Notes under the pieces: model-generated
The model's database searches: none
What the model was told of the DNA's origin: nothing
Seen by the model: only the letters and a program-made list of their open reading frames with translations
Program-made: the position numbers and the translations under genes
Origin: Lacrimispora saccharolytica
GTDB lineage: Bacteria > Bacillota > Clostridia > Lachnospirales > Lachnospiraceae
Reading direction: 5' to 3'
DNA: 64,000 nucleotides
Assembly (NCBI GenBank): GCA_016899975.1
Contig: JACJJN010000008.1
Location: 1 to 64,000, forward strand
Part shown: positions 1 to 64,000 of the stretch, piece after piece
How the letters are laid out: every line of letters begins with the position of its first letter
How positions within the stretch are numbered: the first letter of the stretch is position 1

Positions 1-19
1 AGATGTGTATAAGAGACAG
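1..19 (+). other. Tn5/Nextera mosaic-end adapter at contig edge
   Basis: The first 19 bases, AGATGTGTATAAGAGACAG, are identical to the Tn5 transposase mosaic end used in Nextera libraries. They are adapter left in the assembly, not genome. An 11-base C run at 48-58 follows closely, so bases 1-60 as a whole are unreliable and the contig really ends here. Confidence 0.95.
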
Positions 20-80
20 GGCGTCCGCAGCCTTCTGCCGTGTTCGTCCCCCCCCCCCTTATTTTGACTTTTTTCAGGGT

Positions 81-108
81 TTTCCATTGATTTTTTTTAT
101 GTTATAAT
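81..108 (+). promoter_or_regulatory. Promoter of the surface protein gene
   Basis: An extended -10 (TG at 100-101, TATAAT at 103-108) is clear. The best -35 at 16 bp spacing is the weak TTTCCA at 81-86. It sits about 135 bp before the start codon and upstream of the palindrome at 164, which would therefore be in the 5' leader. Confidence 0.55.
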
Positions 109-163
109 ATATGCTATATGCAGAAAACTCCATAAGTGCATGCCTGAAAACAAAAGCAAAACC

Positions 164-191
164 GTAACAGTTCAGTGGACTGAACGATTAC
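164..191. repeat. 28-bp GTAAC...GTTAC palindrome (copy 1)
   Basis: An imperfect palindrome, GTAACAGTTCAGT / ACTGAACGATTAC around a 2-base centre. It matches the left-end hairpin of the 134-bp elements at 28862 and 60105. The flanking octamers GCAAAACC (156-163) and GAAAAACT (192-199) agree at 6 of 8 bases, which may be a decayed target duplication. Confidence 0.7.
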
Positions 192-242
192 GAAAAACTT
201 TCAGACATACATATGAGCATCAAAGTGATAAGGAGCACAAGG

Positions 243-2033
243 ATGAAAAGAAAGCAAGCGTTAAAAGTAATGGGAATGGTATTGGCAGGTTCCCTGGTGC
301 TTTCCGAAGCGTCTCCGGTTCCTGTGCGCGCAGCGTCTGCGGCTGTTCAGAGCAGTCAGGAGCAGGACGTTTCTGACGAACAGGAAACCTCGGAAAACGC
401 CGCAGTCTGCTACATAGATACAAAGAATGGCAATGACAAGAACGACGGTTCTTCGCCGGAAAACGCGGTGAAATCTCTGAAACAGGCGAGAAAGCTGTAT
501 CAGGAAATGCAACAGAGTTCCGAAGAACAGTCCGAAAATGAGAAAAAAGGTGAATCCGGCAAAGAGCAGCCGGAAGCGGAAAAAGAAGTAAAAGGATATT
601 TTGTTGTCTGTGGAATGACGGAAAAGGAGCTGGAAAAATATCTGGCAGAAGAAGAGAAAGCCCTGAAAAAAGGGGAAACGCTCATTCCTTCTGAGACGGA
701 AATTCTGACAGAGACCGCTTATGAAGCGATGATCGCGGAACAGCAGGCGAAACCCACCGCATCACCGGACGATGGAGAAGGAAATACTGTTCCAACACCG
801 GGAAGCACACCGATACCGGATCAGCCGGAAAATGAAGAGACCGAGGATCCGGAGAATGGAACAGAGATAACGCCGACTCCAACAGAGACGCCGGAATCGC
901 CAGAAACGACACCGACGCCGGAAGCAACGCCAACGCCGGAGGCAACCCCGACGCCGACAGCAGCGCCGAAACCGACAAGGACGCCGGAAGCAACCCCGAC
1001 TCCGACGGAGACGCCGGAGGCAACCCCGACTCCGACAGAGGCACCGGAAGCAACGCCGACGCCGGAACCAACGGAGACTCCGGAGGCAATGCCGACGCCG
1101 ACAGGAACTCCAGAGGCAACGCCGACCCCGGAACCGACAGAGACCCCAGAGGCAACTCCAACCCCGGAGGCGACACCGACGCCTGGAACCGATGAAAAGC
1201 CAACGGAAACACCGGAAAATCCTGGTGAGGACGGAGAAGAGACGGACAATGGTGAAGACCAGGAAGATCCTTCCGGTGAGACAAAGCCGGAGGATGGAAA
1301 AGAGGAAGAGACTCTTCCGGAAGATCCGGACGGCGGAAGCCTGCTGGACGGAAAACTGCAGAAGGAAGAACCGTCGGAAGGAGATGCCCTGCTGAAGCAG
1401 GAATTCCCGATGCAGAAAATCTCAATGCTGGATGAAATCATGCTTCTGGACGAAACTGCCGGGGAAACTGAGACAGCTGGAACAGAAGAGGCAGCGGCAG
1501 AAGAAACGAAAGAAACAGAGGAATCCGGCGAAGACCTTTCAGAGGAAGAACCTCGTCTTCTGGCGGAGACCGGAAATAACGCTCCTTCCGCATCAGAGAT
1601 GGCTGCCAATGCACAGGCTTCGGGAATTGCGCTGCTGCGTGCTCCGGGAACGATCATCGTAGGGCCGGATAATTATGATAAGAAACCTACGACGACACCG
1701 GCACCGGAGAACCAGAATTCCGACGGGGATTCCTCCAAGAAAACACCGGCAGTCACAGAAGCGCCTGTGGTTACGGAAAGACCGTCCGGAAACCGGACCA
1801 ATACGTCCACAAGGACACCTCAGAAAAAGACGGATACCAACACCAGTATTAAAACCTATCCGGTACAGACCGGGGATACGGCGATGATCCTGCCACTTTC
1901 CATCAGTACCGTCCTGTCCGGAATGGTGCTGGCAATGCTGTCCGCGCTTCATATTCAGAACAAGCGAAGAGAAAAGGATCTTGCATGGCTGAAATTCCGC
2001 CAGGAAAATCCGCTGAACCGCGACGAAGAATAA
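243..2033 (+). CDS. Secreted Pro/Thr-repeat surface protein with sortase-like C-terminus
   Basis: This 596-residue protein is exported and probably wall- or membrane-anchored. The ATG at 243 is chosen because AAGGAG lies 8 bases before it; an in-frame ATG at 213 has no ribosome site. Residues 1-31 form a signal peptide (basic start, hydrophobic core, VRAAS end). Residues 56-80 contain a CYIDTKNGNDKNDGSSP motif like the start of DUF1565 beta-helix proteins, but no beta-helix follows. Residues about 205-320 are TPTPEAT-type repeats, typical of wall-spanning stalks, between very acidic segments. Near the C-terminus VQTGD precedes a hydrophobic helix and a basic tail (NKRRE), which resembles a non-LPXTG sorting signal. 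No catalytic domain was recognised. Function is unknown; a stalk or scaffold is inferred. Confidence 0.8.
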   Translation: MKRKQALKVMGMVLAGSLVLSEASPVPVRAASAAVQSSQEQDVSDEQETSENAAVCYIDTKNGNDKNDGSSPENAVKSLKQARKLYQEMQQSSEEQSENEKKGESGKEQPEAEKEVKGYFVVCGMTEKELEKYLAEEEKALKKGETLIPSETEILTETAYEAMIAEQQAKPTASPDDGEGNTVPTPGSTPIPDQPENEETEDPENGTEITPTPTETPESPETTPTPEATPTPEATPTPTAAPKPTRTPEATPTPTETPEATPTPTEAPEATPTPEPTETPEAMPTPTGTPEATPTPEPTETPEATPTPEATPTPGTDEKPTETPENPGEDGEETDNGEDQEDPSGETKPEDGKEEETLPEDPDGGSLLDGKLQKEEPSEGDALLKQEFPMQKISMLDEIMLLDETAGETETAGTEEAAAEETKETEESGEDLSEEEPRLLAETGNNAPSASEMAANAQASGIALLRAPGTIIVGPDNYDKKPTTTPAPENQNSDGDSSKKTPAVTEAPVVTERPSGNRTNTSTRTPQKKTDTNTSIKTYPVQTGDTAMILPLSISTVLSGMVLAMLSALHIQNKRREKDLAWLKFRQENPLNRDEE

Positions 2034-2046
2034 TGGAATAAACCGC

Positions 2047-2084
2047 AAAACCCTTCCATATGATAACGTATGGGAGGGTTTTTT
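2047..2084 (+). terminator. Intrinsic terminator overlapping the next gene's ribosome site
   Basis: Arms AAAACCCTTCCATA and TATGGGAGGGTTTT pair at 13 of 14 positions around an 8-base loop and run into a T tract. The right arm contains the GGGAGG that serves as ribosome site for the gene starting at 2085, so the same hairpin can end the upstream transcript and hide the downstream start. Confidence 0.8.
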
Positions 2085-2459
2085 ATGGACCAGAGTAAAA
2101 GCCGGATACAAACGATAAAAAATCTCCTGGGAGCGCTCCTTTGCTCCTGGGTGGTTACGGCAGTTCTGCTTCTGGTGCTTGCGCTCCTTCTGTGGAAGCT
2201 GAATCTGAAAGAGGGACAGATCTCGGTGGGAATCACTGTGACGTATCTCCTTTCCTGTTTCGCTGGCGGCTGGGTGCTGGGGCGCAGGACGCAAAAGCGG
2301 AAGTTCCTGTTTGGGCTTCTTCTTGGAGTCTGCTATTTTTTACTGCTGCTTGCAATCTCCATGATCGCGCATCCGGGAGGGCTGCCTCAGCTTCGGGAAA
2401 TCCTGACTTCTCTGGCACTCTGCGCGGCGGGAGGAATGGCGGGGGGAATGCTTTCGTAA
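2085..2459 (+). CDS. TIGR04086-type small membrane protein
   Basis: This 124-residue protein has four predicted membrane helices (about residues 12-37, 50-70, 75-95 and 105-124) and a short basic N-terminus. Sequence and position, directly before the SCIFF peptide gene, fit the TIGR04086/YrzE-like family that often sits at this locus in Clostridia. The ATG at 2085 follows GGGAGG by 7 bases; an in-frame ATG 15 bases earlier lacks a ribosome site. Biochemical role is not known. A link to SCIFF export or processing is only a guess from neighbourhood. Confidence 0.75.
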   Translation: MDQSKSRIQTIKNLLGALLCSWVVTAVLLLVLALLLWKLNLKEGQISVGITVTYLLSCFAGGWVLGRRTQKRKFLFGLLLGVCYFLLLLAISMIAHPGGLPQLREILTSLALCAAGGMAGGMLS

Positions 2460-2467
2460 AAAAATAC

Positions 2468-2496
2468 TTTAAAAATGAAAGCCGATGTGATATAAT
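2468..2496 (+). promoter_or_regulatory. Promoter of scfA
   Basis: TTTAAA (2468-2473), 17-bp spacer, TATAAT (2491-2496), with a TG extended -10 at 2488-2489. It lies 36 bp before the SCIFF start codon. Confidence 0.75.
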
Positions 2497-2531
2497 ATCG
2501 ACAATCAAGTACTATAAAGGAGGAGTGTGCC

Positions 2532-2675
2532 ATGAAACACATCAAAACTTTAAATACAAAAAGCTTACAGAATACAATGAAAAAAGGCGGATGCGGCGAG
2601 TGCCAGACATCCTGTCAGTCTGCATGCAAGACATCCTGTACAGTAGGAAATCAGAGCTGCGAACATACAAAATAA
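2532..2675 (+). CDS. scfA: SCIFF ribosomal natural product precursor (six cysteines in forty-five residues)
   Basis: This 47-residue peptide starts MKHIKTLNTKSLQNTMKKGG and carries Cys at 21, 24, 28, 32, 36 and 43, the hallmark of SCIFF precursors. In this family a radical SAM/SPASM maturase links Cys thiols to Thr alpha-carbons; Thr26, Thr34 and Thr37 lie among the cysteines here. An AAAGGAGG ribosome site stands 7-8 bases upstream and a strong promoter begins at 2468. The maturase follows at 2935 after two hairpins that should keep peptide mRNA in excess. The peptide is almost universal in Clostridia but its mature role is not settled. Identification is very secure. Confidence 0.96.
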   Translation: MKHIKTLNTKSLQNTMKKGGCGECQTSCQSACKTSCTVGNQSCEHTK

Positions 2676-2744
2676 AATGTGTACAGCATTGTTCTGCCGT
2701 TTCCGGAGAAATCCGGCGGCTGGCTGCTGTGCGCAGCGAAAAGC

Positions 2745-2790
2745 AATGTTCCCGGATACCGGCAGTGTCGGATTTGGGAACATTCTTTGT
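2745..2790 (+). terminator. Terminator after scfA
   Basis: Perfect 9-bp arms AATGTTCCC and GGGAACATT (2745-2753, 2776-2784) enclose a second GC-rich stem and are followed by a short T-rich run. It would end most scfA transcripts. Confidence 0.7.
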
Positions 2791-2800
2791 TGAGCGAAGA

Positions 2801-2828
2801 GTAATCGTTCAAGCGGCTGAACGGTTAC
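2801..2828. repeat. 28-bp GTAAC...GTTAC palindrome (copy 2)
   Basis: GTAATCGTTCA and TGAACGGTTAC pair at 10 of 11 positions around AGCGGC. It has the same length and consensus as copy 1 and as the left hairpin of the 134-bp elements. No convincing 8-bp flanking duplication was found. Confidence 0.7.
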
Positions 2829-2853
2829 AACAGAAGAGAATTATGAGGCCGGG

Positions 2854-2880
2854 GAGTCTGATTTATCAGGCTCTTTGCTT
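2854..2880 (+). terminator. Attenuator hairpin before scfB
   Basis: GAGTCTGAT and ATCAGGCTC (one G-T pair) around TT, then TTTGCTTT. With the hairpin at 2745 it gives two barriers between the peptide and its enzyme. Confidence 0.6.
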
Positions 2881-2934
2881 TGTGTCCATAGATAAGGAAA
2901 TGAAATACATTACATAGAGAAAGGAACAAGAACT

Positions 2935-4296
2935 GTGATCCATCAGTATAAAAACAATGGCTACAACATGGTGCTGGATGTGAACAGCGGCTCCGTACAT
3001 GTGGTCGACGATGTTACCTATGACGTGCTTTCCCTGCTGGATCAGGGAAAACAGGAGGAAGAGATCCAGGAAGCGCTCAAAGACCGGTATCCTGCGCAGG
3101 AGATCCATGATGCTGCGCAGGAATGTCAGGAGCTGAAGGAAGCGGGAATGCTCTTCACAGATGATGTTTATGAAGGAGCGATCGAGATGTTCGCGGAGCG
3201 TCCGACGGTGGTCAAAGCGCTGTGCCTGCATATCGCCCATGACTGTAACCTTGCCTGTCGCTACTGCTTTGCGGAGGAAGGCGAGTACCATGGACGCCGT
3301 GCCCTGATGTCTCTGGAAGTTGGAAAAAAGGCACTGGATTTCCTGATCGCCAACTCCGGATCGAGAAGAAACCTGGAAGTGGATTTCTTCGGCGGAGAAC
3401 CACTGATGAACTGGCAGGTGGTCAAAGATCTTGTAGCGTATGGAAGGGAACAGGAAAAGATCCACAATAAAAATTTCCGTTTTACCCTGACGACCAACGG
3501 TGTTCTGCTGGACGATGAGGTGATGGAATTCTGTAACAAAGAGATGGGAAATGTGGTTCTGAGCATCGACGGAAGAAAAGAAGTTCATGATTTCATGCGC
3601 CCATTCCGGAAAGGGGCCGGCAGTTATGATCTGATCGTGCCGAAATTTCAGAAATTTGCCGAGAGCAGAAATCAGGACAACTATTATGTCCGCGGAACCT
3701 TTACCCATTATAACCTGGATTTTGCGGCGGATGTGCTTCATCTGGCGGATCTCGGCTTCAAACAGATCTCAGTGGAACCGGTAGTTGCGCCTCCTACGGA
3801 GGATTATGCCATCCGTGAGGAGGATCTTCCGATCATCTTTGAGCAGTATGATATTCTGGCAAAAGAGATGATCAAACGCCATAAAGAGGGAAGAGGCTTT
3901 AACTTCTTCCATTTTATGATCGACCTGACCGGGGGACCGTGTGTGTATAAGCGTCTGTCCGGATGTGGTTCCGGAACGGAATATCTGGCGGTGACACCGT
4001 GGGGAGATTTTTATCCCTGCCATCAGTTTGTAGGAAACGAAGAGTTCCTGATTGGAAATGTGGACGAAGGCATTGTGCGCACGGATCTCACCTGCGATTT
4101 CAAGAAATGCAATGTTTACTCCAAAAAAGAATGCTCCTCCTGCTTCGCGAGATTTTACTGCAGCGGCGGATGTGCAGCCAATTCTTACAATTTTACAGGT
4201 AAAATCAATGACGTATACGAAATCGGCTGTAAAATGCAGCAGAAACGTATCGAATGCGCCTTGATGATAAAAGCCGCGCTGGCGGAAGAAGAATAA
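2935..4296 (+). CDS. scfB: SCIFF peptide maturase, radical SAM/SPASM thioether-forming enzyme
   Basis: This 453-residue enzyme should install Cys-Thr thioether links in the SCIFF peptide at 2532. The start is GTG at 2935, preceded by AGAAAGGAACAAG; the frame has no better ATG and the N-terminal MIHQYKNNGYN reads well. Residues 1-85 resemble a peptide-recognition (RRE-like) region. The radical SAM cluster motif CNLACRYC gives Cys104, Cys108 and Cys111, with FFGGEPLMN downstream. The C-terminal SPASM region from about residue 340 has the Cys pattern CGSG, PCHQF, CDFKKC, CSSC, FYCSGGCA and a final GC for auxiliary clusters. Full length for the family. It is separated from scfA by two hairpins and followed by secDF. 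Confidence 0.95.
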   Translation: MIHQYKNNGYNMVLDVNSGSVHVVDDVTYDVLSLLDQGKQEEEIQEALKDRYPAQEIHDAAQECQELKEAGMLFTDDVYEGAIEMFAERPTVVKALCLHIAHDCNLACRYCFAEEGEYHGRRALMSLEVGKKALDFLIANSGSRRNLEVDFFGGEPLMNWQVVKDLVAYGREQEKIHNKNFRFTLTTNGVLLDDEVMEFCNKEMGNVVLSIDGRKEVHDFMRPFRKGAGSYDLIVPKFQKFAESRNQDNYYVRGTFTHYNLDFAADVLHLADLGFKQISVEPVVAPPTEDYAIREEDLPIIFEQYDILAKEMIKRHKEGRGFNFFHFMIDLTGGPCVYKRLSGCGSGTEYLAVTPWGDFYPCHQFVGNEEFLIGNVDEGIVRTDLTCDFKKCNVYSKKECSSCFARFYCSGGCAANSYNFTGKINDVYEIGCKMQQKRIECALMIKAALAEEE

Positions 4297-4316
4297 GCAG
4301 AAAAGAGGAAACAGAC

Positions 4317-6665
4317 ATGATGAAGAAGAAACAGAGTATCGCTGTCCTCGTCATCGCCGTACTTGTGACGGTCCTGCTTGGCTGGACGACGATCGTGGGC
4401 TGGGGTCCGACAGGCACCGGCGCCATGAAGAACATCAACCTGGGGCTGGATCTCTCCGGAGGTGTCAGCATTACTTACCAGGCCGTGGATGAGAATCCTT
4501 CCGCGGAGGATATGAGCGATACCAGGTACAAGCTGGAACAGCGTGCTTACCAGTACAGCACCGAGGCTCAGGTTTATCAGCAGGGAGACAACCGGATCAC
4601 CATCGATATTCCAGGTGCGACCAATGCCAATGATATCCTTCAGGAACTGGGACAGCCGGGAAGTCTGTACTTTATCGCCCAGACGGATGCGGATGGAAAC
4701 CAGAACTACACCTATGATGCCACCGTTGGGAATTATGTGCTGAACGGCAAGACCATTGAAGAGCTGGAAGAAGACGGTTCTGTGGTCCTGACCGGAAGGG
4801 ATGTGGAGTCGGCAGAGGCCACACATATCCAGGCACAGACCACACAGGCGACAGAGAGCGCTGTGGAGCTGCATCTGACCGATGAAGGAACGGAGAAATT
4901 TGCGGAAGCTACAGAAGCAGCTGTTTCCGCAGGGGAATCCATCGGTATTTACTATGACGGTGAATTTGTCAGCGTTCCGACGGTGCAGTCTGCGATCACC
5001 GACGGTGTCGCATCCATCACCGGAATGACCAACTGGGAGGAAGCGTCCAATCTGGCGGCTACGATCCGTATCGGCGGACTTTCCCTGGAACTGGAAGAAC
5101 TGAATTCACAGGTGGTCGGCGCACAGCTTGGCTCTGAGGCGATCAGTACCAGCCTTATGGCGGGAGTGATCGGTTTGATCCTGATCATCCTGTTTTTGAT
5201 GGTTGTTTACCGTATTCCGGGCGCGGCAGCCGGATGGGCGCTGGTTCTGTATGTGGAACTGACGCTGGTCTGCCTGAATGCCTTTGATATTACCCTGACT
5301 CTGCCGGGTATTGCAGGTATCATCCTGTCCATCGGTATGGCAGTGGACGCGAACGTCATCATCTACGCGCGTATGCGTGAAGAGATGGCCGCAGGAAAAT
5401 CCATCAGCTCTTCCATCCGGGAAGGTTTCCAGAAGGCATTTTCCGCGATCTTTGACGGAAATATCACCACTCTGATCGCAGCGGCGATCCTGTATATTTT
5501 CGGCAGCGGAAGTGTCCGCGGCTTTGCGATAACGCTGGCGCTGGGTATTGTGCTGTCCATGTTTACCGCTCTGGTGATTTCACGTCTGCTGGTCAACAGC
5601 CTGTACGGTGTGGGAATCCGTGATATCAAGTGGTATGGACGTCATAAAGAACGCAAGCTGATCCGTTTTGTGGAACACAGAAAGGTTTATTTTATTATTT
5701 CTGCCGTTCTGCTTCTGGCGGTTCCGGTGGGAATGATCTTTTTCCATGTGACACAGGGCAGTGTTCTGAATTATAGTATGGAGTTCCGTGGAGGTACTTC
5801 CGTCACAGTTCCGTTCCATGAAGATTACACCATCGAGGAACTGGACGCTCAGGTGCAGCCGGTCATCGAAGAGGTGACAGGGGATTCCAATATCCAGATG
5901 ACAAAGATTATGGATTCCAACAATGTCATGATCCGTACACGTTCGCTCAGCCTGGAAGAAAGGGAGGAAGTGTACGCGAGTCTGGAGGAAAACTTCGGTG
6001 TGGACAGTTCTCAGATTACCTTTGAGAATATTTCCGCGACGATCAGTGAGGAGATGAGCCGGAATGCAGCCATGGCGGTGGTGATTTCTATTCTCTGTAT
6101 GCTGGTTTATATCTGGTTCCGGTTCAAGGACATCCGCTTCGCATCCAGCGCAATCCTGGCACTGATCCATGATATCATTGTGGTGTTCGGTGTTTACGTG
6201 TTTGCACGGATTTCTGTCGGCAATACTTTTATCGCATGTATGCTGACGATTCTTGGATATTCGATCAATGCGACGATTGTTATTTTCGACCGTATCCGTG
6301 AAAATATGACGCTGGCGAAGAAAGAACCCCTGGAACTGCTGGTGAGCAAGAGTGTCACCCAGACACTGACCAGAAGTATCTACAGTACTCTGACCACGTT
6401 TGTTATGGTGTTCATTCTGTTTCTGGTAGGCGTATCCTCCATTCGTGATTTTGCGGCACCCCTGATGGTCGGCATCGCGATCGGCGGATATACATCCGTC
6501 TGCCTGACGGGTTCCATGTGGTTCCTGTTCAAGCATATCGGAAAGAACAAGTATGTTCCGGCGCAGGCAGCTGCTGCGGAAGGGATGACAGCGGAAGTGT
6601 CTGCTATGGATGGCAGCGGAGCTGTTGTGCAGAAGAAGAAAAAGAAGAAAAAAAGAAAACAGTAA
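4317..6665 (+). CDS. secDF: Protein translocase accessory protein SecDF (fused)
   Basis: This 782-residue membrane protein uses the proton motive force to help Sec-exported proteins leave the translocon. The SecD half has LGLDLSGGVSITY in its D1 motif after the first helix. The SecF half begins near residue 450 and has YSMEFRGGTS. Each half carries six membrane helices. The gene is fused as in Bacilli and many Clostridia. The start ATG at 4317 is preceded by AGAGGAA and lies 20 bp after scfB; an in-frame upstream ATG at 4254 lies inside scfB. The C-terminus ends in a run of lysines (about residues 770-780). Confidence 0.95.
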   Translation: MMKKKQSIAVLVIAVLVTVLLGWTTIVGWGPTGTGAMKNINLGLDLSGGVSITYQAVDENPSAEDMSDTRYKLEQRAYQYSTEAQVYQQGDNRITIDIPGATNANDILQELGQPGSLYFIAQTDADGNQNYTYDATVGNYVLNGKTIEELEEDGSVVLTGRDVESAEATHIQAQTTQATESAVELHLTDEGTEKFAEATEAAVSAGESIGIYYDGEFVSVPTVQSAITDGVASITGMTNWEEASNLAATIRIGGLSLELEELNSQVVGAQLGSEAISTSLMAGVIGLILIILFLMVVYRIPGAAAGWALVLYVELTLVCLNAFDITLTLPGIAGIILSIGMAVDANVIIYARMREEMAAGKSISSSIREGFQKAFSAIFDGNITTLIAAAILYIFGSGSVRGFAITLALGIVLSMFTALVISRLLVNSLYGVGIRDIKWYGRHKERKLIRFVEHRKVYFIISAVLLLAVPVGMIFFHVTQGSVLNYSMEFRGGTSVTVPFHEDYTIEELDAQVQPVIEEVTGDSNIQMTKIMDSNNVMIRTRSLSLEEREEVYASLEENFGVDSSQITFENISATISEEMSRNAAMAVVISILCMLVYIWFRFKDIRFASSAILALIHDIIVVFGVYVFARISVGNTFIACMLTILGYSINATIVIFDRIRENMTLAKKEPLELLVSKSVTQTLTRSIYSTLTTFVMVFILFLVGVSSIRDFAAPLMVGIAIGGYTSVCLTGSMWFLFKHIGKNKYVPAQAAAAEGMTAEVSAMDGSGAVVQKKKKKKKRKQ

Positions 6666-6683
6666 TTCTTTTTGAAAAAGAAA

Positions 6684-6725
6684 ACAGGAGGCCGCCCGTC
6701 AAAAGACGGGTGATTTCCTGTTTTT
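6684..6725 (+). terminator. Terminator after secDF
   Basis: ACAGGAG...TTTCCTGT enclosing GCCCGTC-AAAA-GACGGGT, then TTTTT. The recJ start follows 26 bases later. Confidence 0.85.
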
Positions 6726-6750
6726 GAATTTTTAAGGAAAGGATATAAGG

Positions 6751-8469
6751 ATGGAACGTTGGGTTGTTTCCGCGAAGAAAGCGGATTTTCATGGAATTGC
6801 GCAAGAGTTTCAGATCGACCCGGTGATTGCCCGGCTGATCCGGAACCGGGATGTGGTCGGAGAGAAGCAGATCAGGGAGTATTTGTTCGGAGGACTGGAG
6901 GATCTCCACGATCCGCTGCTGATGAAGGATATGGAGAAAGCCGTCGGTATTTTGGAAAGGAAGATCCGGGAGGGGAAGCAGATCCGGATCATAGGAGATT
7001 ACGATATCGATGGAGTGATGTCCACCTACATTTTGCTGACGGGGCTTCGAGAGCTTGGGGCAAAGGTGGATATCAGGATTCCCGACCGGATCGCGGACGG
7101 CTATGGGCTCAATGAGAATCTGGTGCGGCAGGCGAAGGAGGACGGAGCGGATACGGTCCTTACCTGTGACAACGGGATTTCAGCGCTGGATCAGATCTGT
7201 CTGGCAAAAGAACTGGGAATGACGGTGGTTGTTACGGATCATCATGAAGTTCCCTATGAGGATCTGGAAGATGGTACGCGGGTATTCCGGGTGCCGGAGG
7301 CGGATGCGGTGGTAAATCCAAAACAGAAGGATTGTGCCTATCCGTTCAAGGGACTGTGCGGAGGCGCTGTGGCATGGAAGCTGATGCAGGCGGTGTTGAA
7401 GCGGTTCGGACATCCGGAGGATGAGATTTATGAATGGCTGGAATTTGCGGCGATCGCTACGGTGGGAGACGTGATGGATCTCCAGGGGGAAAACCGGATC
7501 CTGGTCAAGGAAGGATTGAAACGGCTGCATCGTACCAGAAATCTTGGCCTTCAGGAATTGATCCGCGTCCAGGGGCTGGAACCGGAGCAGGTGACTGCCT
7601 ATCATATCGGTTTTGTGATCGGTCCGTGCCTGAATGCTTCCGGACGCCTGGATACGGCGGAACGTTCACTGGCTCTTCTGCTGGCGGAAGACCGGGAGGA
7701 AGCGGCGCGTCTTGCCGGAGACCTGAAGGCGCTCAATGAGAGCCGAAAGGAAATGACCCGCCAGGGCGAGGAAAAGGCGGTCCGGATGGTCGAGGAGTCG
7801 GAATTGAAACAGGATAAAGTGCTGGTCGTTTATCTGCCGGAATGCCACGAGAGCCTGGCTGGGATCATTGCCGGGCGTCTGCGGGAGCATTTTCATAAAC
7901 CGGCGTTTGTCCTCACGAAAAGCGAGGATGGGGTGAAAGGCTCCGGCCGTTCCATTGAGGCATATTCCATGTACGAGGAAATGTGCAAATGCAGAGAATT
8001 GTTTACAAAGTTCGGTGGTCATCCCATGGCGGCGGGGCTTTCCCTTGCCAATGAGGAGATGGTGGAGGTGTTCCGGGAAAAGATTAACCGCCTGTCGACG
8101 CTGACGGAGGATGATTTTGTGGAGAAGGTGACCATCGACGTGCCGATGCCGGTTTCCTATATTACGAAGCGCCTGATCTCCCAGATGGAGCTTCTGGAAC
8201 CGTTCGGAAAGGGAAATACCAAGCCTTTGTTTGCCCAGAAAGACTTGAAAGTTTTAAGCTGCAGGATTTTTGGGAAGAATAGGAATGTGGCAAAGCTGCA
8301 GATTCAGGACGGCGCCGGTTATCGGATGGACGCGGTGTATTTCGGGGAGGCGGAATCGTTTGCTAAGTATGTTTCGGAGCATCCGGTGCTCTCTCTGACC
8401 TACTATCCAACGGTCAATGTGTGGAACGGAAGGGAAAACCTGCAGATCACGATACAGAATTACATGTAG
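6751..8469 (+). CDS. recJ: Single-stranded-DNA-specific exonuclease RecJ
   Basis: This 572-residue enzyme degrades single-stranded DNA 5' to 3' in recombination and mismatch repair. It has the DHH-family motifs: GDYDIDGVMS near residue 87, TCDNGIS near 145, TDHHEVP near 163, and the DHHA1-type FGGHPMAAGLS near 423. A C-terminal OB-like segment follows (about 460-570). Length fits the compact clostridial RecJ. An AAGGAAAGG ribosome site precedes the ATG. It stands between the secDF terminator and a promoter for apt, so it is probably transcribed alone. Confidence 0.94.
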   Translation: MERWVVSAKKADFHGIAQEFQIDPVIARLIRNRDVVGEKQIREYLFGGLEDLHDPLLMKDMEKAVGILERKIREGKQIRIIGDYDIDGVMSTYILLTGLRELGAKVDIRIPDRIADGYGLNENLVRQAKEDGADTVLTCDNGISALDQICLAKELGMTVVVTDHHEVPYEDLEDGTRVFRVPEADAVVNPKQKDCAYPFKGLCGGAVAWKLMQAVLKRFGHPEDEIYEWLEFAAIATVGDVMDLQGENRILVKEGLKRLHRTRNLGLQELIRVQGLEPEQVTAYHIGFVIGPCLNASGRLDTAERSLALLLAEDREEAARLAGDLKALNESRKEMTRQGEEKAVRMVEESELKQDKVLVVYLPECHESLAGIIAGRLREHFHKPAFVLTKSEDGVKGSGRSIEAYSMYEEMCKCRELFTKFGGHPMAAGLSLANEEMVEVFREKINRLSTLTEDDFVEKVTIDVPMPVSYITKRLISQMELLEPFGKGNTKPLFAQKDLKVLSCRIFGKNRNVAKLQIQDGAGYRMDAVYFGEAESFAKYVSEHPVLSLTYYPTVNVWNGRENLQITIQNYM

Positions 8470-8480
8470 CAGGCATGGTT

Positions 8481-8514
8481 CCGTCAGCCGTTTCGCTGGC
8501 TGGACGGCTGACGG
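8481..8514 (+). terminator. Hairpin after recJ
   Basis: Perfect 10-bp arms CCGTCAGCCG and CGGCTGACGG around 14 bases, 12 bp after the recJ stop. There is no T tract, so it may be an RNA 3'-end stabiliser rather than a true intrinsic terminator. Confidence 0.5.
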
Positions 8515-8540
8515 GTCCTGGAGTTCCGTCAGCTGCCGCC

Positions 8541-8569
8541 TTGATTCTGAGAGGGAATGATGATATACT
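8541..8569 (+). promoter_or_regulatory. Promoter of apt-relA
   Basis: TTGATT (8541-8546), 17 bp, TATACT (8564-8569), with TG extending the -10 at 8561-8562. Predicted start of transcription near 8576 gives a leader of about 145 nt before apt. Confidence 0.75.
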
Positions 8570-8606
8570 ATATGTTATATTGTCGGGTTTTGTAGCTTGG
8601 GGAGCA

Positions 8607-8694
8607 TCTGCCGCCTGAAACACCGCCAAAACCGGAGGTGTTTGGAAGACGGCAGAACTGTAACAGAATACGGATGCCGGGATCAGGATCCCGG
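8607..8694 (+). promoter_or_regulatory. Structured leader of the apt operon
   Basis: Nested stems TCTGCCG/CGGCAGA (8607-8613 with 8650-8656) and AAACACC/GGTGTTT (8618-8624 with 8637-8643) are followed by CCGGGATC-AG-GATCCCGG (8677-8694), 13 bases before the apt ribosome-site region. I do not recognise a known riboswitch family. A purine- or nucleotide-responsive leader is possible but unproven. Confidence 0.5.
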
Positions 8695-8720
8695 TGTAGG
8701 GAAAGTGGAGGAGATTAGTT

Positions 8721-9245
8721 ATGAAAAAGCTTGAAGATTATGTGAGAAGTATTCCGGATTTTCCGGAAGAGGGTGTTATTTTCCGTGATGTGACCAGTGT
8801 GCTTCAGGACGCTGACGGACTGAGACTTTCCATCGACGCCATGCAGAAGCTGGTGGAAGAGGTGGAGTGCGATGTGATCTGCGGAACAGAATCCCGTGGA
8901 TTTATCTTCGGCATGCCGATTGCCTACAACCTGCACAAAGCGTTTGTTCCGATCCGGAAGAAGGGAAAACTCCCCCGTGAGACAATCTCGGAGAGTTACG
9001 ATCTGGAATACGGAAGCGCCGAGGTGGAAATTCATAAAGACGCGATCAAGCCGGGACAGAAGGTAGTGCTTGTGGATGACCTGATTGCCACGGGAGGCAC
9101 GATTGAAGCCTGCGCGAAAATGATCGAGCGGCTGGGCGCGGAAGTGACCAGGATCGTATTTCTGATGGAACTCGCTGGACTGAAAGGCAGAGAAAAGCTG
9201 GAAAAATATGACGTGAAATCTGTTATCTGCTACGATGGTAAATAG
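8721..9245 (+). CDS. apt: Adenine phosphoribosyltransferase
   Basis: This 174-residue enzyme joins adenine and PRPP to give AMP in purine salvage. The PRPP-binding loop VVLVDDLIATGGT is near residues 114-126 and the type-I PRTase fold is complete, including the N-terminal FPEEGVIFRDVT motif. The ribosome site GGAGGAG lies 7 bases before the ATG. It is followed after 17 bp by relA/spoT, a common clostridial pairing that joins purine supply with (p)ppGpp. A long structured leader precedes it. Confidence 0.95.
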   Translation: MKKLEDYVRSIPDFPEEGVIFRDVTSVLQDADGLRLSIDAMQKLVEEVECDVICGTESRGFIFGMPIAYNLHKAFVPIRKKGKLPRETISESYDLEYGSAEVEIHKDAIKPGQKVVLVDDLIATGGTIEACAKMIERLGAEVTRIVFLMELAGLKGREKLEKYDVKSVICYDGK

Positions 9246-9262
9246 AAATGTAGGAGATACAT

Positions 9263-11560
9263 ATGGAAGAAGATAAGAAAATTGTTGAAGAAAAGATGAA
9301 ACAGAATGTGGCTGATGTGGAGGCGAGCGTCAAAAAGATGGAAGACTTCACAAGTCCGACGGAATTGTACCGGACGCTGGTGGAGGGAGTCAAACGGTAT
9401 CACCCTTCCGATGACCTGACACTGATCGACAAAGCCTACCGGGTTGCCGACGAGGCGCACCGGGGGCAGAAACGAAAGAGCGGCGAGCCGTATATCATCC
9501 ACCCGCTGTGTGTGGCGATCATCCTTGCCGATCTGGAGCTGGACAAGGAAACCATTATTTCCGGCCTTCTCCACGATGTGGTGGAGGACACGATCATGAC
9601 CACGGAGGAACTGGAACAGGAATTCGGCTCCGAGGTGGCGCTGATCGTGGACGGGGTTACCAAGCTGGGACGGCTGAGTTATTCCAAGGATAAGGTGGAA
9701 GAACAGGCGGAGAACCTGAGAAAGATGTTCCTGGCGATGGCAAAGGATATCCGTGTCATCCTCGTCAAGCTGGCGGACCGGCTGCACAATATGCGGACCG
9801 CCAAATACTGGTCGCCGGAGAAACAGAAAGAGAAGGCGCGGGAGACGATGGATATCTACGCACCCATCGCCCAGCGGCTTGGTATTTCCAAGATCAAGGT
9901 GGAGCTGGATGATCTTTCTTTAAAGTATCTGGAGCCGGAAGCCTACTATGATCTGGTGAAAAATGTCAATATGAAGCGTGAGGAACGTCAGGCATTCGTT
10001 GACAACATCGTGGACGATGTGCGGAAAAAGATCGAGGCTGCCGGCATTGAAGGAGAAGTCAGCGGACGGATCAAGCATTTTTTCAGTATCTATAAAAAGA
10101 TGGTCAACCAGCACAAGACGCTGGAGCAGATTTACGATCTGTTTGCGGTGCGCATCATCGTTGAGAGTGTGAAGGATTGTTACGCTGCCCTGGGCGTGAT
10201 CCACGAGATGTATACTCCGATTCCCGGAAGGTTCAAAGACTACATTGCAATGCCCAAGTCGAACATGTACCAGTCCCTTCACACGACATTGATCGGACCT
10301 ACCGGGCAGCCGTTTGAAATACAGATCCGTACCTTTGAGATGCACCGCACCGCCGAATACGGAATCGCGGCGCACTGGAAATATAAGGAAGCCTCCGACG
10401 GCAAGAAAACCGGGCCGGAGCAGGAGGAAGAGAAACTCAGCTGGCTGCGCCAGATCCTGGAGTGGCAGCAGGATATGTCAGACAACCATGAATTCATGAG
10501 TCTTCTGAAGAGCGACCTGAATCTGTTTTCTGACAATGTGTATTGTTTTTCACCGGCAGGAGATGTCAAGACGCTTCCAAGCGGCTCCTGTACGATTGAT
10601 TTTGCCTACACGATCCACAGTGCGGTAGGCAACCGGATGGTGGGAGCGAGAGTCAACGGAAAGCTTGTTCCCATTGAGACAGAGCTTCACAATGGAGATC
10701 GGGTGGAGATCATTACTTCCCTGAATTCCAAAGGACCGAGCCGTGACTGGCTCAAGATCGTAAAGAGCGCTCAGGCGAAGAGCCGTATCAACCAGTGGTT
10801 CCGCCATGAGCTGAAAGAAGACAATATTTCCAAGGGAAAAGAAATGCTGAACAATTATGCGAAGCTGAAAGGAAAGAACCTTGGAATCTATCTGAAAAAC
10901 CAGTATCAGGAAGCGGTTATGAGAAAATACGGCTTCCGTGACTGGGATTCCGTTCTGGCAGCTGTGGGACACGGCGGCCTGAAGGAAGGACAGGTGCTCA
11001 ACAAACTGGTTGAGGCCTACGACAAAGCACACAAAAAAGAACTGACAGACGAACAGGTGATGGAAGCGGCGGCGGAGGCAAAAGTGCTTCCGGTCAGTAA
11101 GTCCAAAGGCGGGATCGTGGTCCGTGGGATCCATGATGTTGCGGTGCGCTTTTCCAAGTGCTGCAGTCCGATCCCGGGGGACGAGATCGTCGGCTTTGTA
11201 ACCAGAGGCCGGGGCGTCACCATTCACCGCACCGACTGTATCAATATCCTGAATCTGCCGGAGTCCGAGCGTCAGCGTCTGATCGATGCGGAGTGGCAGA
11301 ACGAGGAGACGGACGGACAGCTTTACACCGTGGAGATCAATGTCTACGCCAATGACCGTACGGGACTTCTGGTGGATCTTTCGAAGATCTTTACGGAGCG
11401 AAAGATCAATCTGACCTCCATCAATGTGCGAACCAGCAAGCAGGGAACCGCGTCCATCGACATGAGCTTTGACGTTCACAACAACGAGGAACTGAATTCC
11501 CTGATCGAAAAGGTACGTCAGGTGGAGAGCGTGATCGATATCGAGCGTTCCAGAGGATAA
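9263..11560 (+). CDS. relA: Bifunctional (p)ppGpp synthetase/hydrolase, Rel family
   Basis: This 765-residue protein makes and breaks (p)ppGpp in the stringent response. Domains in order: HD hydrolase (about 45-160, with LLHDVVEDT intact, so hydrolysis is expected), RelA/SpoT synthetase (about 235-350, RFKDYIAMPKSNMYQSLHTT), TGS (about 405-465), zinc-finger/helical region, and ACT (about 690-765). The synthetase motif has Met where many homologues have Gly (KSNMY). It is full length and follows apt in one transcript. The ribosome site GTAGGAG lies 8 bases before the ATG. Confidence 0.95.
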   Translation: MEEDKKIVEEKMKQNVADVEASVKKMEDFTSPTELYRTLVEGVKRYHPSDDLTLIDKAYRVADEAHRGQKRKSGEPYIIHPLCVAIILADLELDKETIISGLLHDVVEDTIMTTEELEQEFGSEVALIVDGVTKLGRLSYSKDKVEEQAENLRKMFLAMAKDIRVILVKLADRLHNMRTAKYWSPEKQKEKARETMDIYAPIAQRLGISKIKVELDDLSLKYLEPEAYYDLVKNVNMKREERQAFVDNIVDDVRKKIEAAGIEGEVSGRIKHFFSIYKKMVNQHKTLEQIYDLFAVRIIVESVKDCYAALGVIHEMYTPIPGRFKDYIAMPKSNMYQSLHTTLIGPTGQPFEIQIRTFEMHRTAEYGIAAHWKYKEASDGKKTGPEQEEEKLSWLRQILEWQQDMSDNHEFMSLLKSDLNLFSDNVYCFSPAGDVKTLPSGSCTIDFAYTIHSAVGNRMVGARVNGKLVPIETELHNGDRVEIITSLNSKGPSRDWLKIVKSAQAKSRINQWFRHELKEDNISKGKEMLNNYAKLKGKNLGIYLKNQYQEAVMRKYGFRDWDSVLAAVGHGGLKEGQVLNKLVEAYDKAHKKELTDEQVMEAAAEAKVLPVSKSKGGIVVRGIHDVAVRFSKCCSPIPGDEIVGFVTRGRGVTIHRTDCINILNLPESERQRLIDAEWQNEETDGQLYTVEINVYANDRTGLLVDLSKIFTERKINLTSINVRTSKQGTASIDMSFDVHNNEELNSLIEKVRQVESVIDIERSRG

Positions 11561-11565
11561 AAAGC

Positions 11566-11636
11566 GTAATAGTTCAGCTGACTGAACTGTTACGGCATCC
11601 GCCCATGAAAAATCGTTTCGCGATGGGGCGGATGCC
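11566..11636 (+). repeat. Truncated copy of the 134-bp hairpin element
   Basis: A 28-bp palindrome (GTAATAGTTCAGCT / GACTGAACTGTTAC, 11566-11593) is followed by a hairpin GCATCCGCCCAT ... ATGGGGCGGATGC (11596-11635). The order, and the CCATTGAAAATCG ... CGATGGG core, match hairpins 1 and 2 of the element at 60105. The outer stem sequence is different but still self-complementary. Hairpin 3 and the right end are missing. It lies between relA and the MBL gene. Confidence 0.65.
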
Positions 11637-11661
11637 CGGCGGGACAGCACAGGAGGAGAAT

Positions 11662-12291
11662 ATGAAAGAAATAAGGGTACAGAATCTGGTTCTGGGGATG
11701 CTTGCCACCAACTGCTGGTTTCTCCAGAATCCGGAAACCAAAGAATTGCTGATCGTGGATCCGGCAGCGTCTCCGGAGCGGATTTTTCAGCAGGTGACTG
11801 CGATGGAAGGAAAACCGGCGGCGGTGCTGCTGACCCATGGACACTATGATCATATGCTTGCGGCTGAAGCCGTCCGGGATGCGTATGAGATCCCGGTGTA
11901 TGCCCATGAGGCGGAGCAGGAAGTGCTGGGCGACGCGCAGAAAAATCTGTCTGCGGTCTGGAGCGCTCCATATACGATGCAGGCGGACCGTACGGTGAAG
12001 GAAGGCGATGTCCTCTCACTGGCAGGCTATGAGATCCGGGTGCTTCACACGCCCGGCCATACGAAAGGGAGCGTCTGCTATTATCTTCCAAAGGAACGGG
12101 TGCTGATCAGCGGCGACACCCTGTTCTGTGAGTCTTACGGCCGCTATGACTTCCCGACCTCTTCCGGAAGGGAACTGTTCGCCTCGGTGAAACGGCTGCT
12201 CCAGGAGCTGCCGGAAGACGTGAAGGTCTGCCCGGGGCACAACGAATCTACCGAAATCGGTTATGAAAAGAGGTACAATCCCCTTGCGTAA
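11662..12291 (+). CDS. MBL-fold metallohydrolase (glyoxalase II-like)
   Basis: This 209-residue metallo-beta-lactamase-fold enzyme has the metal site THGHYDH near residue 57, HTPGHTKGS near 130, GDTLF near 152 and a final CPGHNEST. These match small YcbL/GloB-like hydrolases that act on thioesters. The ATG at 11662 follows AGGAGGAG by 5 bases; the frame is open back to 11605 but that part overlaps a repeat. Its end overlaps hemZ by 29 bp, so the two are co-translated. Position next to relA and hemZ is conserved in Lachnospiraceae. Substrate unknown. Confidence 0.88.
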   Translation: MKEIRVQNLVLGMLATNCWFLQNPETKELLIVDPAASPERIFQQVTAMEGKPAAVLLTHGHYDHMLAAEAVRDAYEIPVYAHEAEQEVLGDAQKNLSAVWSAPYTMQADRTVKEGDVLSLAGYEIRVLHTPGHTKGSVCYYLPKERVLISGDTLFCESYGRYDFPTSSGRELFASVKRLLQELPEDVKVCPGHNESTEIGYEKRYNPLA

Positions 12292-13771
12292 AATCAGCCT
12301 TAGTTTTAACAGAAAAGATTTTGAATACGACGTATATTCTCTGATCCGCGCCTTTGAACCGGGGTGCGAGATCGTGACCTGGTATGAGGAAGAGCAGGAA
12401 CCGGAACAGGTGAATGAAACCTGGGACAGATGCCGCGTACACTATGAACCGGACGGAATCTCTTTTTCTATCCGTTGGGGAAACGAGCCGGTCCGGGAGG
12501 CGCAGGTCCCGGTGGAATATGAAAAAGACCGGGTACATACGAAAAACGTACTGAAACAGCTGGTCTACCGGACTTTGTCGGAAGTGACGGGGAAACAGCT
12601 TCCCTGGGGAGATCTGACAGGAATCCGTCCCACCAAAATTCCGATGAAGCTCCTGGAGGAGGGGTGGAAAAATACGGAGATTGCCGAGTATATGCGCAAT
12701 ACCTATTTCACCAGCCCGCAGAAGACGGCGCTGGCAATTACGATCGCCAACCGGGAGCGTGCCATTCTGGAGCCTGTGAATTATGAGAACGGCTACAGCC
12801 TGTATGTGGGCATCCCGTTTTGCCCGAGCATCTGTCTGTACTGTTCCTTCGGTTCCCACGTCCTGGGACGCTGGAGCCATATGGTGGAGCCGTATCTGGA
12901 AGCGCTGTTTCGGGAACTCCGGTTTATCAGCGAACAGATGAAGGACTATACTCTGGACACTGTCTACATCGGAGGCGGTACGCCGACGACACTGACCCCG
13001 GACCAGATGCGCAGGCTTCTGACGGTCCTTTCCGAGGAATTTCCTCTGGAACAGGTGCAGGAATTTACCGTGGAGGCTGGAAGACCGGATACGATTACCA
13101 GGGAGATCCTGGAGGTTCTGCGGGAATTTCCGGTAAGCAGGATCTCCATCAATCCCCAGACCATGAATCAGGAAACCCTGGATATCATCGGACGCCGCCA
13201 TACTGTGGAGGAGACCGTAGAGAAATTCCATATGGCGCGGGAGCTGGGATTTGACAACATCAATATGGACCTGATCGTCGGGCTGCCAGGGGAGGACAAA
13301 GAGAAGGTGGCGCATACCCTGAAGGAGATCGAAGCGCTCAATCCCGATTCTCTGACGGTCCATTCCCTTGCGCTGAAGCGGGGAACGAGGCTTAACCTGA
13401 TGAAGGATCAGTATGAGGAGATTTCCTTTGAAAATTCGGCGGAAATCATGGATATGACGCAGGACTGCGCCCGCCGGATGGGAATGGGTCCGTATTATAT
13501 GTACCGCCAGAAGAATATCGCGGGCAATTTTGAAAATGTCGGCTATTCCAGAGAAGGAAAAGCCGGGATTTACAACATTCTGATCATGGAAGAAAAACAG
13601 TCGATCCTGGCGGCGGGTGCAGGAGCTTCCACCAAATTCGTGTTCCAGAACGGGGAGCGGATCGAGCGGGTGGAAAACGTCAAGGATCTGAAAAATTATG
13701 TGGAACGTATTGATGAGATGATCGAGCGGAAGAGAAAAGGCATCCGCATGTATCTGAGGAACGGGAAATGA
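12263..13771 (+). CDS. hemZ: Coproporphyrinogen dehydrogenase HemZ, radical SAM
   Basis: This 502-residue enzyme belongs to the oxygen-independent coproporphyrinogen III oxidase group. The cluster motif CPSICLYC lies near residues 192-199, with YIGGGTPTTL and NPQTMN downstream, and the HemZ-specific N-terminal 170 residues are present. The ATG at 12263 overlaps the MBL gene; a TTG at 12284, spaced 9 bases from AAAGAGG, is an equally good start and gives LRKISLSF. It overlaps the HD gene by 4 bp (ATGA). HemZ proteins in haem-less Clostridia may have another role, so the substrate is inferred. Confidence 0.9.
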   Translation: MKRGTIPLRKISLSFNRKDFEYDVYSLIRAFEPGCEIVTWYEEEQEPEQVNETWDRCRVHYEPDGISFSIRWGNEPVREAQVPVEYEKDRVHTKNVLKQLVYRTLSEVTGKQLPWGDLTGIRPTKIPMKLLEEGWKNTEIAEYMRNTYFTSPQKTALAITIANRERAILEPVNYENGYSLYVGIPFCPSICLYCSFGSHVLGRWSHMVEPYLEALFRELRFISEQMKDYTLDTVYIGGGTPTTLTPDQMRRLLTVLSEEFPLEQVQEFTVEAGRPDTITREILEVLREFPVSRISINPQTMNQETLDIIGRRHTVEETVEKFHMARELGFDNINMDLIVGLPGEDKEKVAHTLKEIEALNPDSLTVHSLALKRGTRLNLMKDQYEEISFENSAEIMDMTQDCARRMGMGPYYMYRQKNIAGNFENVGYSREGKAGIYNILIMEEKQSILAAGAGASTKFVFQNGERIERVENVKDLKNYVERIDEMIERKRKGIRMYLRNGK

Positions 13772-14367
13772 AAAAAGAACATCAACTGCACATGCTGCGG
13801 TATACGCTGACTGAGCAGATCGTCCATGGGATGGAGGTCAGCAATCTCGCCTACGACGTGTCCCGTGAGCTCGGGCTTCCGGAAGAGCTGTGCCACGAAC
13901 TGGCGGTTGCAGGGATCGTTCACGATATCGGAAAGATCCCCTTAAGTGGTTACGTGGAGGGGGAGGACACGCTGGTTGTGGAAGAGATGCGCTTTGTACG
14001 GATGCATGCTCAGCTGAGTTATGAAATCCTGAAGAACAGAGGATATTCCGAGTTTATCCTGGACTCTATTCGGTATCACCATGAAAACATGGATGGAAGC
14101 GGATATCCGGACAATCTGTCCGGGGAAGAAATCCCTTACGGAGCCAGGATCCTGCGCATCTGCGACGTTTACAGTGCATTGACTTCCGATCGTCCATACC
14201 GCAGTGCGTTTGAAAGAGATACAGCCATTGAGCTGATGATCGAGGAAATAAAAAACTTCGATATGCAGATTTTCATCGCTTTCCAGAGAGTGGTACACGA
14301 CCGCCCACAGAGAGTGATCCATCTGGACAGCATCGAAGGAATCATAGAAGGAGAACTGAACATATGA
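13768..14367 (+). CDS. HD-GYP-type HD domain protein
   Basis: This 199-residue protein is a single HD domain of the HD-GYP kind: VHDIGKIPLSG near residues 51-61, RYHHENMDGSGYPD near 108-121, and DVYSALTSDRPYR near 133-145. Such proteins are metal-dependent phosphohydrolases, often cyclic-di-GMP phosphodiesterases. It lacks any sensor domain. Start and stop overlap hemZ and hisS by 4 bp each, so translation is coupled across three genes. Substrate is inferred from family only. Confidence 0.85.
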   Translation: MKKEHQLHMLRYTLTEQIVHGMEVSNLAYDVSRELGLPEELCHELAVAGIVHDIGKIPLSGYVEGEDTLVVEEMRFVRMHAQLSYEILKNRGYSEFILDSIRYHHENMDGSGYPDNLSGEEIPYGARILRICDVYSALTSDRPYRSAFERDTAIELMIEEIKNFDMQIFIAFQRVVHDRPQRVIHLDSIEGIIEGELNI

Positions 14368-15620
14368 CACTGAAAAAGAAACCGGTAACAGGAATGAATG
14401 ATATTCTGCCAAAGGAGATGGCAATCCGTGATTACGTCATCCGTCTGATCAAGGAGACATATGCGTCCTTTGGATTTACTTCCATGGAGACTCCCTGCGT
14501 GGAACACATCGAGAACCTGTGCAGCAAACAGGGCGGCGACAATGAAAAACTGATCTTTAAGATCCTGAAACGCGGTGAAAAACTGAAACTGGAGAGCGCA
14601 AAGGAAGAGGCGGATCTGGTGGACAGCGGTCTTCGCTATGACCTGACGGTGCCTCTGTGCCGCTATTACTCCAACAACGCCAACGCCCTTCCGGCGCCGT
14701 TCAAAGCCCTCCAGATGGGAAACGTATGGCGTGCGGACCGTCCGCAGAGAGGAAGATTCCGCCAGTTTATGCAGTGCGACATTGATATCCTGGGTGAGCC
14801 GTCCAATCTGGCGGAGATCGAGCTGATCCTGGCGACCACCACGCTGCTTGGAAAACTGGATTTCAAAAACTTCACGATTCGGATCAATGACCGCCGCATT
14901 CTGAAAGCGATGGCAGCTTACAGCGGATTTCCAGAGGAATCCTATGACACGGTCTTTATCATTCTGGACAAGATGGACAAGATCGGTCTGGACGGCGTTG
15001 CGAAAGAACTGGCAGAAGAAGGATTTGCTAAGGAGACCATCGATAAATATCTGGAGCTGTTTGAGCAGGTGACACCGGATACCAAGGGAGTGGAGTTCTG
15101 CAAAGAGAAACTGGGAGAATTCCTGAAGTCCGAGTATGCGGACGGGCTGATCGAGATCATGAACAGCGTGGACGCTGTAAAAAATGCGCAGTTCAAAGTA
15201 GCGTTCGATCCGACCCTGGTGCGCGGAATGTCCTATTACACCGGAACTATTTTCGAGATCGCCATGGATGAATTCGGCGGAAGCGTCGGCGGCGGCGGAC
15301 GTTACGATGAGATGATCGGAAAATTCACCGGAAATCAGACCTGTGCCTGCGGATTCTCCATTGGATTTGAGCGTATCGTCATGCTGCTTCTGGAGCGTGA
15401 TTATCAGATCCCGGGAGCGCAGGAGAAGAAAGCATATCTGATCGAGAAAAACATGCCGGCGGACAAGATGCAGCAGATCCTCGCAAAAGCAATGGAAGAG
15501 CGGAACAATGGTGTCTGCGTCAATCTTTCCATCATGAAAAAGAACAAGAAATTCCAGAAAGAGCAGCTGGCGCAGGACGGATACACCGTAATTGAGGAAT
15601 TTTTTGTTGACAGAATGTAA
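14364..15620 (+). CDS. hisS: Histidine-tRNA ligase
   Basis: This 418-residue class II synthetase charges tRNA-His. Recognisable parts are the N-terminal GMNDILP, motif 2 with QMGNVWRADRPQRGR near residues 113-127, the histidine-specific RGMSYYTGTIFEI near 283-295, and GGGGRYDEMIGKF of motif 3 region. The C-terminal anticodon-binding domain is present but short. It overlaps the HD gene by 4 bp and precedes aspS by 61 bp, the usual hisS-aspS pair in Firmicutes. No T-box leader was seen. Confidence 0.93.
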   Translation: MTLKKKPVTGMNDILPKEMAIRDYVIRLIKETYASFGFTSMETPCVEHIENLCSKQGGDNEKLIFKILKRGEKLKLESAKEEADLVDSGLRYDLTVPLCRYYSNNANALPAPFKALQMGNVWRADRPQRGRFRQFMQCDIDILGEPSNLAEIELILATTTLLGKLDFKNFTIRINDRRILKAMAAYSGFPEESYDTVFIILDKMDKIGLDGVAKELAEEGFAKETIDKYLELFEQVTPDTKGVEFCKEKLGEFLKSEYADGLIEIMNSVDAVKNAQFKVAFDPTLVRGMSYYTGTIFEIAMDEFGGSVGGGGRYDEMIGKFTGNQTCACGFSIGFERIVMLLLERDYQIPGAQEKKAYLIEKNMPADKMQQILAKAMEERNNGVCVNLSIMKKNKKFQKEQLAQDGYTVIEEFFVDRM

Positions 15621-15681
15621 AAGCTGTAAAATAATAAGGACATATAAGAAATATAAAAAACAGAAGTAACTGGAGGAAACC

Positions 15682-17481
15682 ATGGCTGAATCAATGAAGG
15701 GGCTGAAACGTACCTGCCGCTGCGGCGAGGTGACAAAGGCCAATGTAGGAGAAAAAGTAACCCTGATGGGATGGGTACAGAAAAACCGGAACAAAGGAGG
15801 GCTGATCTTTGTGGATCTGCGCGACCGTTCCGGAATCATGCAGATCATTTTTGAAAACGGAAAGTGCAGCGAGGAAGTGTTTGCGAAAGCAGGAAAGCTG
15901 CGCAGTGAGTTTGTTGCGGCTGTGACCGGTACCGTACAGCTTCGTTCCGGCGCAGTGAACGAGAATCTGGCAACTGGCGCGCTGGAAGTTGTGGGCGAGG
16001 ATCTGAGAATCCTTTCCGAGTCCGAGACGCCGCCGTTCCCGATCGAGGAAAATTCTAAAACAAAAGAAGAACTGCGTCTGAAATACCGTTCTTTGGATCT
16101 GCGGCGTCCGGATCTTCAGAGAAACCTGATCCTGCGTTCCAAAGTGGCGATGCTGACCCGCCAGTTCCTGGCAAACGAAGGGTTCCTGGAGATTGAAACT
16201 CCGATGCTGACAAAATCCACACCGGAAGGCGCGAGAGATTATCTGGTGCCAAGCCGTGTTCATCCGGGCAGCTTTTATGCTCTGCCTCAGTCTCCGCAGC
16301 TTTTCAAACAGCTGCTGATGTGCTCCGGTTATGACCGATATATGCAGATCGCAAGATGTTTCCGCGATGAGGATCTGCGCGCCGACCGTCAGCCGGAATT
16401 TACACAGATCGATATGGAGCTGTCATTTGTGGACGTGGAAGACGTGATCGATGTCAATGAGCGTCTGCTGGCGTATCTGTTCCATGAGGTTCTCGGCGTG
16501 GAAGTGTCCCTGCCGATCCAGAGAATGACCTGGCAGGAGGCCATGGACCGTTTCGGTTCCGACAAACCGGATCTTCGTTTTGGCATGGAACTGGTCAATG
16601 TTTCTGACGTTGTCAGGGATTCCGAATTTGCAGTCTTCAAAAATGCCCTGGAAGCCGGTGGTTCTGTTCGCGGTATCAATGCGAAAGGCCAGGGAAGCAT
16701 GCCGCGCAAGAAGATCGACAAGCTGGTAGAATTTGCAAAGGGATACGGGGCGAAAGGCCTGGCTTATATCGCAATCCAGGAGGATGGCACCTGCAAATCT
16801 TCCTTTGCCAAGTTCATGACGGAAGAGCAGATGAAAGCGCTGGTTGAGGCGATGGACGGACAGGCAGGCGACCTGCTTCTGTTTGCAGCCGACAAAGATA
16901 AACTGGTTTGGAACGTTCTGGGCGCGCTGCGTCTGGAACTGGCGGAGCAGATGGATCTGATCGACAAGAACGAGTATCGTTTTGTCTGGATCACAGAGTT
17001 CCCGCTGCTGGAGTGGTCTGAGGAGGAAAACAGATTTACCGCGATGCATCATCCATTCACAATGCCGATGGATGAGGATATTCCGCTTCTGGATACCGAT
17101 CCGGGCGCAGTCCGCGCGAAAGCTTATGATATCGTCCTGAACGGAAGTGAGATCGGAGGCGGAAGCGTCAGAATCCATCAGAACGACATTCAGGAAAAAA
17201 TGTTTGAGATGCTGGGATTCACCAAAGAACAGGCAAACAGCCAGTTCGGCTTCCTGCTGGAGGCATTCAAATACGGTGTGCCGCCGCACGCAGGACTTGC
17301 TTATGGTCTGGACCGTCTTGTTATGGAGATGGCGAAGATTGACAACATCCGCGACGTTATCGCATTCCCGAAAGTAAAAGACGCTTCCTGCCTGATGACC
17401 GAAGCGCCAAGTCCGGTAGACCCGGCACAGCTGGAAGAACTGGGACTTGAGATTGAGCGCGAGAGCAGCAGTGAAGAGTAA
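15682..17481 (+). CDS. aspS: Aspartate-tRNA ligase
   Basis: This 599-residue class II synthetase charges tRNA-Asp. It has an N-terminal OB anticodon domain (about 8-105), motif 2 [18 protein letters not shown] near residues 227-244, a bacterial GAD insertion (about 310-420), and motif 3 [11 protein letters not shown] near 540-550. The ribosome site CTGGAGG lies 7 bases before the ATG. It ends the hisS-aspS unit, which is closed by a strong terminator at 17531. Whether it also charges tRNA-Asn cannot be told from this window. Confidence 0.95.
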
Positions 17482-17530
17482 AGGAAAAGCTAAGATAAGC
17501 TAAGAAAAGAAGAGCTGATCTAAAATAAGA

Positions 17531-17600
17531 TAAGGTGTCCGCTCTGTCCGCCGGTATATACATATATCGGCAGGGACAGGGCGAACACCTTATTTTTTTT
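17531..17600. terminator. Bidirectional terminator after aspS
   Basis: AAGGTGTCCGCTCTGTC pairs with GACAGGGCGAACACCTT and is followed by TTTTTTTT; the reverse strand also has T-rich flanks. It separates aspS from the convergent DUF1294 gene. Confidence 0.85.
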
Positions 17601-17615
17601 ATAAAAAGTTTCTCT

Positions 17616-17879
17616 TTACTGTATGCTTATCCAGTAGGCAAGAAAGCACTGGAGAGCAAGGATCAGCGGAAGACCAATGGTGAAGGAAGGATGCTTCGTT
17701 TTATGACGGAAAGTATACATGCCGGCGAGACAGCCGATGCTTCCGCCAAGGAGCGCCACCGCGAACAGTGTCTTTTCCGGAATCCGCCATGTGTGGCGGC
17801 GTGCCCGGGATTTGTCGATACCGAACAGCGAAAAGCCCAGTACGTTGACTGCGATTAGGTAGTAGAAAAAAAGATCCAA
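17616..17879 (-). CDS. DUF1294 small membrane protein
   Basis: This 87-residue protein has three predicted membrane helices. The motif FGIDKSRARRHTWRIPEKTL after the first helix and the LGGSIGCLAGMYTFRHKTKHP stretch are typical of DUF1294. The function of the family is unknown. It is transcribed alone against aspS, with its 5' end facing the broken permease gene at 17975. Confidence 0.85.
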   Translation of the reverse strand: MDLFFYYLIAVNVLGFSLFGIDKSRARRHTWRIPEKTLFAVALLGGSIGCLAGMYTFRHKTKHPSFTIGLPLILALQCFLAYWISIQ

Positions 17880-17974
17880 TAAAATTCACCTCGTTTCTCC
17901 GGAGCGTATCTGAAAACCGAGGAAATGAATTTTCAGACGCGCTCTGTCATATGTTTTCTGTTACAGGCAAAGGA

Positions 17975-18955
17975 TTATGGGGCAACAGAACGCCGAAAGA
18001 GTATCCATGTGCATAGAAAATAGCAGATCAACAGCAGCGCCAGAATTCCCACTGTTATGCCTGACTGCAGCATCAATGTACCAAATCCGATATATGCCGA
18101 AATCTCCGCAGATATGGTCTGAACAAAATAAACAATGACAACCGTGGAGACGATCACTGCCACGACAATCGGAAGTCCAAACCAGACGCCTAATTGTTTC
18201 AGGATCAGCTTTCCGATCCGCGGTTCTTCGACGCCCAGTTTCCGGAGTACGGAAAAGCGATAGTGATACTGGTCTGCGTCCAAAAGCTGCTGCAGGGACA
18301 AGATCGTAAGGCAGATTACCATCAATACGACAGCTCCATAAAGCATAGCGGCCTGTAAGATAAAGTTGTTTGCCTTGGTGCTGTTGATCTGCAGGGTACT
18401 CAGACGGATGGAATAGCTGACGCCGGTATCTGCGGTCTCCGGATATTCTTCGGAAAAAATGCGTTCCAATTCACGGGCGTTCTCGTAAGAGATCGTTTCC
18501 GCTGTTGTAATATAGCGGTTCCGGATCACCGGAAGCAGCTGTTCACAGACATGATCCGGGAACACATAGAGGACGTTCGTGTAGGAATTGTAGGCGGTTT
18601 CTCCGATTGCTTCCTCGTAGTAAGACTGTTCAGTCAGGTTCAGTTCCCCTGCATCTGTCATGACGCTGGGATGCTCCTTCAGAAAACTGCGCTGCTCCTC
18701 ATCTGTTGCAATGGATTTCCAATGTGTCGTAAATTCATTGTCCGATAAAGCGATCGGCTGGTATCCCAACATTTCCCGGATTCTATTGTAATCGCTGAGA
18801 GAGATTGCCGCAACAGGAAAATCATATTTCGTTCTTCTGTGGAAATCCTCTTTGTCTGGCAGATACAGGCTGAACGTACAGTCGTGATCGGTTTGGATTC
18901 CGTGTTCGGCGAGAAAATCTGTTACGATCCCGTAATCATCAAGGGGAAGATTTGA
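17975..18955 (-). pseudogene. Rear half of an FtsX/BceB-type ABC permease
   Basis: About 325 codons encode the C-terminal part of a peptide-antibiotic (BceB/VraG-like) permease: an extracellular segment, then three helices with the FtsX pattern (RKLGVEEPRIGKLILKQ between the first two). The frame is open upstream of the first ATG (18772) to about 18955, reading DDYGIVTDFLAEHGIQ, but has no start codon of its own. There it meets, in a different frame, the start of a response regulator. The front half of the permease is missing, as are a kinase and an ATPase that normally stand between. Confidence 0.8.
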
Positions 18956-19070
18956 TGGTCTTTGAAAAATCCGTGACCACAGCAGTTTCGTAGCCGTTTC
19001 CTGTTAAAAGTGTTTTCAGTTGTGCCTGTATGGTAACATCGTCTTCGACGATAAGGATTCTTTTTTTCAT
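18939..19070 (-). pseudogene. N-terminal fragment of a response regulator (BceR-like)
   Basis: The ATG at 19070 opens MKKRILIVEDDVTIQAQLKTL, a clear receiver-domain start, but after about 38 residues the frame runs into permease sequence and stops at 18939. The phospho-acceptor Asp, the rest of the receiver and the DNA-binding domain are lost. Together with the permease remnant this is one large deletion in a bceRS-bceAB-type locus, or an assembly join. Confidence 0.8.
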
Positions 19071-19347
19071 AATGCTGACCTTTCTTTCTGCCGGAACGTG
19101 CAGTTCAGTGTTCTCTTTGTCTGCAGATATTCTTTGTTTTGAGACAATTTTATCATAGTCCGGATACAAAATCTATGTTCTGATTTTTAATGAATGGTAA
19201 GGAAAAAGTAACACATGAGGTTTCGAAGTGTGATAAGATAGAAAAAACAGACTGCTGTTACGCGCAGTGCAAGGCGGCAGGAAAAAAAGTTACAAAGCTG
19301 TCCGGAGAGGGCAAAAGCACTCCGGAGAAAATGTGGAGGGTTAAGGC

Positions 19348-20781
19348 ATGAAGAAAAAAACGATTGCAGTTGTATGTGCAGTCCTGGCTGTCGTTGTGGC
19401 AGGCGGAGGGCTGCTGTGGTATTTTCTGAGGGATAATGCAGCGCCGGAGGATGAGTCGGTGGTTTACGTGAATACGGTGGCTCAGCTTACCGGAATCTCC
19501 CAGGGAAACGGTCTGCAGAATCGGTTTGCGGGCGTTGTGGAGTCAAAGAATACCTGGAAGGTGGAGAAAAATGCGGAGAAAACAGTAAAGGAAGTGTATG
19601 TGGAGGTCGGCCAGGAGGTTCAGCAGGGAACTCCGCTGTTCTCTTACGATACTGACCAGTTCCAGGCGAATCTGGAGCAGGCACGGCTTGACCTGGAGCG
19701 TGGACAGAATGAGATCTCCAGTATGCGGGACAGTATTTCGCAGCTTGAGAAGGAAAAGAAGTCTGCACCGAAGGATCAGCAGGCAAGCCTGACGCTGGAC
19801 ATCCAGCAGGCAGAGCTGGATCTGAAAAAAAAGGAATATGAGGTCAAGAGCAAGCAGTCTGAGATCGAAGGGCTGGAAAGCGACATCATCAACGCCACAG
19901 TGGTCAGTGAGATTGCAGGTGTTGTACAGGCGGTCAATACGGGGGAATCTATGGTCAATTACGGAGGAACTTCCGACAATTCGTTTATTACAGTTCTGGA
20001 AACCGGAACGTTCCAGGTAAAGGGTACTATCAATGAGCAGAATATGGGAACGATTTCGGAGGGTATGAACGTAATCGTACATTCCAGAGCGGATGCGGAA
20101 AAGACCTGGAATGGAACGGTCAGCAAGATCGACATGGAAAATGCTCAGGCGGCCGGAAATTCCTATGGTATGGTGAGCTCCGACGGCAGCGCTACCCAGT
20201 CCAGCAATTATCCGTTTTACGTGGAACTGGCTGTCAATGATGGACTGATGCTGGGACAGCATGTTTATATAGAACCGGACAATGGACAGAGCGCGGAACC
20301 GAAGAAAGGGTTGTGGCTTCCGGAATACTTTATCAATGACATTGATACGGATCCGTATGTATGGGCAGATAATGGAAAGAACCGTCTGGAGAAGCGCTCG
20401 GTGGAATTGGGTGAATACGATGAAAATATGCTGGAATACCAGATTAAGAGCGGTCTGACAAAAGAAGATGCGATCACTTTCCCGGAGGAAGGACTGGAAG
20501 AAGGTATGACCACAGTGATCAGCGAAGACGGCAGCATGGGACAGAGCAACCCGCAGTCTGACGGCGCCGGGGCAGAAGATATGATGATGGAAGAAGGCAC
20601 GGGAACGGAAGAAATGATGGTACAGGAAGGCACGGGAACGGAAGAGATGATGACGGAAGAAGGTGCCGGAACGGAAGATACGATGGTGGAAGAGAGCACC
20701 GGAGCAGAGGGTACGGAGGCAGACGGAGAAATGGAAACTTCAGAAGGAGCAGAAACGGGAAGTGAGGTGGCGGCGCCATGA
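19348..20781 (+). CDS. Membrane-fusion adaptor of a MacB-type exporter (first copy)
   Basis: This 477-residue HlyD/MacA-like adaptor has one N-terminal helix (residues 4-26), a split lipoyl domain (about 70-100 and 185-215), a coiled-coil hairpin (about 105-180) and a beta-barrel region to about 345. After residue 400 it has an acidic tail of imperfect 12-13-residue repeats such as EEGTGTEEMM and EEGAGTEDTM. It overlaps the ATPase gene by 4 bp. The window shows two adaptors for one ATPase and one permease, so they may alternate or form a mixed assembly. The cargo is unknown. AAAATGTGGAGGGTTAAGGC provides the ribosome site. Confidence 0.88.
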   Translation: MKKKTIAVVCAVLAVVVAGGGLLWYFLRDNAAPEDESVVYVNTVAQLTGISQGNGLQNRFAGVVESKNTWKVEKNAEKTVKEVYVEVGQEVQQGTPLFSYDTDQFQANLEQARLDLERGQNEISSMRDSISQLEKEKKSAPKDQQASLTLDIQQAELDLKKKEYEVKSKQSEIEGLESDIINATVVSEIAGVVQAVNTGESMVNYGGTSDNSFITVLETGTFQVKGTINEQNMGTISEGMNVIVHSRADAEKTWNGTVSKIDMENAQAAGNSYGMVSSDGSATQSSNYPFYVELAVNDGLMLGQHVYIEPDNGQSAEPKKGLWLPEYFINDIDTDPYVWADNGKNRLEKRSVELGEYDENMLEYQIKSGLTKEDAITFPEEGLEEGMTTVISEDGSMGQSNPQSDGAGAEDMMMEEGTGTEEMMVQEGTGTEEMMTEEGAGTEDTMVEESTGAEGTEADGEMETSEGAETGSEVAAP

Positions 20782-21461
20782 TTCTTCAGATGAATGATAT
20801 TTGCAAAGATTATCTGCAGGGAAAGATGACAGTTCCCGTTCTGCGGAATATTGATTTTTCCATGGAAGAAGGGGAATACGTTGCGATCATGGGACCGTCC
20901 GGATCGGGGAAGACCACACTGATGAATATCGTGGGCTGCCTGGATCAGGCAACCAGCGGAAAGTTTTTTCTGGATGGAAAAGATATCAGCAAATGTTCTG
21001 ACAATCAGATGTCGGATATCCGTCTGAAAAAGATCGGGTTTGTTTTTCAGAGCTTTCAGCTTCTCCCCCGGCAGTCGGCGCTGGATAACGTGGCGCTTCC
21101 TCTTTGTTACGCGGGTGTTGCGAAAAAAGAACGGAGAGAACGCGCGGCTGCTGCGCTGGAACGCGTCGGTCTGGAAGACAGGATGAACTTTAAGCCAAAT
21201 CAGCTGTCCGGAGGACAGAAGCAGCGTGTTGCCATTGCCAGGGCCATTGTAAATCATCCGCGGATTCTTCTGGCGGATGAACCGACCGGAGCGCTGGATT
21301 CCCGATCGGGGGAACAGGTGATGGAATTGTTTGAAAGCCTTCACAAAGAAGGCGTGAGTATCCTGATGATCACTCATGATCCGGGGATTGCTTCTTTTGC
21401 GGAACGGATCGTGGAAATCAGGGATGGAAGATTGAAGTCAAAGGAGGCGGAGGCAGAATGA
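20778..21461 (+). CDS. ABC transporter ATPase, MacB/LolD type
   Basis: This 227-residue ATPase powers the exporter encoded around it. Walker [13 protein letters not shown] is near residues 38-49, the signature [14 protein letters not shown] near 140-153, and Walker [13 protein letters not shown] near 161-172, followed by the H-loop MITHD. It overlaps the first adaptor (ATGA at 20778) and the second adaptor (ATGA at 21458), so all are translationally coupled. Confidence 0.93.
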
Positions 21462-24061
21462 AAAAACGGAATGTGATTGTTGCGGTCCTTCTCGCGGTTG
21501 CTGTTGCCGGAGGCAGCATCGGCGGTTACTACGGTTTTCGTTCGATGAACCGGCCGGTGACGATGGTTTACGCAGTTAATGAACTGAGCAGCGGCTACTG
21601 GGGCGACAATATGACCCTTGACGGAATGATTACCTCGGATGCCTCCCAGAATGTTTATTTGTCCACAGAACAGAAAGTAAAAGAAGTTTTGGTAAAAGAG
21701 GGAGATACGGTCAAGGAAGGCGACGTATTGATGACTTATGATACGACTGCCAAAGAACTGGAACTTGAGACCATGGAACTGGATCAGAAACAAAACGAGC
21801 TGAAGCTGGATCAGGCGAAAAAGCAGCTGAAACAGCTGAAAAAGACCAAACCGGTGTCGGAAGATCCGCTCCAGCCTTCGTTGGAAGATCCGGGAATGGA
21901 TGATCCGTTCTTTCCTGATTTTCCGGGAATCGAAGACCCGGGAATGGATGATCCGGGAATCGAAGATCCAGGAATAGAGAATCCAGAAGATCCAGGAACA
22001 GAGAATCCGGAAGATCCCGGAATAGAAAATCCGGAGGATCCGGATCAAGAACCCACACCGACGCCGGAGCCTTCTTATGATGATGCGGTTGTGTATGATG
22101 GAACAGACAATCCTCTGAAGGGGGATGCGAAAGCATACAAAGGAACCGGAGAGCAGAGCGATCCGCTGGTATTTCTCTGTCAGCCAGGCACTGTGATCAC
22201 CGGAGAGTTTTTCAATCAGATGGCAGGTTTTCATTCAGACGAAACTCCGGAAAATGGGCAGGAAGGAAGAAAGAGTTTCTGGTTCCGTCTGGAGATCCGG
22301 GAGGGGAACAAAGCTTCTGGAAAGCTGCAGACGGTATGGGAACAGGACGGATCTTTGATACAGGAGCCATATCATGTGGAATACCGTACCGTATTCCAGA
22401 TGGGAAATCAGGAAGATGGACGGCCGGAGATTCTGTTTGAAAAACCGCTGTCCAGTATGGATACAACGGTGGGAAAGACTGCAGAGCTGGAAGTGAAGGT
22501 CCGCCAGGAAGAGGGAGTGTCCTATCGCTATCAGTGGTTTCGCAAAGCGCTGACCAAGACCGGTCAGGAGGAACAGAACGATTCCGCAGAGCAGGGCGGT
22601 CAGCAAGAAGGACAGGAAAACGGGTCCGGCGAAAACACGGGAGATACAGAACCGTGGATTGAACTCACGGAAAATGAAGGAAAGACTGTGCTTAAGCTGG
22701 AGGCGGCGACGGAAAAAGATCAGGGAATCTATATGGTGCAGGTAACGGCGGCAAATGTTTATGGAACATCCAAAGCGGTAGCCACAGCATGTTTGACTGT
22801 TGAACCGGAAGAGCAGGAGCCGACACCTGATCCGACACCATCAACAGAGCCGACTCCAACAGAAAGCCCGACGTTAACCCCAACTGAAACACCGACTCCG
22901 GAACCAACCGCAACGGTGACGCCGGTACCGACAGCGGAGCCGACCATAGAGCCAACCGTAACGCCGGCATCAACTCCAACAGAAGCTCCAACAGCAACCC
23001 CGGAACCGACAGTGGAGCCTACAGCGCAGCCGACACCGACAGAAATGCCGACACCGACGGAAACACCAGCTCCGACAGAAGGACCAGCAGCCGTTCCTGG
23101 TACTGAGGGAGCCGAACAGGGCAGCATATCTGCACAAAAAACAGATTCCGGCAGAACATTACATACCGTTACTGCAGCGGCAGCCGGCGGAAGCACAGAT
23201 ATTTCGACTGGTTCCGGCAGCTGGATCCTTGTGGCTTCCGGCAGTGGAAGTTCCAATAACGGACAGAAATCCGACAGCAGCAATTTGGAAGTAAATCTGT
23301 CAGAAGTGAAGGAAAGCTATACGAAAGAAGAACTGAAAAAAGCCATTTCGGACAAAGAGAAGGAAATCCGGGACTTGGAGCTGAACCAAAAAGAAACGGC
23401 ATTGAAGATCAAAAATGCAAAAAAAGCACTGGAAGACCAGACAGTAAAAGCTACTATCGCCGGAGTGATCAAAAAAGTGGGAGATCCGGAAAAACCGTCC
23501 CAGGACGGCTCCGCCTTCATTCAGGTGGACAGCCAGCAGGGACTGTATGTGAGAGGATATGTGAGCGAGCTGGTTCTGGATCAGGTGACACCGGGAACCA
23601 TGCTGCAGATAAGTTCATGGTCCAGCGGCGCTTTTGCTACTGCTACGGTGAAGGAGGTTTCTCCATATCCGGCAGAAAACTACATGGTATACAGCAGCGG
23701 CGCCCAGGCTTCTTACTATCCGTTTACGGCACTGATCGACGAAGGTGCGGAGGGCTTCCAGAATTTGGAATCCGTCAGCATTTCCATGACTGTTGGAGCG
23801 GATGAAACAGCGCAGAATGCGATTTATCTGAGCAAAGCGTTTATCCGCGAAGAAAACGGACAGAAATATGTCTTTGTGCGCGGAGAGGATGGAAAGCTGG
23901 AACGCCGTCCGGTCAAGACAGGAAAGATCGTCTACGGCAATCAATATGAGATCAAGAGTGGTTTGACAGCGGAGGATTATATTGCTTTTCCGTATTCCAA
24001 GAATGAGCTGGAAGGCACAAAGACGGAAGAGAGTACGCTGTCTGAGCTGTACAACTATTAA
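21458..24061 (+). CDS. Giant membrane-fusion adaptor with Ig-like and Pro/Thr-rich insert (second copy)
   Basis: This 867-residue protein has a HlyD/MacA frame: N-terminal helix (5-27), first lipoyl half near 70-95 ([19 protein letters not shown]), one coiled-coil helix (about 98-130), the returning helix (about 615-660), second lipoyl half near 665 and a barrel domain to the end. Between the two helices, at the hairpin tip, lies an insert of about 480 residues: [15 protein letters not shown] repeats (about 140-200), a globular part, an Ig-like domain with YQWF and DQGIYMVQV (about 320-450), TPTPEPT-type repeats (about 450-550) and a Ser/Gly linker. Ordinary adaptors are 350-450 residues. The insert should face outward through the wall. 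Confidence 0.9.
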
Positions 24062-24073
24062 GGAGGGGAGAAC

Positions 24074-25324
24074 ATGCTGGAAAATATTAGACTGTCCTTT
24101 CAGGGAATCTGGTCCCACAAAATGCGCTCCTTTCTGACAATGCTTGGAATTATTATCGGAATCGCCTCGATCATCTCCATTGTTTCTACCATTAAGGGGA
24201 CAAACGAACAGATCAAGGAGAATCTCGTTGGAGCGGGCAATAATAATGTAAAGATTCAGCTGTATCAGGGAGAAGGTACCTACTGGATGGATGGAGGTAT
24301 TCCGAACGGAGTGTACCAGCTTTCCCAGGATCAGAAACAGCAGATTATGGATCTGGAGCAGGTGGAAAATGCTTCTTTTTATCAGGAGAGAAGTTACGCG
24401 GACGGCATTTCTTATGAAAACACTACGCTGCAGGGAGGAACGATTCTGGGAATCGACCAGAATTATATGGAAACCTGCGGGTATCAGATTTACCAGGGAC
24501 GAATGTTTCTGGAAAGTGATTTTGAACAGGTGAGAAAAGTGGTTCTGCTGGATGATACGGCGGCACAGTCGATCTTTCAGGAGGAAGAGCCGCTTGGAAA
24601 GGTCATAGAAATCAAGGGAGAACCGTTTACGGTTGTGGGAGTTGTGAAAAAATCTGACTCCTTCCAGCCGGTGATCCAGTCTATGGATGATTACAATACA
24701 TACAGCCAGGAATCTTATGCGACCGTTTTTCTGCCAAACAGCTGCTGGCCGATTGTTTATCAGTTTGATGAGCCGGAAAACGCGGTGGTAATGGCAAAGA
24801 CGACGGAAGATATGAGCATCGTCGGAAAAGAAGCTGCAGAGATTATGAATCAGTCGATCACCAATACGACGGATTCTCTCAGCTATAAGGCAGAAGACCT
24901 GCTGGAAAGAGCCAAGAGTCTCCAGGATCTCAGCCGGAGCACCAACAGTCAGCTGATCTGGATCGCAAGTATCTCTTTGCTGGTCGGAGGAATCGGTGTT
25001 ATGAACATCATGCTGGTATCCGTCACGGAGAGAACCAGTGAGATTGGACTGAAAAAAGCGATCGGGGCAAGGAAACGCAGGATTCTGGCACAGTTTCTGA
25101 CGGAGGCGGCGGTGCTGACCAGCATCGGCGGGCTGATCGGAGTGGCAGCGGGAATCGTGATGGCGAAAGTCATCTCGCAGATGTCCAAAACCCCGGTAGC
25201 GATCAGCGTTCCCGCAATTGTCTTTTCCGTGGCATTTTCTATGCTGATCGGAATTATTTTCGGACTTCTGCCTTCGATCAAGGCGGCAAACCTGAATCCT
25301 ATTGACGCGCTTCGCAGAGAATAG
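24074..25324 (+). CDS. ABC transporter permease, MacB/FtsX type
   Basis: This 416-residue permease has an N-terminal helix preceded by WSHKMRSFLTMLGI, a long extracellular MacB core (about 45-285) and three C-terminal helices with ERTSEIGLKKAIGARKRRI after the first. It partners the ATPase at 20778 and the two adaptors. The gene begins 12 bp after the second adaptor with AAGGAGGGG as ribosome site. Typical cargoes of such Gram-positive systems are peptides or antimicrobials; here none is encoded nearby. Confidence 0.92.
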   Translation: MLENIRLSFQGIWSHKMRSFLTMLGIIIGIASIISIVSTIKGTNEQIKENLVGAGNNNVKIQLYQGEGTYWMDGGIPNGVYQLSQDQKQQIMDLEQVENASFYQERSYADGISYENTTLQGGTILGIDQNYMETCGYQIYQGRMFLESDFEQVRKVVLLDDTAAQSIFQEEEPLGKVIEIKGEPFTVVGVVKKSDSFQPVIQSMDDYNTYSQESYATVFLPNSCWPIVYQFDEPENAVVMAKTTEDMSIVGKEAAEIMNQSITNTTDSLSYKAEDLLERAKSLQDLSRSTNSQLIWIASISLLVGGIGVMNIMLVSVTERTSEIGLKKAIGARKRRILAQFLTEAAVLTSIGGLIGVAAGIVMAKVISQMSKTPVAISVPAIVFSVAFSMLIGIIFGLLPSIKAANLNPIDALRRE

Positions 25325-25376
25325 AGCGGGTGAGGGCCGGATGAAAACTTGACAGTGGACACGGTACAGATAGATA

Positions 25377-25403
25377 ACGGCGGGCAGAATTGTTGCCCGC
25401 CGT
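25377..25403. terminator. Hairpin after the exporter operon
   Basis: ACGGCGGGCA and TGCCCGCCGT around GAATTGT. No T tract follows on the plus strand, so terminator function is likely but not certain. Confidence 0.55.
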
Positions 25404-25529
25404 GCCAGCTTCCATGGGCTTGATTTATGCAAAAACCTTTACATTTTTCACAAAGTCGTTTATACTACAATGCGGCGGCAAAGATTTATAAAAAAGTAAG
25501 AATCGTTCACAGATATTTCCTGTTTGTCA

Positions 25530-25685
25530 TGGTATAATAAAAGGGTACCGGAGCATCGGAAACGGGTAGGCGGGTACCGTTTCAAAAGCCTCCGACGTAG
25601 AAAAAAAGTATTGGGAGAGAAGTTTGGAAGTAAACTTCCAAATCTACCTTGATGACGCAGCAAATGTGTCAGGAAAGAGGAAAAC
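25530..25685 (+). promoter_or_regulatory. Promoter and structured leader of the CBS gene
   Basis: The 361 bases between 25324 and 25686 hold the hairpin above, then an extended -10 (TGGTATAAT, 25530-25538) without a good -35. The leader that follows has GGGTACCG twice (25543-25550, 25572-25579), a GAAACGG/CCGTTTC stem and a perfect TTTGGAAGT-AA-ACTTCCAAA hairpin near 25625-25645. It matches no riboswitch family I can name. The ribosome site GAAAGAGGA precedes the ATG. Confidence 0.5.
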
Positions 25686-26117
25686 ATGAACATTTTATTT
25701 TTTATCACGCCGAAAAGTGAAACGGCATACATTTACGACGATTTCACCCTTCGGCAGGTCATTGAAAAAATGGAACATCACAAATATACAGCGATTCCGA
25801 TTCTGAACCGCAGCGGCAATTACATAGGAACCGTCACGGAAGGGGATCTGCTCCGTATCATCAAGGAACAGTATTCACTGAGCCTGCATGCGGCGGAAGA
25901 TATCCCGATCTGGCAGGTTCCGAGAAGATGGGCTTATGAATCCGTCAATATCAATTGTAATATTGAAGATCTGATCGAGCTTTCCATGCAGCAGAACTTT
26001 GTTCCGGTGGTGGATGATGAAGGAAGATTTATCGGCATCATCCGAAGAAAGGACATCATCCAGTACTGCTATGAGAAAAGTGGGATCAAAGAGGAAGAGT
26101 ACGCGAAGAATGCGTAA
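25686..26117 (+). CDS. Two-CBS-domain protein (CbpB/YkuL-like)
   Basis: This 143-residue protein is made of two CBS repeats (about 14-65 and 75-132) with TAIPILNRSGNYIGTVTEGD and FVPVVDDEGRFIGIIRRKD. The family binds adenine nucleotides; the Bacillus relative YkuL/DarB binds cyclic-di-AMP and acts on Rel and pyruvate carboxylase. That ligand is inferred only. It has its own promoter and a roughly 140-nt leader, and is followed 75 bp later by argS. Confidence 0.85.
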   Translation: MNILFFITPKSETAYIYDDFTLRQVIEKMEHHKYTAIPILNRSGNYIGTVTEGDLLRIIKEQYSLSLHAAEDIPIWQVPRRWAYESVNINCNIEDLIELSMQQNFVPVVDDEGRFIGIIRRKDIIQYCYEKSGIKEEEYAKNA

Positions 26118-26192
26118 AGAAAGTAGAGGAACGCCAAGAAGCGCAGTCAGGGAAACGAAAAGCGCAGACGCGTAAAAAGTGAGGAGCGATTT

Positions 26193-27959
26193 ATGAAAAA
26201 GTTATTGGAACAGATCGGGGAAGAAATGGTAAAAGCATTCGAAACGGCAGGCTATGAGCCGTCCTATGCGAAGGTTACTGTTTCCAACCGTCCGGACTTA
26301 TGTGAATTTCAGTGCAACGGCGCGATGGCAGCGGCAAAACAGTACCGGAAAGCGCCGATCCAGATTGCAGCAGCGGTAGTAGAAGCACTGGAAAAAGGCG
26401 GAGTGATCGGAGAAGCGGAAGCGGTGAATCCGGGATTCATCAATCTGAAAGTAAATCCGGAGGCGCTCAGTTCTTATCTGAATGAGATGCAGAAGGACAA
26501 AGACCTGTCCGTGGAAAAGGCGAAAGAGCCAAAAACCATTATCGTGGATTACGGCGGAGCAAACGCTGCAAAACCACTCCACGTAGGACATCTGCGTTCT
26601 GCGATCATAGGCGAGAGCATCAAGAGAATGGGACGTTTTATGGGACACCATGTGATCGGCGACGTACATCTGGGAGACTGGGGTCTGCAGATGGGACTGA
26701 TCATTACGGAACTGCACGAGCGCAAGCCGGAACTGCCGTATTTTGATGAGCGCTATACGGGTGAATATCCGCAGGAAGCTCCGTTTACCATCAGCGAACT
26801 GGAAGAAATTTATCCGGCGGCAAGCGCACGGTCCAAGGAAGATGAGGAATATAAGGAAAGAGCCCTGACGGCAACATTTGAACTGCAGCAGGGCAGACGG
26901 GGATACCGGGCACTCTGGAAACACATCATGAATGTCTCCGTTGCCGATCTGAAAAAGAATTATACCAATCTGAATGTGGAATTTGATCTTTGGAAAGGCG
27001 AGTCCGACGTTCAGGACATTATCCCGAAAATGGCGGATGCCATGAAGGAAGAGGGTTATGCGTATTATGATCAGGGCGCACTGATCGTGGATATCAAAGA
27101 GGAGAGTGACACGAAAGAAATCCCGCCGTGTATCATCCTGAAATCCGACGGAGCCGCTCTCTATACGACAACGGATCTGGCGACGATCATGGACCGTATG
27201 GAAAAATACCATCCGGACGAGATGATCTATCTTGCTGACAAACGCCAGGAGCTTCATTTCACCCAGGTATTCCGCTGTGCCCGCAAGACCAAGCTGGTGA
27301 ATGAGGATACCAGGCTTTCCTTCATCGGTTTCGGAACCATGAATGGAAAAGACGGGAAACCGTTCAAGACCCGCGACGGCGGTGTGATGCGTCTGGAACG
27401 TCTGATTTCCGATATCAATGAGGAGATGTTCCGGAAGATTGTGGAAAACCGTAGCGTGAAGGATAAAGAAGCGGAAGGCACTGCAAAAATTGTCGGTCTT
27501 TCCGCGCTGAAGTATGGCGATCTGTCCAACCAGGCATCCAAAGATTATGTGTTTGATATCGACCGCTTTACTTCTTTTGAAGGAAATACAGGACCGTACA
27601 TCCTTTATACCATCGTTCGCATCAAATCGATCCTGGGACGGTATGCGCAGGAGGGCGGAACCCTGGAGAAAGGCGTTATGCTCGCGCCGGTCAGCGAGAG
27701 CGAAAAATCCCTGATGCTCTCCACCGCTGCATTCAACGGAATGATGGAAGGCGCATTTGAGGAAAAGGCGCCGCACAAGATCTGTGCATATGTCTATGAA
27801 CTGGCAAATCAGTTCAATCATTTTTATCATGAGACAAAGATTCTGAGCGAAGAGGACGAGGGACGGAAAGCTTCTTATCTGGCGCTGCTGGATCTGGTAA
27901 GAGAGGTATTGGAAACCAGTATCGATGTTCTGGGCTTTGACGCTCCGGAAAGAATGTAA
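26193..27959 (+). CDS. argS: Arginine-tRNA ligase
   Basis: This 588-residue class I synthetase charges tRNA-Arg. It has the N-terminal Add-1 domain, the HIGH-type motif AAKPLHVGHLRS near residues 125-136, GDVHLGDWGLQMG, and the C-terminal DALR anticodon domain. Length and order are standard for the family. GTGAGGAGCG is the ribosome site. The strong terminator begins 1 bp after the stop. Confidence 0.95.
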   Translation: MKKLLEQIGEEMVKAFETAGYEPSYAKVTVSNRPDLCEFQCNGAMAAAKQYRKAPIQIAAAVVEALEKGGVIGEAEAVNPGFINLKVNPEALSSYLNEMQKDKDLSVEKAKEPKTIIVDYGGANAAKPLHVGHLRSAIIGESIKRMGRFMGHHVIGDVHLGDWGLQMGLIITELHERKPELPYFDERYTGEYPQEAPFTISELEEIYPAASARSKEDEEYKERALTATFELQQGRRGYRALWKHIMNVSVADLKKNYTNLNVEFDLWKGESDVQDIIPKMADAMKEEGYAYYDQGALIVDIKEESDTKEIPPCIILKSDGAALYTTTDLATIMDRMEKYHPDEMIYLADKRQELHFTQVFRCARKTKLVNEDTRLSFIGFGTMNGKDGKPFKTRDGGVMRLERLISDINEEMFRKIVENRSVKDKEAEGTAKIVGLSALKYGDLSNQASKDYVFDIDRFTSFEGNTGPYILYTIVRIKSILGRYAQEGGTLEKGVMLAPVSESEKSLMLSTAAFNGMMEGAFEEKAPHKICAYVYELANQFNHFYHETKILSEEDEGRKASYLALLDLVREVLETSIDVLGFDAPERM

Positions 27960-27960
27960 T

Positions 27961-28016
27961 AAAAATGCCGTGATGGGATCTGTTACAAAATCTCAGATTC
28001 CATCGCGGCATTTTTC
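27961..28016 (+). terminator. Terminator after argS
   Basis: AAAAATGCCGTGATGG pairs with CCATCGCGGCATTTTT around a 24-base loop. The A and T flanks make it active on both strands. Confidence 0.9.
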
Positions 28017-28097
28017 TATGGCACAAAACAAGAGATATATTAATGCTTCCGAGGTGTCTGCAGAACTGGGAAAAGAAGAGGAGAGCAGATATAACTT

Positions 28098-28907
28098 ATG
28101 GCTGGACATTTTTTGAAAGGACGAAAAAATATTTATGTTCCGATTCGGGAGATTGGAAGCGGCGGAACCGCGCAGGTTTCTCTGGCGGTGGAACTTCCCT
28201 GGGGGAAATACCGGGCGGTGAAGATCCGGGAAAAAAAGAGTGCTTCCGGGCTGGGGACGCTGGAAGCGGAGGCGAGGCTTTTGGAACAACTGACGCTTTC
28301 AGCAAAAGAGTATCCTGCGTTATGCAACATTCCCTGCTATTATGAGTATTTCCAGGACGCGGGAAAAGAATGTCTGGTGATGGAATATCTGCAGGGTGAA
28401 ACGGCAGGTGAATTGCTGAGAAAAGGAAAGAGATTCCATGCTGAGGAAATTCTCCGGATGGCTGTGGAATTATGCCGCATTCTGGAAGCGCTGCACAGCC
28501 AGACGCCGCCGGTGCTGTATCTGGATCTGAATCCGGATAACGTTTTCCTGAAACCGGATGGGATCGTCGTGCTGACGGATCTCGGCGCCGCCGCAGCCTG
28601 GTATTGGAAAGAGGAAATGCCGGAGCAGGTTATGTACGGAACCCGTGGGTTTGCGGCGCCGGAACAATATCGGGGAGAAGCGGGATCAACAGCGGATATT
28701 TACAGTCTTGGCGTCCTGATCCGGCAGATGTGGGAACGGAGAACAGACAGGGAAAAACAGATGGAGAAATGGATGGATGAATGTTTGATCCGGTGTACGC
28801 GGGAGATGCCTGCGGACAGGTATCAGACGATACGGGAAGTGAGATTGACTTTGGAGGAGATGTTACAGTTCAGCCTTGCTGAACCGTTACATGCAAAATC
28901 CATTTAA
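28098..28907 (+). CDS. Ser/Thr protein kinase with repeat-derived C-terminus
   Basis: This 269-residue protein is a stand-alone kinase domain without membrane anchor or PASTA repeats. Gly-rich loop GSGGTAQV near residues 20-27, catalytic Lys in AVKIRE near 41, a YLDLNPDN catalytic loop near 140-147 (HRD replaced by YLD, catalytic Asp kept), DLG instead of DFG near 161, and FAAPEQ near 192. All needed residues seem present, so it should be active. The last 14 residues (from LQFSLAEP) and the stop codon are encoded by a 134-bp mobile element at 28862. Target unknown. No start-site alternative looks better. Confidence 0.88.
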   Translation: MAGHFLKGRKNIYVPIREIGSGGTAQVSLAVELPWGKYRAVKIREKKSASGLGTLEAEARLLEQLTLSAKEYPALCNIPCYYEYFQDAGKECLVMEYLQGETAGELLRKGKRFHAEEILRMAVELCRILEALHSQTPPVLYLDLNPDNVFLKPDGIVVLTDLGAAAAWYWKEEMPEQVMYGTRGFAAPEQYRGEAGSTADIYSLGVLIRQMWERRTDREKQMEKWMDECLIRCTREMPADRYQTIREVRLTLEEMLQFSLAEPLHAKSI

Positions 28908-28995
28908 AATCGCCTTCAGCGATGGGATTTTGCACTCCTGAATCACGTTCTTACGGTCTGCGCAGCATGCGCGCAGACCGGGGTTGAACTGTTAC
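28862..28995 (+). mobile_element. 134-bp MITE-like element with 8-bp target duplication (copy A)
   Basis: The element begins GTTACAGTTCAGCC and ends in the inverted GGTTGAACTGTTAC. It is flanked by a perfect octamer GAGGAGAT (28854-28861 and 28996-29003). It contains three hairpins: 28862-28890, 28892-28934 (TGCAAAATCC/GGATTTTGCA) and 28955-28979 (GGTCTGCGC/GCGCAGACC). It is about 92% identical to copy B at 60105. It encodes no protein of its own but ends the kinase frame. GTAA-type ends and 8-bp duplication resemble IS66-family elements, which could move it in trans. Confidence 0.88.
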
Positions 28996-29143
28996 GAGGA
29001 GATATAGGCTGCTGTTTCCTCAGATTGAAAATCCTGCCTGCCTGTGATAAAATGTCTATACGCTCGAAAGAACACAGGAGTATTTACGCTCTGGGTTTTC
29101 CGTGGGCAGAGAAAGATCTTATCATGAACCGGGAGAAAAAAGA

Positions 29144-30703
29144 ATGTCAGAAATTATATTGTTTGATCTGGACGGCACACTGACGGATTCCGCTCCGGGC
29201 ATTACCCGATGTGTACAGTATGCACTGCGGCATTTCGGGATCGATGAGCCGGATTTGAAAAAACTGGAGTGTTTTGTCGGACCGCCGCTGAAGGAAATGT
29301 TCATGGAATATGCGGGATTCAGTGAAAGTCAGGCGGAGGAAGCGGTTGCGAAATATCGGGAACGCTATACGGAAAAAGGAATTTTTGAGAATGCGGTTTA
29401 CGAGGGAATCCCTGAGCTGCTTCAGCTATGCAGGGACCGGGGACGAGTGCTTGGCGTCGCGTCCTCCAAACCGCAGGTGTTTGTTGAGCAGATCCTGGAA
29501 CATTTTGACCTGCGTCAGTACTTTGAAGTGGTGGTCGGTGCAGAACTGGACGGCACCAGGACGGACAAGGCGGAAGTGATCGAAGAAGCGCTGCGGCAGT
29601 TGAGATGTGAGAAGAACCGTCAGAATGTGCTGATGGTGGGGGACCGCCTCCACGATGTGCAGGGAGCAGCTTCCTGCGGACTTCAGTGTATTGGCGCCGC
29701 TTACGGATATGGAGGACGGGAGGAACTGGAACATGCCGGAGCCGTCTATGTGGCGGATACGGTAGAAGATTTAAAAATCCTGGTCCGGCGTGTGCGGAGG
29801 CCTTCCTGGAGAAATTTTCCGCTGAGAAAAGAACTGCTCAGACAGCAAAAGAAAGAAAAAGCAAAGGAAAAGAATGACCTGATGGCTCAGATTTCCATGA
29901 AAAGCAAGGTATGGCGGATCCTGAAACCGATGCTGACGTATGATATTATCCTGATCCTTGTCACCTACATGGGAGCAATGGTGTTCCTGCTGTTCACAGG
30001 ATCCGGAAGTTTGCAAAAAAAGATGTATCAGACTTCGGCGCTGATGACGGGAATTGCCTGTCTGATTTCGATTCCGCTGCTTTGGAAACAGATGAAAGGG
30101 GACGAAGGGATGTTTACGATGCAGCGGCATCAGTGGAACGTCCCGGCGGCTGCGGCCTGTGTCCTTCTGACCATGAGCTTCGGGCATCTTCTGAATGCCT
30201 TTTTGAATGTCACCGGATTCACCGGATTTTTCAGCGGTTATTCCCAGCTCGCCTCGGATATCTATGAAGGACAGAACTGGCTGCTGTTGGTGATCACTGT
30301 CGGGATCCTCAGTTCCGTGGCGGAAGAACTGGCTTTCCGTGGAATGATCTATCAGAGAGCCAAAGACTTCTGGGGATTCGGATGGGCGATGGTGATTTCC
30401 GGAGGTCTGTTCGGATTGTATCATGGAAATGTGGTTCAGTTTGTTTATGGAACGATTCTCAGTTTCCTGCTGATCCTTCTTTATGAACGCACTGGTACCC
30501 TGTGGGCTCCGATCGCGGCTCATATCGGGGAAAATATCTGGGGACTGTTCCGGCATCAGCTGATGGACTACCTGGGCAGCCATTTTCCGGGAGGAGGAAC
30601 CACCCTGATTCTGGCTGAGGCGGTGATCTGCGTTGTCACGTTCTGGTATTTGTTTCTGTACAGGCAGACAGGCAGAAGACATTCTGCAGGGGACCGACGA
30701 TAA
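29144..30703 (+). CDS. HAD hydrolase fused to CPBP-family intramembrane protease
   Basis: This 519-residue protein joins two units. Residues 1-215 are a HAD phosphatase of the phosphoglycolate type: FDLDGTLTDS near residue 5, SSKPQ near 112 and VGDRLHDVQGA near 165. A basic linker (about 220-255) leads to eight predicted helices with CPBP/Abi motifs EELAFRG near 394, GLFGLYHGN near 422 and AHIGENIWG near 463. The CPBP family includes CAAX-type proteases and bacteriocin-immunity proteins. The ATG at 29144 is chosen for the HAD start; 14 upstream codons are open but lack a ribosome site. Confidence 0.88.
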   Translation: MSEIILFDLDGTLTDSAPGITRCVQYALRHFGIDEPDLKKLECFVGPPLKEMFMEYAGFSESQAEEAVAKYRERYTEKGIFENAVYEGIPELLQLCRDRGRVLGVASSKPQVFVEQILEHFDLRQYFEVVVGAELDGTRTDKAEVIEEALRQLRCEKNRQNVLMVGDRLHDVQGAASCGLQCIGAAYGYGGREELEHAGAVYVADTVEDLKILVRRVRRPSWRNFPLRKELLRQQKKEKAKEKNDLMAQISMKSKVWRILKPMLTYDIILILVTYMGAMVFLLFTGSGSLQKKMYQTSALMTGIACLISIPLLWKQMKGDEGMFTMQRHQWNVPAAAACVLLTMSFGHLLNAFLNVTGFTGFFSGYSQLASDIYEGQNWLLLVITVGILSSVAEELAFRGMIYQRAKDFWGFGWAMVISGGLFGLYHGNVVQFVYGTILSFLLILLYERTGTLWAPIAAHIGENIWGLFRHQLMDYLGSHFPGGGTTLILAEAVICVVTFWYLFLYRQTGRRHSAGDRR

Positions 30704-30743
30704 AAAATCAATATCTGTATCAAATTTCTCAATATCCGAATAG

Positions 30744-30817
30744 AAACAGGGCTTCTTTTGTACTAAGATACCGTAGGATGATTTTTGCGGTATTCTGACG
30801 GAAGAAGCCCTGTTTTT
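30744..30817. terminator. Bidirectional terminator between HAD-CPBP and AraC genes
   Basis: AAACAGGGCTTCTT (30744-30757) pairs with GAAGAAGCCCTGTTTTT (30801-30817). The right arm lies inside the last codons of the convergent AraC gene. Confidence 0.75.
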
Positions 30818-31659
30818 GCACGAAAAGCAGAGGCAAAGCGGCTTGGGCTGCTGAAGCCTGTACGGGCTGCAATATCAGAAATGGAGTAATCGGTCGCGTT
30901 CAACAGGTGTATACTCCTGGAAATACGGTAATCAGTCAGATATTCAGATATGGTACAGCCGGTCATCTGTCGGAAAAAGCGGCAGCAGTTTTCGCGGGTA
31001 AAAGGAATCTGTGCAGCCAGCTGGGAAAGGGAGAGCGGTGTGTCATAGTGGGTATGGATATAGTCCAACAGAATCTGAAGCCGATTGAGATTCAGCGGAT
31101 TGACGGGATGCTCAAAGTAGAGCAGTGTCCGATTGGCACGGATTATTTCGCTGAAAGCGGTACAAAGCAGTCCGCGGACCCGAAGCTGATAGGCAAAAGG
31201 CTTTTCTGTACAGATCCGGTCGATCTGAAAAAAGGTATCCAGAACAGAAGCATCTCCCATGTCAGGACGGACAGGGACGGCAGCCAGTTTTGGAGAAGTC
31301 AGATAGGGTCGGAGAATCTCCAGTTCCAGGGAATTGCCGGGCGTTCCGTAGAGAAGTGACGGGTGGACAATGATAGAGAGAATCCGGGCATTCCCTCCTG
31401 CAGGAGTCATCATATGAGGGGTATTTGCATTAATGATCAGACATTGGCCGGTTTCCTGGCGCCAGGAGGTTCCGCCGACCTGATAGAGTACAACACCTTC
31501 CACAACGATGGAAATTTCGATTTCATTGTGCCAGTGACAGCGGATATAGTTGTCCTGGAAGTCTTCAATGCTGTCGTGGTTGATCTGCAGGGGAAAATCC
31601 GGTGTGCCGTGGACACATAGTTCCTGAAGATCGCTGGTTGTCTGAATGATCTGCTTCAT
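30763..31659 (-). CDS. AraC-family transcription regulator
   Basis: This 298-residue regulator has an N-terminal cupin sensor (about 20-110, with HWHNEIEISIVVEG and NANTPHMM) and two C-terminal AraC helix-turn-helix units (about 195-290; LSQLAAQIPFTRENCCRFF and ISDIAARTGFSSPSRFASAF). Such proteins usually sense sugars or small organics. It is divergent from the MATE pump at 31719 with only 59 bp between the starts, so control of that pump is likely. Confidence 0.9.
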   Translation of the reverse strand: MKQIIQTTSDLQELCVHGTPDFPLQINHDSIEDFQDNYIRCHWHNEIEISIVVEGVVLYQVGGTSWRQETGQCLIINANTPHMMTPAGGNARILSIIVHPSLLYGTPGNSLELEILRPYLTSPKLAAVPVRPDMGDASVLDTFFQIDRICTEKPFAYQLRVRGLLCTAFSEIIRANRTLLYFEHPVNPLNLNRLQILLDYIHTHYDTPLSLSQLAAQIPFTRENCCRFFRQMTGCTISEYLTDYRISRSIHLLNATDYSISDIAARTGFSSPSRFASAFRAKTGLLPSEYRKNHPTVS

Positions 31660-31718
31660 AATGAAAATCCTTTCATTTGCTTACTATTTAAACGGAAAAG
31701 AGGAGGTTTTGTTACATT

Positions 31719-33062
31719 ATGACACAGGATCTTACAAAAGGAAAGCCTTTTCAGGTTCTGTTGAAGTTTTCCCTGCCGGTGATCGCAGGAAATCTTTTTC
31801 AGTTGTTTTATACGCTGGCGGATACCGTGATCGTGGGAAAAACGATGGGACCGGATGCACTGGCAGCCGTGGGTGCCACCAGCATTGTTGTTTACCTGGT
31901 CCTTTGTTTTATCCAGGGCCTGACGGGAGGGTTCGGCATCTGTCTTGGGCAGAGATGCGGGGCAAAAGATGAAAGCGGGATGCGCAGAAGCATCGCGGTA
32001 TCGGCGGTATGGAGCATGATTGCTGCCGTAGCCCTTACAGCGGTCTGCTGTCTGCTTGCCCATCCGATCCTGTATTGGATGCAGACGCCGGACAGAATCT
32101 ATGATATGGCTTATGAATATATGTTTGCCGTTCTGCTCGGGACCGGTGCTACTGTATTTTATAATATGATTTCCAACATTCTCCGGGCGCTTGGAGACAG
32201 TAAAACGCCGCTGTATTTCCTGGTCATTTCCTCATTGCTGAATATTGTACTGGATCTTGTGTTTATTCTGACCTTTGGGATGGGCATCGGAGGCGCTGCG
32301 TGGGCAACGGTTCTTTCCCAGCTGTTGTCAGCGATACTCAGTACCCTGTTCGGCGCGAAAAAATTTCAGGTTCTGCGTCTGCGGCGGGCAGATTTTAAAA
32401 ATATGCATAAGGATATGATCATCCATTTAAAAACCGGTTTTCCCATGGGATTTCAGATGTCTGTGATGTGTATCGGCCAGCTTGCCATGCAGGCAGCGGT
32501 CAATGCGATCGGGCCGGAAGCCATCGCCGGATATACGGCAGCTACCAAAGTGGATCAGCTTTCTGTGCTGATCAACAATGCTTTTGGTGTGGCGATCGCC
32601 AGTTATGTGGCACAAAATTACGGTGCGGGCCGGTGGGACAGGATACGCAGCGGGGTGAAAGCGGGGCTGATACAGACAGAGATTGTGAACATTTTCCTTT
32701 GTGCATTGATCCTTGGCGGACGAAATCTGGTCGTTCCGATGTTCATTGACAACCCGACGGCGGAGATCATCGGTTATGCCAACGGTTATCTGCTGTCGGT
32801 CGCACCTTTTTATCTGCTTTTGGGTCTTCTGCTTATCGTCCGTTCTTCTGTTCAGAGCATGGGTAACGGAAAAGCGCCGTTTGCCGCCTGTATCACCGAG
32901 CTGATCCTTCGTATCGCCGCAACGTTCGGTCTGCAGTATCTGCTGGGCTACGTGGGGATCTGTCTGGCAAGTCCGATTGCATGGTTTGGAGCGTCGCTCC
33001 TGCTGGTGGTGGTTTACTGTACAATGATAAAGAAAATATGCAGAAACCAGGAACGGGCATAA
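31719..33062 (+). CDS. MATE-family multidrug or metabolite efflux pump
   Basis: This 447-residue membrane protein has 12 predicted helices in two similar halves and the family start TKGKPFQVLLKFSLPVIAGN, with LADTVIVGKTMG in the first helix pair. MATE pumps expel organic cations using sodium or proton gradients. GAGGAGG lies about 13 bases before the ATG. The gene is divergent from the AraC regulator. Substrate cannot be told. Confidence 0.92.
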   Translation: MTQDLTKGKPFQVLLKFSLPVIAGNLFQLFYTLADTVIVGKTMGPDALAAVGATSIVVYLVLCFIQGLTGGFGICLGQRCGAKDESGMRRSIAVSAVWSMIAAVALTAVCCLLAHPILYWMQTPDRIYDMAYEYMFAVLLGTGATVFYNMISNILRALGDSKTPLYFLVISSLLNIVLDLVFILTFGMGIGGAAWATVLSQLLSAILSTLFGAKKFQVLRLRRADFKNMHKDMIIHLKTGFPMGFQMSVMCIGQLAMQAAVNAIGPEAIAGYTAATKVDQLSVLINNAFGVAIASYVAQNYGAGRWDRIRSGVKAGLIQTEIVNIFLCALILGGRNLVVPMFIDNPTAEIIGYANGYLLSVAPFYLLLGLLLIVRSSVQSMGNGKAPFAACITELILRIAATFGLQYLLGYVGICLASPIAWFGASLLLVVVYCTMIKKICRNQERA

Positions 33063-33157
33063 TTGCCGAACGGTATCGAACGTTCCGGCATGCCGCTGGA
33101 TGATGTCCGAACGGCTGGAAATGACAATATTAAGCGCGGTTTTTTACAGAAAAACCC

Positions 33158-33186
33158 TTGTATTTCCAGTTTTCCTATGATATAAT
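33158..33186 (+). promoter_or_regulatory. Promoter of rpsB-tsf
   Basis: TTGTAT (33158-33163), 17 bp, TATAAT (33181-33186). The leader of about 115 nt contains GGAGGTTTCGG and GAAGAAGGTGCCTGCCTTCGG pieces that can pair, a plausible S2 autoregulatory leader; I cannot assign it to a described family. Confidence 0.75.
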
Positions 33187-33307
33187 TCAACCGTTGCAAA
33201 AAAACACCTGTGTGGATGCCGAAGAAGGTGCCTGCCTTCGGGAGGTTTCGGGGATGGGTTCGGAGGTAAAAAAACACAGGGAAGACAAACCAAAAAGGAG
33301 AAAAACA

Positions 33308-34051
33308 ATGAGCGTTATTTCAATGAAACAGTTACTGGAAGCAGGTGTTCATTTCGGACATCAGACAAGAAGATGGAATCCTAAAATGGCTCCGTACATC
33401 TACACAGAGCGTAACGGAATCTACATCATCGACCTGCAGAAATCTGTAGGAATGGTTGACGATGCATACAAAGCAGTTGCAGACATCGCAGCTGACGGCG
33501 GCACAATCCTGTTCGTAGGAACAAAGAAACAGGCGCAGGACGCAATCGCAACAGAGGCAGAGCGCTGCGGAATGTTCTATGTAAACGAGAGATGGCTGGG
33601 CGGTATGCTGACAAACTTCAAGACCATCCAGAGCAGAATTGCAAGACTGAAAGAGATCGAAGCAATGCAGGAAGACGGAACTTTCGATGTGCTTCCGAAG
33701 AAAGAAGTCATTGAGTTAAAGAAAGAGCTTGAGAAACTGCAGAAGAACCTGGGCGGTATCAAAGAGATGAAGAGACTGCCGGATGCAATCTTCGTAGTTG
33801 ATCCGAAGAAAGAAAGAATCTGTGTTCAGGAAGCTCATACATTAGGTATCCCGCTGATCGGTATCTGTGATACCAACTGTGATCCGGAAGAACTGGATTA
33901 CGTAATTCCGGGAAATGACGACGCAATCCGTGCCGTAAAACTGATCGTATCCAAGATGGCAGACGCTGTGATCGAGGCAAGACAGGGTGAGGCTGAGGAT
34001 GCTGCAGAAGTATTTGAGGAAGAAGCTTCTGAAGAGACAGCTGAAGAGTAA
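33308..34051 (+). CDS. rpsB: 30S ribosomal protein S2
   Basis: This 247-residue protein binds the 30S subunit head. It starts [20 protein letters not shown] and has the S2 motifs [12 protein letters not shown] near 96-107 and [19 protein letters not shown] near 189. The acidic C-terminal tail (from about 225) is common in Clostridia. The ATG at 33308 follows AAAAAGGAG by 8 bases; the frame is open upstream but not coding. Codon use is strongly biased toward a small set, as expected for high expression. It is followed by tsf. Confidence 0.97.
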
Positions 34052-34064
34052 TGGATGATGATGT

Positions 34065-34112
34065 GTAACTGCCCGGTATCCTCCTGTCGCGAGACAGGAG
34101 GCGGACAGTTAC
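34065..34112. repeat. 48-bp palindrome between rpsB and tsf
   Basis: GTAACTG and CAGTTAC at the ends enclose TCCTCCTGTC-GC-GAGACAGGAGG. The outer arms resemble, but do not match, the GTAAC repeat family (no GTTC core). It may attenuate tsf or be another small insertion. Confidence 0.55.
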
Positions 34113-34148
34113 ACCCGTTTAATGAAAACAGATACGGAGGAATGAACA

Positions 34149-35084
34149 ATGGCTATTACAGCAGCAATGGTAAAAGAGTTAAGAGAGATGAGCGGCGCTG
34201 GTATGATGGACTGTAAGAAAGCTCTTACAGCTACCGACGGCGACATGGACAAAGCAATCGAGTTCCTGAGAGAAAAAGGTCTGGCTACTGCACAGAAAAA
34301 AGCAGGAAGAATTGCAGCTGAGGGTATCGTTATGGTTAAGGTATCCGAGGATGGAAAGAAAGCAGTTGCCGTAGAGGTAAACGCAGAGACTGACTTCGTT
34401 GCAAAGAACGAGAAATTCCAGACATACGTTGCACAGGTTGCTGATCAGGCTATGGATACAACCGCTGCAGATGTAGAAGCATTCCTGGCTGAGCCGTGGA
34501 AACTGAACACCGAAGAGACTGTTGCAGAAGAGCTGGCTCATCAGATCGCTACCATCGGTGAGAACATGAACATCCGTCGTTTCCAGCAGGTAAAGGAAGA
34601 GAATGGTTTCATCGCTTCCTATACACATATGGGCGGAAAGATCGGTGTTCTGGTTGACGTTGAGACAGACGTTGTAAACGATGCAGTAAAAGAGATGGCG
34701 AAGAACGTAGCTATGCAGGCTGCAGCTCTGAAACCGCTGTATACCAACGAGAGCGAAGTGGATCCGGCTTACATTGAGCATGAGAAAGAGATCCTGACCG
34801 CAGCAGCTAAGAACGAGAAACCGGATGCAAACGACAAGATCATCACCGGAATGGTTATGGGCCGTATCAAAAAAGAGCTCAAAGAGATCTGCCTGATGGA
34901 TCAGGTATACGTAAAAGCAGAAGACGGAAAACAGTCTGTTGCAAAATACGTTGAGGAAGTTGCTAAGGCAAACAACGCGAAGATCGCGATCAAAGGCTTT
35001 GTTCGTTTCGAGACTGGCGAAGGTATCGAGAAGAAAGAAGAGAACTTTGCTGAGGAAGTTGCAAAGCAGATGGCTGGAAACTAA
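34149..35084 (+). CDS. tsf: Elongation factor Ts
   Basis: This 311-residue factor recycles EF-Tu by nucleotide exchange. It starts MAITAAMVKELREMSGAGMMDCKKAL (UBA region, residues 1-50), followed by VEVNAETDFVAKNEKF near 77-92, the contact motif for EF-Tu. The two core subdomains are complete. ACGGAGGAATGAAC provides the ribosome site. The strong terminator at 35113 closes the rpsB-tsf unit. Confidence 0.97.
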   Translation: MAITAAMVKELREMSGAGMMDCKKALTATDGDMDKAIEFLREKGLATAQKKAGRIAAEGIVMVKVSEDGKKAVAVEVNAETDFVAKNEKFQTYVAQVADQAMDTTAADVEAFLAEPWKLNTEETVAEELAHQIATIGENMNIRRFQQVKEENGFIASYTHMGGKIGVLVDVETDVVNDAVKEMAKNVAMQAAALKPLYTNESEVDPAYIEHEKEILTAAAKNEKPDANDKIITGMVMGRIKKELKEICLMDQVYVKAEDGKQSVAKYVEEVAKANNAKIAIKGFVRFETGEGIEKKEENFAEEVAKQMAGN

Positions 35085-35112
35085 GCGTTTCGTATAAGCG
35101 TGTGAGATATAC

Positions 35113-35157
35113 AAAAAGAGTCACAATGCGAGTTTACTCGTAATTGTGGCTCTTTTT
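35113..35157. terminator. Terminator after tsf
   Basis: AAAAAGAGTCACAAT pairs with ATTGTGGCTCTTTTT, with an inner GCGAG/CTCG stem. Both strands have the T tract. Confidence 0.92.
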
Positions 35158-35273
35158 GTATATTTATTGCGCGACGTATGGATAGCGAGATGGAGCGAAG
35201 CGAGATCGAGCTGAGCATTTGATGGCAAGGCAGAATAATTCAGACGGATAATACAGAATGGAGAAAAGTCTGG

Positions 35274-35302
35274 TTGATTTTACTCTGCGGAGTGGATATA
35301 CT
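35274..35302 (+). promoter_or_regulatory. Promoter of the MNT-HEPN pair
   Basis: TTGATT (35274-35279), 17 bp, TATACT (35297-35302). It lies 34 bp before the MNT start codon. Confidence 0.75.
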
Positions 35303-35335
35303 ATAATTAGAAAACAGGCAGGAAGGAGGAAAAAT

Positions 35336-35674
35336 ATGTCTAAGACTTTAAATGAAATATTAAAAAAATATGTGGAAGATGTACACAAAATTTATGGAGA
35401 AAAGCTGAGGACGGTAATATTATATGGTTCTTACGCAAGAGGCGATTTTAGAACAGATTCAGATATCGATATTATGATCCTGGTGGACTTATCCGACGAT
35501 GAAATAAGACTTAAAGGGCATATGCTTTCCAATCTGACCTTTGATTATAATTTTGATAACGATTTAGAAATCATGCCCATTGTGAAGAACCTGGATCATT
35601 TTAATAAATGGCTTAGATCATACCCGTTCTATAACAATATTAAGAACGAAGGAGTAGAATTATATGCAGCATAA
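35336..35674 (+). CDS. MNT-type minimal nucleotidyltransferase (antitoxin-like)
   Basis: This 112-residue protein has the nucleotidyltransferase motif GSYARGDFRTDSDID near residues 28-42 and a third acidic residue in DLEIM. In MntA/HepT pairs such proteins inactivate a HEPN RNase by adding AMP. The ATG at 35336 follows AGGAAGGAGG by 7 bases. It overlaps the HEPN gene by 11 bp. Base composition is clearly more AT-rich than rpsB-tsf or the phosphonate operon around it, which suggests acquisition. Confidence 0.87.
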   Translation: MSKTLNEILKKYVEDVHKIYGEKLRTVILYGSYARGDFRTDSDIDIMILVDLSDDEIRLKGHMLSNLTFDYNFDNDLEIMPIVKNLDHFNKWLRSYPFYNNIKNEGVELYAA

Positions 35675-35891
35675 TTTAGACGATATTGGAGGAGCCAGAG
35701 AACTGGCTTTGCATAGAATCAATGTTGCGAAAGATGATTTGGAAGCCGCAGAAATGAATTTTGGGGGAGGGCATTACAGATCATCAAACAACAGAGCATA
35801 TTATGCTATCTTCAGGGCAATTTCAGCATGTCTTGCATTGGAGTTTAAAGCATATAAGCAGCATGCTGAACAGTTACGAATATTTCTTTAA
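35664..35891 (+). pseudogene. Shortened HEPN-domain protein (HepT-like)
   Basis: Seventy-five residues match the front of HEPN toxins: RINVAKDDLEAAE, then the RSSNNRAYYAIFRAISACL helix. The frame stops after KQHAEQLRIFL, where intact homologues run on for some 50 residues and carry the RxxxxH active motif. The other frames downstream (to 35958) do not restore a HEPN tail. So the toxin is probably dead, although the MNT partner is intact. Confidence 0.75.
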
Positions 35892-35971
35892 AAACTGCAG
35901 AAATGAAGAAATTGCAAAGTGTGTCAGAGAGATTCTGCAGCTTTGCACTCTAAAATAGAATGATCAACGAG

Positions 35972-36036
35972 AAAAAGACATCTCCCGCAAAGAAGTCCAT
36001 GCAAAGAAGCACGGAATTCTGCGGGAGATGTCTTTT
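35972..36036. terminator. Terminator before the RpiR gene
   Basis: AAAAAGACATCTCCCGCA pairs with TGCGGGAGATGTCTTTT over about 17 bp around a 30-base loop. Confidence 0.85.
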
Positions 36037-36212
36037 AGGATAGCACCACAAAGGACCAGCGCGAAAGCAAATAAATGAAAGTATTACAAATTTCCAAGGA
36101 TCTTCCACGTTCCATCTTTAAAAAATTGTTTTTTTTTAGTACAATTTATTTAGGGGAGGTTACAGACCGCAGCGTTTGTAAAATGAAGAAGTGGTGAGAA
36201 AGGAGAAAAAAC

Positions 36213-36226
36213 TGTAGGTTTTCTAC
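36213..36226. promoter_or_regulatory. Possible RpiR operator, upstream copy
   Basis: TGTAGGTTTTCTAC lies 9 bases before the RpiR start. A near copy, TGTAGATTTTCTACA, lies at the gene's end (37118-37132), before the phosphonate operon promoter. Paired inverted repeats on both sides of a regulator gene suggest autoregulation and operon control; this is inference. Confidence 0.45.
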
Positions 36227-36234
36227 GAAGAAAA

Positions 36235-37122
36235 ATGAACAACAATTTGGTAAAAATCAGGATCCGGCAGATTTATGCAGGCCTGCGGCCTTCGGAGCAG
36301 AAAGTGGCTGACTATATCCTGCAGTATGAGGGAAAGGCAAGCAAGCTGCTGATGGAGACGGTGGCACAGGAGACAGGGGTCAGCCAGCCTACGGTGATCC
36401 GTTTCGTAAAAGCTGCAGGATATGAAGGATTCAAGGACTTTAAGTACGCGCTGGTGCAGGAAGAGGCAAAGGAACAGCCCGAAGACAGCGAGAAAGCGGG
36501 TCTGTACGGATTTCCGTTATCGAGAAAAGACCGCCTGGAGGACATTCCAGGAAAGATTGTGACGACCTCTGTGGAAATGCTGGAGGAGACTCTTAGGAAT
36601 GTATCTGTGAAAGAGTACCGGAAGGCTGTGGAAGCAGTGGTTGCGGCGGAAAATATCGTCATATACAGTGTGGAAAATTCCATCTGTACCGCCAATGATC
36701 TGCTGACAAAGCTTACCTATCTGGGGCTGAACTGCAGATTTTACGGAGATTACTACCTCCAGAACGTCAGCGCAGCGAATCTGACCAAGAAAGACCTGGC
36801 GATCGGAATTTCCTATTCCGGCTGTTCAAAGCATACGGTGGAAATGCTGGCGCTGGCGAAGAAAGCGGGTGCTGTTACCCTGGCACTGACCAATTTTGAG
36901 AATTCCATGATCGCGAAATATGCGGATATCCTTCTCTGTGCCAGCAACCGGCAGTTTTTATACGGGGATACCATATTTTCCAGAATCTCCCAGCTTGCCC
37001 TGGTGGATATGATCTATGCAGGTGTCCTGAACAGAGATTATGACAGATGTTCCAAAAAACTGAACAAGACCAGCGCCATTGTCGCAAAAAGGGCGTATGG
37101 AGAAAATGAAGAGATTTTGTAG
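36235..37122 (+). CDS. MurR/RpiR-family regulator of the phosphonate operon
   Basis: This 295-residue regulator has the RpiR helix-turn-helix (residues 1-75, ETVAQETGVSQPTVIRFVKAAGYEGFKDFK) and a C-terminal SIS domain (about 120-260, with ISYSGCSKHTVEML) that binds a phosphorylated ligand. It stands directly before the 2-aminoethylphosphonate genes, so phosphonate or phosphonoacetaldehyde sensing is likely. The ribosome site is weak (GAAGAAAA); a short hairpin lies between a better AGGAG and the ATG. Its stop codon is inside the terminator at 37111. Confidence 0.9.
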   Translation: MNNNLVKIRIRQIYAGLRPSEQKVADYILQYEGKASKLLMETVAQETGVSQPTVIRFVKAAGYEGFKDFKYALVQEEAKEQPEDSEKAGLYGFPLSRKDRLEDIPGKIVTTSVEMLEETLRNVSVKEYRKAVEAVVAAENIVIYSVENSICTANDLLTKLTYLGLNCRFYGDYYLQNVSAANLTKKDLAIGISYSGCSKHTVEMLALAKKAGAVTLALTNFENSMIAKYADILLCASNRQFLYGDTIFSRISQLALVDMIYAGVLNRDYDRCSKKLNKTSAIVAKRAYGENEEIL

Positions 37123-37146
37123 ATTTTCTACAGAATCTCTTTTTTT
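37111..37146 (+). terminator. Terminator after RpiR, containing an operator-like repeat
   Basis: GAGATTTTGTAGA and TCTACAGAATCTC form a stem followed by TTTTTTT. The stop codon TAG is inside it and its centre is the TGTAGATTTTCTACA repeat. Confidence 0.8.
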
Positions 37147-37185
37147 GATTTACATTGCCTTAACACGAAGTTCACTGGAGTTTGA

Positions 37186-37214
37186 TTGAAAGCCTTTTTT
37201 TCACCTCGTATAAT
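37186..37214 (+). promoter_or_regulatory. Promoter of the 2-aminoethylphosphonate operon
   Basis: TTGAAA (37186-37191), 17 bp, TATAAT (37209-37214). Transcription would start near 37221, about 70 bp before the ATPase gene. Confidence 0.75.
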
Positions 37215-37292
37215 ACAAGCTGTCAGTCGGGCAAACGACAAGGACACAAGATGTAGTACTCCAAAAAGTAACGAGAGGAAGGAGAAAAGAAA

Positions 37293-38063
37293 ATGCTGGA
37301 ACTTAGACATATAAAAAAATCTTATGATCATGTAACGATTCTGGAAGATATCAATCTGAAAATTCAGGATGGAGAGATCGTATCCATTCTGGGACCTTCC
37401 GGATGCGGAAAGACTACGCTGCTGAATCTGGTGCTGGGGCTTACACCTGCAGATCAGGGACGGATCCTTTTTGACGGAAAGGATATTACCAACGTGCCGA
37501 TGGAGGAGCGGGGATTCAATATCGTATTTCAGGATTACGCCCTGTTTCCGAATTTGAATGTATATAAGAACATTACTTACGGACTGCGGAACAAGCCGGA
37601 TATTTCTTCCAAAGAAGAGGTGGATGAGTTTATTGAGCTTCTGGGCTTGAAAGAACATCTGAATAAAAAGATTGACCAGCTTTCCGGCGGTCAGAAACAG
37701 CGTGTGGCACTGGCGAGAACGATGGTCATGAAGCCGAAAATCCTGCTGCTGGACGAGCCGCTGAGCGCTCTGGACGGTGTGATCAAAGAATCCATCAAGG
37801 AGAAGATCAAGGAGATCGCAAGAGATTTCCATCTGACGACGATCATTGTCACTCATGACCCGGAGGAAGCCCTTACGCTTTCCGACAAGGTGCTGATTGT
37901 CAATCAGGGACACATCTCCCAGTACGGTGCGCCGGAGGAGATCATTACCGCTCCTTCCAACAATTTCGTAAAGGAATTTATCCTGAATCAGCTTGAGATC
38001 AAGAGAAACAATATTTTCGCATTGTTCCATCAGAATCTGACAAACAGTGTACAGGCGGTATAA
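37293..38063 (+). CDS. Phosphonate (2-AEP) ABC transporter ATPase
   Basis: This 256-residue ATPase energises the importer encoded by the next two genes. Walker A GPSGCGKTTLLN is near residues 34-45, the signature [14 protein letters not shown] near 130-143, Walker B ILLLDEPLSALD near 150-161. It resembles PhnT/FbpC-type ATPases. GGAAGGAG is the ribosome site. Substrate is inferred from phnW and phnX downstream. Confidence 0.9.
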   Translation: MLELRHIKKSYDHVTILEDINLKIQDGEIVSILGPSGCGKTTLLNLVLGLTPADQGRILFDGKDITNVPMEERGFNIVFQDYALFPNLNVYKNITYGLRNKPDISSKEEVDEFIELLGLKEHLNKKIDQLSGGQKQRVALARTMVMKPKILLLDEPLSALDGVIKESIKEKIKEIARDFHLTTIIVTHDPEEALTLSDKVLIVNQGHISQYGAPEEIITAPSNNFVKEFILNQLEIKRNNIFALFHQNLTNSVQAV

Positions 38064-38067
38064 GACA

Positions 38068-39699
38068 ATGATAAGAAAAGAAAGAGAAATTAAAGTTATC
38101 TATGTTTTGGTTCTTGCGATCTTTGCCGTATTCCTTGCAGTTCCCATTGTAAGACTCCTGCTGGAGTCTTTCCTGGGAGAGGCAGGGGCAGGGATCAGCA
38201 ATTATGTGGAAGTTCTTACAGGACAAGGTTTTCTTCAGGCTCTGGGGAACAGTGTGGCTGTGTCAATTTCCAGTGCTTTGATTTCCACAGTCCTTGCTTT
38301 TTTTATGGCATACAGTATACAATATACAAATTTGCCGGGAAAATTCAAGACGGTGATCCGCACGCTGGCGGTGCTCCCAATGCTCCTGCCTACGATCACC
38401 TATGGCTTTGCCATCATTTATTCTTTTGGAAAGCAGGGCTTGCTCACCCGGCTTTTCGGAAGACAACTATTTGATATCTATGGATTCAACGGACTGCTGT
38501 TCGGATATGTGATTTATACGCTTCCCATATCCTTTATGCTGATCCTGAATACCATGGGATTTATCGACAAGAAGTTTATGATCGTGTCCAGAGTCATGGG
38601 AGACAAGCCGATCCAGATCTTCTGGCAGACGATCATCCGTCCCCTGCTGGGAACACTGGCAGCGTCCATGGTGCAGTGCTTCTTCCTCTGCTTTACAGAC
38701 TACGGCATTCCGGCTTCTGTAGGCGGAGAATACGAAGTGGTGGCTACGGTTCTCTATAACGAGATGCTCGGAAGCATTCCCAATTTCAACCGTGGAGCGG
38801 TCGTTGCGATGATGATGCTGATCCCGTCGGTTGTCAGCATTGCGCTTCTGAAATATCTGGAGCGGTACAATGTGAGATACACGAAGATTTCTCAGATTGA
38901 GCTGAAGAAGAATCCTCTGAGAGACGGAATCTGCGGCGTGGGTTCTGCCGTGATCATCCTTTGCATCCTGTCGGTTTTTGCTGTGATCTTTGTGGTGCCT
39001 CTGGTACAGGAATGGCCCTACCAGATCAGCTTTACCCTGGAACACTTCCAGGCGGTGTTCAATGACCAGAGCCTCTTCGGTGTGTATCAGAACTCCATTT
39101 TTGTGGCTTTCTGCACCGCGCTTCTGGGACTTCTGGTGACCTACGGAGCTGCGCTGGCGACAGCAAGAAGCGGGCTGAACGGCAGGCTGAAAGGCGTGAT
39201 AGATGCCATCGCCCTGGTGACGAATACGATTCCCGGAATGGTGATCGGTATCGCATTTATGTTTATCTTTTCGGGAACCGCTCTTCAGAATACATTCTTT
39301 CTGATCATCCTGTGTAATGTGGTGCATTTTTTCTCCACCCCATACCTGATGATGCGGAATTCCCTGTCCAAACTGAACAGCTCATGGGAGACCACCGCGT
39401 CCTTAATGGGAGATACATGGATCAAAACGATTGTCCGGATCGTTACGCCGAATATGACCTCCACGATTTTAGAGGTATTCAGTTATTACTTTGTAAACGC
39501 CATGGTAACCGTCAGCGCCGTAATCTTTATCGCCGGCGCAAGGACAATGGTTATCACGACCAAGATCAAAGAACTGCAGTATTATACCAAATTTAACGAG
39601 GTGTTTGTACTGTCCCTGCTTATCCTGGGAACGAATCTGATCGTCAAGGGAGTTTTGGGATTTGTCATAAAAAGAAAAGAAGGAAAAAAGGAGAAATAG
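38068..39699 (+). CDS. Phosphonate (2-AEP) ABC transporter permease, fused double domain
   Basis: This 543-residue permease has two complete binding-protein-dependent transport domains in one chain (about 20-270 and 295-540), as in FbpB/ThiP-type systems, so one protein replaces a homodimer or heterodimer. The ATG at 38068 is 4 bp after the ATPase stop; an earlier in-frame ATG at 38047 lies inside the ATPase gene. EAA-type loops are seen near ARVMGDKPIQIFWQTIIRPLL regions in both halves. Confidence 0.88.
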   Translation: MIRKEREIKVIYVLVLAIFAVFLAVPIVRLLLESFLGEAGAGISNYVEVLTGQGFLQALGNSVAVSISSALISTVLAFFMAYSIQYTNLPGKFKTVIRTLAVLPMLLPTITYGFAIIYSFGKQGLLTRLFGRQLFDIYGFNGLLFGYVIYTLPISFMLILNTMGFIDKKFMIVSRVMGDKPIQIFWQTIIRPLLGTLAASMVQCFFLCFTDYGIPASVGGEYEVVATVLYNEMLGSIPNFNRGAVVAMMMLIPSVVSIALLKYLERYNVRYTKISQIELKKNPLRDGICGVGSAVIILCILSVFAVIFVVPLVQEWPYQISFTLEHFQAVFNDQSLFGVYQNSIFVAFCTALLGLLVTYGAALATARSGLNGRLKGVIDAIALVTNTIPGMVIGIAFMFIFSGTALQNTFFLIILCNVVHFFSTPYLMMRNSLSKLNSSWETTASLMGDTWIKTIVRIVTPNMTSTILEVFSYYFVNAMVTVSAVIFIAGARTMVITTKIKELQYYTKFNEVFVLSLLILGTNLIVKGVLGFVIKRKEGKKEK

Positions 39700-39702
39700 A
39701 AA

Positions 39703-40710
39703 ATGAAAGCAAAAAAAGTATCCATGATTCTTATGGCAGCAGCAATTCTGGCGGGAAGCCTTTCCCTGACCGGCTGTGGCGGAACCGGCGGTTCCGGCTC
39801 TTCCGGCGACGAGGTGATCATTTATTCCAACGCCGACGATGAGGCGGTGGAAGCCATGAAAAAAACGCTGGATGAAAACGGATATGAAGGACAATATATT
39901 TTCCAGACCTTTGGAACCTCTGAACTGGGAGGCAAGGTAATGGCAGAGGGAACCGACATCGAAGCGGATATGCTGACTCTGAGTACATTCTATATTGACG
40001 CGGCACAGGAAGACCAGAATATGTTCCAGCCTCTGGAGTTTGATTACACGCTGCTCAACAGCGCAGATCAGAAAGACTACTGTGCGCCGATCACTTCTCA
40101 GGAGGGTACGATCATCGTGAACACAGAGGTGATGAAAGAGAATGGGCTGACAATGCCGACTTCCCTGAAAGATCTGACCAATCCGGAATATAAAGATCTG
40201 GTATCTGTGACAGATATCAAGAGTTCCTCAACAGCATGGCTGCTGGTACAGGCGCTTGTAAGTGAATATGGAGAGGACGGCGCGAAGGAAGTCTTGACCG
40301 GTATCTATGATAACGCAGGCCCTCATATTGAATCTTCCGGTTCCGCTCCTCTGAAAAAAGTCCGTGCAGGGGAAGTGGCTGTAGGATTCGGTCTTCGCCA
40401 GCAGGCGGTTGCGGACAAAGCAGAGGGACTTCCCGTTGACTTTGTGGATCCGGCAGAAGGAAATTTCTCTCTGACAGAGTCTGTGGCAGTGGTGGATAAA
40501 GGGGAAGACACCAATCCTCTGGCACAGGAAATGGCGGAATGTATTATCACCAAGGGAAGAGAAGAACTGCAGAAATATTATCCAAATGCCGTTTACGAAG
40601 GTGAAACCACCGATGAGGCAAACAGTTCCGCAAATCCGAAGACCTTCCCGGAACCGCTGACTTTGGATCTTCTGGAGAAGCACCAGGAACTGTCTGAGAG
40701 CTGCAAGTAA
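39703..40710 (+). CDS. Phosphonate (2-AEP) ABC transporter substrate-binding lipoprotein
   Basis: This 335-residue protein has a lipoprotein signal (SLSLTGC, Cys at about 24) and a Ser/Gly linker, then a periplasmic-binding fold of the iron/thiamine/phosphonate type (YSNADDEAVEAMKKTL; SSSTAWLLVQALV). It should catch 2-aminoethylphosphonate outside the cell. It begins 3 bp after the permease stop with AAAAGGAGAAATAG before the ATG. The Cys, Gly and Ser-rich start confirms membrane anchoring. Confidence 0.9.
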   Translation: MKAKKVSMILMAAAILAGSLSLTGCGGTGGSGSSGDEVIIYSNADDEAVEAMKKTLDENGYEGQYIFQTFGTSELGGKVMAEGTDIEADMLTLSTFYIDAAQEDQNMFQPLEFDYTLLNSADQKDYCAPITSQEGTIIVNTEVMKENGLTMPTSLKDLTNPEYKDLVSVTDIKSSSTAWLLVQALVSEYGEDGAKEVLTGIYDNAGPHIESSGSAPLKKVRAGEVAVGFGLRQQAVADKAEGLPVDFVDPAEGNFSLTESVAVVDKGEDTNPLAQEMAECIITKGREELQKYYPNAVYEGETTDEANSSANPKTFPEPLTLDLLEKHQELSESCK

Positions 40711-40752
40711 TAAAAAGAGATAACAAATATAGATAGAAGGAGAAGAATAACA

Positions 40753-41844
40753 ATGCCAAACTATAAACTGCTCACACCGGGTCCTTTGACGACTACGGAT
40801 ACGGTAAAAAAAGAAATGCTTTTTGATCACTGCACATGGGACGATGATTACAAGCAGATCACCCTTTCCATCAGGGAAAAACTGCTGAAGCTTGCTCATG
40901 TGAGCGAACCGGAATATACCGTAGTCCTGATGCAGGGAAGCGGAACCTTCGGCGTGGAGTCTGTGCTCACCAGTGTGATCGGGGAGAACGACAAACTTCT
41001 GATCGCGGCAAACGGCGCTTATGGGGAGAGAATGGGAGATATCGCGGAACATGCGGGAATTCCTTACCTGATGTATGAAGTGGAATATCACCAGATCCCA
41101 TCTGCGGAGAAAATCAGAGAGATCCTGAAGGAGCATCCGGAAATTACTCATGTTTCCATGGTACACAGTGAGACTACCTCCGGTATCTTAAATGACATTG
41201 CTTCCGTGGCAAAAGTAGTAAAGGCAGCAGGAAAAACCTTCATTGTAGACGCAATGTCCAGCTTTGGCGGCGTGGATATTCCGGTGGGAGAGCTGGGAAT
41301 CGACTTTATCATCAGCAGCGCCAACAAGTGTATCCAGGGCGTTCCGGGATTTTCCTTTATCATCTGCAACAGGGAAAAACTGATGGAGAGCAAAGGGAAG
41401 GCAAGAAGCCTGTCTCTGGATCTCTACGATCAGTGGGAGACCATGAATAAGGATGGAAAGTGGAGATTCACTTCCCCGACCCATGTGGTGCTGGCGTTTG
41501 CACAGGCATTGAAGGAAATGGAAGAAGAAGGCGGAATTCCGGCAAGGGCAAAACGTTATGAGGAGAACAACCATCTGCTGATCCAGAGGATGGCTGAGAT
41601 GGGAATCCATCCTTATATCGGCAGCGAGCATCAGGGACCGATCATCACCACCTTTCTGTATCCGGAACACCACAATTTCTCTTTCCAGGAAATGTATCAG
41701 TATATTAAGGACAGAGGATATGCCATCTATCCGGGCAAGGTAACAGACGCAGATACGTTCCGTATCGGAAATATCGGTGAAATTTACAAAGAGGATATCG
41801 AAAAGCTCTGCAGTATCATCAAAGAATTTTTGGAGGAGAAATAA
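40753..41844 (+). CDS. phnW: 2-aminoethylphosphonate-pyruvate transaminase
   Basis: This 363-residue PLP enzyme turns 2-aminoethylphosphonate and pyruvate into phosphonoacetaldehyde and alanine. It starts LLTPGPLTTTDTVKKEML, a hallmark of PhnW, and has HSETTSGILND near residue 137 and the PLP lysine in SSANKCIQGVPGFSF near 194. Full length. It follows the binding protein by 42 bp and is followed by phnX, which uses its product. Confidence 0.95.
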   Translation: MPNYKLLTPGPLTTTDTVKKEMLFDHCTWDDDYKQITLSIREKLLKLAHVSEPEYTVVLMQGSGTFGVESVLTSVIGENDKLLIAANGAYGERMGDIAEHAGIPYLMYEVEYHQIPSAEKIREILKEHPEITHVSMVHSETTSGILNDIASVAKVVKAAGKTFIVDAMSSFGGVDIPVGELGIDFIISSANKCIQGVPGFSFIICNREKLMESKGKARSLSLDLYDQWETMNKDGKWRFTSPTHVVLAFAQALKEMEEEGGIPARAKRYEENNHLLIQRMAEMGIHPYIGSEHQGPIITTFLYPEHHNFSFQEMYQYIKDRGYAIYPGKVTDADTFRIGNIGEIYKEDIEKLCSIIKEFLEEK

Positions 41845-41848
41845 AACG

Positions 41849-42613
41849 ATGAAGTTCGATGGAATTATTTTTGACTGGGCGGGAACGACCGTGGATTACG
41901 GATGCTTTGCTCCGGTGAAAGCGTTTATTGAGGCTTTTGAGCAGTATGGGATCACCCCTACGCTGGAAGAAGTAAGGAAACCGATGGGTATGCTGAAGAT
42001 TGATCATGTAAGAACCATGCTGTCCATGGACCGGATTTCAGGACTGTGGGAAGAGAAGCAGGGAAGAAAATGGACCGAGGAAGATGTTCAGGAGGTTTAT
42101 GAGCTCAGTGAGAGCAAGATCCTGGAAATCGTACATAATTATGCGGAGCCGAAGCCTTACGTGGTGGAAACCGTAAACAAACTGAGAGAGATGGGTCTGA
42201 AGATCGGTTCCACCACAGGCTATACCGATGAGATGATGGCGTTTGTTGTGCCAAAAGCCGCAGAGCTTGGATATGCTCCGGACTGCTGGTTCAGCCCGGA
42301 TTCCACAAACAAAAAGGGCAGACCGTATCCTTACATGATTTTCCGGAATATGGAAAAACTGGAACTGAAGGACGTATCCAGAGTCATGAAAGTGGGAGAC
42401 ACCGTTGCCGACATTCTGGAAGGAAAGAATGCGGGCCTGGTAACCGTAGGAATCCTGGAGGGAAGTTCTGTGATGGGACTGACACAGGAAGAATACGAGG
42501 CGCTGACCCCGGAAGCACGGGAAGCGGCAGACAAAAAGGCAGAGCAGACCTATCTGGAAGCGGGCGCTGATTATGTGGTGAAAGATATCCGGGGAATTCT
42601 GGATCTGATCTAA
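41849..42613 (+). CDS. phnX: Phosphonoacetaldehyde hydrolase
   Basis: This 254-residue HAD enzyme cleaves the C-P bond of phosphonoacetaldehyde to acetaldehyde and phosphate. FDWAGTTVDYG near residues 7-17 holds the nucleophile Asp, and the MGMLKIDHVR motif near 47-56 holds the Schiff-base Lys that marks PhnX. GSTTGYTDEMM and KVGDTVADILEGKNAG follow. The ATG at 41849 is 4 bp after phnW; the open frame upstream overlaps phnW. It ends the operon at the terminator 42650. Confidence 0.95.
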   Translation: MKFDGIIFDWAGTTVDYGCFAPVKAFIEAFEQYGITPTLEEVRKPMGMLKIDHVRTMLSMDRISGLWEEKQGRKWTEEDVQEVYELSESKILEIVHNYAEPKPYVVETVNKLREMGLKIGSTTGYTDEMMAFVVPKAAELGYAPDCWFSPDSTNKKGRPYPYMIFRNMEKLELKDVSRVMKVGDTVADILEGKNAGLVTVGILEGSSVMGLTQEEYEALTPEAREAADKKAEQTYLEAGADYVVKDIRGILDLI

Positions 42614-42649
42614 GTTTTGTACAGGCGGATGGCAAACAAAAAATGACAG

Positions 42650-42689
42650 GAAAAAGGACGCACTGGTTTTTTCAGGGCGTCCTTTTTTC
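42650..42689 (+). terminator. Terminator after phnX
   Basis: AAAAAAGGACGC pairs with GCGTCCTTTTTT around a 14-base loop. It also serves the convergent Lrp gene. Confidence 0.88.
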
Positions 42690-42726
42690 GATGTCTTGTT
42701 TCGGATATTTCGCGGCGTCAGAGTTC

Positions 42727-43185
42727 TTACAGCCGCAGACCTTTGATGTCCTTGATCCTGGAGAAGATCATATTACAAGTACATTCCCGCAGTCCGGGCA
42801 GTTTGTCTATGGTTTGGTACATTAATTTTTCCATCTCTTCGTTCGACGAAGCAACCGCGTGAACGTGGAGCTTGCTTTTTCCTGTCACGCGGTAAATCTG
42901 CGTGATCGTGTCGTTTTGCTTCAGGATCGCGGCAGCTTCCATCAGGGTGTCCGGAGACAGCTCAATTTCAAAATAGCAGGAAACCGCTCCGCTGATTTTC
43001 TGCGGGTTGATGATCGTCGTGTATTCCTCAATAATCCCTTTCTGTTCCAGCGCCTGTACGCGTGTTCGTACCGCTACCCGGGACAGTCCTATTTTTTCAC
43101 CAATATCGGAATAAGAGATCCGGGCGTTTTGGATCAGCAGCTCTAAAATTTTCTGGTCTAATTCATCCAGACCGTCGAAAAACAT
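42727..43185 (-). CDS. Lrp/AsnC-family regulator
   Basis: This 152-residue regulator has the N-terminal AsnC helix-turn-helix (LDELDQKILELLIQNARISY; IGEKIGLSRVAVRTRVQALE) and a C-terminal RAM ligand domain (about 70-150). Relatives sense amino acids. It is divergent from the MATE gene at 43360. Two inverted heptamers, GTGTTAA (43206-43212) and TTAACAC (43245-43251), lie just upstream of its start and may be its own operator. Confidence 0.9.
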   Translation of the reverse strand: MFFDGLDELDQKILELLIQNARISYSDIGEKIGLSRVAVRTRVQALEQKGIIEEYTTIINPQKISGAVSCYFEIELSPDTLMEAAAILKQNDTITQIYRVTGKSKLHVHAVASSNEEMEKLMYQTIDKLPGLRECTCNMIFSRIKDIKGLRL

Positions 43186-43281
43186 CTGTCAGAACCTCCT
43201 TCCTGGTGTTAACAACATTTTACCTATAGCTACTATACAGCGGTTTAACACAAGAAGTCAAGCAGAAGGATGGAATAATAT

Positions 43282-43310
43282 TGACAGTATGATGAGATAA
43301 ACGTATAATG
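43282..43310 (+). promoter_or_regulatory. Consensus promoter of the second MATE gene
   Basis: TTGACA (43282-43287), 17 bp, TATAAT (43305-43310), an exact match to the housekeeping sigma consensus. It is 49 bp before the start codon. Confidence 0.88.
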
Positions 43311-43359
43311 AATTACGAATGTTAATTTAAAACTTGCATAACGAAAGTGAGGAGAGAGG

Positions 43360-44727
43360 ATGAACACAGATCTGACTCATGGACCTGTCATGAAAACCAT
43401 GCTGCGCTTTGCAATACCCATGATTCTCGGAAATTTGCTGCAGCAGTGCTACAATATTGCCGATACATTGATCGTGGGGCGGTTTCTCGGAGCCGGAGCG
43501 CTGGCTGCCGTAGGTTCTGCGTTTTCCCTGATGACCTTTCTGACTTCCATTTTGCTTGGGCTGGCGATGGGAAGCGGAACGGTATTTTCCATGCGCTTTG
43601 GAAAAAAGGATCAAATCGGGCTGAGAGAAGGAATTTTTGCTTCGTTTGCGCTGCTTGGGGTTGTCACGGTTCTTTTAAATGTTGCCGTGTTCCTTGGAAT
43701 CGACTGGATCATATGGGCGCTTCGTACGCCGGAGGATCTGGTTGTTATGATGCGGGAGTATCTGGAAGTTATTTTTGCAGGGCTGATCGGTATTTTTTTG
43801 TACAATTTTTTTGCTTCGCTGCTGCGTTCTCTTGGAAATTCCTTGGTGCCGCTTCTGTTTCTGGCTGTTTCGGCAATTTTAAACATAGCGCTGGACTTAT
43901 GGTTTGTCGCGGGTCTGGATCGAGGGGTGGCAGGTGCAGCGGAAGCTACGGTGATCTCCCAGTATGTATCCGGGATTGGAATTGCCGTCTATACATGGAT
44001 GAAGTTTCCGGAACTCTTAAGAATCGACCGGACGGTTCGCCTCAGGATGAGCCGTGTGAAAGAAATTACCAGCTATTCTGCATTGACCTGTCTGCAGCAG
44101 TCCATTATGAATCTTGGCATCCTTGCCGTCCAGGGGCTGGTGAACAGCTTTGGCACCACCATCATGGCGGCTTTTGCCGCAGCGGTAAAAATAGACGCCT
44201 TTGCGTACCTGCCGGTTCAGGATTTTGGCAATGCGTTCTCGATTTTTACCGCACAGAATTATGGCGCAAGGCAGACGGAACGGATCAAAAAGGGGATTCG
44301 TGTGGCAGTTCTGACTTCTGTGAGTTTCAGTTTACTGATCTCTACCTGCGTTTTTGTCTTTGCGGAGCCATTGATGACTTTGTTTATTGACGCGGAAGAG
44401 ACGGCGGTTATCGCCGAAGGTGTACACTATCTCCGGATTGAAGGAGTCTTCTACTTCCTGATCGGTCTTCTGTTTTTGCTTTATGGACTGTACCGTGCGC
44501 TTGGAAAGCCCGGTATGTCTGTGGTACTTACCGTAGTATCTCTTGGAAATCGGGTGGTGTTGGCTTATGCACTGTCCGCGGTGCCTGCTTTTGGCGTTAT
44601 GGGAATCTGGTGGTCTGTGCCGATCGGCTGGTTTTTGGCCGATGGGCTGGGGATTCTCTATTATCTGGCAAAACGGAAGATCTTATTGACGGAACGAGGG
44701 ACAGGGGATTCGGATGCAGAGGTATGA
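43360..44727 (+). CDS. MATE-family efflux pump
   Basis: This 455-residue membrane protein has 12 predicted helices and the family features TRD-like start LTHGPVMKTMLRFAIPMILGN and IADTLIVGRFLGAGALAAVG. It is a different subgroup from the MATE at 31719. GTGAGGAGAGAGG is the ribosome site. The strong promoter and the divergent Lrp gene suggest Lrp control; an amino acid or its analogue could be the cargo, but that is inference. Confidence 0.92.
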   Translation: MNTDLTHGPVMKTMLRFAIPMILGNLLQQCYNIADTLIVGRFLGAGALAAVGSAFSLMTFLTSILLGLAMGSGTVFSMRFGKKDQIGLREGIFASFALLGVVTVLLNVAVFLGIDWIIWALRTPEDLVVMMREYLEVIFAGLIGIFLYNFFASLLRSLGNSLVPLLFLAVSAILNIALDLWFVAGLDRGVAGAAEATVISQYVSGIGIAVYTWMKFPELLRIDRTVRLRMSRVKEITSYSALTCLQQSIMNLGILAVQGLVNSFGTTIMAAFAAAVKIDAFAYLPVQDFGNAFSIFTAQNYGARQTERIKKGIRVAVLTSVSFSLLISTCVFVFAEPLMTLFIDAEETAVIAEGVHYLRIEGVFYFLIGLLFLLYGLYRALGKPGMSVVLTVVSLGNRVVLAYALSAVPAFGVMGIWWSVPIGWFLADGLGILYYLAKRKILLTERGTGDSDAEV

Positions 44728-44885
44728 CGCGGAGATCGGATGCAGAGGTGCAGGGCTGATGCAGACGGAGGGTTATTATGAAAAAAAGCTATGAAGTACC
44801 ATAGCCAATAAGTATTTGCTATTCCTAAATCCATGTATTATATTAATATTAAAACAGCAATACCCAATGGAAAGAGGCAAGAGAT

Positions 44886-45725
44886 ATGAACATAATAGAA
44901 AACAAAAGATTTGACGAAGAACGCGCGCTGTACGGCAGCAGGGAGATTCTGGTAAAGGACTGTGCTTTTGATGGTCCGGCGGACGGAGAGAGCGCTTTCA
45001 AAGAGTGCTCCGATGTGCAGGTGGAGAGCTGTTTTTTCAATCTGCGGTATCCATTCTGGCATGACCATGGGCTGAAAATATATCTTTCCGAGATGACAGA
45101 ACTCTGCCGGGCGGCGCTGTGGTATTCAGATCATGTGGAAATTACGGATACAAAACTGCATGGAATTAAGGCTCTGCGGGAATGCGGAGAAGTTGCCATG
45201 CGGGGCTGTGATATCATTTCTCCGGAATTCGGCTGGTCGGTGCATGGTATAAAAATGGAGGACTGTACGGCTGAGAGTGAGTATTTTATGATGCGCTCCA
45301 CAGATCTTCATTTCCGGAACGTACAGATGAAGGGAAAATATTCCTTCCAGTATATTGAGAACTCTGTATTTGAAAACTGCCAGTTCGATACGAAAGATGC
45401 TTTTTGGCATGCCAAAAATATTCTCGTGCGGAACAGTACCGTAAAAGGAGAGTATCTGGCGTGGTACTGTGAAAATGTCACCTTTGAAAACTGCAGGATC
45501 ATTGGCACACAGCCTCTGTGCTACTGTAAGGGACTGAAGCTGATCAACTGTGAAATGATCGATACGGATCTGGCTTTTGAGCGGTCGGAGGTGGAAGCGG
45601 TGATTACCACACCGGTACTCAGCATTAAAAATCCTCTGTCCGGCAGAATCACCGTCCCGGCGGTGGGTGAGATCATCCGGGATATTCCGGACACAAAAGG
45701 TGAAATCCTTGTGACAGGACAGTAA
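44886..45725 (+). CDS. DUF3737 right-handed beta-helix protein
   Basis: This 279-residue cytoplasmic protein is built of many short strands with repeated Cys and aromatic positions (FKECSDVQVESCFF, FENCQFDTKDAFWHAKN, FENCRIIGTQPLCYCKGL), the DUF3737 pattern. Function is unknown. About 158 bp of AT-rich DNA precede it, with the inverted hexamers GCTATG/CATAGC (44787-44804) and a TATTATATTAAT region that may be its promoter. GAAAGAGGCAAGAG gives a weak ribosome site. Confidence 0.85.
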   Translation: MNIIENKRFDEERALYGSREILVKDCAFDGPADGESAFKECSDVQVESCFFNLRYPFWHDHGLKIYLSEMTELCRAALWYSDHVEITDTKLHGIKALRECGEVAMRGCDIISPEFGWSVHGIKMEDCTAESEYFMMRSTDLHFRNVQMKGKYSFQYIENSVFENCQFDTKDAFWHAKNILVRNSTVKGEYLAWYCENVTFENCRIIGTQPLCYCKGLKLINCEMIDTDLAFERSEVEAVITTPVLSIKNPLSGRITVPAVGEIIRDIPDTKGEILVTGQ

Positions 45726-45769
45726 CAGATATGAAACTACCGCCTGGCAGAGCGGCATAAGAGAAAACA

Positions 45770-45835
45770 AAAACGGGATTGTGTGGTTCAGAAAAATTCG
45801 CTTTCGCGGAGTTCTGAATCATACAATCCCGTTTT
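45770..45835. terminator. Bidirectional terminator between DUF3737 and nagA
   Basis: AAAACGGGATTGT pairs with ACAATCCCGTTTT, with inner pairing of GGTTCAGAA and TTCTGAATC. It serves both convergent genes. Confidence 0.88.
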
Positions 45836-45857
45836 ATGTTCGCTTTCTTTCTTTGAA

Positions 45858-46988
45858 TTATGGAAGAACCAGCGTTCCCAGAGAAACAGTTCCTTTCAGG
45901 TTACATTCCGGATCAAGGAGAACAAAGTCTGCGTCCTTGCCGACCGTGATGCCTCCCTTCTGGGTCAGACCGAATTCCCTTGCCTGATTGACGGAAGTCA
46001 TCCGGACTGCTTCTTCGATGCCTATACCTGTGAAACGCATGATGTTCTGGAACGCGCGGATATAGCTGAGGACACTGCCGGCAATGGTGCCGTCTGCAAG
46101 CCGGGCGGTTCCGTCTTTGACGTAAACCGTCTGTCCTCCAAGCTCACTTTCCCCGTCCGGCATTCCTTTGGCTCTCATGGAATCGGTGATCAGTTCAATA
46201 CCGCTGCTTCCCTTTACTTTGAGTGCCAGCTGAACCATCTCAGGACGGATATGGATGCCGTCGCAGATCAGTTCCGTCATTACACCGTCGGTCAGGAGCC
46301 CGTAGCCGGTGACACCTGGTTCCCTGTGGTTCAGGCCGCGCTGTGCGTTGTAGAGATGGGTGATATGACGTGCCCTGCTGAGACAGAGCTGGTCATAAGT
46401 GGCACAGGAATGGCCGGCGCTTGGGATGATGCTGTTGGACAGGCACCAGTCTTCAAACTCCGGGGACGCCTCTTCCGGGGCGTAAGTTACCACGCGGATC
46501 CTGCCGCCGCTCAGTTCGTTCCAGCGGGACAGGAGTTCTGCGTCCGGTTTTTTGATATAAGCTTCGTTCTGTGCTCCTTTGTATTTGACCGAGACAAACG
46601 GACCTTCCAGATGGATGCCCTGGATGACGGGATTCTTTTCAGCGGCCAGGCGGATATTTGTCATCGCCTGCGCAATCTGTTCACAGGACTGGGTCATCGT
46701 GGTGCAGAAGTAGGAGGTGATGCCTTCCTTTGCAGTCATCTGCCGCACCATTTCGTCGATCTCTTCCGGGGAGGCGTCCATGCTGTCAGATCCGTATCCT
46801 CCATGGCTGTGTACGTCGATAAAACCAGGAATGACAGCGGCCGCTTCCGGGCAAACCTCCTCATCGCCTTTTCTCGGAAGAAAATTTCTCATATCACCCG
46901 TTTCCACGATTTTTGTGTCATACCGGATATAGCCGGATTCTATTTTTCCGTCTCCGGTATAAATGACCTTGTTTTTTAATACTTTCAT
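45858..46988 (-). CDS. nagA: N-acetylglucosamine-6-phosphate deacetylase
   Basis: This 376-residue amidohydrolase removes acetate from GlcNAc-6-P in amino-sugar and wall recycling. GFIDVHSHGGYG near residue 51 has the HxH pair, GIHLEGPFVS near 120 the metal Glu, and SAGHSCATYDQ and THLYNAQRGLNHR the later ligands; ITDSMRAKGMPDGE holds the catalytic Asp. The ATG at 46988 is only a few bases after AAAAGAGGG; an upstream in-frame ATG at 47027 lacks a ribosome site. No nagB lies nearby. Confidence 0.93.
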   Translation of the reverse strand: MKVLKNKVIYTGDGKIESGYIRYDTKIVETGDMRNFLPRKGDEEVCPEAAAVIPGFIDVHSHGGYGSDSMDASPEEIDEMVRQMTAKEGITSYFCTTMTQSCEQIAQAMTNIRLAAEKNPVIQGIHLEGPFVSVKYKGAQNEAYIKKPDAELLSRWNELSGGRIRVVTYAPEEASPEFEDWCLSNSIIPSAGHSCATYDQLCLSRARHITHLYNAQRGLNHREPGVTGYGLLTDGVMTELICDGIHIRPEMVQLALKVKGSSGIELITDSMRAKGMPDGESELGGQTVYVKDGTARLADGTIAGSVLSYIRAFQNIMRFTGIGIEEAVRMTSVNQAREFGLTQKGGITVGKDADFVLLDPECNLKGTVSLGTLVLP

Positions 46989-47043
46989 GCCCTCTTTTGG
47001 AAATGCCGTATTTCCGCTCCTTTTCATAGAATTTCTGCTATAA

Positions 47044-47072
47044 ATTGTAGCACAGAACCGGGGAAAAAGAAA
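47044..47072 (-). promoter_or_regulatory. Possible nagA promoter
   Basis: On the minus strand TGCTACAAT forms an extended -10 (47044-47052); TTTCTT 17 bp upstream is a weak -35. Confidence 0.4.
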
Positions 47073-47101
47073 GCAGAGACTCAGTCGTGGCATGGGTCTT
47101 T

Positions 47102-47129
47102 GCAATTGTTTGACCAGCGGAACGGTTAC
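47102..47129. repeat. 28-bp palindrome remnant with 7/8 flanking octamers (copy 4)
   Basis: GCAATTGTTTG...GGAACGGTTAC is a decayed match to the GTAAT-GTTCA...TGAAC-GTTAC palindrome. The flanks GGGTCTTT (47094-47101) and GGGTCATT (47130-47137) agree at 7 of 8 positions, which fits an 8-bp target duplication. It lies between nagA and the YitT gene. Confidence 0.6.
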
Positions 47130-47136
47130 GGGTCAT

Positions 47137-48009
47137 TCAGTGCGTTTTGAAGCCTTCTCCTACCACCTCATTAGACTCCATGATAATGATAAAGGCATCC
47201 GGATCCAGCTTTTTGACAGCGCTTCGGATCAGGTACATCTGTTTATTGTTGCAGGCGCACATGACAACGTCTTTTTCTTCACAGGAATAGCTTCCTTCGG
47301 CTTTCAGAAATGTTGCGCCCCGGCCTGTGACTTCGTTGATCTCTTCCGCCACTTTCTTTGCGTGATCGGTGACGATCAGAGTCATTTTACCGGAATCGAT
47401 ACCGTACATGACTTTGTCCACCACGGCGGACAGAAGGAACGTGATGATCATTCCGTAGATCAGGCTGTCCATATCGCGGGAGACCAGCAGGGTTCCGGTC
47501 ACAACAATGACAGTATCCATCACAAACGCGATCTTGCCCAGGGATAAATGCGGATGCAGGGCTTTGATGGAGAGCATAATGAAGTCCGCACCGCCGGTGG
47601 AGGAATCTCTCATATAGATCAGTGCGTACCCAAGCCCTGAAAAGATTCCTGTACAGATGGCCGCCAGCATCCGGTCGCCGCTGTAGACCGGGAACAGAGG
47701 GGCAATGTAGTCAATGAGAAGGGAGCTTATGATGATCGTCTGGATGGAACGCAGGAAAAAGTCCCGTCCGAGGATGCGGAAACAGAGGATCGCGATAGGG
47801 ATGTTCAGGAACAGGACCACGCGTCCGATGGGAAGCCCGAACAGATGGTAAAAAATGAGCGCGATACCGTTGAGCCCCGCCATCGGAAAGTGAGCCATGG
47901 CGGCAAAATTGTAGGTCCCCACTGCGATGAGCATGCCGCCGAGTATGTCTGTCAGGAGAGAAAGACCCCATTTTTTTACTGTGCCGGACGTGAAATGATT
48001 CTGTTTCAT
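47137..48009 (-). CDS. YitT-family membrane protein
   Basis: This 290-residue protein has five to six N-terminal helices (DUF161) and a C-terminal soluble DUF2179 domain (about 205-285, ATFLKAEGSYSCEEKDVVMCACN). Family function is not settled. The ATG at 48009 follows AGGAGGT; 14 further codons upstream are open but overlap the leader hairpin side. Its mRNA is predicted to begin with the large inverted repeat at 48047. Confidence 0.88.
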   Translation of the reverse strand: MKQNHFTSGTVKKWGLSLLTDILGGMLIAVGTYNFAAMAHFPMAGLNGIALIFYHLFGLPIGRVVLFLNIPIAILCFRILGRDFFLRSIQTIIISSLLIDYIAPLFPVYSGDRMLAAICTGIFSGLGYALIYMRDSSTGGADFIMLSIKALHPHLSLGKIAFVMDTVIVVTGTLLVSRDMDSLIYGMIITFLLSAVVDKVMYGIDSGKMTLIVTDHAKKVAEEINEVTGRGATFLKAEGSYSCEEKDVVMCACNNKQMYLIRSAVKKLDPDAFIIIMESNEVVGEGFKTH

Positions 48010-48046
48010 GAAATAAGATACCTCCTGTTCTGATTGAAAGAAAAAA

Positions 48047-48084
48047 AGCATCTGCGAATCATATCCATATGATTCGCAGATGCT
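48047..48084. terminator. Perfect 18-bp inverted repeat at the 5' end of the YitT transcript
   Basis: AGCATCTGCGAATCATAT-CC-ATATGATTCGCAGATGCT has no mismatch. On the minus strand a T7 run follows, as in an intrinsic terminator, yet it comes about 6 nt after the predicted transcription start and before the YitT ribosome site. It may be a leader attenuator or an mRNA 5' cap-like stem. Confidence 0.75.
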
Positions 48085-48096
48085 CTTTTCTTATTC

Positions 48097-48125
48097 AGTA
48101 TACAGGAAAAAGAAAACCCAGTCAA
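48097..48125 (-). promoter_or_regulatory. Promoter of the YitT gene
   Basis: On the minus strand TTGACT (48120-48125), 17 bp, TATACT (48097-48102). Predicted start near 48090. Confidence 0.8.
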
Positions 48126-48273
48126 GGGAGCGGAAAATGCTTGTCATGCCAGATGGAAAAGGGTATACTAAATGGGCGAACAAGTGTTTTGCTAAGAAAG
48201 GGGAGAAACAAGGGATGAAAAGAAAAAAAGAACCAATAAAATCCGGACAGTTATGCAGGAAGGAGAAACGGAT

Positions 48274-48903
48274 TTGACGGGCAGAACGCACTGGGCGGTA
48301 GGAACAGCGGCAGCCCTGTGCGTGACACAGCCGGCGAGATTGAGAGACTGGGTGCTCTGTATCGGGGCGGCGGCGGTGGGTTCGGTGATCAGCGATATCG
48401 ACGTGACAACCTCCGACTCGCGGGAAACGCTCAATCGGATCACAGCGGTTTCTGTTCTGGCCGTGGCGGCAGTGGGCATTGCCGAGGCATGGTGGGATCT
48501 TGGAATTATCCGGAATTTTGACAGGGAGAGCAGCATTTTCCGTCTGATCCTCGGGTTTGCCGCCTTTCTTGCAGTCTGCACCTTTGGAAAGAATCAGCCT
48601 CACCGCTCGTTTATGCATTCGTTCCTGGGCTGGATCCTGCTGGGACAGATCACCGCGTTTATTTATCCCGCTATGACGCCGTATTTTTCCATTGCGATGC
48701 TTTCTCATATGGCGATCGATCTGCTGAACCGGCGGAATGTCCGTCTGCTGTACCCGCTGAAGAAAGGATTCAGCTTCGGAATCTGCAGCGCCGACGGGTG
48801 GGTGAACCGGAATCTGTTCCTTGCGGGAACTGCGGTCAGCGTGCTCGTTTCGCTGCTTCTGTTCTTTTTCCGGTATCGGAGAGAATTGACCGGAATCTGG
48901 TAA
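48274..48903 (+). CDS. YdjM-like inner-membrane metal-dependent hydrolase
   Basis: This 209-residue membrane protein starts TGRTHWAVGTAAALC and has GSVISDIDVTTSDS and NQPHRSFMHSFLGW, the metal-ligand motifs of the DUF457/YdjM family. TTG at 48274 is taken as start because AGGAAGGAG lies 7 bases upstream and the THxAVG motif then opens the protein; the ATG at 48253 has no ribosome site. It has four to five helices. Role unknown, possibly membrane phospholipid or envelope stress. Confidence 0.8.
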   Translation: MTGRTHWAVGTAAALCVTQPARLRDWVLCIGAAAVGSVISDIDVTTSDSRETLNRITAVSVLAVAAVGIAEAWWDLGIIRNFDRESSIFRLILGFAAFLAVCTFGKNQPHRSFMHSFLGWILLGQITAFIYPAMTPYFSIAMLSHMAIDLLNRRNVRLLYPLKKGFSFGICSADGWVNRNLFLAGTAVSVLVSLLLFFFRYRRELTGIW

Positions 48904-48934
48904 CAAAAATTATCGGAATCTGGCGGCAGGATAC

Positions 48935-48965
48935 TTGACGATACAGGGGATACAGGGAGTATAAT
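48935..48965 (+). promoter_or_regulatory. Possible promoter of trmO
   Basis: TTGACG (48935-48940), 19 bp, TATAAT (48960-48965). The spacing is long, so confidence is moderate. Confidence 0.5.
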
Positions 48966-49067
48966 AAAGGGTAAGTTTTGTCCGGATTTTCGTGAAAAAA
49001 GGAAGAGTGGAAAGTGATGAAAAAAGAAGCGTAACGAAGCGAAGAGAAAAATCAGGAGGAAAGAGAG

Positions 49068-49826
49068 ATGCAGGAAGCTGAGGAAACGAAAACAGGAGAC
49101 AGCAAAGAGGAAAAGAATCTGCTCCCTCCGTTTCACAGGATTGCGCGTATCCGGAATGATTTTCCGGAAAAGTTCGGGATTCCGCGCCAGAGCGGGCTGG
49201 TGGAGGAACTGGAAGCGTTGATCATTTTTGAACCGGAATACCGGAATCCCGAGGCGCTGCGCGGGCTGGAGGAATATTCTCATATCTGGCTGATCTGGGA
49301 ATTTTCCGAATCGGTGTTGGAGAAGTGGTCCCCGACCGTGAGACCGCCTCGTCTTGGCGGAAATACAAGGATGGGCGTTTTTGCCACACGTTCCCCGTTC
49401 CGGCCGAATCCCATCGGGCTGTCCAGTGTACGTCTGGAAGCCATCGAACAGCATCCGGAGTACGGCTATGTGCTCCGTGTCCGGGGCGCGGATTTGATGA
49501 ACGGAACGCCGATCCTGGATATCAAACCGTACCTGCCCCATGTGGACAGCCATCCTGATGCCTGCGGCGGATTCTCCCGTCAGTTTGAAGATTATGGGCT
49601 TCAGGTGGAAATTCCGGAACAGTGGCTGGAAAAGGTTCCGGAGCAGAAACGGGCTGCGCTTGCCGGGGTCCTCGCCAATGACCCGCGGCCTGCCTATCAA
49701 AAAGATCCGGAACGGGTTTACGGTCTGAGCTTTGCGGGACTTACGGTACATTTCCGTGTGTCTGAAAATGTGCTGATGGTGTGTGAGATTCAGCAGGAAG
49801 GGAAGAAGGAGAGCTATGAATTATGA
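49068..49826 (+). CDS. trmO: tRNA N6-threonylcarbamoyladenosine methyltransferase TrmO
   Basis: This 252-residue SAM enzyme methylates t6A at position 37 of some tRNAs. It has IARIRNDFPEKFGIPRQSG near residues 24-42 and the signature ATRSPFRPNPIGLSSVRLE near 106-124, DIKPYLPH, and a C-terminal extension. Older annotations call it TsaA/VirR. AGGAGGAAAGAG is the ribosome site. It overlaps the AEC transporter gene by 4 bp. Confidence 0.9.
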   Translation: MQEAEETKTGDSKEEKNLLPPFHRIARIRNDFPEKFGIPRQSGLVEELEALIIFEPEYRNPEALRGLEEYSHIWLIWEFSESVLEKWSPTVRPPRLGGNTRMGVFATRSPFRPNPIGLSSVRLEAIEQHPEYGYVLRVRGADLMNGTPILDIKPYLPHVDSHPDACGGFSRQFEDYGLQVEIPEQWLEKVPEQKRAALAGVLANDPRPAYQKDPERVYGLSFAGLTVHFRVSENVLMVCEIQQEGKKESYEL

Positions 49827-50731
49827 GTAACGTATTTACACAGACAGTGGTATATCTGGCCCTTTTGTTTCTGGGGTACGGATTCAAAAAGGCAGGGATC
49901 TTTAAGGTGGAGGATACAAAATTCCTGAAATCGGTGATCCTGTACATAACGATGCCCGCGACGGCAGTCAATGGTCTGAAAGATCTGGAACTGCAGACCT
50001 CCTTTCTCTGGTGTTTTCTGATCGGATTTGTGACGTGTACCGTCCTGCTGGCGGTGGGAATGGCCGCTTCCCGAAAGAGTGACGCCGACGGAAAACTGCA
50101 GTATCTGTTCAGTTTTAACAGTTTTAATGTTGGCAATTTTGCGATCCCGTTTCTGACAGGCCTGATCTCCACCAACGGATTTGCGGCGCTCTGCCTGTTT
50201 GATATTGCGGTCGCAATTTTTCTGTATGGTGTGGATTATTCCCTGGCAGAGAGCAGAAAAGGAAACGGCGGCGGATTTTCCGCGAAGCTTCTGCTGAAAA
50301 AGATCTTCTGTTCTCCGGTCACAGATGCTTATCTGATCATGATCGTGCTGGCGGCGTTGCAGCTGCGTCTCCCGGAACCTGTGCTGAAGCTTGCAAGTGT
50401 GGCAGGCAATGCCAATGCATTTCTGGCAATGCTGAGCATCGGCATTCTGTTTGAGTGGAATATGGATAAGAAGAACCGGAAAATGCTGGTGAAATTTTTC
50501 AGCCTCCGGTATCTGGTGCTGATCCTGCTGTCTGCCGCAGTGGTATTTCTGGTACCGTTCCCCCATGATATCCGCCAGGCAATCTGTGTGCTGCTGATGG
50601 CTCCGGTGGCAAGTATTGCCCCGCTTCTGACGGAGAACGCAGGCGGAGACGGCGCGAAAGCGGCGCAGATCAATTCGGTCAGCATTCTGCTGGGGATAGC
50701 AATGATGATGATCATGTACGCGGTTGTATAA
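49823..50731 (+). CDS. AEC (auxin efflux carrier) family transporter
   Basis: This 302-residue membrane protein has eight to ten helices in the AEC fold (FLGYGFKKAGIFKVEDTKFL at the start, NSFNVGNFAIPFL, LLMAPVASIAPLLTENAGGD). Bacterial members move malate, malonate or other organic acids. It is coupled to trmO by a 4-bp overlap, with no functional reason visible. Substrate unknown. Confidence 0.88.
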   Translation: MSNVFTQTVVYLALLFLGYGFKKAGIFKVEDTKFLKSVILYITMPATAVNGLKDLELQTSFLWCFLIGFVTCTVLLAVGMAASRKSDADGKLQYLFSFNSFNVGNFAIPFLTGLISTNGFAALCLFDIAVAIFLYGVDYSLAESRKGNGGGFSAKLLLKKIFCSPVTDAYLIMIVLAALQLRLPEPVLKLASVAGNANAFLAMLSIGILFEWNMDKKNRKMLVKFFSLRYLVLILLSAAVVFLVPFPHDIRQAICVLLMAPVASIAPLLTENAGGDGAKAAQINSVSILLGIAMMMIMYAVV

Positions 50732-50745
50732 AGGTAAACCTGGAA

Positions 50746-50798
50746 TTGTAAACTAATAACAAAAACAGGTTGACATTAGAAAGGCTCTGTGATATTCT
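50746..50798 (+). promoter_or_regulatory. bioY promoter with BirA-like operator
   Basis: TTGACA (50770-50775), 17 bp, TATTCT (50793-50798). TTGTAAAC (50746-50753) and GGTTGACA (50768-50775), 14 bp apart, form the inverted pair expected for the biotin repressor BirA; the right half covers the -35. Confidence 0.65.
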
Positions 50799-50901
50799 CA
50801 TGGAAGATATCGCAGGATTTCAGAGGATGTTTGAAAAGTGAAGGAAGATTCAAACACGCTCCAGGGAAAGGAATCTGCGGAAAAAAGGAGGGTGTCTGAA
50901 G

Positions 50902-51471
50902 ATGCGTACATCAACGATGGAAAAGAACAAGAAACTAACAGCGGCGGATCTTGTATACATAGCAGTGTTTGCCGGAATCATGGCGGTATGTTCCTGGATA
51001 TCCATTCCGGCAGCCGTGCCGTTTACCATGCAGACCTTTGCGGTATTTTTCGCATTTACCGTGCTTGGCGGGAGACGGGGAACCCTGGCGGTCCTGGTCT
51101 ATATCCTGATGGGAGTCGTCGGACTTCCGGTGTTTGCCGGATTCCAGGGCGGGATCGGAGCGCTGGCGGGGGCAAGCGGAGGCTATATTATCGGTTTTCT
51201 GGGTTCTGCACTGGTGATGTGGGGCATGGAGAAGCTTGCAGGAAGAAAACCCTGGATGCAGGTTTTGATCATGATTCTGGGGCTGCTGGTCTGCTATGCG
51301 TTCGGGACCGCCTGGTTTATGGTTGTTTATATGGCGTCCACAGGTCCGGTGGGGCTGCTCACCGTACTGGGATGGTGTGTGTTTCCGTTCCTGCTGCCGG
51401 ATGTGCTGAAGATTCTTCTGGCTTTGGTTCTTGGCAAAAGGATTGGAAAGTATGCCGCTATCAGAAGATAG
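50902..51471 (+). CDS. bioY: Biotin transporter BioY
   Basis: This 189-residue membrane protein is the substrate-binding S unit of a biotin ECF transporter. It has six helices and the family motifs IPAAVPFTMQTFAVFF near 35-50, GGRRGTLAVLVYILMG, and GGYIIGFLGS. AAAGGAGGG precedes the ATG by 9 bases. No EcfA or EcfT genes are nearby, so it probably shares a general energising module. A BirA-like operator in its promoter fits biotin control. Confidence 0.93.
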   Translation: MRTSTMEKNKKLTAADLVYIAVFAGIMAVCSWISIPAAVPFTMQTFAVFFAFTVLGGRRGTLAVLVYILMGVVGLPVFAGFQGGIGALAGASGGYIIGFLGSALVMWGMEKLAGRKPWMQVLIMILGLLVCYAFGTAWFMVVYMASTGPVGLLTVLGWCVFPFLLPDVLKILLALVLGKRIGKYAAIRR

Positions 51472-51500
51472 CCATCATAGGAAAAGAGGAGTGTTGAGGA

Positions 51501-51974
51501 ATGGTAGAGATAAGAAGAGCACAGGAGTGCGATATGAAAGATATCAACCGTTTGCTGGTCCAGGTAAATATGGTGCATCATCAGGGCCGTCCGGATCTGT
51601 TCCGGGCGGGAAAGAAAAAATACACGGACAAACAGCTGAGGAAATTGATCCATGACGATTCCCGGCCGATCTTTGTGGCGGTGGATGAACAGGAACGGGT
51701 GCTCGGGTATGCGTTCTGCATCTTTCAGCAGCACCTCGACGACAACATCCTGACGGATATCCGGACGCTGTATATCGATGATCTGTGTGTGGACGAGACC
51801 ATCCGCGGGCAGCATATCGGAAAGTCCCTGTATGAGGCGGTGCTCGCCTTTGCCAGGGAGAGCGGATGCTACAATGTGACCCTGAATGTCTGGACTTTGA
51901 ACGAGGGGGCTATGAAGTTTTATGAGAAATGCGGGCTGAAGCCCCAGAAAGTGGGAATGGAAACGATTCTCTGA
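51501..51974 (+). CDS. GNAT-family N-acetyltransferase
   Basis: This 157-residue acetyltransferase has the acetyl-CoA motif VDETIRGQHIGKSLYEAVL near residues 98-116 and LNVWTLNEGAMKFYEKCGLK near 130-149. The substrate is not indicated. It begins 29 bp after bioY with AAGAGGAGTG before the ATG and could be co-transcribed. A terminator closes it. Confidence 0.88.
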   Translation: MVEIRRAQECDMKDINRLLVQVNMVHHQGRPDLFRAGKKKYTDKQLRKLIHDDSRPIFVAVDEQERVLGYAFCIFQQHLDDNILTDIRTLYIDDLCVDETIRGQHIGKSLYEAVLAFARESGCYNVTLNVWTLNEGAMKFYEKCGLKPQKVGMETIL

Positions 51975-51989
51975 GAAACATGCGCTGAA

Positions 51990-52043
51990 AAGAGGTTGTG
52001 AAAAAACGGATTTACGTTATTTCACAGCCCCTTTTTCTTTTTT
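51990..52043 (+). terminator. Terminator after the GNAT gene
   Basis: AAGAGGTTGTGAAAAAACG pairs with CGTTATTTCACAGCCCCTT, then TTTCTTTTTT. Confidence 0.8.
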
Positions 52044-52133
52044 GGAAGTTTAACATTTTATTCATATTTCTGTGTTAGTATGTTTGAAAATCAAAATACG
52101 ATCGAAGATAAGAGCAGGTCAGGAGGATATGAG

Positions 52134-52817
52134 ATGGTAAAGATATTAGTAGTGGAGGATGATGTCCGGCTGAATCGCCTGGTATGCCGTCTGCTGTCAG
52201 ATTATGGCTATCAGCCGATCAGATGCGGCAGCGCCGCAGAGGCTTTTGAAGCGATGGAACATGAACCTTTTGATATGATCATTACAGATGTAATGATGCC
52301 TGGAATGGATGGATTTGAATTTGCCGATGCGGTTCGTCAGCAGGACAGGGAGGTTCCGATCCTGTTTGTGACGGCGCTGGATGATATGGCGTCAAAGCGG
52401 AAAGGATTCCGGATCGGGATCGACGATTATCTGGTGAAGCCGATCGAGCTGGATGAACTGCTGCTGCGCGTGGAGGCGCTGCTCCGCAGAGCGGGCATTG
52501 CCAGTTCGAAACGCCTGTGTGTGGGAAATCTGGTGATGGACTCGGAGGAGCGGACCGCTTATGTGGACGAAGAGGAGGTGCCGCTGACCGTCCGTGAATT
52601 TGATATTCTTTACAAGCTGCTTTCCTATCCGAAGAAAACATTTACCAGGGCACAGCTGATGGATGAATTCTGGGGCTATGAGACAGAATCCGATTCACGA
52701 ACCGTGGACGTCTATATTACACGGCTGAGGAATAAATTCAAAGCCTGCACTGCCTTTGAGATTGTGACGGTGCATGGGCTGGGGTATAAGGCGGTACTGC
52801 ATGAAAATGGAAAGTAA
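52134..52817 (+). CDS. OmpR-family response regulator
   Basis: This 227-residue regulator has a receiver domain (1-120) with VEDD near 7, phospho-acceptor in TDVMMPGMDG near 50, and LVKP near 101, then a winged helix (about 130-225, VREFDILYKLLSYPKKTF). The ATG at 52134 follows AGGAGGAT. It overlaps the kinase gene by 17 bp. Target genes are unknown; the small membrane protein at 53905 is a candidate. Confidence 0.93.
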   Translation: MVKILVVEDDVRLNRLVCRLLSDYGYQPIRCGSAAEAFEAMEHEPFDMIITDVMMPGMDGFEFADAVRQQDREVPILFVTALDDMASKRKGFRIGIDDYLVKPIELDELLLRVEALLRRAGIASSKRLCVGNLVMDSEERTAYVDEEEVPLTVREFDILYKLLSYPKKTFTRAQLMDEFWGYETESDSRTVDVYITRLRNKFKACTAFEIVTVHGLGYKAVLHENGK

Positions 52818-53886
52818 AAAAGAAATACGGAAGGCAAGAGGGATTACTCACAGTATTTTCTCATGGAAAACCTATGGAATGTTCCTGCTGTTGACGGTGT
52901 TTGTGTGCAGCTGCTCCCTGCTGTTGTACGGCAGTATCCTCCATCGCTATACCGGAGCCCACAGCGAAATCCTGCTTCCGCTTATGAGTATCGGAAATAT
53001 GCTTCTTCTGGCTTTTCTGATCTGCCTGATCGATGGGATCCGGAAAAAGATCACGATTGAAAAGCCGGTCCATGAAATTATGGAGGCGGTGGAATGTATC
53101 TCCAGAGGAGATTTTTCCTATCGTGCGCCCATCCGGCACCAAGGAAAGCGGCGGGATGAGTTTGATATGATCCTGGAGGGCATCAATCAGATGGCGGAGG
53201 AACTCAGTCATGTGGAGACACTGCAGACGGACTTTATCTCCAATGTTTCCCATGAACTGAAAACGCCTCTGGCGGTGATCCAGAACTATGCGTCCATGCT
53301 CCAGAGTACCGCCCTTGATGAGGAACAGAGAAGGGAATATCAGAAGATTATTGCAGATACTGCACGGCGGCTGTCGGGACTGGTCATGAATATCCTGCGT
53401 CTGAACCGGTTGGAAAATCAGGAGATTTACCCGAAATCAAAAAGGTATCCGCTGGGGGAACAGCTTCGGTGCTGCCTGCTGAATTTTGAGGAAAAATGGG
53501 AGGAAAAGGATCTGGAACTGGAGATCGATATTGACGATCTGGATCTCTTTGGGGACGATGAGCTGCTGGAAATCGTGTGGAACAACCTGATTTCAAATGC
53601 GATAAAATTCACCGATCCGGGAGGAACGATCCGCGTATCCCTGCACAATGAGGACGGCTTTGCTGTGGTGCAGGTAGCGGATACCGGCTGCGGCATGGAT
53701 GAAAAAACCGGACAGCATATTTTTGATAAGTTTTATCAGGGGGATTCTTCTCATAAACAGGAGGGCAACGGCCTGGGACTTGCGATGGTGCGCCGTGTGA
53801 TGGATCTTGTCAAAGGGGATATTTCCGTGGAGAGCCGCCGGGGACAGGGAACGGTATTTACGGTACGTATCCGGTTATCACAGTGA
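52801..53886 (+). CDS. Sensor histidine kinase
   Basis: This 361-residue kinase has two helices (about 23-45 and 58-78) with only a short outside loop, a HAMP domain (about 85-135), the His box SHELKTPLAVIQNY near residue 151, and ATP motifs NNLISNAIKF near 262, DTGCGMD near 295 and GNGLGLAMV near 323. The short sensor loop suggests sensing at or in the membrane, or through a partner. ATG at 52801 overlaps the regulator; ATG at 52807 is also possible. Confidence 0.92.
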   Translation: MKMESKKEIRKARGITHSIFSWKTYGMFLLLTVFVCSCSLLLYGSILHRYTGAHSEILLPLMSIGNMLLLAFLICLIDGIRKKITIEKPVHEIMEAVECISRGDFSYRAPIRHQGKRRDEFDMILEGINQMAEELSHVETLQTDFISNVSHELKTPLAVIQNYASMLQSTALDEEQRREYQKIIADTARRLSGLVMNILRLNRLENQEIYPKSKRYPLGEQLRCCLLNFEEKWEEKDLELEIDIDDLDLFGDDELLEIVWNNLISNAIKFTDPGGTIRVSLHNEDGFAVVQVADTGCGMDEKTGQHIFDKFYQGDSSHKQEGNGLGLAMVRRVMDLVKGDISVESRRGQGTVFTVRIRLSQ

Positions 53887-53904
53887 CAGAAGGAGAGAAC
53901 ATAG

Positions 53905-54306
53905 ATGGAAGAAAGACAGAAGGCGGAGGAGGGTTTTTCCTATACTTACTCCGCAGAAGAAAATCAAAAGTTTCGCCGGGAAGTGGAGGCAATCCGCACC
54001 CGGTATGAGGAGAAAGATTCCCGCGAGACAAAACTGGAGCAGCTTCGGAAACTGGACAGAAAAGCCAGATCGGTCAGCATGACGGCGGCACTGGTGCTGG
54101 GAATCGGAGGAATGCTGATCTTTGGCACAGGGATGAGCCTGGTTCTCGTATGGAACTTTCAGGTTTCGGGGATTCTGGTAGGAATTCTTGGATTGGCTCT
54201 GATGGCTGCGGCTTACCCGGTTATGAAATATCTGGAAAAGAAGTGCAGGAAAAAATACGGTCCTGCGATCCTGGAACTCAGCAAAGAGCTGCTGGAGCGT
54301 GTTTGA
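53905..54306 (+). CDS. Small two-helix membrane protein of a two-component locus
   Basis: This 133-residue protein has a charged N-terminal coiled region (about 8-55), two helices (about 60-80 and 85-105) and a basic tail. GAAGGAGAG lies 11 bases before the ATG. It follows the kinase by 18 bp, so it belongs to the same transcript. No known domain was recognised; it may modulate the kinase. Confidence 0.7.
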   Translation: MEERQKAEEGFSYTYSAEENQKFRREVEAIRTRYEEKDSRETKLEQLRKLDRKARSVSMTAALVLGIGGMLIFGTGMSLVLVWNFQVSGILVGILGLALMAAAYPVMKYLEKKCRKKYGPAILELSKELLERV

Positions 54307-54330
54307 AAAGAGAAGGGATAACAAAAAAAC

Positions 54331-54381
54331 TTTACAAATCAGAATCCTCTGTTATAATCATAAGAGTTAGTCTTAAATAAC
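54331..54381 (+). promoter_or_regulatory. Promoter with AGTTAGT-type operator
   Basis: TTTACA (54331-54336), 16 bp, TATAAT (54353-54358). Just after it, GTTAGTCTTAAATAAC (54366-54381) is an imperfect palindrome that shares AGTTAGT with the operator at 54836. This resembles DtxR-family iron boxes; inference. Confidence 0.6.
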
Positions 54382-54408
54382 CTATGAGAAAAACGGAGGA
54401 TTTTTAAT

Positions 54409-54771
54409 TTGATGATTCTGGAAAGACTGTTGGCCGCTGTATCCGTATTGCTGTTGATCGGCTGTATGATTGCACCGTTGAAAAAGACAGCCTTTGCCCA
54501 AAGAAATCCATGGGTGAAAAAAATTGTTGGATGCCACACACTGTATGGAGTGGTTCTTCTGGCTGCGGCTTTTGTCCATGGAATCCTGGCGGGGAATAAG
54601 CCGGGAATGGTGACAGGAAAGCTGGCGTGGATGGTTCTTTTGATCCTGATCCTGCTGACCCTGTTCCGCAAAAAGATGAAAACAAGATCCTGGAACCGGA
54701 TACACAGCGGTCTTGCCGCAGTGGTATGCCTTCTGGTGGTCATTCATATCGTTTACGCGATTGTCGTTTGA
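54409..54771 (+). CDS. Four-helix membrane protein with conserved histidines
   Basis: This protein of about 120 residues has four membrane helices. His residues sit in the second (CHTLYG; FVHGIL) and fourth (IHSG; VVIHIVYAIV) helices, a layout reminiscent of small b-type haem or ferric-reductase-like proteins, though haem binding is not shown. CGGAGGA is 8 bases before TTG at 54409 and 11 before ATG at 54412, so either may be used. Its promoter carries the iron-box-like repeat. Confidence 0.7.
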   Translation: MMILERLLAAVSVLLLIGCMIAPLKKTAFAQRNPWVKKIVGCHTLYGVVLLAAAFVHGILAGNKPGMVTGKLAWMVLLILILLTLFRKKMKTRSWNRIHSGLAAVVCLLVVIHIVYAIVV

Positions 54772-54798
54772 TCGTATAGTTTTTGCAGTTCCTTTTTG

Positions 54799-54857
54799 TT
54801 GACAGAAAGAGAAAAATATGATAAAAAATACGATGAGTTAGTTCATAGAAACTAACT
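54799..54857 (+). promoter_or_regulatory. Promoter and perfect operator of the YgbA-ABC operon
   Basis: TTGACA (54799-54804), 17 bp, TAAAAA (54822-54827) with a TG extension. AGTTAGTT-CATAGA-AACTAACT (54836-54857), a perfect 8-bp inverted repeat, lies at the transcription start, the right place for a repressor of the DtxR/IdeR kind. Confidence 0.65.
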
Positions 54858-54947
54858 TGCTGTATGTATAGCTGCAAAAAAAGTACCGATACAGCGGCTA
54901 CAACGGCATATTGCCGTGGGACTTCAGAAGGAAGGAAATTCAGGGAA

Positions 54948-55295
54948 ATGAAAACGCAGGATCTGGAAAGAAAAAGGAAAAAAGAGCAGGAAGCGGTGGA
55001 ACAGATGATCCATCTGTACTGCAGAGGAAATCACAGACAGCCGGCGAAAGGCGTTCTGTGTTCCGAATGCCAGGAACTGCTGGAATACGCAAAGGCGCGC
55101 AGCGCCCAGTGTCCCTTTATGGAAAAGAAGACCTTCTGCAGCAATTGTAAGGTACATTGCTACAAGCCTGAAATGCGGGAAAACATCCGCAGAGTTATGC
55201 GGTATTCCGGGCCGAGGATGCTCCTGCACCGGCCGGGACTGGCGCTTTGGCATGTAATATGCAGCAAAAGAGAACAAAAGAAGAACGGAGATTGA
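54948..55295 (+). CDS. YgbA-type nitrous-oxide-stimulated promoter family protein
   Basis: This 115-residue protein has the family Cys pattern: LYCRGNH, LCSECQELLEYA, CPFMEKKTFCSNCKVHCYKPEMRE, then VMRYSGPRMLLHRP. YgbA relatives respond to nitric oxide and act in iron-sulphur or nitrosative stress. The Cys groups suggest a metal site. The ATG at 54948 fits the family start. It is 1 bp from the ABC gene that follows, so the two are translated together. Confidence 0.85.
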   Translation: MKTQDLERKRKKEQEAVEQMIHLYCRGNHRQPAKGVLCSECQELLEYAKARSAQCPFMEKKTFCSNCKVHCYKPEMRENIRRVMRYSGPRMLLHRPGLALWHVICSKREQKKNGD

Positions 55296-55296
55296 C

Positions 55297-57033
55297 ATGA
55301 TAAAGACAAGATTGATCCAACTGCTTTCTCATGCAGGAAAGTATATTGTGTACAATGTCCTGTGGCAGTGGTTCGCGCTGCTGTGTCAGATCGCAGTTGT
55401 GTTTTCCATCACGGCTCTGCTGGAAGGAGCGGTGACAGGGAACCTTCAGACACAGGATATGGTCCGGACAGCGGCTGTGTTTGCCGCTGCGGCACTGATT
55501 CGATTTGGCTGTGACAGGGGGGCGGCACATGCGTCCTTTGCGGCCAGCGTAGATGTGAAGAGAATACTGAGAGAAAAGATTTATGACAAGCTGCTGCGCC
55601 TCGGGGCGTCCTACAGGGAACAGACAGCGACTTCTGAGGTGGTGCAGATGGCTGCCGAGGGAGTGGAACAGCTGGAAACGTATTTCGGGCGTTATCTGCC
55701 TCAGCTGTTTTACAGCCTGCTGGCTCCTGTGACACTGTTTGCGGTTCTGAGCTTTGTGAGCCTGAAGGCAAGCGTGGTACTGCTGATCTGTGTGCCGCTG
55801 ATCCCGATTTCGATTGTTGCGGTGCAGAAGTTTGCAAAAAGATTGCTGAGCAGGTACTGGGGCGTTTATACAGGACTGGGTGACAGTTTTCTGGAAAATC
55901 TTCAGGGGCTGACTACCCTGAAAATTTATCAGGCGGATGGTCAGAAAGCTGAGGAGATGGACCAAAAGGCGGAACGGTTCCGAAATATCACGATGAAGGT
56001 GCTGACCATGCAGCTGAATTCCACCAGTGTCATGGACATTGTGGCGTATGGGGGAGCGGCGGCAGGAATGATCGTAGCGGTGAGTGAATATCTGTCCGGA
56101 ACGCTGAGCTTTGCGGGAGCGCTGACGATCATCCTGCTGGCTTCGGAATTTTTCATCCCGCTGCGTCTGCTTGGCTCTTTCTTCCATATTGCCATGAACG
56201 GAATGGCGGCAAGCGACAAAATTTTCTGCCTTCTGGATTTGCCGGAACCGGAGAAAGGGACGAAGGAGTCGGGTGGAAGCAGTCTGGATGTAGATTTTGA
56301 GAATGTATCGTTCTCCTATGAGGAAGACCGGCAGATCCTGAAAGAGATCAGTTTCCGGATCCCGGCAGGGTCTATGGTTTCTCTGGTAGGAGAATCCGGA
56401 TGCGGAAAAAGTACGGCTGCAGCGGTGCTGATGGGAAGAAACAGGGGCTATCAGGGGAGTGTGCGCCTGGGAGGTGTGGAGCTTTCTGAGGTGTCCGAGG
56501 AGAGCCTGATGAAATCAGTGACCCGTGTGGCTCATAACAGTTATCTGTTTAAAGGAACGGTGGAAGAAAATCTGCGGATGGGCAAGCCGGACGCAAACCG
56601 GCAGGAAATGATCGCAGTGCTGAGAAAAGTGAATCTCTGGGGATTCCTTGAGGCACAGGAGGGACTGGATACCAAGATCCAGGAAAAGGGAAGCAATTTC
56701 TCTGGCGGCCAGTGTCAGAGGCTCGCGCTTGCCAGAGCGCTCCTGCATGATACTCCGGTTTATATTTTTGACGAGGCAACCTCCAATATCGATGTGGAGA
56801 GTGAGGAGATGATCATGGAGGTGATCCGTGAGCTGGCGAAGACCCGCACGGTTCTGCTGATCTCCCACCGCCTTGCCAATGTGGTGACATCTGACTGCAT
56901 CTATATGATGGTTCAGGGCGAAATCCGGGAAGCCGGCACACACCAGGAACTGATGCAGAAGGACGGAAGCTATCAGAAGCTGTTTGAGAGCCAGCAGAAG
57001 CTGGAAAATTACAGAAGGAGGGCGTCAAGATGA
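55297..57033 (+). CDS. Heterodimeric ABC exporter, first subunit (CydD-like)
   Basis: This 578-residue half-transporter has six helices (about 20-310) and an ATPase domain: Walker A GESGCGKSTAA near 370, signature FSGGQCQRLALARA near 468 and Walker B VYIFDEATSNID near 487. It overlaps the second subunit by 4 bp, forming a two-gene exporter. The start of transcription and operator at 54799 suggest iron- or NO-dependent expression. Cargo unknown; CydDC-like thiol or haem-related export is one guess. Confidence 0.9.
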   Translation: MIKTRLIQLLSHAGKYIVYNVLWQWFALLCQIAVVFSITALLEGAVTGNLQTQDMVRTAAVFAAAALIRFGCDRGAAHASFAASVDVKRILREKIYDKLLRLGASYREQTATSEVVQMAAEGVEQLETYFGRYLPQLFYSLLAPVTLFAVLSFVSLKASVVLLICVPLIPISIVAVQKFAKRLLSRYWGVYTGLGDSFLENLQGLTTLKIYQADGQKAEEMDQKAERFRNITMKVLTMQLNSTSVMDIVAYGGAAAGMIVAVSEYLSGTLSFAGALTIILLASEFFIPLRLLGSFFHIAMNGMAASDKIFCLLDLPEPEKGTKESGGSSLDVDFENVSFSYEEDRQILKEISFRIPAGSMVSLVGESGCGKSTAAAVLMGRNRGYQGSVRLGGVELSEVSEESLMKSVTRVAHNSYLFKGTVEENLRMGKPDANRQEMIAVLRKVNLWGFLEAQEGLDTKIQEKGSNFSGGQCQRLALARALLHDTPVYIFDEATSNIDVESEEMIMEVIRELAKTRTVLLISHRLANVVTSDCIYMMVQGEIREAGTHQELMQKDGSYQKLFESQQKLENYRRRASR

Positions 57034-58721
57034 AGAAAAGAAGAAACGGAATCCAGATCATGGGAAGCCTGATTGGTCTTGTGAAACCGCTGATCCATAT
57101 CATGCTGGCGGCGATCGTGCTGGGCGTGATCGGCTACCTTTGCGCCATTTTTCTGACGATCCTTGCCGGAAGCGCCATGGTGCGCGGCCTGGTGTCACAG
57201 ATGCCTGTGCAGCTGCAGGGCGGTCTGTTTGACGGAATTTCTTTTACGGGAATCTTTGTCCTTCTGGTTGTCCTTGCGGTTCTTCGAGGTGTGTTTCATT
57301 ATATGGAACAATACTGCAATCACTTTATCGCGTTTAAGCTGCTGGCAATCATCCGCCATAAGGTGTTTGCCGCTCTGCGTACCCTCTGTCCGGCGAAGCT
57401 GGAAGGAAGAGATAAGGGAAACCTGATCTCCATCATCACAACAGATATTGAGCTGCTGGAAGTCTTTTATGCCCATACGATCTCACCGATCGCCATCGCG
57501 ATCCTCACCTCCCTGGTGATGACCTTGTTTATCGGAAGCTGGCATCCTCTGGCAGGCGTGCTGGCGCTGGCGGCTTATGGGGTTGTCGGAGCAGTCCTTC
57601 CTATTTGGAATGGAAAGCGTGGAGGAACGAAGGGAATGGAATTCCGGACAGAATTCGGAAATCTGAACAGCTTTGTGCTGGATTCCCTGCGCGGTCTCGA
57701 TGAGACGATCCAGTATGGACAGGGAGAAACACGTAAGGAACAGATGAGCGAGCGCTCCCGGAAACTGGGGGAGATGCAGAGGGATCTGAGCAAAATGGAG
57801 GCGTCCCAGCGAGGGGTCACCAACCTGATGATCCTGGTCTTTTCCTTTGCGATGCTGTTTCTGACGATGTATCTGTATCAGAACGGTCAGGTGGGATTTG
57901 ACGCGGTGGTGATCTGTACGATCGCGATGATGGGCTCTTTCGGTCCGGTGGTGGCGTTGTCCAGCCTTTCCAACAATCTGAATCAGACTCTCGCCAGCGG
58001 GGAGCGTGTCCTTTCCATTCTGGAAGAGGAATCGCAGGTGAAGGAGATCACGGACGGATGCCAGGTGGAATTTTCCGGCGCGTCCTGTGAACATGTGGAT
58101 TTCTCTTATGAGGACGAGCAGATCCTGAAAGATTATTCCATCGATTTCCGGCCGGGCCAGATCGTGGGCATTCATGGAAGCAGCGGTTCCGGAAAATCTA
58201 CACTTCTGAAACTTCTGATGCGGTTCTGGGATGTACAGAGCGGTACGGTGAAGATTTCCGATGAAAATATCCGGAAGATCAACACGGCAAATCTGAGGAA
58301 TATGGAATCCTACGTGACACAGGAGACTTACCTGTTCCATGATTCGATTGCCAACAACATTGCGGTGGGAAAACCGGGTGCTTCCCGGGAGGAGATCATG
58401 GAGGCGGCGAAAAAGGCTTCGATCCATGAGTTTATTCTTTCTCTGCCGAACGGTTATGATACGGAGGTCGGAGAACTGGGAGATACGCTTTCCGGAGGCG
58501 AACGCCAGCGGATCGGGATTGCCCGCGCCTTTCTCCATGATGCGCCGTTCCTTCTGCTGGACGAGCCGACCAGTAATCTGGATTCTCTGAACGAAGGAAT
58601 TATCCTGCACTCTCTGAATGAGACGTGCCGGGAAAAAACGGTTGTTCTGGTCTCTCACCGGAAATCCACGATGGGCATTGCCGATGTAGTCTATGAGATG
58701 GAAAACGGGAGAGTTTCCTGA
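57030..58721 (+). CDS. Heterodimeric ABC exporter, second subunit (CydC-like)
   Basis: This 563-residue half-transporter has six helices (about 15-300) and Walker A GSSGSGKSTLLK near 383, signature LSGGERQRIGIARA near 490 and Walker B FLLLDEPTSNLD near 510. Both subunits keep complete ATPase motifs, so neither site looks degenerate. AGAAGGAGG gives the ribosome site inside the previous gene. The transcript ends at 58754. Confidence 0.9.
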   Translation: MKKRRNGIQIMGSLIGLVKPLIHIMLAAIVLGVIGYLCAIFLTILAGSAMVRGLVSQMPVQLQGGLFDGISFTGIFVLLVVLAVLRGVFHYMEQYCNHFIAFKLLAIIRHKVFAALRTLCPAKLEGRDKGNLISIITTDIELLEVFYAHTISPIAIAILTSLVMTLFIGSWHPLAGVLALAAYGVVGAVLPIWNGKRGGTKGMEFRTEFGNLNSFVLDSLRGLDETIQYGQGETRKEQMSERSRKLGEMQRDLSKMEASQRGVTNLMILVFSFAMLFLTMYLYQNGQVGFDAVVICTIAMMGSFGPVVALSSLSNNLNQTLASGERVLSILEEESQVKEITDGCQVEFSGASCEHVDFSYEDEQILKDYSIDFRPGQIVGIHGSSGSGKSTLLKLLMRFWDVQSGTVKISDENIRKINTANLRNMESYVTQETYLFHDSIANNIAVGKPGASREEIMEAAKKASIHEFILSLPNGYDTEVGELGDTLSGGERQRIGIARAFLHDAPFLLLDEPTSNLDSLNEGIILHSLNETCREKTVVLVSHRKSTMGIADVVYEMENGRVS

Positions 58722-58753
58722 AAAAACGTGGGAAACAATTTGACATGATAGCG

Positions 58754-58797
58754 AAAGGCGTATGCCTGCAGGAGAAACTTGCAGCATACGCCTTTTG
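58754..58797. terminator. Terminator between the ABC operon and the AI-2E gene
   Basis: AAAGGCGTATGCCTGCA pairs with TGCAGCATACGCCTTT, followed by TTGTT; the reverse strand also has a T-rich exit. Confidence 0.88.
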
Positions 58798-60009
58798 TTA
58801 TGAAAAGTTATTTTTTTCCTGAATGGGTTCCTGTTGCTCTTTCGGAGTGTCGGAATCGTTTCTGATCTGGGGTGCCCGAACCACTTTCTTTTTCCGTTCT
58901 GCCCGATGTACGTCATCGCGGATCAGCTGGTAAACAGAAGCGGCAAGCGGAACGCCAAGGAGCATGCCCGGGATTCCGGCAAATCCTCCGCCGACAGTGA
59001 CAGCGGCGATCACCCAGATGCCGGGGAGTCCGATGGAGGAACCGACGGTTCTTGGGTAGATCACATTGCCTTCTATCTGCTGAAGCACTACAATAAAAAC
59101 GATAAATCCAAGTGCCTGAAGCGGATTGACCGTAAAAATCATAAAAGCGCCGATGGCTGCGCCCAGATATGCACCCAGGATTGGAATCAGGGCGGTGGCC
59201 GCGATCGTTGCGCCGACCATCAGAGCGTACGGGAAACGGAAAAGTGTCATGCCAATCGTACAGAGCACGCCGAGAATGATCGCTTCAAGAAACTGACCGA
59301 TAATGAAGTTCTGGAATTTCGTGTTTAAGATGTTGAGGATATATCCCAAACGGATGGTAAAACTGCGTCCAAGATAACGGCTGCAGAGTCTGCGGAACTG
59401 GCTGATCAGCTTTTCCTTTCCAAACAGCAGATAAAGAGCAAAGATGACAGCAAAGACAGAGTCCATCACAATGCCCGCTACAGAACCGAAGACATTGAAG
59501 GCAGATCCCAGAATTCCGCTGACACCCTGGATGATAAAGTTCATCACTTTCTGAACCGTATCCTGGATGTTCACTTCTTTCCTGACGAATTGATTGAGGT
59601 AAGAAGGAAAATCTTCGGAGTTTTCCATCAGCCATTCCTGTCCAATCTGAAGATATGCAATCACTTCCTTGATGATCAGAGAGAATGCATTGATCAGTTC
59701 AGGGATCACCATCCGAATAATAAATGCTGCCGCAAGGAGAATAAAAATGATGGAAAGAAAAATACAGACAGGTCTGCGGCTTTTTATGATATATTTATTC
59801 GTACTCTGTGGAAAATAACGTTTTTCCAGAGCTTTCATAGGGATGTTTAACGTAAAGGCGATAGCGGCGCCGACAATCAGGGGAAGGATGATGCCCCAGA
59901 GTCTTCCGATTATACTCAGAAGCACGTCGAAATATTTGATGCCAAGAATGAAAAGCGCTGCGAGAATAAAGATCTGGATCAGACGGAGATCCTTTTTGTT
60001 TGGTTTCAT
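58798..60009 (-). CDS. AI-2E family permease
   Basis: This 403-residue membrane protein has eight helices in the AI-2E/UPF0118 pattern: a first pair (FILAALFILGIKYFDVLL), a long soluble loop (about 120-170), and the late PYALMVGATIAATALIPILGAYLG and VIYPRTVGSSIGLPGIWV motifs. The family covers autoinducer-2 exporters, Na/H antiporters and sporulation YtvI; the role here is open. The ATG at 60009 follows AGGAGG; codons upstream are open but lack a ribosome site. Confidence 0.88.
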   Translation of the reverse strand: MKPNKKDLRLIQIFILAALFILGIKYFDVLLSIIGRLWGIILPLIVGAAIAFTLNIPMKALEKRYFPQSTNKYIIKSRRPVCIFLSIIFILLAAAFIIRMVIPELINAFSLIIKEVIAYLQIGQEWLMENSEDFPSYLNQFVRKEVNIQDTVQKVMNFIIQGVSGILGSAFNVFGSVAGIVMDSVFAVIFALYLLFGKEKLISQFRRLCSRYLGRSFTIRLGYILNILNTKFQNFIIGQFLEAIILGVLCTIGMTLFRFPYALMVGATIAATALIPILGAYLGAAIGAFMIFTVNPLQALGFIVFIVVLQQIEGNVIYPRTVGSSIGLPGIWVIAAVTVGGGFAGIPGMLLGVPLAASVYQLIRDDVHRAERKKKVVRAPQIRNDSDTPKEQQEPIQEKNNFS

Positions 60010-60045
60010 GAAATGCCTCCTGTAAAATATGGGTGAATAACTTTT

Positions 60046-60074
60046 ATTATAGCCTATCAGGAAGAGAAAGACAA
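60046..60074 (-). promoter_or_regulatory. Promoter of the AI-2E gene
   Basis: On the minus strand TTGTCT (60069-60074), 17 bp, TATAAT (60046-60051). Confidence 0.72.
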
Positions 60075-60104
60075 GGCGTATCGCCACTAACAGGATGAAA
60101 ACAC

Positions 60105-60238
60105 GTAACAGTTCAGCCTTGCTGAACCGTTACATGCAAAATCCATTGAAAATCGCCGTCGGCGATGGGATTTTGCACTCCTGAATCACGTTCTTACGGT
60201 CTGCGCAGTATGTGCGCAGACCTGGGCGGAACTATTAC
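60105..60238 (+). mobile_element. 134-bp MITE-like element with 8-bp target duplication (copy B)
   Basis: It begins GTAACAGTTCAGCC and ends GGCGGAACTATTAC, which match as inverted repeats at 12 of 14 positions. Perfect octamers GAAAACAC flank it (60097-60104 and 60239-60246). Hairpins: 60105-60133, 60135-60177 and 60198-60222. It has the same length and orientation as copy A, with about 11 differences. It lies between the AI-2E promoter and the consensus promoter at 60255. Confidence 0.9.
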
Positions 60239-60254
60239 GAAAACACATCCGTCA

Positions 60255-60283
60255 TTGACAAGATGAAAACACAGAAGTATAAT
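60255..60283 (+). promoter_or_regulatory. Consensus promoter of the uptake operon leader
   Basis: TTGACA (60255-60260), 17 bp, TATAAT (60278-60283), an exact sigma consensus. It is 8 bp after the target duplication of copy B. Transcription from about 60290 gives a leader of about 440 nt. Confidence 0.88.
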
Positions 60284-60289
60284 GAATAA

Positions 60290-60540
60290 GGTTCATTCAA
60301 AGGGCGGTAGTGTGCATTGCGGGGCAATTGCCGTACCAGAGGATGAGCAGAAGGATAATAGAATAAAAAACAGATGCGATGAGGAATGTAAAAGCGGTAC
60401 AGTAACTCTTAATCATAAGTCCGGTGAAAGTCCGGCACAGATGCCGTGAGTGGTGGCACAAGTCGGTGAGATGGTCGTATTAATCATGCAGGAAATTCCC
60501 AGGTGGCAGTCTGTTTTTTACAATTTTGCAGATACCTGTT
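60290..60540 (+). ncRNA. Candidate cobalamin-type riboswitch leader
   Basis: The region is non-coding and structured. TCCGGTGAAAGTCCGGCAC (60420-60438) followed by GATGCCGTGAGTGG resembles the cobalamin-riboswitch core (GGTGAAAxTCC then CCGC-ACTG), and CAAGTCGGTGAGATGG (60459-60474) resembles the B12 box. The matches are partial. Context is good: a BtuF/FepB plus FecCD uptake system follows. A further stem, CAGGT...ACCTG, closes at 60538. Other ligands cannot be excluded. Confidence 0.5.
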
Positions 60541-60556
60541 CCGGAAGGAATGGGTT

Positions 60557-60595
60557 TTTTTCTTTCATAGGAAGTACTTTCCTATGAAAGAAAAA
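60557..60595 (+). promoter_or_regulatory. Perfect 17-bp AT-rich hairpin in the leader
   Basis: TTTTTCTTTCATAGGAA and TTCCTATGAAAGAAAAA are exact inverted repeats around GTACT. It sits between the riboswitch-like region and the terminator and may be the anti-terminator or an RNase landing site. Confidence 0.65.
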
Positions 60596-60660
60596 GGCTC
60601 CGCGAGGATCACACTGCGGCGGAGTGGAAGAGGTCGCTTATGCGATCCGCCGAAGGCGGA

Positions 60661-60686
60661 GAATCCTGAAAGCAGGATTCTTTCTT
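60661..60686 (+). terminator. Leader terminator before the repeat-protein gene
   Basis: GAATCCTG-AAAG-CAGGATTC followed by TTTCTT. Its place, 42 bases before the first start codon, is that of a riboswitch-controlled terminator. Confidence 0.8.
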
Positions 60687-60727
60687 AAATTTTGATAACA
60701 CAGCAGATGCGTCAGATGGAGGAAATC

Positions 60728-61741
60728 ATGAAAGTTGAAAAAAACAAGGAGTCCGGGCAGAGAGAAAAACTTCGGAAACTGCAGGAAATTGCTGCGTCTG
60801 CCAGAGATATGGAGGAAAACAGTCAGAATGTTTCCGGTATCCTGTATCAGGAGTATTCTCTGGAGTCGCGAAAGGGCAGGCAGTTTTATGAGAGCCTGGA
60901 AGATGAATGCCTTTTGAGGCTGCTGCGGGAAAGGGCGAAGGAACTGGATCATTCTCCGTCTCAGAAAGAGGTGTTCTGGGTGTTGAGAGAATACCTTCGG
61001 AAAAGGTTCGGAAAGTGGCCCTACGCCCTGGAGGCAGCGGGGTTAAAGCGCTCTTCCGGTTCCGGCGGCAGTTCCTGGAACCAGATGGAGGAGGAAAGAA
61101 GAAGATATCACCGTCTGCTGGGAGAATTGCGCCAGGAGGCGAAGAAATTATGCCGGATTCCTCATCCCTCCGACGTTCCGGAATTGTGCGCAGAATTGAA
61201 AAAATACCAGAAAAACTGGAGCATTGTCGTACAGGATGCCGGTCTTTCTGGGGAGTTTTTTGAAAAATACGCGGTATATCAGGTGGAAGATCTGGATGAA
61301 AGATCCAGAAACTATCTGATGGAAATTCGAAGGAAGGCGGAAGAGACGGGAAGACCTCCGAGAAAAAGCGAGGTTCCGAGAGAGGTACAGGAAATACTTA
61401 CGGCAAGCTGTAAAAGCTGGAGAAATGCGCTCTATCAAGTGGGGCTGGAACCGGTGGTACGGATCCATCCGTTTTCCTCTACTTATATTGATTACCGGAA
61501 AACGTCCCGTTCCCGGCAGCATAGCCGGGCTCTTTACGACTGCTGTTATCTTCTGGTAAATCCCGACGAAAGGACAGTAAGCGATCTGGAGAAGCTTCGG
61601 GAGATCCGCGAAAAACTTGGGAGAGATCCTGAAAAAAAGGAAGTCCCGAAGGAACTGTGGAAACGGCTGCAGAAAGTCTGCGGTTCCTGGACAAATGTGC
61701 TGTATCAGTTAAGGCACGGCGGAGGGTGCGGGACCCCGTGA
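60728..61741 (+). CDS. Protein with four homing-endonuclease-associated-type repeats
   Basis: This 337-residue, highly charged protein contains four copies of a roughly 45-residue unit ending in a Trp and a (A/Y)L-x-x-(A/V)GL motif: residues about 60-106 (KWPYALEAAGL), 128-175 (NWSIVVQDAGL), 192-240 (SWRNALYQVGL) and 288-335 (SWTNVLYQLRHG), each with a Pro-x-x-x-E-V core such as GRPPRKSEVPREV. This matches the repeat found beside HNH endonucleases, but no nuclease domain is present. The ATG at 60728 follows ATGGAGG. It lies between the leader and the uptake genes; role unknown, nucleic-acid binding is inferred. Confidence 0.7.
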   Translation: MKVEKNKESGQREKLRKLQEIAASARDMEENSQNVSGILYQEYSLESRKGRQFYESLEDECLLRLLRERAKELDHSPSQKEVFWVLREYLRKRFGKWPYALEAAGLKRSSGSGGSSWNQMEEERRRYHRLLGELRQEAKKLCRIPHPSDVPELCAELKKYQKNWSIVVQDAGLSGEFFEKYAVYQVEDLDERSRNYLMEIRRKAEETGRPPRKSEVPREVQEILTASCKSWRNALYQVGLEPVVRIHPFSSTYIDYRKTSRSRQHSRALYDCCYLLVNPDERTVSDLEKLREIREKLGRDPEKKEVPKELWKRLQKVCGSWTNVLYQLRHGGGCGTP

Positions 61742-61805
61742 GATTCACGGTTTCGACGATACAGTGATTCCAAAAAGGAAATACTGAAAAGGAGAAACGA
61801 AGAAA

Positions 61806-62969
61806 ATGAAACATGGAAAACTGACGAAAAGACTGACGGCAGTCGTTCTGGCTGCCGGAATGGTGATGAGCCTTGGCGCCTGCCGGAGCGGCGGCAATAA
61901 CAGCGGAGACGCTGAGCGAAAAGATGCGTCCCAGATTGTACAGGAAAATCAGGTATCTGACAACAGCGCAGCGCCGTCCGACTCTTCCGGCTCTGACAGC
62001 AGCGGGGCATCGTCCGCTTCCTCTGAGACGGACCAGACGGCTGAGGGAGAGAAAACCCAGTATCCCCTCACGATCACAACTTACGGCTCAGACGGACAGG
62101 AACTGACAACGACCTATGAAAAAGCACCGGAGAAAGTTCTGGCTGTCTACCAGGGAAGTATCGAAACGATGCTGGCACTGGGGCTGGAGGATCATATTGC
62201 CGGAGCGGCAGGACTGGACAACGAAGTGCCGGACGATCAGAAGAGCGCGTTCTCCACGATCAATTATCTGGATGAATTCACCCCATCCCTTGAGACGATC
62301 ACGATGATGGAACCGGATATGATCTTTTCCTGGGGCTCTCTGTTCGGAGAGAAGACACTTGGAGACGCCCAGGGATGGGTGGACAAGGGAACGAACATTT
62401 ACATGAACAGCAACACCCGCCCCAGTGATGAAGCTTACAGCCGTACGCTGGAAAATGAATATACGGACATCCTGAATATCGGTAAGATTTTTGACGTACA
62501 GGACAGAGCCAACGCGATCGTCCAGGAGATGCGGGATACGATCGAGAGCGTAAAGGAAAAGACGGCGGATATGGAAGAAAAGCCGACGACTCTGATCCTT
62601 GAAGCAGGGGACGGCAGCTTCCGCAACTATGGAGCGGCCAGCCTGGGAGGAGACATGGTGACACAGCTTGGCGGCGTTCTGGCGAATCCGGACGGCAGTT
62701 CCCTGGGAAAAGAAGATCTGATCGCGGCAGATCCCGATGTGATTTTTGTTGTTTACATGCCTTATACGGGAGATGATCCGGAAGAGGTAAAGAATGAGAA
62801 CCTGAATACGATTATCGGAGACGAGTCTTTGCAGAGTCTGCAGGCGGTTCAGAATGACCGGGTGGTTCCGATCATGCTGAGTGAGATGTATGCCAGCGCA
62901 ACGCGCACACAGGATGGAATCGAGACATTTGCAAAAGGATTGTATCCGAAGCTTGATCTGGGAGAGTAA
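61806..62969 (+). CDS. Cobalamin/iron-type ABC transporter substrate-binding lipoprotein
   Basis: This 387-residue protein has a lipoprotein signal (MSLGACRSGG, Cys near 22), a Ser/Asp-rich linker (to about 80) and the BtuF/FepB helical-backbone fold (ETMLALGLEDHIAGAAGLD; PSLETITMMEPDMIFSW; DPDVIFVVYMPYTG). It should bind cobalamin, haem or a ferric chelate outside the cell. The riboswitch-like leader favours cobalamin. AAAAGGAGAAACG is the ribosome site; the permease follows by 3 bp. Confidence 0.88.
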   Translation: MKHGKLTKRLTAVVLAAGMVMSLGACRSGGNNSGDAERKDASQIVQENQVSDNSAAPSDSSGSDSSGASSASSETDQTAEGEKTQYPLTITTYGSDGQELTTTYEKAPEKVLAVYQGSIETMLALGLEDHIAGAAGLDNEVPDDQKSAFSTINYLDEFTPSLETITMMEPDMIFSWGSLFGEKTLGDAQGWVDKGTNIYMNSNTRPSDEAYSRTLENEYTDILNIGKIFDVQDRANAIVQEMRDTIESVKEKTADMEEKPTTLILEAGDGSFRNYGAASLGGDMVTQLGGVLANPDGSSLGKEDLIAADPDVIFVVYMPYTGDDPEEVKNENLNTIIGDESLQSLQAVQNDRVVPIMLSEMYASATRTQDGIETFAKGLYPKLDLGE

Positions 62970-62972
62970 ACG

Positions 62973-64000
62973 GTGAGAAAGAAGAAAAACGTCAATGAAA
63001 AAAAGTGGATGGAGCACGCGTCATGGTATCTGCTGGTGACGGCGGCACTGCTGGCGCTTCTGGTCTTCTCCGTACTGATATCCATCACCTTTGGCAATGC
63101 GGATATCTCCGTGCGGGAAGTCTATCAGGTGGTCCTCTATGAGGTGTTCCATATACAGAGCCTGGAGGAATATGGAACAGGCGCGATCCATGACGTTGTC
63201 TGGCTGATCCGTTTTCCGCGGGCGGTTCTGGCGGTGGCTGTGGGAATGGGTCTGGCTGTATGCGGCGCAGTGATGCAGGCAGTGGTGAAAAATTCCCTGG
63301 CGGATCCCTATGTGCTTGGAATTTCTTCCGGCGCCACCCTGGGCGCTACCCTTGCCATCATGCTGGGGATCGGAACGGTGTTCGGGAGCAACTCTGTGGG
63401 GATCATGGCGTTTTTCGGCGCGCTGGCGGCTTCCTTTCTGGTATTGTTTATTTCCAATATCGGAGGGAGGCCGGGAGCGGCAAAACTGATTCTTGCCGGC
63501 ATGGCGGTCAGTGCGGTCTTTTCCGCGTTTTCCAGCTTTGTGCTGTATATCGCCAACGACAAGGGCGCGTCCCAGTCAGTGACTTACTGGGCGATGGGCA
63601 GTCTTGCCGGCGCCAAGTGGGAAAATGTGAAGGTGATCTTTCCTGTGATCATGATCGGATGCCTTCTGTTCTGGACTCAGTACAGGAATCTGAATCTGAT
63701 GCTGTACGGAGATGAGACAGCGATCACGTTGGGAACGAATCTGCAGAACGTGCGGATGTGTTATATGATCCTGGTGTCGGTGATCGTGGGATTTGCGGTG
63801 TATGCGGCAGGAATGATTGGGTTTGTGGGATTGATCATCCCCCATGCGGTGCGCCTGTTGTTCGGTACGGATCACCGGAAGCTAATCCCTCTCTGTGCGC
63901 TTTGCGGAGCGATCTTCCTGATCTGGTGCGACGTGCTGTGCCGGGTCATTCTGGAAAATTCTGAGATGCCTATCGGCATTTTGGTCTCCCTGGTGGGCGC
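62973..64000 (+). CDS. FecCD-family permease of the uptake system (cut by window end)
   Basis: The first 342 codons of a BtuC/FecCD permease. GTG at 62973 is 3 bp after the binding protein stop. The family pattern is clear: FPRAVLAVAVGMGLAVCGAVMQ, KNSLADPYVLGISSGATLGA, LILAGMAVSAVFSAFSSF, TYWAMGSL, GFVGLIIPHAVRLLFGTDH. The reading frame is open to the last base; the final helix and probably the ATPase gene lie beyond. Confidence 0.92.
   Translation, partial: MRKKKNVNEKKWMEHASWYLLVTAALLALLVFSVLISITFGNADISVREVYQVVLYEVFHIQSLEEYGTGAIHDVVWLIRFPRAVLAVAVGMGLAVCGAVMQAVVKNSLADPYVLGISSGATLGATLAIMLGIGTVFGSNSVGIMAFFGALAASFLVLFISNIGGRPGAAKLILAGMAVSAVFSAFSSFVLYIANDKGASQSVTYWAMGSLAGAKWENVKVIFPVIMIGCLLFWTQYRNLNLMLYGDETAITLGTNLQNVRMCYMILVSVIVGFAVYAAGMIGFVGLIIPHAVRLLFGTDHRKLIPLCALCGAIFLIWCDVLCRVILENSEMPIGILVSLVG

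Follow-up and report, generated by a model that had tools for sequence, protein, structure and literature searches.

A non-coding, 134-bp mobile element of the Lachnospiraceae with a predicted three-hairpin fold

Short mobile DNA elements without a gene of their own have been described in several bacterial groups. Bacterial MITEs such as Correia/NEMIS, ERIC, RUP and YPAL are about 100-200 bp long and contain stable stem-loops but no transposase gene; most have terminal inverted repeats, and several are flanked by target duplications (PMC2229807). MITEs are usually explained as shortened copies of insertion sequences. REP and REPIN sequences are short imperfect palindromes in high copy number that persist within one bacterial group, carry a GTAG or CGTC tag and are moved by the Y1 (HUH) transposase TnpA-REP, or RAYT (PMC8266576, PMC3733652). 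They make no target duplication. Insertion sequences of the IS66 family begin with GTAA and make 8-bp duplications. In retrotransposons, recombination between the direct repeats of one inserted element leaves a solo LTR inside an intact target duplication.

We analyzed a 64,000-nucleotide stretch of Lacrimispora saccharolytica DNA (assembly GCA_016899975.1, contig JACJJN010000008.1, positions 1 to 64,000; referred to here as the window). A first-pass annotation, made from the sequence alone, had noted two copies of a 134-bp element with inverted ends, three hairpins and perfect 8-bp duplications at two different targets. This observation holds in every point. Copy 1 (28862-28995, plus strand) lies between two copies of the octamer GAGGAGAT (28854-28861 and 28996-29003), and copy 2 (60105-60238, plus strand) between two copies of GAAAACAC (60097-60104 and 60239-60246). 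The two copies differ at 10 of 134 positions (92.5% identity). At equal base frequencies, a given 8/8 match has a chance of about 1.5e-5. Each copy folds far better than shuffled sequence (z -6.73 for copy 1 as DNA, z -6.55 for copy 2 as RNA).

The internal organization was resolved by a motif scan and by structural comparison. In copy 1, hairpin H1 (28862-28890) consists of the end motif TIR1 (28862-28874) and its inverted inner copy TIR2 (28878-28890). Hairpin H2 (28892-28934) has an outer stem, TGCAAAATCC/GGATTTTGCA, with a 5' bulge, and an inner stem with one mismatch in this copy. Hairpin H3 (28955-28979) is formed by GGTCTGCGC and GCGCAGACC. The right end, TIR3 (28983-28995, minus strand), has the same orientation as TIR2 and lies 105 bp downstream of it. 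The corresponding parts of copy 2 are H1 at 60105-60133, H2 at 60135-60177, H3 at 60198-60222 and TIR3 at 60226-60238. The end motif GTAACNGTTCAG is thus present three times per element, which the first-pass annotation had missed.

Copy 1 sits at the very end of a reading frame (28098-28907) that, by our reading and without a family search, resembles a protein-kinase-like gene. The frame runs 14 codons and a stop into the element, whereas the joined flanks would read GAG GAG ATA TAG and stop there. The insertion replaced the last codon and stop (EEI*) by an element-encoded tail (EEM LQFSLAEPLHAKSI*). Downstream of copy 2, a stretch at 60405-60440 resembles the core of a cobalamin riboswitch, but a search of 60250-60720 gave no Rfam match at E<=0.1 apart from a miRNA-like chance hit.

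The earlier reading had been made to depend on further copies with duplications, and a search of the whole genome (3.25 Mb, 201 contigs) supplied them. It gave 40 matches at E<=0.001. Among 27 class-A full or partial copies (a solo hairpin, locus L085, was left out), 21 keep 7-8 of 8 duplicated bases at different octamers, 12 of them all 8. Copies that are 90-97% identical and have intact duplications suggest recent activity in this genome. An older class B, mostly 132-133 bp, has the same architecture but different stem letters and also carries duplications: 6 of 17 stretches examined have 7-8/8 at a well-matching right end. The window contains the left part (H1 and H2) of a class-B element at 11566-11636 (plus strand), with no recognizable right part and no duplication found. 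GTAACNGTTCAG occurs 175 times in the genome (87 forward, 88 reverse), against 1 for the reversed control.

Besides full elements, and also not noted in the first pass, there are many 28-29-bp solo hairpins with 8-bp duplications of their own. In an 833-kb sample of the genome, window included, 52 of 81 hairpins were classed as solo. Together, elements and solo remnants amount to about one recognizable hairpin per 10 kb of this sample, which may be high, since contigs with known copies were preferred. The flanks of the solos agree at exactly 8 positions (62-79% identity per position, 19-44% at the positions around them). Of the 52, 18 match at 7 or 8 positions, compared with 0.19% of mismatched flank pairs, and 11 are perfect; two of the 52 (L084:14306 and L095:15701) are left ends of truncated full copies and were not removed from the count. 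A probable solo of 28 bp lies in the window at 164-191, with flanks GCAAAACC and GAAAAACT matching at 6 of 8 positions. Two solos (L062:11647-11674 and L022:82-110) are flanked by inverted instead of direct 8-mers (for example cgcaagaa / ttcttgcg), making longer palindromes, as if they sat in a terminator or were inserted into one.

In order to find out how solos arise, we made use of species in which TIR2 and TIR3 differ at one base. Solos should often carry the TIR3 base if they come from TIR2/TIR3 recombination, and the TIR2 base if H1 moves on its own. In Limivivens (genome G146), 5 of 8 hairpins with the TIR3 base were solos, against 5 of 39 with the TIR2 base. In the L. saccharolytica genome (G000), the figures were 4 of 8 against 1 of 24, and in a MAG titled Oribacterium (G147) 1 of 1 against 2 of 14, which is not significant alone (p 0.2). 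The stratified exact p was 2.7e-5. Hairpins with a G-type right arm (L305, L313, one in L337), the degenerate L337:177, and solos with flanks under 6/8 were left out, as were, in G000, the inverted-flank hairpin L022:82 and the truncated copy L084:14306; with the solos under 6/8 included, p is 2.8e-5. In G146, all 10 listed T-type sites and 43 C-type sites out of 114 sites were examined, of which 8 and 39, respectively, were counted. In G147, 16 of 25 sites were examined and one (L283, 5/8) was left out. The result favors a 105-bp deletion between TIR2 and TIR3, although better mobility of solos with two matching ends is an alternative reading. Conversely, the solos may themselves be transposition units (two 12-bp ends with a 4-5-bp spacer) and the 134-bp elements composites of them. 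The perfect duplications of 11 solos, the matching ends of many, and the abundance of hairpins, solo and full together, in several genomes are in line with this idea. However, the enrichment of the TIR3 base argues against it, and a stiff 28-bp duplex would be a hard substrate for a paired-end complex (an inference). We consider it unlikely.

A comparison with empty sites in relatives had also been proposed beforehand as a test of transposition, and it identified orthologous sites lacking the insert. A solo in genome G001 (L109) has an empty counterpart in Ca. Fusicatenibacter merdavium (L173), and a full copy in Blautia parvula (L178) has one in L165. Window copy 2 has one in L181, where the region is shorter and a GAAACAC-like stretch remains. 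The alignments of the last two are rough, several other candidate pairs were not clear enough to use, and copy 1 had no ortholog in the sequence examined. Together with the many independent octamers, these sites strongly support transposition with an 8-bp duplication.

The element belongs to a family that extends well beyond this genome. The exact hairpin pattern, a strict test, was present in 4 of 145 relatives sampled, all four among the seven of the genus. In the GTDB collection it was found in at least 109 stretches, from records titled Fusicatenibacter, Limivivens, Parablautia, Eisenbergiella, Blautia, Scybalocola, Oribacterium, Hungatella and others. The IMG/VR viral collection had no exact hairpin, plasmids gave no match, and phage records gave five unverified faecal scaffolds. 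In the collected sequence, a scan that allowed 118-145 bp yielded 107 distinct full copies with 7-8/8 duplications, 90 of them 133-136 bp long. They stem from 13 genomes, five unassigned loci and two of the phage records. Of these, L161 looks false, and the two phage scaffolds (MT837311 and MT836459, L255 and L256), which carry 133-bp copies with 8/8 duplications, may be bacterial contamination or prophage. A covariance model built from 25 copies matched 45 of 250 genomes of the family Lachnospiraceae (44 of 249 genera), many with a single match. In a class-wide sample, it matched 5 of 341, all in the same family. Of 27 distant loci matched by the model, one per genome, 16 showed units of 130-149 bp with GTWAC-like ends and 7-8/8 duplications in a quick scan; the other 11 (L408, L409, L412, L413, L414, L417, L420, L421, L423, L429, L430) did not show a clean pair of ends with a 7-8/8 duplication.

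Several variants depart from the standard unit. The Oribacterium-titled MAG contains 161- and 164-bp relatives (L183:7420-7580 and L184:16-179) with 16-bp ends and a very long internal hairpin, flanked by 7/8 and 8/8 duplications. A 252-bp copy (L212:3762-4013) has extra sequence inside H2 (7/8 duplication), and a 274-bp stretch (L389:386-659) is a tandem double copy (8/8), indicating that the unit can carry cargo. A separate 144-145-bp subfamily with different H2/H3 letters is present in the genus (L103:2817-2961, L116:3906-4049), once apparently nested in a 190-bp composite with an 8/8 duplication (L172:1596-1785). In the Oribacterium-titled and RUG11237 MAGs (L117, L151), the asymmetry of H2 is reversed, with the bulge on the 3' side, yet the total length stays 134-135 bp.

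Although the letters differ widely between relatives, the three-hairpin fold is retained. On 25 copies and 36 pairs, covering H1, both stems of H2, and H3, 94.6% of cells pair. Two-sided changes were found in 15 pairs and 79 cells, compared with 8.6+-1.2 and 24+-3.7 in shuffles. The covariation score was 0.256 against 0.100, and partners slid by 1-3 columns scored 0.08 or less. One of the five measures, further pair types, was only weakly above shuffles (33 against 29.4, reached in 25 of 500). The outer stem of H2 carries most of the signal (for example CG 9, GC 8, UA 7 at one pair). The alignment was made by MAFFT without structure, but the structure was written from the same sequences and the copies were chosen for standard architecture, so that the slid control leans in its favor. 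The set comprised 22 of 35 dissimilar copies plus three others; the 13 left out were long, short or reversed-H2 forms, one 136-bp Limivivens copy and L161, so the test speaks for the standard architecture. Covariation could in part come from template-switch repair of imperfect palindromes. No known RNA family was matched: Rfam gave no match above the curated threshold in the window, and in three loci only 16 matches far below gathering scores, mostly to eukaryotic miRNA families.

The conserved fold raises the possibility that it is a cofactor or substrate of mobilization, either as an RNA made from the element or as folded lagging-strand DNA. The turnover of stem sequence, the spread of model matches over many genera and the near-constant length speak for this. 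TIR1 can pair either with TIR2 or with TIR3, so H1 and end pairing exclude each other. On the other hand, DDE transposition of duplex DNA needs no hairpin, there were no transcript data, a single-strand function was not tested, and there was no orientation bias relative to genes. In 35 tandem-gene contexts, 17 copies had the same and 18 the opposite orientation, which also argues against a cis-regulatory RNA riding in one orientation. Of 76 full copies with enough flank, 58 lie outside reading frames of 100 codons or more in the joined-flank sequence, a crude gene call. We regard a fold-dependent element as a tentative reading, less likely than not by a wide margin. In its boldest form, equally doubtful, it would be a SINE-like or attC-like class of bacterial transposon, a non-coding, folded element, spread through one bacterial family, whose single-stranded three-hairpin form is itself needed for mobilization by an as yet unidentified enzyme that makes 8-bp duplications. 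H1 would compete with end pairing and act as a built-in switch that also turns copies into inert 28-bp solo palindromes.

The first-pass annotation had suggested an IS66-type transposase acting in trans, and had named an IS66 element with matching ends as something to look for. Its interpretation is supported only in part, namely for transposition but not for IS66. The L. saccharolytica genome, 99.93% complete, had no match to PF03050. PF03050 was matched in 11 of 15 genomes examined, but not in the carriers G003 (99% complete), G001 (only 75% complete) and G148. Two intact IS66 copies in a relative (L226, L236) begin with GTAA and have 8/8 duplications; duplications were not preserved in other IS66 end pairs. 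IS66 ends found in relatives read GTAAGCGTCAAATAAG, GTAAGCGATGAATAAC, GTAAGTAGGTAATCAT and the like, sharing only GTAA with GTAACNGTTCAG. The Limivivens IS66 gene region has no such ends, and end-motif hits near some of 30 IS66 loci (for example L233, L246, L249) do not bound the IS66 gene. An IS66-like enzyme too divergent for PF03050, or one since lost or missing from the draft assembly, is not excluded, as GTAA and the 8-bp duplication do fit, but we consider IS66 mobilization unlikely.

IS256 and Y1 enzymes did not track the element either. IS256 (PF00872) was matched in 11 of 20 carriers, but not in G001, G003, G005, G009, G147, G183, G201, G284 and G292. A Y1 transposase would suit short, mostly intergenic palindromes in high copy number that persist long in a lineage, and G000 has one Y1_Tnp gene. 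However, Y1_Tnp was no commoner in carriers (24 of 45) than in non-carriers (120 of 205; p 0.62, taking two draws of 250 genomes to be the same), and the hairpin has no GTAG tag. The exact 8-bp duplications refute a REP/REPIN origin in its simple form, and we consider it very unlikely. Other transposase families (ISL3, IS1595, IS4, IS3 and others) were not tested.

In order to find an autonomous partner, we scanned 2.47 Mb of the collected sequence for inverted end pairs with duplications. Among 1918 inverted end pairs there was no larger element with these ends, a duplication and a transposase, and such scans gave only small variants (252, 274, 161-190 bp) and pairs that look like chance, for example L210 around a long reading frame that is not transposase-like by our reading. 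Nothing was found in 40 short contigs of the L. saccharolytica genome (163 kb) or, with these ends, among the 30 IS66 loci and 16 longer IS66 regions. Whole genomes were not scanned, and the outcome leaves undecided whether the family derives from, or shares its ends with, an autonomous element. An all-against-all comparison of proteins near copies in different genera gave no obvious candidate, and the top clusters were not identified by a family search. The element does not look like a shortened copy of any insertion sequence seen here.

Taken together, we read the family as non-autonomous, MITE-like DNA transposons of the Lachnospiraceae, with a probability of roughly 0.75. In this view, a transposase acting in trans recognizes GTWAC-N-GTTCA ends and inserts the unit of about 133-136 bp, composed of TIR1-TIR2 (H1), H2, a linker, H3 and the right end TIR3, mostly between genes and in either orientation. 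The ends, the duplication and the orthologous sites without the insert are shown by the analysis, whereas the enzyme and its probable DDE type are inferred, the latter from the fixed 8-bp duplication; the transposase gene was not found. After insertion, the direct repeats TIR2 and TIR3 would recombine or slip, deleting the 105 bp between them and leaving a solo palindrome flanked by the original duplication. This step is supported by the diagnostic base but was not observed as an event. That the fold is kept by selection on a single-stranded form, RNA or DNA, needed for mobilization or for tolerance by the host, is again an inference. The base preference at the target is odd for a symmetric DDE complex: in 92 oriented full copies, C at +3 after the right duplication is found in about 46, while the mirror G at -3 is not enriched. 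The duplications are A-rich in the left half and T-rich in the right half. The family is real and MITE-like in what it does, but it is not a shown member of any insertion-sequence family, because no parent was found, and why its fold is conserved is the main question that it raises.

The elements matter because model matches reach 44 genera of a dominant gut family. They offer a natural test of whether folding of a mobile DNA matters for transposition, a record of insertions (duplication plus solo state) for Lachnospiraceae genome evolution, and sharp criteria (GTWACNGTTCA ends, 8-bp duplication, Lachnospiraceae-wide) in the hunt for an unidentified transposase. Searches of open-licence papers, in which PMC10969869 was consulted along with the MITE and REP papers cited above, gave no description of this family.

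Compared with the described systems, the family shares with bacterial MITEs the short length, the lack of transposase coding capacity, the terminal inverted repeats, the target duplication and the stem-loops. It differs from them in the 8-bp duplications and GTWACNGTTCA ends, the third inner copy of the end motif, the solo palindromes and the fold kept across many genera with sequence turnover, and no parent insertion sequence was found. The conserved fold is the part that ordinary MITE biology does not explain. With REP/REPIN sequences it shares short imperfect palindromes in high copy number and persistence within one bacterial group, but it has target duplications, no GTAG tag and no association with Y1 transposases. 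With IS66 it shares the GTAA start and the duplication length, but the rest of the end differs. The solo hairpins are best read as deletion scars and in this respect resemble solo LTRs, by analogy only: here the repeats are 12-13-bp end motifs inside and at the end of a DNA element, the remnant is a palindrome, and no reverse transcription is implied.
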